Below the pieces are notes generated by a model. That model made no database searches, had not been told where the DNA came from, and saw only the letters and a program-made list of their open reading frames with translations. Of a stretch of 34,905 nt of DNA, positions 1 to 34,905 are shown in pieces (the stretch's first letter is position 1; every line of letters starts with the position of its first letter). The DNA is from Haloplasmatales bacterium 4B (lineage in GTDB: Bacteria > Bacillota_I > Bacilli_A > Haloplasmatales > Haloplasmataceae), in NCBI GenBank assembly GCA_003586005.1, contig NSKI01000025.1, positions 1 through 34,905 on the forward strand, written 5' to 3'. Position numbers and translations under genes: made by a program.

Positions 1-561
1 GATAAATTCAAAGATATTATAATAGAAAAATTAGAATATGATGTTTCTGTAACAAGTATTTTCCACTACATAAAGAAATTAGGATATAAAGACCAGTATA
101 CAATTCTTAGAGAGTATTGTAAAACCATTAGATACGAGAGGCGGAAAAAAGCAACTATTAGATTTGAGGCTAATCCAGGGTTACAAGCACAAGTTGATTG
201 GAAAGAGCGAATGAGACTCATTAGTAAGCATGGTGAAGTCTTTGAGATAGACTTATTTTTAATAGTATTAGGATACTCAAGAATGAAGTATATCGAGCTA
301 ACAATTTATAAAAATCAAGATACATTATTTAGTGCGATAATAAATAGTTTTGAATACTTTGGCGGTGTACCTAAGGAGATACTATTTGATAATATGAAGA
401 CAGTGATTAATCAATCAAAAACACGTTATCAGCAGCCGGTAATCAATAGAAAGTTCTACCAATTTAGTAAGGATATGGGGTTTGAAGTAAAGAGTTATAT
501 GGCATATAGGCCACAAACGAAAGGAAAGGTAGAATCACTTATTGACATTTACAAGCTATAA
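1..561 (+). pseudogene. IS21-family transposase IstA, truncated at both ends
   Basis: The frame is open from the first base of the window, so the gene starts upstream. The visible 186 residues hold the DDE integrase core of IstA: a first Asp in 'QAQVDWKE' (about residue 65), a second in 'ILFDNMKTV' and a Glu in 'RPQTKGKVES'. Full IstA proteins are about 400-500 residues. Here the frame stops about a dozen residues after the catalytic Glu, so the C-terminal half is missing, and no istB follows. IstA catalyses transposition together with the ATPase IstB. A separate IstB tail lies at 24513-24640 inside another decayed element. A shorter start at the ATG at 211 is possible but would split the integrase core. 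Confidence 0.85.
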
Positions 562-859
562 ATTCCTATCCGTTTTGTCTGTTAACATCCCTATTAATCC
601 TAAAGCTGGTTTCTTATGCTTTTTTCCTTTATATATCAAGTTTTTTATGTCAACCTTACTAGGATCCTATCCCGACCCATTAATTTTACCAATTGCCTAA
701 ACGTTTCTTCATTAGTTGATTTATAATTTTTTTTATAACTTTAAAGAAATACTACCAGCAGAAAAATCCCAATAATTAAATTTTCATGTTTAACTATAAC
801 ACTTAATTACTTACTATTTTACATTTGAATTATTTATATAGCTATTATTCCACCCTAAT
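562..859. other. gene-free stretch, probable decayed sequence
   Basis: No complete gene with a ribosome binding site is visible. On the minus strand about 570-685 reads as roughly 38 open codons with protein-like composition (it includes 'KKPALGLIGMLTDK') and no start site. I do not recognise it; it may be a fragment of a gene disrupted by the IS21 insertion. Confidence 0.4.
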
Positions 860-893
860 AAAAAAATCCCCTCATACTCGAGTATGAGGGGAT
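860..893 (-). terminator. rho-independent terminator of the sulfur operon
   Basis: Positions 866-893 form a perfect 28-base palindrome (arm ATCCCCTCATACTC). On the minus strand it is followed by a T-run. It lies 45 bases downstream of the YeeE/YedE stop codon. Confidence 0.9.
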
Positions 894-937
894 AGATAAC
901 CCTTATTATTTAGACAACTTATATTTATCTGAGTAAC

Positions 938-2200
938 TTAGCAAGTTTTTTTGTTCACCTTATATCCAATAATTCCTCCAGCAATAAGGAAAATAAAGAA
1001 TATCCAGCCTGATAAAGAGAAATTTGCAATTGGTGTATATAATGCACCTACGTTACAACCATTTGCAAGTCTTGTTCCAAATCCCATACAAAGTCCACCA
1101 ATAGCAAAGAAAATACTATCTTTAAATGTGATTGAAAGACCACCTTTAAATGATTTAATTAAATTTCCTGCGAGAAGTAATGCAATGAGTGTTCCTAAAA
1201 TAATACCTACATTTTGAACATTAATAGGATGATCAAAGAATGGCATTGTATAAACACCTACTGGTTTATTTGTAAAGGAAGCTAATTTTTCTGGAGAAAC
1301 TCCAAATGAAATAAGCAATCTTCCAAACCAGAAACCATAAGGTGTAGAAGCTCCCCAACCAGCTTTTGTTACACTCATAAGCATTACAAAGATTGCTCCT
1401 ATTACTGTTGCCCCTACTCCAAGTTTCCAAGGTCTTACAAATAATTTCTCATAAGTTTTTTTACTAAATAGTTTAAATGGTTCTTCATTATCGTTATAAG
1501 TCTGATATTGAATTCTTTCACTTTCTGTTCCAGTGTAAGTTTTTCTTGCTTTGTTTCTATCTTCAACAATTTTAGCAATCCAGACAAAAATTCCTGATAA
1601 AATGGCAGTTAATATTATCGCACCTAAATATCCATTTAAGCCATCCCATTTAAATAGGTCTGGTAGGTAAACACCACCATATAATTTTTCACCTACAGCT
1701 GTAGAGAACCAAGAATTTCTTACCCAACCTGCAGTCGTTTGCACTGGGAAACCAATGAATACACCTAATCCAAAGAAGAATAGTGTAATTAGTGCTCTTG
1801 GTAACCCTGTAACAAGGTCTGTTAGTACACCTGATGCACAACAGAAACTAAATGCCATACCAAAACCAAATAATAACCCACCTAATATAAGACCTATGTT
1901 TATAGGGTTAACCCAAAGGTCAAATCCAGCTGGATCTTGCATTAATAAAACACCTGTGGTAACAATAGCTGACCCTAAAAACATACCAACTACAACACGC
2001 ATAAGTTTGGTTGAGCCTGTATGACACATACGATTAACAGTACCTGCAAACCCAAAGAATGAACGAGCAAGTGCATAACCTAATCCTATTCCAGCCAGTA
2101 GTCTAAAGAATAACATTGTACTGCTTAAGCCAAAGCGACCCCATAGAATTATAGAAATTAATAAAACAAAACCTAAAATATACTCTATATTTTTTTTCAT
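938..2200 (-). CDS. YeeE/YedE family thiosulfate-type sulfur transporter
   Basis: This is a 420-residue integral membrane protein with two similar halves, the arrangement of the YeeE/YedE (TsuA) family, which moves thiosulfate or related sulfur species across the membrane. The family uses conserved cysteines as relay sites. Visible here are Cys59 ('NRMCHTG'), Cys120-121 ('FSFCCASGVLTDL') and Cys371/Cys382 in the second half ('GGLCMGFGTRLANGCNVG'). A loop of about 45 polar residues (212-258) separates the halves. The protein ends in Cys420. The gene follows the CoA-disulfide reductase gene by 23 bases, so the two are almost certainly cotranscribed: one imports a sulfur compound, the other handles persulfide or disulfide chemistry. 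The exact substrate (thiosulfate, sulfide/polysulfide or selenium species) cannot be read from sequence. Confidence 0.88.
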   Translation of the reverse strand: MKKNIEYILGFVLLISIILWGRFGLSSTMLFFRLLAGIGLGYALARSFFGFAGTVNRMCHTGSTKLMRVVVGMFLGSAIVTTGVLLMQDPAGFDLWVNPINIGLILGGLLFGFGMAFSFCCASGVLTDLVTGLPRALITLFFFGLGVFIGFPVQTTAGWVRNSWFSTAVGEKLYGGVYLPDLFKWDGLNGYLGAIILTAILSGIFVWIAKIVEDRNKARKTYTGTESERIQYQTYNDNEEPFKLFSKKTYEKLFVRPWKLGVGATVIGAIFVMLMSVTKAGWGASTPYGFWFGRLLISFGVSPEKLASFTNKPVGVYTMPFFDHPINVQNVGIILGTLIALLLAGNLIKSFKGGLSITFKDSIFFAIGGLCMGFGTRLANGCNVGALYTPIANFSLSGWIFFIFLIAGGIIGYKVNKKTC

Positions 2201-2223
2201 AAGATAATTCTCCTTCCAACATA

Positions 2224-3918
2224 TTAATTAAAGTTATATTTTGTAACAATCGGCTTACGATCTGTTGTTTGATCGTTAAAATATTCATGGAAACTAATAC
2301 CTAAATAACTTCCAGAAATATTATAGATATTATCAAAACCTAAATGTCCTAATGCTAAAGCAGCATTGTAACTTCTTTGAGCACTACGACAGTGAACATA
2401 TACCAATTTATCCTTTGGAATCTCTGTGATACGATCACGAAGTTCACTAAGTGGTATATTTACTGCCCCAATTATATGACCTTGTTCAAATTCATGTTTT
2501 TCTCTTACGTCAATGATATACGCATTGTTTTCTACAAGTTTACGCACTTCACTAACATGTACTTGTTTAAATGAACCTTTCATTAGATTAAGCGCTACAA
2601 GAGCTGCATAGTTAACAACATCTTTAGCTGTACTAAATGGTGGTGCATAGCAAAGTTCTAAATCTCTTAAATCATCGATTGTCCCATTAGTTTTAATAAG
2701 TGTTGCTACAATATCCACACGCTTATCAACATTACCTTTTCCTACAGCTTGTGCACCTAAAACTTTTCCTGTTGGAACTTCATATATTAATTTAAAATGA
2801 AGTTGATTATTGCCTGGCATTAATCCTACTTTGTCTTGCGGAATAACATAAACACTATCATATTTAATTCCTAAGACATCACAGCTTTTAGATGTTAAAC
2901 CTGTTGAAGCTGCGTTATAATTAAAAATTTTAATACATGATGAACCGATATAACCAGTATTATTAACAGGAATGTTATATATATGATCTGCTACAGCTCT
3001 TGCTTGCTTTTGAGCAGGTCCTGCAAGTGGCAAGTGTACTTTCTTTCCTGAAATAGCATGTGTTACTTCAATCGCATCACCTACAGCATAAATATCTTTA
3101 TCTTCTGTACAGTAGTTTTGATCTACTTTAATGCATCCTCTTTCACTAATTGCAAGTCCACATTCTTTTGCAAGTTTGATATTTGGTTTAACTCCTATTG
3201 CCATAACAATTGCATCTGATTCAACAACTTGTCCTGATTCTAAAGATATATTATTTTCATTAAAACCAACAACTTTATCATGTAAAATTAAATGAATGCC
3301 TTGATCATAAATTTCTTTATGAAGTATTTGAACTATATCTTCATCGAGATTTCTCATTACTTGATTAGCTGCTTCAATTAGTGTTACATTATATCCTGCT
3401 TCTTTTAAGTTTTCTGCAACTTCAAGACCAATGAATCCTGCACCTATAACTGATATATTTTTTGCTTTCTTAGAAACGATAAATCCATTAAGTTTTGCAA
3501 TGTCAACCACATTCTTAACAACAAATACATCAGCGTTTTCTATTCCACTAATAGGTGGAACAATAGCATCAGCTCCTGGTGATAAAATTAATTTGTCATA
3601 TTTTTCAGTATAAACTTCATTAATAACTACATTTTTTACTGTTAGTTCTTTCTTTTCACGATTAATACTTAATACCTCATTATTAACTCTAGCGTTAATG
3701 CGATATTGTTTATAGAATTGTTCAGGACACATCAATACAAGTTGCTCATGTTCTGGTATAAGTCCACTTAAATGATATGGTAAGCAACAGTTAGAAAAAG
3801 AAACATGTGGTCCTTTTTCAAAAATAATAATTTCTGCTCTTTCATCTAATCTACGAATTCTTGCTGCAGTAGAAGCGCCACCAGCAACACCACCTACAAT
3901 AAGTATTTTTTTGTTCAT
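2224..3918 (-). CDS. cdr: CoA-disulfide reductase with C-terminal rhodanese domain
   Basis: This 564-residue protein joins a flavin-dependent disulfide reductase to a rhodanese domain (CoADR-RHD architecture). Residues 9-18 (GGVAGGASTA) are the FAD-binding loop. The redox cysteine is Cys44 in 'SFSNCCLPYH', where relatives usually have NCGLPY. 'VIGAGFIGLEVAENL' near 160 is the NAD(P)H-binding fold, and 'YAVGDAIEV' near 280 is the second FAD contact. The rhodanese domain (about 455-550) carries catalytic Cys510 in the loop CRSAQRS. Such fusions reduce CoA disulfide, CoA persulfide or polysulfide at the expense of NAD(P)H. The start is fixed by AGGAGG seven bases upstream of the ATG. It is first in the operon with the YeeE/YedE transporter. 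The extra Cys45 beside the redox Cys is unusual. Substrate assignment is by family only. Confidence 0.88.
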   Translation of the reverse strand: MNKKILIVGGVAGGASTAARIRRLDERAEIIIFEKGPHVSFSNCCLPYHLSGLIPEHEQLVLMCPEQFYKQYRINARVNNEVLSINREKKELTVKNVVINEVYTEKYDKLILSPGADAIVPPISGIENADVFVVKNVVDIAKLNGFIVSKKAKNISVIGAGFIGLEVAENLKEAGYNVTLIEAANQVMRNLDEDIVQILHKEIYDQGIHLILHDKVVGFNENNISLESGQVVESDAIVMAIGVKPNIKLAKECGLAISERGCIKVDQNYCTEDKDIYAVGDAIEVTHAISGKKVHLPLAGPAQKQARAVADHIYNIPVNNTGYIGSSCIKIFNYNAASTGLTSKSCDVLGIKYDSVYVIPQDKVGLMPGNNQLHFKLIYEVPTGKVLGAQAVGKGNVDKRVDIVATLIKTNGTIDDLRDLELCYAPPFSTAKDVVNYAALVALNLMKGSFKQVHVSEVRKLVENNAYIIDVREKHEFEQGHIIGAVNIPLSELRDRITEIPKDKLVYVHCRSAQRSYNAALALGHLGFDNIYNISGSYLGISFHEYFNDQTTDRKPIVTKYNFN

Positions 3919-3968
3919 CCATAGTCCTCCTCTACATTGTGAAATAATTAACTAAATTGTCCTTAACG

Positions 3969-3998
3969 AGTATAGCATAATAAATATATTTTATTCAA
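3969..3998 (-). promoter_or_regulatory. promoter of the cdr-yeeE sulfur operon
   Basis: Read on the minus strand: -35 TTGAAT (3993-3998), an 18-base spacer and -10 TATACT (3969-3974), 51 bases upstream of the cdr start codon. Confidence 0.7.
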
Positions 3999-4244
3999 TA
4001 AAAAAAATATGGGAATTATTTACAATTAAAATAAACTGTATATAGCACCCATAATTATTCTTTAGGAAATATTTGCTTAACAAAATCACTATGATATTAC
4101 TAATTAAATGTAACCATTTAGTTTTATTCATAGATTGTAAAATCTAATATCCATGGTATTACCGTGTCAATTTCACTAATTAGGCCAAAATGACTTAAAT
4201 TGTAAATATTTTAAATGTATTATTATTCTTGATCAATTCATTTT

Positions 4245-4575
4245 CCTGTTTATAGAGTTATCCACAACATCCTAATAATCTTTTGTACCAGAATAAATAG
4301 CAAGCATAGTTCTAATTTCTGAAGGTTCAACAACAGGCCAATTCTCTCATGCTTTAAATTGAGCTATACTCATGTCGAGATTTATTTCTTCTATTTTCTT
4401 TCTTCTTCTGTTAAGTTCAAATCATACTATGAATTTGTTTTCTTTTTGTTATTTATTTCTTCGTACATTTTTTTCATACTAGGAGCAAAAATTTTAGAGA
4501 AATTCTCTCCCCTAAAACTTTCTGCGCATATTGCCTTTTTTATATTTTTATTCATTTTACACTGCATTATAAATC
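4245..4575 (-). pseudogene. decayed gene of unknown identity
   Basis: On the minus strand two protein-like stretches follow each other in different frames. The first begins at an ATG at 4567 behind AGAGG and includes 'AESFRGENFSKIFAPSMKKM'. The second begins at 4373 and reads 'MSIAQFKA*ENWPVVEPSE' then 'IRTMLAIYSGTKDY*DVV', with in-frame stops. Together they look like one protein of about 110 residues destroyed by at least one frameshift and several stops. I do not recognise the family. Confidence 0.45.
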
Positions 4576-4636
4576 CTCTATTGAACAAGCGTTAGATGTT
4601 ATTGGAGAAAAATGGATCCACTTATTTTCTGGACAT
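4576..4636 (+). pseudogene. possible HxlR-type regulator remnant
   Basis: The plus strand reads 'IEQALDVIGEKWIHLFSGH' followed by a stop. This resembles the start of the HxlR winged-helix domain (family pattern: ALDVIGGKWxxLIL). Only about 19 codons are recognisable. It is divergent from the decayed gene at 4245-4575, the usual arrangement of an HxlR regulator and its target. Confidence 0.35.
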
Positions 4637-4723
4637 TAAGGGATAAAGTATTGTCATTCCTATTTTACAAATGATAAGTAATTGGAAATCAACCCAATGT
4701 TTTAATTATTTGGAAGCTTCATA

Positions 4724-5107
4724 TTATTTTATATTTAAAAATGTATCCAGTATTTCGCTAATAGAAACAAAGGAAACAAAGAAAAAATATAGTATGGAGA
4801 TAGCGTTGAAAACCGCAGCTAAATAACCAATCCATTTTCTATTTAGTTTCAATTGCAAAAAAGTCATATAGAGATTTAAATAGAATAAATATACTCCACA
4901 AATAATAGCTATAACTCTTATGGCATCTCTTATTATTAACATAAAAGAAATATTAGATTGAACACTGCTACCTATAATAATAAATGCATAAAATATCATA
5001 ATAATCGAAATTAAAACGCTTCTTTTCCCTGTTACAGTTGACATATCTTTATTCTCAATTTTTTCACGCTCACTATCGATTTTATTTTTTGAAACCACTA
5101 GTTTCAT
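4724..5107 (-). CDS. small membrane protein of unknown function
   Basis: A 127-residue protein with a charged N-terminal tail (about 30 residues) and three predicted membrane segments (near 33-52, 59-82 and 92-115). I chose the ATG at 5107 because AGGCGG sits eight bases upstream. An in-frame GTG three codons earlier overlaps that site and is unlikely. No conserved motif is recognised. It stands alone among decayed sequence. The intact frame and good ribosome binding site argue that it is expressed. Confidence 0.6.
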   Translation of the reverse strand: MKLVVSKNKIDSEREKIENKDMSTVTGKRSVLISIIMIFYAFIIIGSSVQSNISFMLIIRDAIRVIAIICGVYLFYLNLYMTFLQLKLNRKWIGYLAAVFNAISILYFFFVSFVSISEILDTFLNIK

Positions 5108-5472
5108 AATTGACACCGCCTATCTATCTATAATATACAATACTTAAAAAATGAATTCATTAAATTTAAGTCATTTATAATTAACTAATAATTAATAACG
5201 TTTTCCGATGTTTACAACCTATCTGTTTCATGCTAATTAATATACAGTTTTTATAGTCATTAAGAAAAAAACAATAACTAAAATAGACATTAGTTCAATT
5301 TAAGCTGAAAGCCTTTTATTATTAAACTTAAAATGAGAATTTTCAAATTTAAATAACTCAAGTATTCATATTAACTTGAGTCCATTTAACAGTTTATTTA
5401 GCATCCACAATTTCATAAATATATTAAGCAATAAACACAAAAATATAATCATTATATTTAGCACTTAAATAT
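5108..5472. other. AT-rich gene-free stretch
   Basis: No gene is seen. The only structure is a hairpin at 5355-5382 (arms ACTCAAGT/ACTTGAGT). It lies about 90 bases downstream of the small minus-strand gene at 5473-5649 and could be a weak terminator for it, although its T-run is poor. Confidence 0.4.
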
Positions 5473-5649
5473 TTAATTTTTTCTAAAATATAGAATACCA
5501 AAAACTAAAAAAATAAGAGTTAAAAGTAATACTGAAAGTATAATATTTACATGAGGAACTTTCTCTCTTATTCTATCATTTGTAAATACTAAAACCAAAA
5601 CAAATAGTAGTGCACCTAATGTACCAATACAAATTTTCAAACTTTTCAT
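5473..5649 (-). CDS. 58-residue small membrane protein
   Basis: On the minus strand an ATG at 5649 is preceded by GAGGAGG at a spacing of six bases. It encodes 58 residues: a short basic N-terminus (MKSLKICIG), a first membrane segment (about 8-23), a charged loop 'TNDRIREKVPHV', a second membrane segment (about 35-53) and a basic end (FRKN). The pattern of two helices with a short charged loop and the near-perfect ribosome binding site make it a convincing small gene. Family not recognised. Confidence 0.6.
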   Translation of the reverse strand: MKSLKICIGTLGALLFVLVLVFTNDRIREKVPHVNIILSVLLLTLIFLVFGILYFRKN

Positions 5650-5825
5650 GTCTACCTCCTCATTATAGAATCATAAGTGATGAAGCCGTACCTAATTATA
5701 TTACTTTACATCAAGCTGTCCACAGCTTAATACTAAAACCTATTTTTCATGATTTATTAAATGTACCTTATAACATTACTTCGGCATCGATCATTGCTTT
5801 TTCAATGGGTATTAAGCTATTATTT

Positions 5826-5930
5826 TAATTTCCATTTTACTTACTATTATATAGCTTATTATTAATACTAATAATATGCTAGATATCCATAAAAATATTT
5901 TTTTACCCTTTTTCATATAGTTCGCACATC
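5826..5930 (-). CDS. possible 34-residue membrane peptide, or the start of a frameshifted gene
   Basis: On the minus strand a peptide 'MKKGKKIFLWISSILLVLII...' of 34 residues starts near 5920, with one membrane helix. The nearest purine-rich site (GGGG) is about 13 bases upstream, which is far. Directly downstream another frame reads 'IPIEKAMIDAEVML' before a stop, so this may be the signal-anchor part of a longer gene broken by a frameshift. Coordinates are approximate. Confidence 0.3.
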
Positions 5931-6262
5931 CCCTTTTTAAAGTCTATTATAAGAGTTCTTTTTAAATACTAAAACATAACTAGTGTCATATTTTGTCATA
6001 TTTTGTCGAATTTATAAAAAACTAAAACATTAACATTTTCACATAATTAGTTTAATGATAGATTATGAAAAAATAAAATCTTGTATGAATATTAACTTAT
6101 AACGTGAGAGCCCTATGATAACCATGGAATCCTATATTGTAAACTTTCATAATAAAGATAATAAATACGATACTCTATTTGCACTTTAGGTAGAATTTAC
6201 TTGTATTTCTAGATGTAATAATTTGATGAAATATTTTTATATTAGTTAAGTAGGAGAATATT
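5931..6262. other. gene-free stretch with a short tandem repeat
   Basis: No supported gene. The unit 'catattttgt' occurs twice in tandem near 5984-6008. No function can be given. Confidence 0.35.
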
Positions 6263-6532
6263 ATGCAAGTAATTATTAAAGTTTAAAAAGGTATCTTAGA
6301 GTATATCAATGACGTTAATGAGGAAAAGATTAAAAAACCAAGTAAATGTCCTAATTGTGGTAAAGAAAATAGTCTCCATCATAATGGTGTTTATAAAAGA
6401 AATATTATAGATGATAATCAAGAATTTCGAATTATTTTAAGATTCCTTTGTAAATATTGTTTAAAAACTGTTTCCTTATTACTATCGCATAGTTTCTTAA
6501 AATCATTTAGGTCTCCATCAATAATTGTATAG
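6263..6532 (+). pseudogene. zinc-ribbon transposase N-terminal fragment with in-frame stop
   Basis: An ATG at 6263 follows AGGAGAA, but the eighth codon is TAA. The frame then continues through a zinc-ribbon-like region: 'KCPNCGKENSLHHNGVYKR' and 'FLCKYCLKTVSLL', that is CxxC...CxxC with the usual His/Asn-Gly spacing. This is typical of the N-terminal domain of several transposase families in Bacillota. From about 6480 the sequence no longer fits that family and abuts the IS1182-like fragment on the opposite strand. Confidence 0.55.
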
Positions 6533-6946
6533 TTTCTCTCTATTAGTTGTACAAGCTTTCTTCCATACCCAAGTATATTTATTGGCATTAGCTTCAAATT
6601 TAGAACCATCTATGTATGCAATATCTGTATTTACATTATCTTTTTCAAAGATATATTGATTAATATCGTAAAATATTTCTTCAATACTACATTTTAAGTA
6701 ATTATTAATGAAATTAGAGAATGTCATATGAGTAGGTGTACTATTCTCGTTTCTCAATAAATACATAAATCTGATATCTGTTTTACATAAAGCTTCTAGT
6801 TCTCTTAAAGATGTATATCCTTTTGTCATAAAACCAAATAGTGTTACCTCTAATAAAGTGACTAAAGGAATAATTGTTTGAATATCAATTGGCAAAACTA
6901 ATTGTTTTGGTGTACAATTATTCATATAATTTAGTATTTTGTTCAT
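6510..6946 (-). pseudogene. IS1182-like transposase, internally deleted and truncated
   Basis: The minus-strand frame from 6946 reads 'LPIDIQTIIP', then jumps straight to 'LVTLLEVTLFGFMTKGYTS', skipping roughly 40 residues normally present between these motifs. It continues through 'LRELEALCKTDIRFMYLL' and the first catalytic block 'DIAYIDGSKFEANANKYTWV'. It breaks off near 6510, before the rest of the DDE domain. There is no ribosome binding site. Family assignment rests on the YIDGSKFEANANKYTWVWKK-type motif. It cannot be active. Confidence 0.7.
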
Positions 6947-6960
6947 ACTTAAATTATAAT

Positions 6961-7012
6961 AAAAAAAGGAACTTCTTTCCAGATTTATTATCTAGAATTT
7001 AGTTCCTTTTTT
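6961..7012 (-). terminator. strong bidirectional terminator downstream of the sugar-binding protein gene
   Basis: The arms AAAAAAGGAACT and AGTTCCTTTTTT pair over 12 bases, with a second internal stem. T-runs flank it on both strands. It lies about 55-105 bases downstream of the substrate-binding protein stop codon. It may have arrived with the neighbouring IS, whose putative end follows. Confidence 0.75.
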
Positions 7013-7018
7013 GCTTAC

Positions 7019-7045
7019 TGAGGACCGTTTATTTTTTTACAGCCC
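7019..7045 (-). repeat. putative IS terminal inverted repeat (single end)
   Basis: Minus-strand sequence beginning GGGGCTGTAAAAAAATAAAC resembles an IS terminus and lies just outside the IS1182-like fragment. The matching second end was not found in the window. Confidence 0.3.
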
Positions 7046-7064
7046 CTTAATTTAATTACTTCAA

Positions 7065-8564
7065 TTAGTTTTGATAAGGTAATCCGCTTGACTTATAAAT
7101 ATCACTATAAGTTGTTTTTAATTCATCATAGAAAGAATTAAATGCTTCTGATACTGTAGCACTTCCAGACTCACCTTTTTTGTAAGCTGTAACATACTTA
7201 CCAAATAATGTATCTAATTGTCTATCATATTTTGTTACGTTATCAAAAGATATTTTTTCTGATTCTGCTAAGAAAGTATTATAATGATTCATGCCACCCA
7301 ATACATCGTAACCTTCGTAATCAGTTTTGATTGTATTCATAACAGAAATTCTTGAGTAAACATCTCCATTTGCTGCTCTAGAAGACATTCTATCAGTATC
7401 AAATAACATTGAACTTACAAAGTCATAAGCAGCATCTTTCATTTCTGAATCTTTTCTAATGTTTAGATAAGTTCCACCCCAATAGTAACTATTAGGTCCT
7501 GAAGCCATACCCCAATTTCCTTTTACTTCACAAGCATCAAATTCAGCTTGTTGCTCATCAGTTGGATTTTCAGGTAAAGTACAAGTGTTGCCATTAGCAT
7601 CTACTTTTTCTGCATTTGGAGCAATAACATAGAATAATCCCCAAGTTGGTAATGAGTAAGCCATTGTTTGATAAGTAGTCCCTTGAACATCTTTGAAATC
7701 CTTACCGATTCCACCAAACCATTCACCTGACCATTCACCAACATTTGCTGTTAATGAAGTAGATATTGTATCACCATACAAGCTCTTTACAGTATTCATG
7801 TATATTTCTTGTTCAAGTAATTTATCACTACTGATTTTACCATCTGAATCTAACCAGCTACTAGCTGTATCGCTACCTTTAGCAAAGAATCTTATAGCAT
7901 CATCATTTGGGAATAATCTCCAATTAACATTATAATCTTTAACTTCTTGTGAAGACACTACTAAATTTTGTAAAGTGTTAAATTTATTTGCACTTACCCA
8001 ATCAGAAACAGCTTGATTGTAGTTATTTACACCATCATCTGTTGGAAAATCAATTTCATCCCCCCAAACAGATTCAGCCATATCTGTTTTAAACAATATA
8101 GCGCCCGGTGTTACTTGCCAAGATAAAGATTTTAATTTATTATCTACAGGATCAACACCTGATTCCCAAATATATGATTGAAAATCATCTTTAGTTGCTT
8201 GATAATCTAAATCAGGATCATTTTCCATCATAGTTTGTAAGTCAGCTAAATAATCAGCTTCCATGAAATTTTGAACCATATCTAGTTCACCTGTAAACAC
8301 ATCTGGTGCACCTTTTCCAGTTCTTAATACTGGAAGAATTTTTGTTAAATAATCAGCAGTTGGAACTATTACAAATTCAACTTTCATACCCTCATATTTT
8401 TGTCCTTCTCCAGTAAAGTTATCTTTAAAGTATTGAATATCCCCAGAAGTTTCTAACTCGTCAGTAAATGACCAAATAACGAGTTTATCTTCTGCTTTTG
8501 ACTTACATCCAGTTAAAACTAAAAACATAGCCAATGCGGTAAATATTATTAAAAACTTTTTCAT
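7065..8564 (-). CDS. ABC transporter sugar-binding lipoprotein
   Basis: This 499-residue protein has a lipoprotein signal peptide: basic MKKF, a hydrophobic core and lipobox LTGC with acylated Cys20. The mature part begins 'KLVIWSFTDELE', like family 1 extracellular solute-binding proteins for sugars and oligosaccharides, and reads through to 'AFNSFYDEL'. It would sit on the outer face of the membrane and deliver sugar to the permease pair at 9770-11570. It follows the permease/DUF624 genes on the same strand but has its own promoter and a 546-base gap, so its level can be set separately, as expected for a binding protein needed in excess. AGGAGG lies eight bases upstream of the ATG. The ligand is not readable from sequence; context suggests a beta-glucosidic oligosaccharide. 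Confidence 0.88.
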   Translation of the reverse strand: MKKFLIIFTALAMFLVLTGCKSKAEDKLVIWSFTDELETSGDIQYFKDNFTGEGQKYEGMKVEFVIVPTADYLTKILPVLRTGKGAPDVFTGELDMVQNFMEADYLADLQTMMENDPDLDYQATKDDFQSYIWESGVDPVDNKLKSLSWQVTPGAILFKTDMAESVWGDEIDFPTDDGVNNYNQAVSDWVSANKFNTLQNLVVSSQEVKDYNVNWRLFPNDDAIRFFAKGSDTASSWLDSDGKISSDKLLEQEIYMNTVKSLYGDTISTSLTANVGEWSGEWFGGIGKDFKDVQGTTYQTMAYSLPTWGLFYVIAPNAEKVDANGNTCTLPENPTDEQQAEFDACEVKGNWGMASGPNSYYWGGTYLNIRKDSEMKDAAYDFVSSMLFDTDRMSSRAANGDVYSRISVMNTIKTDYEGYDVLGGMNHYNTFLAESEKISFDNVTKYDRQLDTLFGKYVTAYKKGESGSATVSEAFNSFYDELKTTYSDIYKSSGLPYQN

Positions 8565-8594
8565 TGTATATCCTCCTTAATTTAGTTCAATTTT

Positions 8595-8623
8595 ATTATA
8601 CATTACCATGAATGCGTTATCAA
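8595..8623 (-). promoter_or_regulatory. promoter of the sugar-binding protein gene
   Basis: Minus strand: -35 TTGATA (8618-8623), a 17-base spacer and -10 TATAAT (8595-8600), 30 bases upstream of the start codon. A half-palindrome AAATCGGTTT (8627-8636) abuts the -35 and is a candidate operator. Confidence 0.8.
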
Positions 8624-8639
8624 GAGAAATCGGTTTTTT

Positions 8640-9072
8640 TTTAATAATTTACAGAATGACTGTTTTTTTTACAAAATACTTATCATTAATCCTTAAAGAA
8701 TATCACTCAAAAAAATGTAAGTATATTTTATGAACTTAATACTTGATTAACACAAACATCAATTAATAATATAATTTTAATTTACTTGTTTTAGTATACT
8801 TAATTCATGCTGAATACTATTATTTTTATTTGTTTTTATAAGCTTAGAAATAAATTCAATAAAAGTAGCTTTAACACCAATTATGAATTGAGTTTAGTGC
8901 GATGCTAGATTCAATTATAATTATTACAGTATCTAACATAAAATATGACAAGTTTTTTGAATATCTAAAGTAAAAAGTGAAGATAATTTTAAATTAGTTA
9001 TTAAACTATTCTCTTTTTTATAGCTTATGTAATTTATCCCAAATTCTAAATCCATCATGGGATTCAAGAAGA
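8640..9072. other. gene-free interval inside the sugar locus
   Basis: No gene, repeat or recognisable remnant with support is seen. It separates the terminator of the DUF624 gene from the promoter of the binding-protein gene. Confidence 0.5.
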
Positions 9073-9112
9073 TTAAAAAAGGGTTAAGTGTTGTGATAAC
9101 ACCTAAACCTTA
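9073..9112 (-). terminator. terminator after the DUF624 gene
   Basis: Minus strand: a 14-base stem (arms AAGGTTTAGGTGTT and AACACTTAACCCTT, one mismatch and one G-T pair) followed by TTTTTT. The stem overlaps the DUF624 stop codon. Confidence 0.75.
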
Positions 9113-9745
9113 TTTTATAGTATATTTCTTTACTTCTGATTCAAATATGTCTGAAAACACAATATAAAAACCAAATAGTGATGTTGGTAGAAAAATTAGA
9201 ATAATTAATTGACTAGTTTCTAAAAGAAGTATCATAAAAGCTATAGAAGATAATACCGACAAAAATCCTCGTATGAAATGTGAATTTAGCATCAGGAATG
9301 AAATTTTATATATATCTCGCTTTTTTTTATCAAAACTAACGGTTAGCTGTAAAGCAGATATAAGTAAAATGCCAAATAATTGATATAACATGAGTAATTG
9401 AATTAACAAGATAACACTAATTATATAAGGATTAAAATAGAATTCAAGTATCTCATTATAATAAAACATATTAAGTAAAAGAAAAGCAATCATAATAATA
9501 ATCGGAAATAACACTTGAAATGATTTAATTACTCTACCTTTAGTAAAAGTGAAAAAAGTAAAAAGAATTCCTTTATATTCTTTGAATATATAAAATCTTC
9601 TCATATAATTTAGTTCACTTACAAGGAGTACTGGAAATAAAGTCATTAAACTTAAAATAGAAATAAGAATAAAAACAATATTAGTCAGTAGCAGACTATA
9701 TATGACTTCGAAAATAATAAATGCTTTTGCTAATCCTCTTTTCAT
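9110..9745 (-). CDS. DUF624 (YesL-like) membrane protein
   Basis: A 211-residue protein with about five hydrophobic segments. It has the size and layout of the DUF624/YesL family, whose members accompany carbohydrate ABC transporters in Bacillota and have no established biochemical role. Visible family-like features are the 'LLLTNIVFILISILSLMTLFPV' first-helix region (given here only as about residues 18-39) and the 'FFTFTKGRVIKSF' cytoplasmic loop near 67-79. It starts 24 bases after the MalG-type permease stop, with AGAGG six bases upstream of the ATG, so it is the last gene of the operon. A terminator overlaps its stop codon. It may help transporter assembly or sensing; that is inference from context. 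Confidence 0.72.
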   Translation of the reverse strand: MKRGLAKAFIIFEVIYSLLLTNIVFILISILSLMTLFPVLLVSELNYMRRFYIFKEYKGILFTFFTFTKGRVIKSFQVLFPIIIMIAFLLLNMFYYNEILEFYFNPYIISVILLIQLLMLYQLFGILLISALQLTVSFDKKKRDIYKISFLMLNSHFIRGFLSVLSSIAFMILLLETSQLIILIFLPTSLFGFYIVFSDIFESEVKKYTIK

Positions 9746-9769
9746 AATATACCTCTATTTTTAACCTCA

Positions 9770-10636
9770 TTATCCTTTTACAGCACCAGCTGCAATACTT
9801 TCAACTAGAAATTTAGAAAAAATAATGAATATAATAACAATTGGAAAGATTGATACAAATAACCCTAAATATAATGGGCCCTGGTTTTCAAACCACACTT
9901 TTGAACCTTTTAAGTTAGCTAATTGTAGTGGTAAAGTAAACTTCTCCGGTGAGTTTAAGATTATTCTTGCACCTAAATAGTTGTTCCATGAACCAATAAA
10001 AGTAAATATTGACATAGTTGATATCCCTGGCATCATTAAAGGAATACCGATTTTATGGAACGTATACAATTCAGAAGCCCCATCGATTCTTGCTGAGTCT
10101 ATAATTTCCTTACTAACCGTTCCAGAAGCATACTGTCTTAAAAAAAACACGGTTCCAACTGAAGCGATTGCTGGAATAATTAACGGTATGAAAGTATCAA
10201 CAAATCCTAATATGCTCATCCATTCATAGAATCCTAAAAATGCAAGTTGTGATGGAACCATCATAAATAATACAATAAAACCGAACAGTAATTTATTTGC
10301 TTTAAAATTATATGTATAGAATCCATAAGCTGTCAAAGCAGAAAAATAACCTGATAAAATTGTAACTGATATTGATATAAACATTGAGTTGATAAATCCT
10401 CTTTTTATATCTGTGAATTGTTTTAATGTCTCCCAGTTATCCATAAAATATCCACCGGGAATTAAAGATAACCCATTTTTTTGAATGGAAACACCACTTC
10501 TTGTAGCGTTCATTAAAACCATCACGAATGGAATTAAACAAATGATAACTAAAATACCTAACAAAATATATAGTAATGTATATACGGTTTTTCTTTTTAA
10601 ATTCTCTTTGAATTGGTTTGAATATTTAGTGTTCAT
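9770..10636 (-). CDS. carbohydrate ABC transporter permease, MalG/LacG type
   Basis: This 288-residue membrane protein has six predicted helices and the cytoplasmic EAA loop that docks the ATPase: 'IIDSARIDGASELYTFHKIG' near residues 177-196, with the Gly at the expected place. It pairs with the permease encoded just upstream and overlaps it by 11 bases, implying translational coupling. GGGGGCG seven bases upstream of the ATG supports the start. It ends 'SIAAGAVKG', a typical MalG tail. No ATP-binding subunit is encoded in this locus, so a multitask ATPase encoded elsewhere is expected, as for many Bacillota sugar transporters. Confidence 0.9.
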   Translation of the reverse strand: MNTKYSNQFKENLKRKTVYTLLYILLGILVIICLIPFVMVLMNATRSGVSIQKNGLSLIPGGYFMDNWETLKQFTDIKRGFINSMFISISVTILSGYFSALTAYGFYTYNFKANKLLFGFIVLFMMVPSQLAFLGFYEWMSILGFVDTFIPLIIPAIASVGTVFFLRQYASGTVSKEIIDSARIDGASELYTFHKIGIPLMMPGISTMSIFTFIGSWNNYLGARIILNSPEKFTLPLQLANLKGSKVWFENQGPLYLGLFVSIFPIVIIFIIFSKFLVESIAAGAVKG

Positions 10637-11570
10637 TTAATTTCGCCCCCATTTTACGAATTCGCTTTTTCTTTAAATTTTCTTTTATTTCAGCTCTGTT
10701 CACAGTTAATAGAAATACTCCTGAAATAATGACAATAATAACAAATAATACATAAGCAATCGCTGCTGCATATCCAAAATTATGGTATCTGAACGCATGG
10801 TTAAATAAATATAATATCACAGTATTTAATGCTCCGTCGGGACTACCTAATCCATCTTCTGATATTAATAAAGGAATATCAAATAATTGTAATCCACCAA
10901 TTAATCCCGTAATCCCAACATAAATTAAAATAGGTTTAATTAATGGTAACTTAACGTGAAGAAGAATTTTGAATCTACCTGCTCCATCTATTAAAGAAGC
11001 TTCTATTACCTCTTTATTAACAGCATGTACTGCAGCCATAAATAATATAAATGAATTACCAAACCACATCCATGTTTGAATATTTGATACTGATAATTGT
11101 GCTAAGAAGCTACTTTTTAACCACCCAATAGATTCAGTAATTAAATTTAGATCAAATAGAAATTTATTGATAACTCCATAATCTTGATTTAATAACTTCA
11201 GAAAAATCAATGCAACTGATGTAGCAGCAATTAAATTGGGTAAATAAAATATTATTCTAAAAATTTTTAACCCTTTTACTTTGTATTTTAAATCCGAGAA
11301 AATCATTACTAAAACGAGAGCAAGTGCAATTTGTAGAACGATATTCACTCCCCATATTCTTATAGTATTTAGAAATGCTTCCCAAAAGATTTTGTCTTCC
11401 AAAACCAGTAAATAATTGTCAAAACCTACCCACACTGGATCAGTAAAACCAGAATACTTAGTAAAACTCAAATAAAGCGTATGAAATATCGGATATAAAC
11501 TGAATACAATAAATATCACAAAAAATGGTAATATATATAAGTATCCATATTTTGATAATTTTTTTTCCAT
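10626..11570 (-). CDS. carbohydrate ABC transporter permease, MalF/LacF type
   Basis: A 314-residue membrane protein. The EAA loop 'VIEASLIDGAGRFKILLHVK' lies near residue 200 and marks it as the MalF-like partner of the downstream permease. The frame is open 12 codons further upstream, but GGGAGG at 11580-11585 fits the ATG at 11570 (nine-base spacing), and that start gives the family-typical N-terminus 'MEKKLSKYGYLYILPFF'. The longer start would overlap the cupin gene. It follows the cupin gene by 17 bases in the phosphorylase operon. Confidence 0.9.
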   Translation of the reverse strand: MEKKLSKYGYLYILPFFVIFIVFSLYPIFHTLYLSFTKYSGFTDPVWVGFDNYLLVLEDKIFWEAFLNTIRIWGVNIVLQIALALVLVMIFSDLKYKVKGLKIFRIIFYLPNLIAATSVALIFLKLLNQDYGVINKFLFDLNLITESIGWLKSSFLAQLSVSNIQTWMWFGNSFILFMAAVHAVNKEVIEASLIDGAGRFKILLHVKLPLIKPILIYVGITGLIGGLQLFDIPLLISEDGLGSPDGALNTVILYLFNHAFRYHNFGYAAAIAYVLFVIIVIISGVFLLTVNRAEIKENLKKKRIRKMGAKLNEH

Positions 11571-11587
11571 TTTTTTCTTCCTCCCTA

Positions 11588-12025
11588 TTAATTTTTCAAA
11601 TTCCAAATAGTATTAACTATAGATACTAATTGGTTATTAACTTCTTCTTTTATCATTACTTTTGGCGAATTTTCATCGTTAGTATCTTTGTTTTCAACAA
11701 TAAAAACATTCGCATCTTTTGTTAGTGTATGAGTATGATAAATTCCTTTTTTAACATTATAAATTTTATTAGGTTTCATATCAATATATTGTATATTTTC
11801 AATCTTATTATTGATATTGTCTCCATAAAATAAGATACATCTACCACTCAATAAAACAAATACCTCATCTGTCTCAGAATGAGCTTGAAAATTGTCAATA
11901 TTTTGAGGCAATAACATATCTATATATCTTAATACAGCAACTCTCCATTTATCATAATCAACTAGAGGGGTATACCCCTCATTGATAAATTCAATGGTCT
12001 CAATATAATTATTATCTTTATTCAT
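11588..12025 (-). CDS. small cupin-fold protein linked to the glycoside phosphorylase
   Basis: A 145-residue protein with the two cupin motifs: first 'HSETDEVFVLLSGRCILF' (about residues 48-65) and second 'KGIYHTHTLTKDANVFIVEN' (about 93-112), supplying His and Glu ligands for a metal. The predicted fold is a single beta-barrel domain in the cytoplasm. It overlaps the phosphorylase gene by eight bases, with a weak ribosome binding site, so its translation is probably coupled to the enzyme. Sugar isomerases, epimerases and sugar sensors of this fold are known, so it may isomerise or sense a sugar released by the phosphorylase; this is inference only. It is not one of the commonly annotated genes of such loci. 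Confidence 0.75.
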   Translation of the reverse strand: MNKDNNYIETIEFINEGYTPLVDYDKWRVAVLRYIDMLLPQNIDNFQAHSETDEVFVLLSGRCILFYGDNINNKIENIQYIDMKPNKIYNVKKGIYHTHTLTKDANVFIVENKDTNDENSPKVMIKEEVNNQLVSIVNTIWNLKN

Positions 12026-14672
12026 TACCTAAAACAACCTTTATTTTGTAAACTTTTGGTAAATTTGTTATTTTTACACCAAATTCAGTTGGAATTATGT
12101 TTAGCTGTGAAGAGTCTACAAATACATTGGTTATTTTATATTCTCCAAAATCTAAGAAATCCTTATTATTGTATTCTACTTCCACTAAATTATTATTTAT
12201 TAATGTTTTAATAGATGCCATTCCTAGCTCGTTAAATTGTTTTTTTAATAGTTTTGGTTCAAGTATAAGATCACCAAAATCTGCTTTAATACCAAACACT
12301 TCAGTTACTTGTGTTAAAATAAACCAACTAGCAGATCCTGTCAAATAATGATACATACCTCTACCTTTTGGGTCAATATATTCAGGAATACCTGGGTAGA
12401 TTTTTGACTTATTTATATCAGAACAATGATTATAAATACTTCTCAACACTTTATTACCAGCATGCGCAAATCCTCTTTTATATAAAGCATTAGCATACAT
12501 GACAGCCATATGACTAAACATAGCTCCATTTTCTTTATGGCCAAATGCAAATCCAAATAATCTTCCCATATTGGTTTTTAATTCATTAAAATCGGTATTT
12601 AATTTATAACCACCAATTTCTTCATCATAAAGGTATTTATCAGCACTCCTAATAATTTCATTAATTTGCTCTTTAGAAGCTACATTTCCATATATTGCAA
12701 ATACTTGACCAGTTAAAGTCATGTGCTCTTTATCGACATTATCTATTGGATTCGAATCATTGTCATAATATCCATTGAACCATGAGCCATTTTTACCTGT
12801 TAACCACTCATTTTTACTTATATGATTTAACAGATAATTACCTCTCTCTTTCAATTTTTTTGAAAGTTCTAATACATTGTGATTTTCTTTTGTTCCTGAT
12901 ATAGAATAAGCAGCCTGATTAAAATAACTATTCAGTAGTTGTTTTTTTGTTTCAATGCTTGAGAAATCAATATCTTTAAGTAAAATGTTGATTTCTTCTA
13001 ATAATTTTATTTTATTTATCCCTTTTTCACTTAATTTTTCAAGAATGTCACTAAGCACAATTAAATTGTGTGCGTATAAAGAAGTAAACGCTACTGACTC
13101 ACCTCTTTCATTTGCCATATCTAAAGCGTCATTCCAATCAGCATCTTCTAGTCGAATATTGTTATGTTCACCAACATTGTAAAATGGTACTAAATTTTCA
13201 ATAATTAAGTGTTCTAAAATTGTTCCTGAATAATCATTGTTAAACTTATCTTTTAAAATGTTATCTGTTTCACAGTAATTATTTACAATCTTCTTTGTAT
13301 AATGACTAAACTTATCAAAAAAGTACTTTTGCTCATTTAGCAAAAATTCATAATCACCACTTTTATCAATATATAGCTTAGTAGTGATTAGTGGCCAGCT
13401 AGCATGGTCCATCCATACTCGTGATATATTATTACGGTCTGCGCTAAATTTTCCGGGTTTTTCTCCAATAATTGTCGCATTACTTCCATCAATACGAACT
13501 CCTAAAAAGTTATTAATTAACAAATTTCTAACCTCGCTCGGGTTCATTAAAATTAGCGTCAAACAGTCTTGCCATAAATCTCGCCAACCTCTACCACCTC
13601 TACCATAGTCATGATGCGGTAAGAACGAACAACCATATATTCTTCTTAATATGGGTTGTAGTGTAATCCACTTTAACCATCCATCAAAACTGTCATCACC
13701 AGTTGTTATAGTTAGTGTATTGAGTTCTTTTTTCCAAGATTCTAAAGTCACATTTCTTAATAGCTCATAATATTCACAATTTAATTTTTTAACGTTTTCT
13801 AATATTTTTTCTTCTTCTTCATCAACAATAATAGATATAATGACTTCAAAATTTTCATTTGGTCTGAGTTTTACTTCTTCATACTCAAATCCACCAGTAA
13901 CTTCATACCCAGTTATTGTCTGATTTTTATTATATTTGCTATGGACATCTTTTTTTACTACAATTGGATCAAGTAGATTTCCACCTTCCCCAATAAACTC
14001 TTCTAAAACAGGCCAATATTTTTTAACATTCAACCCATTTGAATGATGCACAAAAATTCCATAACTTTTATTGTTTAGTATATGACCTCTTTCATCAAAT
14101 GAAAAGGTAGGTTTATTTATTATCCCATTTTCATGAATATCTACTTTATTTAATAGCGCTGTCACATGTCGATGGTCTCTTAAGTTATCTGCACTTCTAC
14201 AAAACATTGGCACACCGACAACAGGTTTTACCGTAATTTCATTATTTGAAGTATTGGTTAAAGAAATTTTATGTAATTCTTGATATGTATCATTAAAAGG
14301 AACAAAACTTTCTATCTTGCATGATAAATATTTGTTATTTCTAATAATTGTATGTATTAAAAAATCAGCTTCTAACGAAACATTGTCCTTATTCAACATT
14401 TGATACGGTGTATTTCCTGTGATCGACCATGTATATTCATTATTAATTCTAAAGTACATATTTCTGTTCATAAAAGAGTTATGTAGATCCTCAATTGAAT
14501 TTGGAAGTAAAACAAAACTATTTTGGTCAATTTTCGAATCACCTCCAATTGATGGTGTTATACAACTTTTTAACGAATGGTAATTTGTTAGTGGAAAATA
14601 TAAATAACTTAATTCATCTACATTATCAACTGTAAAACTTCCATTACTATTTATCTTTAATTTTGCTTTCAA
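12018..14672 (-). CDS. GH94 family glycoside phosphorylase
   Basis: An 884-residue cytoplasmic enzyme of the cellobiose-phosphorylase class. GH94 landmarks are an N-terminal beta-sandwich with 'SLTNTSNNEITVKPVVGVPM', then the (alpha/alpha)6 barrel with 'GRGWRDLWQDCLTL' (about 361-374) and 'IRLEDADWNDALDMA' (about 506-520; Asp512 and Asp515, the region of the general-acid Asp). There is no signal peptide. The enzyme splits a beta-glucoside with phosphate, giving a sugar 1-phosphate and a shortened sugar. Cellobiose, laminaribiose, sophorose or longer beta-glucan specificity cannot be told by eye. Its length fits cellobiose/laminaribiose phosphorylases better than the longer beta-1,2-oligoglucan enzymes. 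The start is TTG, with AGGAG six bases upstream. It is the first gene of the operon, with its own promoter and a palindromic operator candidate. Confidence 0.88.
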   Translation of the reverse strand: MKAKLKINSNGSFTVDNVDELSYLYFPLTNYHSLKSCITPSIGGDSKIDQNSFVLLPNSIEDLHNSFMNRNMYFRINNEYTWSITGNTPYQMLNKDNVSLEADFLIHTIIRNNKYLSCKIESFVPFNDTYQELHKISLTNTSNNEITVKPVVGVPMFCRSADNLRDHRHVTALLNKVDIHENGIINKPTFSFDERGHILNNKSYGIFVHHSNGLNVKKYWPVLEEFIGEGGNLLDPIVVKKDVHSKYNKNQTITGYEVTGGFEYEEVKLRPNENFEVIISIIVDEEEEKILENVKKLNCEYYELLRNVTLESWKKELNTLTITTGDDSFDGWLKWITLQPILRRIYGCSFLPHHDYGRGGRGWRDLWQDCLTLILMNPSEVRNLLINNFLGVRIDGSNATIIGEKPGKFSADRNNISRVWMDHASWPLITTKLYIDKSGDYEFLLNEQKYFFDKFSHYTKKIVNNYCETDNILKDKFNNDYSGTILEHLIIENLVPFYNVGEHNNIRLEDADWNDALDMANERGESVAFTSLYAHNLIVLSDILEKLSEKGINKIKLLEEINILLKDIDFSSIETKKQLLNSYFNQAAYSISGTKENHNVLELSKKLKERGNYLLNHISKNEWLTGKNGSWFNGYYDNDSNPIDNVDKEHMTLTGQVFAIYGNVASKEQINEIIRSADKYLYDEEIGGYKLNTDFNELKTNMGRLFGFAFGHKENGAMFSHMAVMYANALYKRGFAHAGNKVLRSIYNHCSDINKSKIYPGIPEYIDPKGRGMYHYLTGSASWFILTQVTEVFGIKADFGDLILEPKLLKKQFNELGMASIKTLINNNLVEVEYNNKDFLDFGEYKITNVFVDSSQLNIIPTEFGVKITNLPKVYKIKVVLGNE

Positions 14673-14705
14673 ACTAAACTCCTATCCATTAAATGCATTA
14701 TATAA

Positions 14706-14715
14706 AAAGCGCTTT
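14706..14715. promoter_or_regulatory. palindromic operator candidate upstream of the GH94 gene
   Basis: AAAGCGCTTT is a perfect ten-base palindrome located about 40 bases downstream of the -10 box and 34 bases before the start codon. It has the CG-centred form of LacI/CcpA-family operators, so it could bind the adjacent LacI-type regulator or CcpA (cre). Confidence 0.5.
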
Positions 14716-14752
14716 AATTACTCACAGTAAAAATGTGTTTTTTTACTATCTC

Positions 14753-14781
14753 ATTATAGTATAAAAATTGGTTTCCGTAAA
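14753..14781 (-). promoter_or_regulatory. promoter of the phosphorylase-transport operon
   Basis: Minus strand: -35 TTTACG (14776-14781), a 17-base spacer and -10 TATAAT (14753-14758). The spacer holds AAATTGGTTT on the plus strand (14765-14774), similar to AAATCGGTTT at the binding-protein promoter. Confidence 0.7.
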
Positions 14782-14886
14782 GTATAAAATAGTTTTTTAC
14801 ACTAAGTTTTTAGCAAAATACTGTATCAACTTTCGTATTTAATCTTATATTTTATTTAAAATAATAATCTATATTTAATAAAAATA

Positions 14887-14914
14887 CAAAAAGGAAAATA
14901 ATTTTTCCCTTTTG
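14887..14914 (-). terminator. terminator of the LacI-type regulator gene
   Basis: Minus strand: a stem of CAAAAGGGAAAA against TTTTCCTTTTTG with a short loop, then TATTTTTATT. It separates the regulator gene from the phosphorylase operon promoter. Confidence 0.65.
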
Positions 14915-14962
14915 GATAAATGCATATATTTTTTTAGTAGGTAGTTTGTATTATTGAAACTA

Positions 14963-15967
14963 TTATAGAGTTGAATCTCTTTTAACAAATTCTACTGGAA
15001 CTTTTGTTATTCTCGTATTATCTTCTGAATTCTCATCTATTAAATCCAGCAGTTTTTTAGCTGCTATTTCCCCAAGTGCAGCTTTATCCTGTTTTAAAGT
15101 TGATAGGCTGGGTTCAAAATACTTTGAAAATGAGATATCATCAAAACCAATAACTGAAACATCACTTGGAACATTTAACCCATTGTCACGCAAACATTTA
15201 ATAAATCCCATCGCAATTAAATCAGATGCGCAAAATGCAGCGTTAGGAAAATTGTCTTTTTCTAGAAATTTCTTTGCAGCAGCATAGCCTTCTTCAAATG
15301 AAAAAGACTTTGATTCAATAATAAATTCATCTTCTACTGATAGATTATTGTCCCTCATTGCTTTAATAAATCCTTCAATACGCTCTATTCCACTAAGAGA
15401 ATCTATCGGTCCTGTAATATGTGCAATCCTTTTATGTCCTTTACTTACAAAATAATCTACAGCTTGTTTTGAACCATCAATATTATCACTAATTACTGTA
15501 CATATACTGTCCTGATAGAGGTCAGTTGTAACACAATGTATATGACTATTGATCAACTCTTCTAAATATTTGTCTTTGAGATTACATGAAACAATAAATA
15601 CACCCTCAAGACTCTTTTTAATACAAAATTCTAAATAGCTCATTTCTTGATTTCCTAAATTATTTATAACAAATGTGATTTCATACCCTTTTGATTCAAC
15701 ATAATTTTTAAAATTTTGTATAATACTTGAAAAGAAATTGTGTTCAAGTCCTACATTAAGCTCCTCTGAATAAATAATTCCTATGGAATATGATTTTTTT
15801 GCCTTTAGTTTAGCAGCTATTGAATTAGGAAAATACCTAACCTCTTTAGCATATTCAACTATTCTTTTACGCATTTTTTCACTAACACCACTGCCCCCAT
15901 TTAGTGCTTTAGAAACAGTACTTGGTGCAACTTTTAACTCTTTAGCTATATCGTATATGGTCCTCAC
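14963..15967 (-). CDS. LacI-family transcriptional regulator
   Basis: A 334-residue regulator. The helix-turn-helix begins at residue 2: 'RTIYDIAKELKVAPSTVSKA', with the family-typical L...N.A hinge ('FPNSIAAKLKAKKS') near residue 50. It is followed by a periplasmic-binding-protein-like sensor domain ('YSIGIIYSEE', 'VFIVSC', 'FDDISFSKYFEPSLSTLKQD'). I place the start at the GTG at 15967, since AAGGGAGG lies nine bases upstream and this puts the DNA-binding domain at the extreme N-terminus. An upstream in-frame TTG overlaps the ribosome binding site. It is transcribed alone, upstream of the GH94 operon on the same strand, and probably represses that operon and the binding-protein gene until a sugar inducer binds. 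Confidence 0.88.
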   Translation of the reverse strand: MRTIYDIAKELKVAPSTVSKALNGGSGVSEKMRKRIVEYAKEVRYFPNSIAAKLKAKKSYSIGIIYSEELNVGLEHNFFSSIIQNFKNYVESKGYEITFVINNLGNQEMSYLEFCIKKSLEGVFIVSCNLKDKYLEELINSHIHCVTTDLYQDSICTVISDNIDGSKQAVDYFVSKGHKRIAHITGPIDSLSGIERIEGFIKAMRDNNLSVEDEFIIESKSFSFEEGYAAAKKFLEKDNFPNAAFCASDLIAMGFIKCLRDNGLNVPSDVSVIGFDDISFSKYFEPSLSTLKQDKAALGEIAAKKLLDLIDENSEDNTRITKVPVEFVKRDSTL

Positions 15968-16031
15968 TATACAAGGCCTCCCTTTATTCAATTAATTTGA
16001 CTAGCACACGAATACTTTTTGTAGTAAATTC

Positions 16032-16040
16032 ATTATATCA
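16032..16040 (-). promoter_or_regulatory. extended -10 promoter of the LacI-type gene
   Basis: Minus strand TGATATAAT, a TGn-extended -10 box without a clear -35, 65 bases upstream of the GTG start. Confidence 0.5.
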
Positions 16041-16703
16041 CAATTTCAATATTTTTTAATATGATTAAACGTCAAAACTGTTTTTTGAATAATCAATAAG
16101 TGTTTTATTATAGCCATTAGTTTATTTCATTTGAATTTTAACTAACTTTTTTAGTTTCTTCATACAAACCAATAATATTAAAAAGGAAATCTACTGACTT
16201 AATTATTTTATCCCCACTATACATCAATTAACCTATATTTTTATATTCCGATATCTATACTTATTTTCATTTACTTGTAAAACATTCATAAAATTACTTT
16301 AGGTTTTCATTGAGTGTATACCTACTAAACTGATCACCTTAATTTGAATTATTGTAATCGTCATTTATCGACACGTAACAAATAAACTAAATCTCTCCCA
16401 CAAATTATTTAAGTGAGAGAGATTAAACAAGTTGCGAGGATTTGTTGTTAATATTAATAGTAACTTTCAAAATCAAAATAAGTGTAAGGTGTTATAACTC
16501 TTATTTTATGTAAAATAAAGTCTTTTGCGTAAATGTATACCCCCTCTTATCATTAAAATTAAAAGAGGGCGTATTCAAACAATAAATTAACCTCTCACAA
16601 AAACAAATTGTTTGATTTCGTAATCAATATTGGTTATCTCTATATTATATATTAAAATAATTCTACATTATTTTCCTTTAATTTATAGAATATCGTTTAG
16701 AAA
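16041..16703. other. long gene-free stretch with two hairpins and one dispersed repeat
   Basis: No gene is supported. It contains a hairpin at about 16394-16428 (arms AATCTCTCCCAC/GTGAGAGAGATT, one mismatch). It also holds a dispersed-repeat copy at 16523-16548 with a nearby stem (CCCTCTT/AAGAGGG at 16542-16569). These may be remains of a mobile element. Confidence 0.45.
16523..16548 (+). repeat. dispersed GCGTAAA repeat, copy A
   Basis: This 26-base segment (core TTTTGCGTAAATGTATAC) matches copy B at 22410-22435 at 21 of 26 positions and the reverse of copy C near 25891-25908. A degenerate ATGTAAA unit lies 19 bases upstream. Confidence 0.55.
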
Positions 16704-16730
16704 CCAAAAACCACTGTTATGTAACAGTGG
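16704..16730 (-). terminator. terminator of the first YjcZ-like gene
   Basis: Perfect inverted repeat AACCACTGTTA / TAACAGTGGTT with a two-base centre, followed on the minus strand by GGTTTTTGG. It lies 12 bases past the stop codon. Confidence 0.75.
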
Positions 16731-16741
16731 TTGACATAATT

Positions 16742-16882
16742 TTAATATCCGTATCCTCCACCATAGCCATACCCACCGTAGCAAGTACATCCGATAATAG
16801 CTAAAAGGATAAATAATACAAGAATAAATGCATAAGAGTTTCCGTATCTATAACCATGTCCGCCATGTCCGCCCTCAGGCAT
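16742..16882 (-). CDS. YjcZ-like Gly/Tyr-rich sporulation peptide
   Basis: A 46-residue peptide with a Gly/His-rich N-terminus (MPEGGHGGHGYRYGN), one hydrophobic helix ([16 protein letters not shown]), a CTC motif and a Gly/Tyr-rich tail ([12 protein letters not shown]). This layout matches the YjcZ family of small sporulation proteins in Bacillus, known as spore-associated, with no known catalytic role. GAAAGGAGG lies seven bases upstream of the ATG, and a SigK-like promoter sits 32 bases upstream. It is one of two such genes flanking the DUF3179 gene. Confidence 0.85.
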   Translation of the reverse strand: MPEGGHGGHGYRYGNSYAFILVLFILLAIIGCTCYGGYGYGGGYGY

Positions 16883-16913
16883 AATAATTTCCTCCTTTCA
16901 ATTTTCCTTAATA

Positions 16914-16940
16914 TATACTATGGTATTCATCAAAAGAAGT
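16914..16940 (-). promoter_or_regulatory. SigK-like promoter of the first YjcZ-like gene
   Basis: Minus strand: AC, 16 bases, then CATAGTATA. This matches the mother-cell sigma-K pattern (AC - 16/17 - CATAnnnTA) and lies 32 bases before the start codon. Confidence 0.5.
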
Positions 16941-17054
16941 AAGTACACTAGCACTGTTTTTCAAAGATTTTGTAATTTTTTTTAAATAATTAAATTAGTA
17001 GAATAAGAATAAATTTTAATTCTATACTTATATAAGTTTAGAGGGGCTATTAAC

Positions 17055-17195
17055 ATGATTGAAATACTTAGCGATACTACAAATTGTGATATTAATATTG
17101 ATACTCGGATTTTCACCTTTAGAATTATCAGTATATCAAGCATTATCGCTATTATTATTAGTAAAGATTTAACAACTGGTGGTATAGCTAAGTAA
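17055..17195 (+). CDS. possible small ORF, doubtful
   Basis: An ATG at 17055 lies nine bases after GAGGGG and opens 46 codons (MIEILSDTTNCDIN...). A TTG four bases later opens a second frame that reads as one very hydrophobic segment (LKYLAILQIVILILILGFS). Only one, if either, is real. The hydrophobic frame looks more protein-like, but its start is weaker. Confidence 0.3.
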   Translation: MIEILSDTTNCDINIDTRIFTFRIISISSIIAIIISKDLTTGGIAK

Positions 17196-17306
17196 TTTCT
17201 CCACTTTATAGTACATTTAAACATATAAATTATAACTTTATATTTATCTATATCAATTTGTTAAGTTATACATATTTTATAATATAAAATCCCAAGGAGG
17301 AAAAAA

Positions 17307-18377
17307 ATGAATGATTCTAATAAACAGCAAGAATTAGTTCAATTTCAAACACAAAACTGGAACACAAATTGGAATAAAAGTTTGATTTCATTTAATGAGA
17401 TAGTTCCAGCTAAACAAAGAGATGCCATTCCATCAATTGATGACCCACAATTCGTAAGGATTAGTACCGCAAGAAACTATCTAAGCGATTTATCTCCAGT
17501 TATTGTAGTTGTGATAGGTAATGAAGCACGAGCATATCCACTTGATATTTTAATGTGGCACGAGATTGTAAATGATACTATTAAAAATAATCCCATTGCG
17601 GTATCTTATTGTCCATTATGTAGTTCAGAGTTTGTCTATTCAAGAGTTGTAAATGGAAATACACTTGATTTTGGAACATCTGGACTTTTAAGAAATTCAA
17701 ATTTAATCATGTATGATCGACAATCTGAAAGTCTATGGCAACAATTCAATGGTCAAGCAATTGTTGGTGATTATGTAAATAATAGTTTAACACCAATTCC
17801 AGCAAATGTTGTTAGTTTTAAGGATTTTTATACAACTTATCCAACTGGTATTGTCCTCTCACGAAATACAGGGTACTTAAGAAATTATGGTACGAATCCA
17901 TATGTTAACTATGACAACTTAACCAACCAACCTATGTTTTTTAAAGGTATTACTGATAAAAAGTTACCTGCTATGCAACGAATTTTAGGAATAGAATTTA
18001 ATAATGTTTCCAAAGCATATCCATTGGTAAGTTTACAGAAAAATCCTATTATTTATGATAAAATTAATGATAATGAATATGTAATATTTTCTCTTTGTTG
18101 TATGAAATCTGCTTTAAATAAATCTAATATTAATGAAGGTAAAAACATCTATATGACAGGAGTCTTTAGCCCGTATGTAAATGGGCAACGATTAAATTTT
18201 ATTTTAAATCAGTTTGGCGAAATCATTGATACATTTACGAATAGTTCTTGGAGCATCTTGGGTAAGGCATTATCAGGTCCATTAAGCGGAATACAATTAA
18301 CACCAATTAATCATGGTGATGTATTTTGGTTTGCTTGGGCTGCATTTTACCCAAATACTATTATTATGAATGTATAA
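17307..18377 (+). CDS. DUF3179 domain-containing protein
   Basis: A 356-residue protein of the DUF3179 family. The hallmark block is 'ARAYPLDILMWHEIVND' (about 74-90, His85), followed by 'PIAVSYCPLCSSEFVYSR' with Cys102 and Cys105 in a CxxC, then 'LDFGTSGLLRNSNLIMYDRQ' and 'SLWQQFNGQAIVGD'. It ends with 'FWFAWAAFYPN', the usual family ending. Most DUF3179 proteins carry a signal or anchor; this one has none, so it may stay in the mother-cell cytoplasm or be placed on the forespore. AAGGAGG precedes the ATG. It lies between two YjcZ-like genes on the opposite strand and shares a bidirectional terminator with the second. Biochemical function is unknown for the family; the CxxC and His could bind metal or haem (inference). 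Confidence 0.85.
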   Translation: MNDSNKQQELVQFQTQNWNTNWNKSLISFNEIVPAKQRDAIPSIDDPQFVRISTARNYLSDLSPVIVVVIGNEARAYPLDILMWHEIVNDTIKNNPIAVSYCPLCSSEFVYSRVVNGNTLDFGTSGLLRNSNLIMYDRQSESLWQQFNGQAIVGDYVNNSLTPIPANVVSFKDFYTTYPTGIVLSRNTGYLRNYGTNPYVNYDNLTNQPMFFKGITDKKLPAMQRILGIEFNNVSKAYPLVSLQKNPIIYDKINDNEYVIFSLCCMKSALNKSNINEGKNIYMTGVFSPYVNGQRLNFILNQFGEIIDTFTNSSWSILGKALSGPLSGIQLTPINHGDVFWFAWAAFYPNTIIMNV

Positions 18378-18434
18378 TTTTAAAAGCACTATCCTTTAAA
18401 TTAGATTATAAAAAATGTAATTAATAATAAAACT

Positions 18435-18467
18435 AAAACTACTGAATAAATATATTCAGTAGTTTTT
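18435..18467. terminator. bidirectional terminator
   Basis: A 14-base stem (AAAACTACTGAATA / TATTCAGTAGTTTT) with T-runs on both strands. It ends the DUF3179 gene (plus) and the second YjcZ-like gene (minus). Confidence 0.9.
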
Positions 18468-18508
18468 ATTTTCGGAATAGAAATGCACATATAACTATAT
18501 ATTAGGAG

Positions 18509-18658
18509 TTAAAAGTGTACACAAGTACATCCAATTATTACTAATAATATAAATAATACTAATATTAATGCATAACTACGCCCGTATCCATAGCCACCGT
18601 ATCCGCATCCGCATCCGCATCCGCCATAGCCACCGTATCCGTATCCACCGTAAAACAT
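18509..18658 (-). CDS. second YjcZ-like peptide, Gly/Tyr/Cys-rich
   Basis: A 49-residue peptide. The N-terminal half is Gly/Tyr-rich with an inserted (GC)n run ([18 protein letters not shown]). The hydrophobic helix ([19 protein letters not shown]) is nearly identical to that of the first YjcZ-like peptide, so the two are paralogues with swapped ends: here the Gly-rich part comes before the helix. Five cysteines suggest cross-linking in an oxidised spore coat (inference). AAAGGAGG lies nine bases before the ATG. A CATATATTA element (18687-18695) resembles a SigK -10 box, but the AC element is 14 bases away rather than 16-17. Confidence 0.82.
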
Positions 18659-18695
18659 TTAATACACCTCCTTTTTATTTCAATAATAATATATG

Positions 18696-18947
18696 CTTTT
18701 TAATTAATTGTTACTGGATATATTTCCCACGTATACTAAAATTGATTAACTCAACTATATTTAAATAATCATTTGGACCTACTATTCCTAATAATGAAAT
18801 TTACCGTAAATCTCTTCCCTAAATTTTTACTTTTACAACTATACTATCATGACAATCTATCTATAACGAACAAATATTTACCTAATTAGTATTGATTTCG
18901 TACAAGTATAGTTATAGTATTTCCATATACCCCATAGTTAAAAACAC
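18696..18947. other. gene-free stretch
   Basis: No gene or recognisable element is seen between the second YjcZ-like gene and the rlmD-like fossils. Confidence 0.4.
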
Positions 18948-19034
18948 CCCCATACTCTCGATATGTGGAAACATATAAATATCTTCAAATATTTTGCTTA
19001 TTTTTGACTAGCAATACGACACTCTCGACGTGTG
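18948..19034 (-). pseudogene. two fossil copies of the rlmD 3' end
   Basis: Minus strand 19008-19034 is identical over 27 bases to 27991-28017, which encodes the last residues of RlmD (HVESVVLLV). A more diverged copy at 18948-18982 reads 'DIYMFPHIESMGVFL', matching the RlmD ending 'VDMFPQTAHVESVVLL' with a deletion. Both are on the same strand as the intact gene. The rest of the gene is absent. Confidence 0.6.
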
Positions 19035-19045
19035 TTTAAACCTTA

Positions 19046-19222
19046 GTCTTTCTAGTTTCCCGCAAAATAAACGGTAGATGAACTTTTTTGCAATTTATAA
19101 TTAGTATTCTTGTTTTTATTCGGTTTTCTCCTGTTAAATTTGTATAATATAATTCAACATTATTTTCTTTAGCTTTGTAATGTGCTTCTTAAACATAATA
19201 ACCATCATCTGTAGAGCGTAAA
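19046..19222 (-). pseudogene. transposase fragment
   Basis: The minus strand reads 'TDDGYYV*EAHYKAKENNVE' then 'LYYTNLTGEN', with one in-frame stop. This resembles the 'DGYY...A...GI.L..TNLTG' block in the middle of IS1182-type transposases. It ends at a TAA after about 58 codons. Confidence 0.45.
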
Positions 19223-19461
19223 TTGTTTAAATATATTTATGGCAATCACAAATTTCTTATTGAATAGTAATGTTTTATATATTGATTTATTTTAATTTTT
19301 TTTGTGGACTAATCATAATATCCATGTTTTTGTAAATAATGAAAAGTTTATATGCTTAATACTTATTTTAAATTTACTAAGTAAAAATTTTATTATTGAC
19401 CTATTTAGTTATAGCTTATTTGAATACTATATAGTATAAAAAAAGAAGGAGGTGGAAATAC
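19223..19461. other. AT-rich upstream region of the first surface-family gene
   Basis: No gene. A 14-base palindrome ATACTATATAGTAT (19424-19437) lies 24 bases upstream of the next start codon and could be an operator. Confidence 0.35.
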
Positions 19462-19767
19462 ATGTCAATTCCTAATATTCCAGATATTAATCCCGATATT
19501 ACAATTACGATTGATGATACTATTAACTTATTATTAGCTTCTATCGCATTAGAAGAATTAGGTCTAGCCCATATTCTAAATGCAGAGGGTGAAAAAATCC
19601 AGGCTGCTTTAGGTACTTTAACTACTGGGACTCCCCCATTAGCAACAAGTATACAAGACTTAATTGATATCGATAATAGTGTACAGGATACAATAAAAAC
19701 TATAATTAAGAAACAAATGTTACTTCAATTTAAACTTGAAGAAACAAGTAACTTAATTAGTTCTTAA
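19462..19767 (+). CDS. small surface-type protein, 'LLASIALEELGL-NAEGEK' family, copy 1
   Basis: A 101-residue acidic protein. The N-terminus 'MSIPNIPDINPDI' is followed by a helix 'TINLLLASIALEELGLAHIL' and 'NAEGEKIQAALG' (residues 25-57), a Pro/Thr linker, then 'LIDIDNSVQDTIKTIIKKQM' and 'LLQFKLEE'. I know this arrangement from small proteins and from C-terminal domains of collagen-like surface proteins in spore-forming Bacilli and Clostridia. A role in the spore or exosporium surface is inference. There is no signal peptide. AAGGAGGTGG precedes the ATG by nine bases and a terminator follows at 19794. Two paralogues lie downstream, each with its own untranslated spacer, so they look like separate transcription units. 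Confidence 0.75.
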   Translation: MSIPNIPDINPDITITIDDTINLLLASIALEELGLAHILNAEGEKIQAALGTLTTGTPPLATSIQDLIDIDNSVQDTIKTIIKKQMLLQFKLEETSNLISS

Positions 19768-19793
19768 ACCACAGTCTTTTAAGTAAGTATTTT

Positions 19794-19828
19794 GAAGGTT
19801 CTTAATTAATTACAAGAACTTTCTTTTT
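19794..19828 (+). terminator. terminator of surface-family copy 1
   Basis: Stem GAAGGTTCTT / AAGAACTTTC (one G-T pair), then TTTTTATTAT. Confidence 0.7.
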
Positions 19829-19865
19829 ATTATAAAATAATTTTGGTTTTGATACCAGGGAATAA

Positions 19866-20006
19866 TATTATCCGTCTGAGATTGATTATATGGACGAACA
19901 TGCGTGTAAAGTTGTAGAACTAATTAATAATATAAATTTTATAAGCAAAAACCCTAGCGTGAATAAGGTTTTCACCAAAATGGGTTTGGACCTATTAACA
20001 GAATAG
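19866..20006 (+). pseudogene. C-terminal gene remnant of unknown family
   Basis: An open stretch of 46 codons without a start site, with protein-like composition (SEIDYMDEHACKVVELINN...KVFTKMGLDLLTE), ends in TAG. I do not recognise it; it may be the tail of a lost gene. Confidence 0.3.
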
Positions 20007-20194
20007 TAGAAATACTACAAATCATAAAATTAGATATATATTGAAAAGGGTAATTTATATAAGTTTATTTTATGTAATAAAATTTAAATAACAAAGATAG
20101 CTTCATCTTTTTGTAAAAAATAACTATATTTAGGTGAAAGTACTAACACTTATTATGAATACCTATATCATATTATAGAAAGGAGTTGATTGTA

Positions 20195-20545
20195 ATGGGT
20201 ATGCCTAATATTCCTGAAAAAATCTGCACTAACATTAATATTGATCGTAAAGATCTAGTTGATTTGTTACTTATCTCTATCGCATTGGAAGAACTTAGTT
20301 TATCTCATATAATAAATGCTGAAGGTGAGGTAATGCAGTTATTTATTAAGGAATTAAAATGTCATAAACAAACTAGTTCTTATGATCTAATAAAAATGAA
20401 TCGAAGCGTGTCTGATACTCTAAGAATCGTTTTAGAAAAAGAAAAAACTTTAAAAGATAAGTTAATTGAAGTTCTCCATTTTAATGAAGATATTGACTGT
20501 GATGATCACTATAAACACCATTACTATAAAAATAAAAATGATTAA
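20195..20545 (+). CDS. surface-type family, copy 2 with His/Lys-rich tail
   Basis: A 116-residue paralogue of the protein at 19462: 'MGMPNIPEK', then 'LVDLLLISIALEELSLSHII' and 'NAEGEVMQ'. The second half also lines up ('LIKMNRSVSDTLRIVLEKEK'). It differs by a tail rich in Asp, His, Tyr and Lys (DDHYKHHYYKNKND), which could bind metal or nucleic acid. The frame is open from a TTG at 20186, but AGGAG at 20181-20185 fits the ATG at 20195 with nine bases. It is more diverged than copies 1 and 3. Confidence 0.72.
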   Translation: MGMPNIPEKICTNINIDRKDLVDLLLISIALEELSLSHIINAEGEVMQLFIKELKCHKQTSSYDLIKMNRSVSDTLRIVLEKEKTLKDKLIEVLHFNEDIDCDDHYKHHYYKNKND

Positions 20546-20771
20546 TACTTTCTAAATTTTTCTGTTCTGTTCAAAATATGTACTGATGACTAAATCGGTG
20601 TATTTTGGGTTTTATGATATCAATCATTAATGCAACAATGACTATTTATAGATAGATATAGCGTTATTACTTATCAAGATATTCATTGCAGACACCTAAA
20701 GTCAACTTAAATTTGACAAATTAGTTATTTCAGTACCTTGTCTTGAACACAACCAATTTCTAAAAGAAAAT
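20546..20771. other. gene-free spacer
   Basis: No gene is seen between surface-family copy 2 and the hairpin at 20772. Confidence 0.4.
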
Positions 20772-20807
20772 ATATAATCTTTGAGTCCAAAGATTATATA
20801 TTTTTTA
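20772..20807 (+). terminator. intrinsic terminator
   Basis: Stem TATAATCTTTG / CAAAGATTATA, a short loop, then TTTTTT. It is about 230 bases after copy 2 and could end a longer 3' untranslated region or a small RNA. Confidence 0.6.
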
Positions 20808-20884
20808 TTTATTGGGCTAATTAAATAGGCATTCATCTGTTAATTATATATTATATTATAAGGGTATCTAAGGAGGAATAATAT

Positions 20885-21334
20885 GTGAATAAAAATACTT
20901 ACCCCAAAATAAATGTTAATATAGACGTTGATAAAGATAAAAATCAAAATGATATTCCTAAAAATATCTATGCTGATATAAAAATAGACGGAGAAATTAA
21001 TCGAGATGAAATTATTAAAATTTATTTTGATACAATGAATTCTAATAAAGATAGTCTAAGATTATTTTTTGAGAATGAAAGAGAATTTATATGCCTTCTA
21101 AATAAATTAAAGCATTTTATAACTCCCGAACGATTTGATAAAATTAATAAAAGTTTTTTAGAAGTAAAAAACCTTTTATATGACACTGCCAATATACAAA
21201 ATGAAAAAATGAGATTAATAAATATGTGGTATAAAGATAACAAGAATGACTTTCGCTTTATTGCCTACGTACTTTTTATTTTATTTGTTATTATAGGATA
21301 TAAAAAACCAAATTCCTATTATAAAATCCATTAA
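20885..21334 (+). CDS. acidic helical protein with C-terminal membrane anchor
   Basis: A 149-residue protein of unknown family. The N-terminal 35 residues are very rich in Asp, Lys, Asn and Ile ('PKINVNIDVDKDKNQNDIPK'), a helical middle follows ('FFENEREFICLLNKLKHFIT'), and one hydrophobic segment (about 125-141, 'FIAYVLFILFVIIGYKK') lies ten residues from the end, giving a tail-anchor topology. AAGGAGG is followed by an ATG whose next codon is TGA. The working start is therefore the GTG at 20885 that overlaps it (ATGTGA). The acidic Asp/Ile start recalls the 'NPDI..DI' N-termini of its neighbours, so a common spore-surface setting is possible, but this is inference. Confidence 0.6.
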   Translation: MNKNTYPKINVNIDVDKDKNQNDIPKNIYADIKIDGEINRDEIIKIYFDTMNSNKDSLRLFFENEREFICLLNKLKHFITPERFDKINKSFLEVKNLLYDTANIQNEKMRLINMWYKDNKNDFRFIAYVLFILFVIIGYKKPNSYYKIH

Positions 21335-21341
21335 AAAGTTT

Positions 21342-21371
21342 TGACATTTTTTATCATTCTAGGTAAAATAC
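21342..21371 (+). promoter_or_regulatory. sigma-A-like promoter upstream of surface-family copy 3
   Basis: TTGACA, a 17-base spacer and TAAAAT, starting a few bases after the preceding stop codon and about 70 bases before the next ATG. Confidence 0.5.
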
Positions 21372-21438
21372 CTATTCAACTATTAGTATTTTATAATATA
21401 CTGTATTGCTTTGTATAGAACTTTGGGGGTGAAAATTA

Positions 21439-21741
21439 ATGAGTATGCCTAATATACCTAATATTAATCCTGATATTAATCTCTCGTTTAGTGAGACAAT
21501 AAACTTATTATTAGCATCTATCGCTTTTGAAGAATTAGGATTAAGTCATATATTAAATGCAGAAGGCGAGAAACTTCAAGCTGGAATATGTTTAGCAAAA
21601 TGTTTCGATGACTTAGTTATATTAAATCAAAATGTTACAAAAACATTAAGAGCTGTTATTAAAAACCAAATGTTACTCCAATTTAAACTTGAAGATACTA
21701 TAGATTTACTGCTATATAATCTTCATCATCAAGTCGTTTAA
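21439..21741 (+). CDS. surface-type family, copy 3
   Basis: A 100-residue paralogue closest to copy 1: 'MSMPNIPNINPDINLSF', 'TINLLLASIAFEELGLSHIL', 'NAEGEKLQAG', then 'LVILNQNVTKTLRAVIKNQM' and 'LLQFKLED'. The Pro/Thr linker of copy 1 is replaced by a shorter segment with two Cys (GICLAKCFDD), and the end is His/Gln-rich. The second helix pair 'KxQMLLQFKLE' is preserved between copies 1 and 3, which argues for selection on both. GGGGGTG lies about eight bases before the ATG. No terminator is obvious downstream. Confidence 0.75.
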   Translation: MSMPNIPNINPDINLSFSETINLLLASIAFEELGLSHILNAEGEKLQAGICLAKCFDDLVILNQNVTKTLRAVIKNQMLLQFKLEDTIDLLLYNLHHQVV

Positions 21742-21744
21742 GTT

Positions 21745-22167
21745 AAAATTTAAACTTAAGCTCATCTGTTTTCTTTTTAAGCTTTGATTTATTACCTTTA
21801 ATTTTCTAATCAAGTTCTTTAATTAGGTTTTGATACCCTTTTAGAATTTCTTTTTCTCTAACAGCAGATGCTGTTTTATTATCTTTAAGGTCATCAATTA
21901 GCTTTTTAAAGGCTTCTTTATTAATGTCAAGCTCATTGTTTCTTCCTCATCAAGACAAACTCCCTCTAAAGACAATAATAAAGATAAATTAACCTTTAAT
22001 GGTCTACTGCTTAAATGAACATTCTTTGACGGTGCTTGACTAATTTGGATAATTTTAGAGTTTTTAGAACCATAAAATATAGTATTTGGCTCATAACCAA
22101 AGGTATCCTTACATATCCTACAAGACAGTATTTGTTCTCTTATTTTTAAAAAGTTAATATTATTCAT
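21745..22167 (-). pseudogene. uracil-DNA glycosylase family stub joined to unrelated coding debris
   Basis: GGAGG seven bases before the ATG at 22167 starts a frame with a clear UDG-superfamily N-terminus: 'ILSCRICKDTFGYEPNTIF', 'KIIQISQAPSKNVHLSSRP' (about residues 13-56). Intact proteins run on to about 180-200 residues with the catalytic core; here the similarity stops near residue 57. The sequence changes to 'LLLSLEGVCLDEEE' and ends at 21898. A neighbouring frame then reads 'INKEAFKKLIDDLKDN', 'REKEILKGYQNLIKELD' and a lysine-rich stretch to about 21745. This helical remnant of another gene looks joined by deletion. The glycosylase cannot be functional. Confidence 0.6.
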
Positions 22168-22526
22168 AAATATTCCTCCATCTTACTCATCTAACAAAAT
22201 CGAAAATCATTAGTATCACTATATCAAACATTATGTTCATTTATAAAGCATCAATTTTTAAATTTATTATCATAAGAGCAACTCAAAATAACTTTATCGC
22301 AAATAATAAACTCATACGAAAACGTTTTACTAAACGACCACCTAAATTATAAAATTCCCTCAAACTGTGTTTGAACTGTAGTATTGCTAATATTACGCGT
22401 AAATATGAATTTTGCGTAAAGATAGACTCCCTTTTCAAAGGCTTTCTAGGATTTTTAAAGTTATTCAACTGTCAAACTCCCGTGTTCATCGTTAATTATG
22501 TAAACTATAATAATTTAAAGTAAAAA
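22168..22526. other. gene-free stretch with repeat copy B
   Basis: No supported gene; the short minus-strand frame at 22283-22468 has no ribosome binding site or recognisable motif. It contains dispersed-repeat copy B. Confidence 0.4.
22397..22435 (+). repeat. dispersed GCGTAAA repeat, copy B
   Basis: Positions 22410-22435 match copy A at 21 of 26 bases. A second GCGTAAA unit lies 17 bases upstream (22397-22403), giving a tandem arrangement. Confidence 0.55.
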
Positions 22527-22555
22527 TTGGAAAATAATGTATATTATGCTATAAT
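22527..22555 (+). promoter_or_regulatory. promoter of the lipoprotein gene
   Basis: TTGGAA (22527-22532), a 17-base spacer and TATAAT (22550-22555), 35 bases before the start codon. Confidence 0.75.
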
Positions 22556-22590
22556 TAAACATAATAATACTATGATGAGAGGGCGATAAT

Positions 22591-23028
22591 ATGAAGAAAA
22601 TATTTTTTGTTTTAATTATCATGATAGGTACTCTTTTGACGGGTTGTAAGAAAGCTAATTTTCAAGAGGTAGAAATAGAATTAAAGGCTATAGATATAAA
22701 AAAAATAACTTTTTTGAATGGCTCTACTTCTGTTGAGTTAGAATATCCATTTGAAAGTGATACATTGGATATTATTACTAAAATTATAAATCATATATCC
22801 TCTCTAACTTTTTACGAAGAAATTATTGATGAGGGTAATTGTGATGGCGGAAATACGGTCATTTATCATTTGTATACTGAACAAGGTGATCATTTTAAAT
22901 TGTATACCATTTCTGCATCAAATAAAGATAAATGTACAAGTTATCTGGTGATACGTAAAAACGATGAAATTTTAGGGTATTCTGAAACGGGTTCTCAAAC
23001 TTTGTATGATTTATTCTTGACTTTATAA
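22591..23028 (+). CDS. small lipoprotein of unknown function
   Basis: A 145-residue protein with a lipoprotein signal: MKKIFF, a hydrophobic core and lipobox LTGC with Cys19. The mature part is a compact domain of alternating strands ('EVEIELKAIDIKKITF', 'TVIYHLYTEQGDHFKLYTIS', 'SYLVIRKNDEILGYSETGS') with two further Cys that could form a disulfide. It would be anchored on the outside of the membrane. GAGGG lies nine bases before the ATG. It has its own promoter and terminator, so it is a single-gene unit. I do not recognise the family. Confidence 0.72.
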   Translation: MKKIFFVLIIMIGTLLTGCKKANFQEVEIELKAIDIKKITFLNGSTSVELEYPFESDTLDIITKIINHISSLTFYEEIIDEGNCDGGNTVIYHLYTEQGDHFKLYTISASNKDKCTSYLVIRKNDEILGYSETGSQTLYDLFLTL

Positions 23029-23048
23029 AATTATCACAGAATTTATGG

Positions 23049-23078
23049 AAAAAGCATTTAAAAATAAATGCTTTTTTT
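23049..23078 (+). terminator. terminator of the lipoprotein gene
   Basis: Stem AAAAAGCATTTA / TAAATGCTTTTT, an AAAA loop and a T-run. It works in both directions. Confidence 0.85.
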
Positions 23079-23185
23079 AATTTATGAAAATTGATATATA
23101 TAAGGAATTTTATTTTAAACGACAGAAAATGACATTATCCTAAGTCGATATAGGTTACTATTTGTTTATTAAAGGAGGAAATAAA

Positions 23186-24304
23186 ATGAAAAGAATAGTT
23201 TTATTAATTTTAATGTTGTTAATTGTATTATCAAGTTCTTCATTAGATGTAAATGCAAAAAGTACCAAACAAAATGAATATCATGAAGTAGCATATCGCT
23301 TCTTTAATTCCTTGAGTTCATTTAAGGAAGAGTGGTCAGAAGCATCAATAGAAGAAACTATAAAATTACGTGGGGATTTTGATGCTGAGAGAGGTTACCT
23401 TTACAGAGTGTATGATAACGAACAACAAAAAGGATATATTGTTGTAACACATTTAAATAATAAAATTCAAGTAACTGAAGCAACATTCACAGGTAAGGAT
23501 CCAATTATAGAAAACCATAAAAAAAATTATTACATAGCACCATTTGGATTTTATACTAAAGATGAATATAACAAAATTATATCTTCGCTCAATGAAATTA
23601 TTAATCCAGATTCGAATGATAATGTTACTGAAATCCCAATATTACGAGATATTTGGCCGTGGACAAATCCTTTAGATGAAAAGTATTTAGTTCCAATTCC
23701 TGATGATCTTTACTATACTTTTTCTGGAAGTTTTCATACAGAACAGAAAATATTAGAAACGCCTGAATATTTTAACTTTTCGTATGGTCCTGTTAATAAT
23801 GGATGTGGACCGACAACAGCTGCAATGTTAACTTCGTTTTTTGATAGGATAGCACTTCCTAATTTAGTTGCTGGTACACTTCCACTTCAACATTCCGATA
23901 ATAAACTAGCAGTAGATAATCATATTATTCTGATGGCTGATTATCTTAACACGTGCAATGATATGGAAGGTGATTTAACTGATGGAGCAAATTGTACAGG
24001 AACTTACTATAATGATGCAAAAAGCGGATTAAATCAATATTTTGGTGACCGAGGTTATTCAGAATATGACGCATATTATAACACAAATCTATCCGATTAC
24101 TCTAAAGTAATATCCGCAGGAAATCCAGTTTACTTAAGATTATCAACAACAGGTGGTGGACATGCAGTATTGGGAATAGGACAAGGAAGTGCTTATCCTG
24201 GGGATAACTTTTTAATTGTAAGATATAATTGGACGACACGTGATGGTGAATATTGGGTAGCACAAGATGAGTTTAATGGTTTTGTTTACTTATCAAGAGG
24301 GTAA
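23186..24304 (+). CDS. secreted C39-like cysteine peptidase
   Basis: A 372-residue secreted protein. The signal peptide (about 1-24) has a VNA cleavage site before 'KSTK'. A pro-region follows (about 25-170), with 'GYIVVTHLNNKIQVTEATFT' like the propeptides of papain-fold bacterial proteases. The catalytic domain shows Cys207 in 'NNGCGPTTAAMLTSFFDR', His326 in 'GGGHAVLGIG' and Asn348-Trp349 in 'VRYNWTT', the Cys-His-Asn order of peptidase C39-like domains. It could be a protease or a peptidoglycan/peptide hydrolase outside the cell; substrate unknown. AAAGGAGG lies seven bases before the ATG at 23186; eight upstream in-frame codons overlap that site and are excluded. No transporter or peptide precursor lies alongside, so a bacteriocin-processing role is not supported. 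Confidence 0.78.
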   Translation: MKRIVLLILMLLIVLSSSSLDVNAKSTKQNEYHEVAYRFFNSLSSFKEEWSEASIEETIKLRGDFDAERGYLYRVYDNEQQKGYIVVTHLNNKIQVTEATFTGKDPIIENHKKNYYIAPFGFYTKDEYNKIISSLNEIINPDSNDNVTEIPILRDIWPWTNPLDEKYLVPIPDDLYYTFSGSFHTEQKILETPEYFNFSYGPVNNGCGPTTAAMLTSFFDRIALPNLVAGTLPLQHSDNKLAVDNHIILMADYLNTCNDMEGDLTDGANCTGTYYNDAKSGLNQYFGDRGYSEYDAYYNTNLSDYSKVISAGNPVYLRLSTTGGGHAVLGIGQGSAYPGDNFLIVRYNWTTRDGEYWVAQDEFNGFVYLSRG

Positions 24305-24343
24305 AAACTACAGCCAATATTTTATTAAATAAAGATAAATGTT

Positions 24344-24359
24344 AAAAAGTCACTTTTTG
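24344..24359. terminator. possible terminator-like hairpin
   Basis: Short stem AAAAAG / CTTTTT, about 40 bases after the peptidase gene. Weak. Confidence 0.3.
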
Positions 24360-24500
24360 TGGTGTTGATTAATGTATGCTTTTCTCTTGCTTCTAATATC
24401 TGAAGATATTCCTATAAGCCTCATTAAACGTCTTATACGCTTCACATTGTAGTTCCTTTGATTATATTTAATCCATAATGTTATTGTATTTGTCAAGTGA
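24350..24500 (-). pseudogene. IS3-family OrfB fragment
   Basis: The minus strand reads 'YNQRNYNVKRIRRLMRLIGI' then 'SSDIRSKRKAYINQHH' before a stop at 24350. This is the N-terminal region of IS3/IS150-type OrfB, where '..V.RLM...GI.S..R.KRK' is typical. The catalytic DDE core is missing. Confidence 0.6.
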
Positions 24501-24512
24501 ATTGGTGACCAG

Positions 24513-24836
24513 TTAATTATTGGTTTTAAGCCAGTCTAATGTTTCATTTAATCTAAAGCTTCTCTCAACTGTCATGTCAAGTACATGAGCTTTATGAGCT
24601 AGTCTATCTAACATTACACCTATAAGCATAGGGTCTTTAAAGATCTCTTCCAACTTTTTTAGTAATTCATTCTCCATTTGTAAACGTAAATTTGGGGCTT
24701 AAAGACGTTCGTTTTCACGCTTTAATTTATCTGCTTCACTCAATTCAGATTCTTCCTTTTTCCTACCTCTATTATCAACTAAACCTTGTTCTCCTTCTTC
24801 TAGGTATTTTTGTACCCATTGATAATATACATACAT
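24513..24836 (-). pseudogene. chimeric remnant: IS3 OrfA fused in frame to an IS21 IstB tail
   Basis: One minus-strand frame of 107 residues, interrupted by a single TAA near 24700. The first two thirds are IS3/IS150 OrfA: 'YYQWVQKYLEEGEQGLVDNR', 'GRKKEESELSEADKLKREN', then 'LQMENELLKKLEEI'. At about 24640 it passes without a break into 'MLIGVMLDRLAHKAHVLDM' and 'SFRLNETLDWLKTNN', the C-terminal end of IstB, the IS21 helper ATPase. The OrfB fragment of the IS3 element continues beyond it. An IS3 copy therefore appears to have recombined with, or received, an IstB end. Neither part can be active. Confidence 0.65.
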
Positions 24837-24839
24837 GTT

Positions 24840-24867
24840 AAAAAGGCCCTTATAATAAGGTCTTTTT
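24840..24867. terminator. hairpin with T-runs at the edge of the IS remnant
   Basis: Arms AAAAAGGCCCTTAT / ATAAGGTCTTTTT, with one mismatch and one G-T pair. It may terminate transcription from either side. Confidence 0.5.
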
Positions 24868-25006
24868 AATTATATTTAGAGTAATATGAACTTATGAGAG
24901 TAACATTGGAACGAGTATAATACACTACATTTTACTTTGTATTATTGTTATTGTATTGATAGTGATATAATATAACTTAGAATATATTTATATTGGAGGT
25001 AATTAC

Positions 25007-25796
25007 ATGAAAATTGGATCTAATACTTATAAATTAGTTTTACTTGATACAAACGCTTTAAGAGAAATAGTAACTAATACAAAACTATCTGCTAAAGGAT
25101 TCCTACAGAATTTTTTTTCTGGCGAAAAGTTATATGCACCATGCTTTTCTATTTATAATGTAACCGAACTTATACCCTATAAGAATATATATAAACAATT
25201 TTTAGATTTTTTCAGTACAATACCATGTCTCATGATCTTTCCTGCAAAATCAGTTATTCAAGAGGAATATTGCAATTATATAAAGGGATCACAACTTGAA
25301 ATTACAAACAAGATCGCTAATGCCTTTACTCCGCTTATTGATAATAATAGTTACAACTGTAAAAAATTTTTTTATAACTTAGAATCAAATATAAAACTTA
25401 TGGAAACAATTAATTCTGAAATTTCAGGGTTGAAAGATACTGCCAAAGCTTGGGAAAAACAAAGGTATAATACAAAACAACTCTTGGAAAATTTACAGTT
25501 TCCTACGAACATGATTTATGAAAAATTTTATACAACACAGGAAAAAGAAACTAATTATTAAAGACCTAATGAATTGGGGTATTGTACCTAATCAGGATGT
25601 TAACATATCAAAATTGCCTGCATTAAGAATTATGGAATACTCCCAATTTAATCGTGTCTATCTGACAAAAAAGAATATAAAGCCAAACGATGTAATGGAT
25701 ATTACAATAAGTAGCATTATACCCTATATGGATGCTGTTATTACAGAAAATTTTCTAGCTAATATTTATAAAAAAGCTAAAAGGTTTATTCCTTAA
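25007..25796 (+). pseudogene. PIN-like domain protein split by a +1 frameshift
   Basis: Two overlapping frames form one protein of about 260 residues. The first (25007-25561) begins after GGAGG with 'YKLVLLDTNALREI', the first acidic site of a PIN-type nuclease (Asp14). The second (from about 25545 to 25796) carries the C-terminal part: 'NDVMDITISSIIPYMDAVIT', with the second acidic cluster (D..., YMD) and 'ENFLANIYKKAKR'. The frames cross in the A-rich stretch around 25535-25555, where one extra base would explain the break. An extended -10 box (TGATATAAT, 24963-24971) and a good ribosome binding site are present upstream. It may be a recent pseudogene, a sequencing error or a programmed +1 shift. 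No antitoxin gene is adjacent. Confidence 0.65.
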
Positions 25797-26222
25797 CTAA
25801 ATAAATTAGAAATATACACATTAAAAGATATTAGACAGTGCTAATAATTTCTGTTAAGTTTATCTAAAGGGGGGCGTTTTTACTAAAGCCGTATACATAT
25901 ACGCATAATAGTATATTAATACGCAAAACTGTAATTATTGTAAATTATTCACCATCAAAATCCCATCACCTGGTCTTAATTTAGAGATACTGGGGTTAGT
26001 TATTCTTGTAATAGTATAAAACTATTTATTATTTTGTATTTTATTCCTATCAAATTTAAATAGTTAACTCCTTCATTGTAATATAAAAATTTATCTGTTT
26101 GAGAATCAATTAAATAATTAATTAATTAATCCCGATTCATCAATATCAATTTTCCCAATATAATATTTATCGATATACTCAATAAAAGTTTTTAATTTTT
26201 CAAATTCATTTATCATTTTTTT
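25797..26222. other. gene-free stretch with repeat copy C
   Basis: No gene is supported. It holds repeat copy C; the remainder is AT-rich. A minus-strand frame near 26150-26220 lies just beyond the ABC-gene stop and shows no recognisable motif. Confidence 0.4.
25891..25928 (-). repeat. dispersed GCGTAAA repeat, copy C
   Basis: Inverted relative to copies A and B. GTATACATATACGCATAA (25891-25908) matches the reverse complement of copy A except at two or three positions. A second unit, ACGCAAAA, begins 20 bases further on (25921). Confidence 0.5.
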
Positions 26223-27245
26223 CTAAATTAAAAAACTTTTTGTAAAAAATTTACTTAATAATTTATCATGCGTAATAATAAATATAATTGAATTTTTATA
26301 TCGGTCAATAATTTCATACATTATTTCTTCAGCAGTGTCATTGTCAATTGAATTTGTAATCTCATCTAAAATGATTACATCGTTATTTTCAAGAAACAAT
26401 CGCGCAATCGCAATTTTTTGTTTATCTCCACCAGAAAGATTTGCACCAGATTCTAGTATTTGGCTATCTAATTTGAAGTTTCCATTAAAAAATTTTTTGA
26501 AAAAATGAATATTGCTTGAGTACTTCCAAATCATCTAAAGAATATGATTTTCCTAAAGTAATATTTTCAAATACACTCATTGATATAATTAGAATATTCT
26601 GAGAATAGTAAGATATCTTACTACGGACTTCATCATTAGAATATTTCCTAATGTCGATATTATTTATTGTCACAGTATCAATTTCTCTAAATTTCAATAA
26701 ATATTTTACTAATGTTGATTTCCCACTTCCTGAAGGACCAATAATACCTACAACATCACCTTTTTTAGCCTCTAAATTAATATCGGTTAATAGTATAGTA
26801 TCACCAATTTTAACTTCTGGAATTTCTAATTTGACATTGGAAATAGTTTTAATTTTTTCTCCATGGTTTACTTCAAGGTTATTTTCTATTTCATTTTTTC
26901 TAAAGTCAAGGACACCTTTTAAATCTCTTAGATTCAGGTTTACTCCCACTAAATTATTAATAGAAGAAAAATAAATATTGAGCAACAATATGATAAGAAC
27001 TACATCAGATATCATTAACTGATTTTTTATTAATAAATAACCAGTTATTACAATCAAAATATTATTAATTAAATTATTTATGATTTTAAAAGTTTCACTA
27101 ACAAAACCTGCTAATTTATTTACCCTGTAAATCTCCTCTTGAATATTTTTAAAGTATTCCTTCCTATTTATTCATTCCATAAAAACTCTAACTACTTTTA
27201 TTTGTGATAGAGTCGTGACAAATTGGATTTTGTCAACTTCAGATA
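26223..27245 (-). pseudogene. ABC exporter (membrane-ATPase half transporter), truncated and frameshifted
   Basis: The minus strand carries the C-terminal part of a fused permease-ATPase. Membrane-domain residues are seen from about 27245 ('FVTTLSQIKVVRVFME', then an in-frame TGA). The last helix and linker follow, then Walker A 'GPSGSGKSTLVKYLL' and the Q-loop 'ISYYSQNI'. The frame breaks at a homopolymer near 26490-26510. The next frame supplies the signature 'SGGDKQKIAIARLF', Walker B 'DVIILDEITNSID' and the H-loop 'IFIITHDK'. The first several hundred residues (the rest of the membrane domain and any N-terminal peptidase domain) are gone. The family resembles bacteriocin/peptide exporters. 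At least three lesions make it a clear pseudogene. Confidence 0.8.
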
Positions 27246-27266
27246 TTTCTTATTTTATTAACAGCA

Positions 27267-27857
27267 CTACTTTAACTGTTTCCTCATGACGAGCCCTTGT
27301 TCTGTTTCTAAAGACACATTAAATCCACTTTTTTTGTACATATCTAAATATCCGCCAAAATCTGATGATTGATAACTAGATTCTTTGTACGGGTATGCCT
27401 CCACATAGTCAAATCCATCCCGAGTTGCATCCTCACATACACGATCCAATAGAAGCGTGGCAATGCCTTTTCTTTTCATCTCCGGAGCAATTACGAAACA
27501 AAATATAGATTTAACCTTTATGCCCGAGTTAGCTCTCTCTAAAGGTACATAATCCATAAATCTCCGCCAACTAGCACATTTCAAACAATTTAATTTAGTA
27601 TTAGCATTGCACCATCCAACGACCGTATTACCACTATAAGCAAGATAACCTTGAATATTATTACCTTCAACATATTGAAAGGCACATTTTCTTCTTTTCT
27701 CTACTGATGAAAAATCTTTGCCCTCATAATCATCATTACACCAACACACACAATAACATTTATGCTCATCAACATTTTTATCGTGTGGCGTAGTGTCAAA
27801 AAAATGCACATAATCTTCTGCAAGGTCTGGTATCAACTTGCGTATCTCTATATCCAT
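27267..27857 (-). CDS. GNAT family N-acetyltransferase
   Basis: A 196-residue soluble enzyme. The acetyl-CoA site is visible as 'IFCFVIAPEMKRKGIATLLL' (about 118-137), with the R/Q-x-x-G-x-A pyrophosphate loop (KRKGIA). The strand before it and 'DGFDYVEAYP' after it complete the GNAT core. The N-terminal half is Cys-rich ('CYCVCWCNDDYEG', 'KLNCLKCASWRRFM'), a feature of a GNAT subgroup from Bacillota and possibly a structural or metal site. The substrate is unknown. GGAGG about ten bases upstream supports the ATG. It is a monocistronic-looking gene between the ABC pseudogene and rlmD. Its base composition looks less AT-rich than its neighbours, a hint of transfer. Confidence 0.82.
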   Translation of the reverse strand: MDIEIRKLIPDLAEDYVHFFDTTPHDKNVDEHKCYCVCWCNDDYEGKDFSSVEKRRKCAFQYVEGNNIQGYLAYSGNTVVGWCNANTKLNCLKCASWRRFMDYVPLERANSGIKVKSIFCFVIAPEMKRKGIATLLLDRVCEDATRDGFDYVEAYPYKESSYQSSDFGGYLDMYKKSGFNVSLETEQGLVMRKQLK

Positions 27858-27979
27858 TCACTTACCTCCACTAATATAAATAATTTATAATTCATATTTA
27901 ATTTTATCGAACTGTTTAATCTCCCTATAAACGCAAATTCATTTTCCCATTAACCATTATGACTAATAAATTTATAACA

Positions 27980-29341
27980 CTATTTCCTTACTAGCAATAC
28001 GACACTCTCGACGTGTGCTGTTTGTGGAAACATATCAACTGGTTGTACTGATTTAATGTGATAAACTCTTCTTAATTCATTTAAATCCTTTGCGAGTGTT
28101 GAAGGATTACATGAAACATAAATAATTTTTTTGATTTTTACTTTTCTTAACACATTTAATAATTTTTCATCAATACCAGTTCTTGGTGGATCTAAGATTA
28201 AGACATCTGGTTTAAACCCATCTTGAATCCATCTAGGAATAATATTCTCAGCATGGCCTGATTCAAAATGTGTATTTTTTAACTGATTTAATGCCGCATT
28301 ATTTTTGGCATCATTTATCGCTTGTTCAGTAGTATCTACTCCATAAACAGATTCAACATCATTGGCTAAGTATATGCCAATTGTACCAGCACCACAATAT
28401 GCATCAATTATTTTATCAGTTTTCTTGAATTTTATAGTACTTTTAACAACATCATACAACACCTTTGTTTGCTCAGAATTTAATTGATAAAAAGAATGAG
28501 GGGATAAAATAAATTTTGCATCACCAATTTTAGCATCAATGGTTTTTTTACCAGCTATATGAATATATTCATTTCCATATATTTCATAAGTACTAGTGTC
28601 AGGATTTATATTAACATAAAAAGATTTTACTTCCTTAATCTTATCCATTAATTCTTTAGCTATTTTACTCATATTTGTTAAGTCTTTATCTTTTAAAACT
28701 AATACAACTTGACATTCTTTTGTATCTTGGATATATCGTACAGAAATATAACGTAATATTCCACTTTTTAAACGACGATTAAAAACCATAACATGATATT
28801 TCATTAATAATGTTTTAACATAATAAACCACATGATTTACTAACTCATCTTGAATAATACATTTATCAATATGTGTTAAACGATTACTATTAGCTTCATA
28901 TAAACCTGTCACAATTTTTTCACCATCAAAAGCTACTGGCATTTGGGCTTTATTACGATAATAATAAGGGTTATCCATTCCAATGTTATCTTTTATATCA
29001 ATTTTTAAATCCTCATAATTTGTCAAATATCTTTCAAACGCTTGGATAATAATATCTTTTTTCATTTTCAATTGTTCTTTGTACTCCAAATGTTGCATTT
29101 GGCAACCACCACATTTACCAAAATATGGGCAAGGTGCATCAACTCTGTTTTGTGAACGTTTCTTTATTTTAAGTGTTTTTCCTTCTAAATATTTATTATG
29201 TTCTTTCGTAATTTCACAAACAACTTCTTCTTCTGGTAATGCTCCATCAACAAATACTGCTTTACGTTTATAGTATCCGATTCCTTCCCCATTAATGCCT
29301 AATCGTTTTATAGTTAATAACGTCTGAAAATTATCTTTCAT
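27980..29341 (-). CDS. rlmD: 23S rRNA (uracil-5-)-methyltransferase RlmD/RlmCD type
   Basis: A 453-residue enzyme of the TrmA/RumA family that methylates a uracil C5 in 23S rRNA using S-adenosylmethionine. An N-terminal TRAM domain (about 8-62) is followed by the 4Fe-4S site (Cys71, Cys77, Cys80 in 'APCPYFGKCGGCQMQ', a fourth in 'HIDKCIIQ'). The SAM-binding fold shows 'IIDAYCGAGTIGIYLA' and 'VLILDPPRTGID'. The catalytic Cys is in 'YVSCNPSTLAKDL' and the C-terminal Glu motif in 'HVESVVLL'. The ATG at 29341 has GAGGTG upstream; an in-frame GTG three codons earlier lies in that site. It follows the glycosyltransferase gene by 12 bases, so they are probably cotranscribed. Whether it modifies U1939, U747 or both cannot be told by eye. 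Confidence 0.92.
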   Translation of the reverse strand: MKDNFQTLLTIKRLGINGEGIGYYKRKAVFVDGALPEEEVVCEITKEHNKYLEGKTLKIKKRSQNRVDAPCPYFGKCGGCQMQHLEYKEQLKMKKDIIIQAFERYLTNYEDLKIDIKDNIGMDNPYYYRNKAQMPVAFDGEKIVTGLYEANSNRLTHIDKCIIQDELVNHVVYYVKTLLMKYHVMVFNRRLKSGILRYISVRYIQDTKECQVVLVLKDKDLTNMSKIAKELMDKIKEVKSFYVNINPDTSTYEIYGNEYIHIAGKKTIDAKIGDAKFILSPHSFYQLNSEQTKVLYDVVKSTIKFKKTDKIIDAYCGAGTIGIYLANDVESVYGVDTTEQAINDAKNNAALNQLKNTHFESGHAENIIPRWIQDGFKPDVLILDPPRTGIDEKLLNVLRKVKIKKIIYVSCNPSTLAKDLNELRRVYHIKSVQPVDMFPQTAHVESVVLLVRK

Positions 29342-29353
29342 GTTCTTCACCTC

Positions 29354-30517
29354 TTAATATTGTCTTTTAATTTTAATAATTTCACAATAACGTGTAAATA
29401 CTTCATCAATTATTTTTTCATAATTGACTACAAGGGTTTGTTGAGCGTTTATTCCCACTTGTTCTTTATTTTGATCATTTAATGCAGCTATGATTCTTTG
29501 TGCATATGATAAACTATTATTTTCTGATAGATAACCATTATAATTATCTTTTATTAACTCTGATGCACTTGTATCTTTTAATACTAATGAAGGACACCGC
29601 AGACTTGCCGCTTCCTTAACGACAATACCAGAAGTATCATAGGTTGATGGGAGCAAAAATAAATTTGCACGTAAATAATATTTTTTTAATTGTTCCCTAT
29701 CAAGTACTTGTCCAACAAACACAACATATTTTTGTAAATTATTATCTTCTACTAGTTTAATCATATCTTCTCGAGCATATCCATCTCCAACAAAAAACAT
29801 CTTAAATTGTTGCTTTAATTTGCAAAGATTTACTAGAGACTCTATAATTAATTTTATATTTTTAGGCCAGATATGTTTTCCAACAAATAAAAGCACATGC
29901 ATATTTCCGTCAATTCCATATAGATGATTTATATAATCAATATCATTAGTTGTATCCTTATCCCAAATAAAATCTGTCCCATTTCCAATAACATCTACTT
30001 TACCTTTATAACCATATTCTCTTAATGTATCTATAGTTTTATAATTTACTGTATATACCTTATCTACTTGATTATAAAAATTAATGATTTTCTTCAAAAA
30101 ATGTTTAGCGATTATATCTGACTTAAAAAATCCCTTTAAATCAATATAATATTTATTATTAAAACTAGCAACAATAGGTATATTTCTTTCTTTTGCTAAT
30201 TTTAACGCTATTTTCCCAGAACTAAATGGCGAATGAGCATGAACTATATCAAAATATTGATTTTTTAATAATTCTTTTAAATTTCTATCAAATTTAGGTA
30301 ATCCTAGTCGGTAGGGTGGTCTTTTAGGCATAGAAACTGATTTGTACCTTATAACATCAAAACTTTCATGGTCTTCAAACTCAGGGACTTTGGGCGTTAC
30401 AACAAGCGTTTTCCCATATTTTTTATTTAACCAATAAGCATAATTTTTAACTGTTATAGATGTACCATCTAAAATTGGCAAATAAGATTCATTGAATTGT
30501 CCAGTGCTCACTTTCAT
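29354..30517 (-). CDS. GT4 family glycosyltransferase (possibly glycolipid-forming)
   Basis: A 387-residue GT-B fold enzyme. The N-terminal acceptor domain opens with 'STGQFNESYLPILDGTSITV', like bacterial 1,2-diacylglycerol glucosyltransferases, and contains 'FDIVHAHSPFSSGKIALKLA'. The donor domain has 'LLFVGKHIWPKNIKLIIES' and 'FFVGDGYAREDM'. The GT4 E-x7-E type site is 'VVKEAASLRCPSLVLKDTSA'. It would act on the inner membrane face. A role in glucosyl-diacylglycerol or another glycolipid is plausible from the N-terminus, not proven. GAGGGG lies six bases before the ATG. It is the first gene of a pair with rlmD. Confidence 0.8.
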   Translation of the reverse strand: MKVSTGQFNESYLPILDGTSITVKNYAYWLNKKYGKTLVVTPKVPEFEDHESFDVIRYKSVSMPKRPPYRLGLPKFDRNLKELLKNQYFDIVHAHSPFSSGKIALKLAKERNIPIVASFNNKYYIDLKGFFKSDIIAKHFLKKIINFYNQVDKVYTVNYKTIDTLREYGYKGKVDVIGNGTDFIWDKDTTNDIDYINHLYGIDGNMHVLLFVGKHIWPKNIKLIIESLVNLCKLKQQFKMFFVGDGYAREDMIKLVEDNNLQKYVVFVGQVLDREQLKKYYLRANLFLLPSTYDTSGIVVKEAASLRCPSLVLKDTSASELIKDNYNGYLSENNSLSYAQRIIAALNDQNKEQVGINAQQTLVVNYEKIIDEVFTRYCEIIKIKRQY

Positions 30518-30560
30518 AAATATCCCCTCGACATAATATAAATTGATTTATCAGATTAAA

Positions 30561-30594
30561 AGGAGCTGATTTAGCTCCTAGAAACTTAAGTATA
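30561..30594 (-). promoter_or_regulatory. putative promoter with leader hairpin before the glycosyltransferase gene
   Basis: Minus strand: a TATACT -10 box (30589-30594) without a good -35, then about ten bases later a hairpin AGGAGCT / AGCTCCT (30561-30579) followed by TTTT. The hairpin would sit at the transcript 5' end and may act as a leader terminator or stabiliser. Positions 30595-30736 show nothing else. Confidence 0.4.
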
Positions 30595-30736
30595 GCGCGT
30601 CTAATCATTACAGATTCTAACTAAACCATAATACGGTTTTAAAATATATTTATTCTTTCTCACATGTACACTTTATTATACTACAATATCTTTATTAATT
30701 AAATATATATTAACAATTTTTACTATATTTTTAATT

Positions 30737-30764
30737 TAAAAGGTAAAGGAACACTCCTTTACCT
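30737..30764 (-). terminator. terminator of the yihY-pdaA operon
   Basis: Stem AGGTAAAGGA / TCCTTTACCT followed on the minus strand by TTTTAAATT. It overlaps the pdaA stop codon. Confidence 0.75.
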
Positions 30765-31577
30765 CAAGTTTTTAAGACCATTAACAAATAATGGTTCAGA
30801 CATAAATAGGGTTGTAATAGGAACAAACTCATAGCCTTTTATTCTCAAGTCTATGATAATTTTCTCTAATGCAAGAGCATTGTCTTTTGATACGGGATGC
30901 ATTAATATAATTGCTCCTGGATGAATCTTTTTCATTACTTCATTGTATGCGTATTCCCAACCTCGTTGTTTGTCTATTACCCAATCTTTATATGCTAATG
31001 ACCAAAATATGTTATAATAACCTAATTCGTCAGCTATTTTAAGTGAACGCTCACTAAATCTACCTGATGGTGGCCTCATAATTTTCATTAACTTTTTACC
31101 TGTTAATTCAGTATAGCGATCCTCAAATTTCTTTAATTCAAATGCATAATTTTCTTTATTTAATTTTGTTAGATCCTTATGTGAATAAGTATGATTCCCT
31201 ATAAAATGTCCCTCATTTACCATTCGTTTTACAAGTTCTTCCTCATTATTCAAATAATCACCCACAAGAAAAAATGTCGCATTTACATTGTTTTTCTTCA
31301 AGACATCAAGTATTTGTGAAGTGTATCCATTTTCGTAGCCTGCATCGAAAGTTAAATATACTCGCTTAGAAGTTGTATCATCAATGTAATATGCATTATG
31401 TCTTGAGAGAATTTGTTCATATAATTTTCCGAATTCAGGTCTATTTCCATTTTTTCCTGGTTTCATTCCCCATCCATAACTTCTAGTATCGCTATCTGCT
31501 TGAACATTAACACTAAGTAATAAACATATCATTAGAAATAACATAAATACACCGATTTTTTTAAATTTTATTTTCAT
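30759..31577 (-). CDS. pdaA: PdaA-type polysaccharide deacetylase (spore cortex delta-lactam synthesis)
   Basis: A 272-residue exported protein with an N-terminal signal or anchor (about 8-25, VQA before 'DSDT') and a NodB deacetylase domain. Motif 1 is 'VYLTFDAGYENGYTSQIL', where the GYENG is typical of PdaA; motif 2 is 'GNHTYSH'; motif 3 is 'MRPPSGRFSE'; and the later motif is 'PGAIILMHPVSKDNA'. PdaA removes the acetyl group from muramic acid in peptidoglycan, a step in making the muramic delta-lactam that marks spore cortex for germination. The ATG at 31577 overlaps the last base of the upstream stop (TAATG), with GGGAG nine bases before it, so translation is coupled to the YihY gene. An ATG six bases upstream is too close to the ribosome binding site. 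This is the best single-gene evidence for sporulation here. Confidence 0.85.
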   Translation of the reverse strand: MKIKFKKIGVFMLFLMICLLLSVNVQADSDTRSYGWGMKPGKNGNRPEFGKLYEQILSRHNAYYIDDTTSKRVYLTFDAGYENGYTSQILDVLKKNNVNATFFLVGDYLNNEEELVKRMVNEGHFIGNHTYSHKDLTKLNKENYAFELKKFEDRYTELTGKKLMKIMRPPSGRFSERSLKIADELGYYNIFWSLAYKDWVIDKQRGWEYAYNEVMKKIHPGAIILMHPVSKDNALALEKIIIDLRIKGYEFVPITTLFMSEPLFVNGLKNLR

Positions 31578-32479
31578 TAACATTCACTCCCTTCGGTGTA
31601 TTCATTAATAGTATTTATATTATATAATTTTTCATAAGTGGAAATTTTAACCCTATTAATCGAAATTCCAATTATTAACACATAACTAATAAAATAAATC
31701 CAAACCACAAAAACAATTATTGAAGTAAATGTTTTATAAACTGTCTGATAGTTGGCAAAATTATCAACATATACTTTAAATCCATATGATACAATAATCC
31801 ACCCAAAAGAAACAAACAGCGCTCCTTGATAAACATCTTTTATACGTTGCTTTATATCAGGAATTGAATACATCATGAATATAACTATTGAACTTATACT
31901 AGCTATTCCAATTATAATGTTAAAAAAAGTAAATAAACTACCAACCACAATTAACTTGTATTTAAGATATTGATGTATATAATTACTAAATACTGTTAAT
32001 AAAGTTAAAATCAATATCAAAATTATTAAAAGAAATGTATTTATAAAACTAATAAGTCTAAATTTAATATAATGGGGTCTTGCTTTCACATTATAAATTA
32101 TTAAATAACTATTATAAAATGAAAGATAAATTTTTGAAGCCAAATATAATAATGTAAAGTTTGATAAAGTCATTATACTAATATGCCCTGGGTTGTGATC
32201 AATTAATCTTACTAATATTGTGTAAACATGTGTAGGTAAGATTTCATAAAGGGTAATTAAAAAATCATTATCGTTGTTAACTATTAAAAAAACAACTTCA
32301 AATATCAATGTCACTATCGGTATAAAGGCTAACAAAATAAAAAAAGCTATATAAGGAGCAAGTGAACTTACATCTTTTCGTCTTAGAATCCCTAACAGCC
32401 TTTTTATATAGCCTGTTAATCGAGAATGTCTTTGCATAAATCTATTTATGAATTTATTTTTTTTAATTAACTTCAACAT
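31577..32479 (-). CDS. YihY/BrkB-type integral membrane protein
   Basis: A 300-residue protein with six predicted membrane segments. It shows the family pattern: a basic N-terminus, 'DVSSLAPYIAFFILLAFIPI' at the first helix (about 35-54) and 'QGALFVSFGWIIVSYGFKVY' with 'IIVFVVWIYFISYVLIIG' near the end. YihY/BrkB proteins were once annotated as ribonuclease BN; their real activity is uncertain (transport of an unidentified solute is assumed). I chose the ATG at 32479 because AGGTGA precedes it by five bases; an in-frame GTG three codons upstream overlaps that site. It is cotranscribed and translationally coupled with pdaA. Confidence 0.8.
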   Translation of the reverse strand: MLKLIKKNKFINRFMQRHSRLTGYIKRLLGILRRKDVSSLAPYIAFFILLAFIPIVTLIFEVVFLIVNNDNDFLITLYEILPTHVYTILVRLIDHNPGHISIMTLSNFTLLYLASKIYLSFYNSYLIIYNVKARPHYIKFRLISFINTFLLIILILILTLLTVFSNYIHQYLKYKLIVVGSLFTFFNIIIGIASISSIVIFMMYSIPDIKQRIKDVYQGALFVSFGWIIVSYGFKVYVDNFANYQTVYKTFTSIIVFVVWIYFISYVLIIGISINRVKISTYEKLYNINTINEYTEGSEC

Positions 32480-32571
32480 AATATTCACCTATTAATATTC
32501 TTAATATTATTCTTGAATTAATACTCATAACTTACTGCATTATTGTAAAAATATAAATAGGAGGTTTTTAA

Positions 32572-32850
32572 ATGGAATTAGAAAGCGTTAAAATAATTGA
32601 AAATTTTGGTAAATGGAAACAAACACTTCACAAAGCAATTCATATTTCTGAAGCAATAGGAGTTAAAGAAGATAAAGTTGTTGATATCGCAAAAAAAGTA
32701 GGAGACTTTTTATCTAACAATGTTGAAACAGAAAACCCTCAACAACAACTTTTAAAAGATTTATGGGATGTAGGTACTGATTCAGAAAAACATTCTTTAG
32801 CACATATGCTTGTTAAAATGGTTGAACAAGAACATCATAGTATTCATTAA
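32572..32850 (+). CDS. DUF3243 domain-containing protein (YmfJ-like)
   Basis: A 92-residue, helical, acidic cytoplasmic protein. It lines up with the B. subtilis YmfJ type: 'ENFGKWKQTLHKAIHISEAI', 'VVDIAKKVGDFLSNNVE', 'ENPQQQLLKDLWDVGTDSEK', 'AHMLVKMVEQ'. The family function is unknown. AGGAGG lies nine bases before the ATG and a terminator follows at once, so it is a single-gene unit. Confidence 0.85.
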   Translation: MELESVKIIENFGKWKQTLHKAIHISEAIGVKEDKVVDIAKKVGDFLSNNVETENPQQQLLKDLWDVGTDSEKHSLAHMLVKMVEQEHHSIH

Positions 32851-32852
32851 AA

Positions 32853-32883
32853 AAATTGGGTTACTTAGTAACCCGATTTTTCA
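32853..32883 (+). terminator. terminator of the DUF3243 gene
   Basis: Stem GGGTTAC / GTAACCC with a three-base loop, flanked by an A-run and GATTTTT. Confidence 0.85.
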
Positions 32884-33194
32884 TTGATAAGTATAATTGT
32901 TATGCTATTTGTCTATTAGATTCATCAATATCTTTTGCTTTTTTAGTAATTCCCTCAATTACTACTACCTGATCTGGATCATCTCAACATTATAAAGCTT
33001 TCCATACTAGTTATCGTATTTGAACTAGTGATATAACTTTCAGCAAAGAAAAGTTTGTTGAAAGGTATTTTTCAATAACTTAATAAAAATTTTCAGGGAA
33101 ATAGTCGAAATATTTTAAAAAAAACAGAAATCAAGAAATTACAACGTAATAATTTATGAAGAGGTAAAAATCAAATAAATTGGAGGAGATTATA
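32884..33194. other. upstream region of ssb with a short gene remnant
   Basis: On the minus strand near 32903-32985 about 28 codons read 'DPDQVVVIEGITKKAKDIDE' and then stop; the family is not recognised and there is no start site. The rest is AT-rich leader of the ssb gene without a clear promoter. Confidence 0.35.
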
Positions 33195-33560
33195 ATGCTG
33201 AATCAAGTGATCCTTGTAGGTAGATTAGTGAAGGACCCTGAAGTAAAGATTACAAGCGATGGAAAAAAAGTATCTAATATCACATTAGCTGTTAGCAGAT
33301 GTTTTAAAAATAGTAATACGGGCAAATATGACACAGATTTTATTTACTGTACACTATGGGAAGGAATAGCAACTGCTACAGCAAATCATTGTAAAAAAGG
33401 TAGTATTATTGGCTTAAAAGGAAGACTAATATCAAAATCGGTAGAATTTGAAAACAACAAAAGAATTAGTTACCCTGACCTAATAGCTGAAAAAGTAACT
33501 TTCATTAGTAATGGTAAAGATTCTGTTAAATTGCCTGAAGAGACTGAATTAAAGCTCTAG
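33195..33560 (+). CDS. ssb: short single-stranded DNA-binding protein (SsbB-like)
   Basis: A 121-residue OB-fold protein: 'MLNQVILVGRLVKDPEVKIT', 'KVSNITLAVSRCFKN', 'DFIYCTLWEGIATATANHCK', 'KGSIIGLKGRLISK'. It binds and protects single-stranded DNA. It lacks the long disordered linker and the acidic D-D-x-I-P-F tip that recruits repair and replication partners, so it resembles the short paralogues (SsbB/YwpH of Bacillus, linked to competence) rather than the essential SSB. The start is the ATG at 33195 with GGAGGAG six bases upstream; the in-frame TTG at 33180 is too far upstream. Confidence 0.88.
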   Translation: MLNQVILVGRLVKDPEVKITSDGKKVSNITLAVSRCFKNSNTGKYDTDFIYCTLWEGIATATANHCKKGSIIGLKGRLISKSVEFENNKRISYPDLIAEKVTFISNGKDSVKLPEETELKL

Positions 33561-33565
33561 AGTAG

Positions 33566-33599
33566 AAAAAGCTGAACGATATTTTCATTCAGCTTTTTT
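33566..33599. terminator. bidirectional terminator between ssb and the tRNA operon
   Basis: Stem AAAAAGCTGAA / TTCAGCTTTTT with T-runs on both strands. It can end ssb (plus) and the tRNA transcript (minus). Confidence 0.85.
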
Positions 33600-33660
33600 A
33601 AATTACATTTTGTATTACTCAATAAAAAAAGATTCAATATATAGAATCTTAAAGATAAAA

Positions 33661-33736
33661 TGGTGGTTCGGGGCAGAATCGAACTGCCGACACAAGGATT
33701 TTCAGTCCTTTGCTCTACCGACTGAGCTACCGAACC
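33661..33736 (-). tRNA. tRNA-Phe (GAA)
   Basis: Full cloverleaf on the minus strand with acceptor GGTTCGG/CCGAACC, anticodon loop CTGAAAA and an encoded CCA end. It is the last gene of the tRNA operon. Confidence 0.97.
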
Positions 33737-33743
33737 ACACAAA

Positions 33744-33819
33744 TGGCGGTCTCGACGGGAATCGGACCCGCGATCTCCTGCGTGACAGGCAGGCATGTTA
33801 ACCGCTACACCACGAGACC
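33744..33819 (-). tRNA. tRNA-Asp (GTC)
   Basis: Acceptor GGTCTCG/CGAGACC, anticodon stem CCTGC around CTGTCAC, discriminator G and encoded CCA. Confidence 0.97.
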
Positions 33820-33822
33820 ATA

Positions 33823-33899
<77 letters not shown>

Positions 33900-33921
33900 A
33901 TGATATTAAATATTAAAATAA

Positions 33922-34014
33922 TGGCGGAGGAAAAGGGATTCGAACCCTTGCGGCGCTTTCACGCCCTGTCGGTTTTCAAGACCGATCCCTTCAGCCGGGC
34001 TTGGGTATTCCTCC
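33922..34014 (-). tRNA. tRNA-Ser (TGA)
   Basis: 93 bases with a long variable arm (GGCGTGAAAGCGCC), anticodon loop CTTGAAA and acceptor GGAGGAA. Confidence 0.96.
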
Positions 34015-34031
34015 GTTATAATTTATTAAAC

Positions 34032-34108
34032 TGGTGGACCCACCAGGACTCGAACCTGGGACCGACCGGTTATGAGCCGGTAGCTCTAACCAACTGAGCT
34101 ATGGGTCC
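34032..34108 (-). tRNA. tRNA-Ile2 (CAT, expected lysidine)
   Basis: The anticodon is CAT, but the body (GGACCCA acceptor, loop CTCATAA, 'AGCTCAGTTGGTTAGAGC') is that of the Bacillus minor isoleucine tRNA whose C34 becomes lysidine to read AUA. Its place between Met and Ser matches the Bacillus order. Elongator Met is the next gene, so this copy is not Met. Confidence 0.85.
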
Positions 34109-34120
34109 AGTTTAAAATAT

Positions 34121-34197
34121 TGGTAGCGGCGAAGGGAATCGAACCCTTAACCTCACGGGTATGAACCGTACGCTCTAGCCAATTGAGCTACACCGCC
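34121..34197 (-). tRNA. elongator tRNA-Met (CAT)
   Basis: Acceptor GGCGGTG/CGCCGCT with G1-T72, anticodon loop TTCATAC; very close to the Bacillus elongator Met tRNA. Confidence 0.93.
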
Positions 34198-34206
34198 ACA
34201 AAAACA

Positions 34207-34295
34207 TGGTGCCTAGAACCGGAATCGAACCGGTACGGGATTTAACTCCCGCAGGATTTTAAGTCCTGTGCGTCTACCTATTCCGCCACCCAGGC
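34207..34295 (-). tRNA. tRNA-Leu (TAA)
   Basis: 89 bases with a long variable arm, anticodon loop CTTAAAA and acceptor GCCTGGG/TCTAGGC. Confidence 0.96.
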
Positions 34296-34311
34296 AATAT
34301 ATTTTTAAAAA

Positions 34312-34387
34312 TGGTGTCCTGCAGAGGATTCGAACCTCTGACCCTTTGATTAAAAGTCAAATGCTCTACCAACTGAGCTAGCAGGAC
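34312..34387 (-). tRNA. tRNA-Lys (TTT)
   Basis: Acceptor GTCCTGC/GCAGGAC, anticodon loop CTTTTAA and encoded CCA. Confidence 0.97.
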
Positions 34388-34395
34388 ATAAATAA

Positions 34396-34470
34396 TGGCT
34401 GGGCTAGCTGGATTTGAACCAGCGCGTGACGGAGTCAAAGTCCGTTGCCTTACCGCTTGGCTATAGCCCA
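34396..34470 (-). tRNA. tRNA-Gln (TTG)
   Basis: Acceptor TGGGCTA/TAGCCCA, with the U1-A72 pair typical of glutamine tRNA, and anticodon loop CTTTGAC. Confidence 0.96.
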
Positions 34471-34480
34471 ATAATTGTTA

Positions 34481-34557
34481 TGGGGCGACTAATGGGAATC
34501 GAACCCACGAGTGTCGGAGCCACAATCCGATGCGTTAACCACTTCGCCATAGTCGCC
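34481..34557 (-). tRNA. tRNA-His (GTG)
   Basis: Anticodon loop TTGTGGC; the encoded extra G(-1) faces C73, the histidine identity element. Acceptor GCGACTA/TAGTCGC. Confidence 0.96.
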
Positions 34558-34573
34558 GTTATAGTGGTTTAAT

Positions 34574-34647
34574 TGGCAGGGGTGGCAGGAATTGAACCCA
34601 CACCAACGGTTTTGGAGACCGTTGTTCTACCTTTAAACTACACCCCT
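34574..34647 (-). tRNA. tRNA-Trp (CCA)
   Basis: Anticodon loop CTCCAAA, acceptor AGGGGTG/CACCCCT. The CCA anticodon reads UGG only, consistent with TGA as stop. Confidence 0.96.
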
Positions 34648-34652
34648 AAAAA

Positions 34653-34737
34653 TGGTGGAGGGAGACGGTTTCGAACCGCCGAACCCGTAGGGAGCAGATT
34701 TACAGTCTGCCGCGTTTAGCCACTTCGCTATCCCTCC
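34653..34737 (-). tRNA. tRNA-Tyr (GTA)
   Basis: 85 bases with a long variable arm, anticodon loop CTGTAAA and acceptor GGAGGGA/TCCCTCC. Confidence 0.96.
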
Positions 34738-34746
34738 AACATTACA

Positions 34747-34822
<76 letters not shown>

Positions 34823-34828
34823 TTAAAC

Positions 34829-34904
34829 TGGTGGGGATTGACGGGCTCGAACCGCCGACCCTCTGCTTGTAAGGCAGATGCTCTCCCAGCTGAGCTAAAC
34901 CCCC
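34829..34904 (-). tRNA. tRNA-Val (TAC)
   Basis: Acceptor GGGGGTT/AATCCCC, anticodon loop CTTACAA and encoded CCA. It is the most upstream tRNA visible; one further base reaches the window edge, so the operon may continue. Confidence 0.96.
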
Positions 34905-34905
34905 G

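Follow-up and report, generated by a model that had tools for sequence, protein, structure and literature searches.

A probable spore-surface locus carrying A-type endospore appendage subunits in a Haloplasmatales bacterium

The region between positions 16,742 and 21,741 of the window, the 34,905-nucleotide stretch of DNA analysed here, is most likely a spore-surface locus built around an A-type endospore appendage fibre (A-ENA, "spore silk"). This reading, which includes proposed roles for the individual components, is given a probability of about 0.8. At its core are three paralogous proteins that, as judged from homology, are A-ENA subunits. A sequence-only reading of the same DNA had described an island of seven genes for two YjcZ-like peptides, a DUF3179 protein, three "LLASIALEELGL-NAEGEK" paralogues, and a tail-anchored acidic protein, and had linked them to the spore surface. 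Re-checked ORF coordinates place all seven genes at the positions claimed (Table 1). The spore-surface interpretation is now backed by a spore-fibre homologue of solved structure, a distribution that tracks SpoIVA, an enrichment of sigma-K-like promoter boxes, and a partly conserved neighbourhood.

No Pfam or NCBIfam model matches any of the three paralogues. A profile built from the three does reach PDB entry 9IHH ("Ex vivo spore-silk A-ENA fibers"), with E=5e-29, and each copy also matches this entry singly, in nearly full-length alignments. Because of these matches, the paralogues are homologues of a solved spore-fibre subunit. Their kinship, claimed before, is confirmed by 44% (copy 2) and 60% (copy 3) identity to copy 1, and the "LLQFKLE" segment is found in copies 1 and 3 as had been noted. 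They are the only A-ENA copies in the 2.26 Mb host genome. Read from sequence, all three subunits lack a signal peptide, which would fit synthesis of A-ENA in the mother cell. The resemblance to 9IHH thus comprises a near full-length alignment, short soluble subunits without a signal peptide, and a sporulating host. Set against 9IHH as a deposited structure, the locus differs in having three plain subunits with differing linkers and tails, two of them Cys-bearing, together with a tail-anchored gene within the cluster and adjoining DUF3179 and YjcZ genes. Searches of the literature by motif and by fibre name turned up no paper on A-ENA. The fibre family is already known, at least as a deposited structure, and the lineage-specific partners, whose roles we infer, are the new part.

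Table 1. Features of the island, with window positions, strand, and supporting evidence.
Feature	Position	Strand	Evidence
Terminator of YjcZ-1	16709..16732	-	terminator search
YjcZ family peptide 1 (YjcZ-1), 46 aa	16742..16882	-	PF09680 E=9e-10; CATAGTATA at -40
DUF3179 protein, no export signal, CPLC and WHE motifs	17307..18377	+	PF11376 E=1e-98; CATATTTTA at -36
Bidirectional terminator between convergent DUF3179 and YjcZ-2 genes	18435..18466	.	-15.1 kcal/mol, z -7.5
YjcZ family peptide 2 (YjcZ-2), 49 aa	18509..18658	-	PF09680 E=6e-11; CATATATTA at -37
A-ENA type I (copy 1), plain, long "GTL" linker	19462..19767	+	9IHH E=4e-23
A-ENA type III-like (copy 2), His/Lys/Asp tail, three Cys	20195..20545	+	9IHH E=2e-14; CATATTATA at -26
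Strong AT-rich terminator hairpin, 3' of type III and 5' of the tail-anchored gene	20765..20806	+	-18.6 kcal/mol, z -6.3
Basic tail-anchored protein, 149 aa, GTG start	20885..21334	+	position in G002 and G007; pI 9.0
A-ENA type II (copy 3), short linker, two Cys, His tail	21439..21741	+	9IHH E=5e-21

The island genes are individually organized, largely as first described. A strong ribosome-binding site had been ascribed to each gene; most have one, while copy 3 has a weaker GGGGGTG. That the genes mostly possess their own terminators is borne out by the terminator of YjcZ-1, the hairpin shared between the DUF3179 and YjcZ-2 genes, and further AT-rich hairpins, which folding also places 3' of copy 1 and, in weaker form, 3' of copy 3. 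The start codon of copy 2 is most likely the ATG at 20195 rather than the TTG at 20186. Both YjcZ-like peptides exceed the curated cut-offs of PF09680 and TIGR01732, and YjcZ-1 consists of one hydrophobic helix flanked by Gly/Tyr-rich ends. The tail-anchored protein does carry a C-terminal membrane helix, at about residues 120-140, but it is basic and not acidic.

Scanning named genomes yields at least 578 confirmed relatives of the paralogues, of which the best 80, kept as 78 loci, have record titles of Bacillales, Clostridia, or unnamed Bacillota. Several A-ENA copies occur at many of the 78 loci. Plain copies are about 100-140 residues long; in others, an N-terminal A-ENA domain is followed by a collagen-like, Thr-rich, propeller-like, or C1q-like part (collagen-like repeats were counted, the remaining labels given by eye). 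These fused forms (for example L026, L051, L082, L041, G002) have the same N-terminal domain and are often clustered with plain copies, whereas the host genome, unlike many relatives, lacks any A-ENA copy with a collagen-like or other tip domain attached. Four kinds recur. Type I has a long "GTL" linker, type II has a short one and in many cases a tail rich in His, type III is more diverged, and the last kind comprises the fused forms. They co-occur within clusters, for example types I, II, and III plus fused copies in L037, L041, and L091. Phage records contain no match to the paralogues, and plasmid records contain one, a collagen-like protein of B. velezensis. Two other arrangements were also seen. 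G194 (L135:7028-9118 and 9541-10518) encodes a 696-aa repeat protein and a 325-aa protein with the A-ENA domain at the C-terminus, the reverse of the usual order, and G005 (L133:4368-13902) has a diverged A-ENA-like gene amid duplicated ATP-grasp and Mur-ligase-like genes.

The sequence-only reading had the three paralogues diversifying after duplication; the phylogeny does not favour such a history within the island. In a maximum-likelihood tree, the window type III pairs with a copy from another genus of the family (G002) with support of 99/95, and the window type II pairs with copies of G002 and G007, two genomes of that genus, with 99/96. A joint group of the window type III and its counterparts from Bacilli and Clostridia is compatible, though without good support (89/68). 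Since each pairs with orthologues from other genomes, types II and III are, on balance, older than the divergence of these genera and not products of duplication within the island, although the AU test does not reject a single clade of the three window copies (p=0.09).

The tie to sporulation is seen in both gene content and promoters. The host genome encodes SpoIVA (E=1e-104) and sigma-K/sigma-E-like proteins, the best of which scores 289 bits, just under the sigma-K cut-off of 298.65. Among 296 genomes of the host class, A-ENA is present in 17 and SpoIVA exceeds its cut-off in 90. SpoIVA accompanies A-ENA in 16 of the 17 (Fisher P=2e-8, a value that overstates independence, as do all P values for co-occurrence with SpoIVA, because the genomes are related), and the exception is a genome that is 55% complete. 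A second draw gives 11 of 11; intended as a draw from the phylum, it covers the same class and overlaps the first, so it is not independent. Asking whether the families follow sporulation ability had been suggested earlier. A-ENA tracks SpoIVA in the host class, and DUF3179 as a family is common in non-spore-formers. Conservation of the neighbourhood, likewise proposed as a check, is partial: the type III, tail-anchored, and type II genes keep their order in G002, but DUF3179 is missing from the 6 kb around each of the 78 named loci.

The -10 box of sigma-K promoters, CATAnnnTA, was sought 20-200 bp upstream of genes. It precedes 58 of 183 A-ENA genes (32%) compared with 73 of 674 neighbours (11%; P=8e-11), with positions that peak at -30 to -60. 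Three of four other motifs are flat, and the fourth, TACAnnnTA, which resembles the box in its letters, is mildly enriched (17% versus 8%). Within the window, the box stands before 4 of the 7 island genes as opposed to 1 of the 16 others, and a first-order shuffle predicts 0.64 such boxes in the island where four are observed (P=0.0002). The boxed genes are those for YjcZ-1, DUF3179, YjcZ-2, and type III; the same search found no box before the island genes for types I and II or for the tail-anchored protein. In B. subtilis, yjcZ belongs to the sigma-K regulon (PMC517825), and the island peptides, over the TIGR01732 cut-off and with boxes of sigma-K type, show no notable difference from the YjcZ family sporulation proteins. 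As promoter-like sequences, these boxes support a predicted late expression of the island in the mother cell.

The DUF3179 protein has 356 residues and matches PF11376 along the whole model (1-292 of 292, 330.8 bits, over the curated cut-off), as its earlier assignment implied. Its described hallmarks are also in place: a CxxC in the form of CPLC (C102, C105), a His within an invariant W-H-E, and no signal peptide. In the family alignment, the first Cys and W-H-E are invariant and the second Cys varies. Selenoprotein surveys include DUF3179 in UxxC/T form (PMC9312934; PMC13188914). The UxxC/T forms (PMC9312934) mark the first Cys as reactive, and since the surveys list them, a thiol redox role is likely for the protein, and a redox role in a coat or exosporium module would be plausible. 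The window protein shares with the family the full-length match, the WHE, the first Cys, and the CPLC motif, and it differs in lacking an export signal. The signal is also absent from the DUF3179 proteins of G006 and G021, whereas six sampled relatives from outside the class (viral contigs, haloarchaea, Deinococcus, Thiothrix) start with a signal peptide or lipoprotein signal as judged by eye. Its predicted structure is poor (pLDDT 38, from an alignment of the window and viral-contig sequences). The DUF3179 gene of G005 (L133:16010-17005, minus strand) has an extra N-terminal helical part, reads CPLS instead of CPLC, and comes to an early end of its frame.

The proposed mechanism extends from the homology and the sporulation tie to roles that are inferred. 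Sigma-K would turn on the island genes late in sporulation in the mother cell, where A-ENA subunits would be made in the cytoplasm and then polymerise on the surface of the forespore. Most of the fibre would consist of type I (19462), with types III (20195) and II (21439) as minor subunits that may cap, branch, or attach it. The tail-anchored protein could tether the fibre to a membrane or seed it there. The DUF3179 protein, with its redox-type CxxC, may control the balance of thiols and disulfides in the coat or in types II and III, which bear Cys, and the YjcZ peptides would be ordinary sigma-K-dependent membrane peptides. A more specific version, in which the lineage has a distinct A-ENA system with a tail-anchored base at the membrane, a relocated cytoplasmic DUF3179 protein that crosslinks or matures the Cys-bearing subunits, and no collagen-like tip, is speculative, and we consider it improbable as a whole.

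Not every gene of the island need belong to the fibre. The DUF3179 and YjcZ genes may lie beside the fibre genes by chance, with DUF3179 acting as a general redox or metal-handling protein; this is a serious possibility, though we lean against it. DUF3179 proteins occur commonly among haloarchaea, Deinococcus, Proteobacteria, and cyanobacteria, and YjcZ genes are numerous and scattered, with 11 in the host genome. In addition, none of the 78 named A-ENA loci (from the best 80 of at least 578 relatives) has DUF3179 within 6 kb, which means that it is not a general A-ENA partner and that any link belongs to the host lineage. Within the host class, however, it is rare. It occurs in 4 of 296 genomes, all four with SpoIVA (P=0.008), and in three of them it shares a contig with an A-ENA gene, at about 1.1 kb in the window, 1.9 kb in G021, and 10 kb in G005, where the chance of a random gene lying so near is about 0.001, 0.004, and 0.006, respectively. 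In the fourth genome, G006, its neighbours include a Met/Gln-rich repeat protein as well as a CotA-type multicopper oxidase (both assigned by eye), and there, as in the window, a convergent YjcZ gene adjoins it. The window and G006 genes, from two genera, also have the box CATATTTTA in common (at -37 in G006), and the missing export signal again sets the proteins of the window, G006, and G021 apart from the sampled outside relatives. Within the family, a tie to sporulation is seen only for the DUF3179 sub-branch of the host class.

The fibre itself and the tail-anchored protein also admit other explanations. In the host, the A-ENA-like copies might serve as packing proteins of the coat or exosporium and build no long fibres. 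The presence of only three plain copies with no tip-fused one, and tails on types II and III unlike 9IHH, would suit such a function, but type I is plain, about 100 aa long, and closely resembles the fibre subunit (E=4e-23), and packing without fibres seems unlikely. The tail-anchored protein, in turn, could be a diverged fourth copy of A-ENA, with an acquired membrane helix, that forms the base of the fibre. In G002, as in the window, type III is followed by a small protein (106 residues) with a hydrophobic helix at its C-terminus and then by type II; in G007, the 3' part of this protein adjoins type II (63% identity), and the end of the contig truncates the gene. Sequence similarity between the window protein and that of G002 is low (z about 2), so the case for their orthology is mainly one of position and build. 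The site of the gene, flanked by types III and II in two genera and beside type II in one more genome, speaks for a fourth copy, as do strands followed by a helical bundle in a low-confidence model and aligned halves of the protein and A-ENA that fall at matching places. Against it, the match to A-ENA is not significant (hhalign P=0.22; an HMM score that does not exceed those of shuffles), and the single-sequence model is poor (pLDDT 49) and without a match in a fold search. Among small membrane proteins near other A-ENA clusters, no clear counterpart was found. Descent from A-ENA is accordingly doubtful, and the preferred reading keeps the protein as a candidate anchor of the A-ENA fibre.

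F-ENA and S-ENA appendages (PMC11952670) are work-alike spore-surface fibres equipped with proteins for the anchor and the tip. In F-ENA, the subunits show a beta-barrel head-neck architecture (PMC11952670), in contrast to the A-ENA sequences, which look mostly helical by pattern. A family without a Pfam or NCBIfam name can now be assigned to spore fibres. With its spread, recurring subtypes, and sigma-K-type promoters, the role of A-ENA is testable in many spore-formers, and the tail-anchored and DUF3179 partners offer concrete candidates for fibre attachment and maturation.

Other features of the window lie outside the island. Transposase fragments (integrase core, DUF772) are found at 211-561 and 6518-6946. 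A small lipoprotein and a secreted C39-like peptidase are encoded downstream of the island (22591-24304, plus strand). Overlapping ORFs of 184 and 92 aa (25007-25796, plus strand) look like one protein broken by a frameshift, and an ABC transporter gene split over two overlapping ORFs (26223-27057, minus strand) looks like a frameshifted pseudogene. A polysaccharide deacetylase (30759-31583, minus strand) is probably similar to the spore-cortex protein PdaA, and a small, probably DUF3243-like protein (32572-32850, plus strand) has CATAACTTA at -46.
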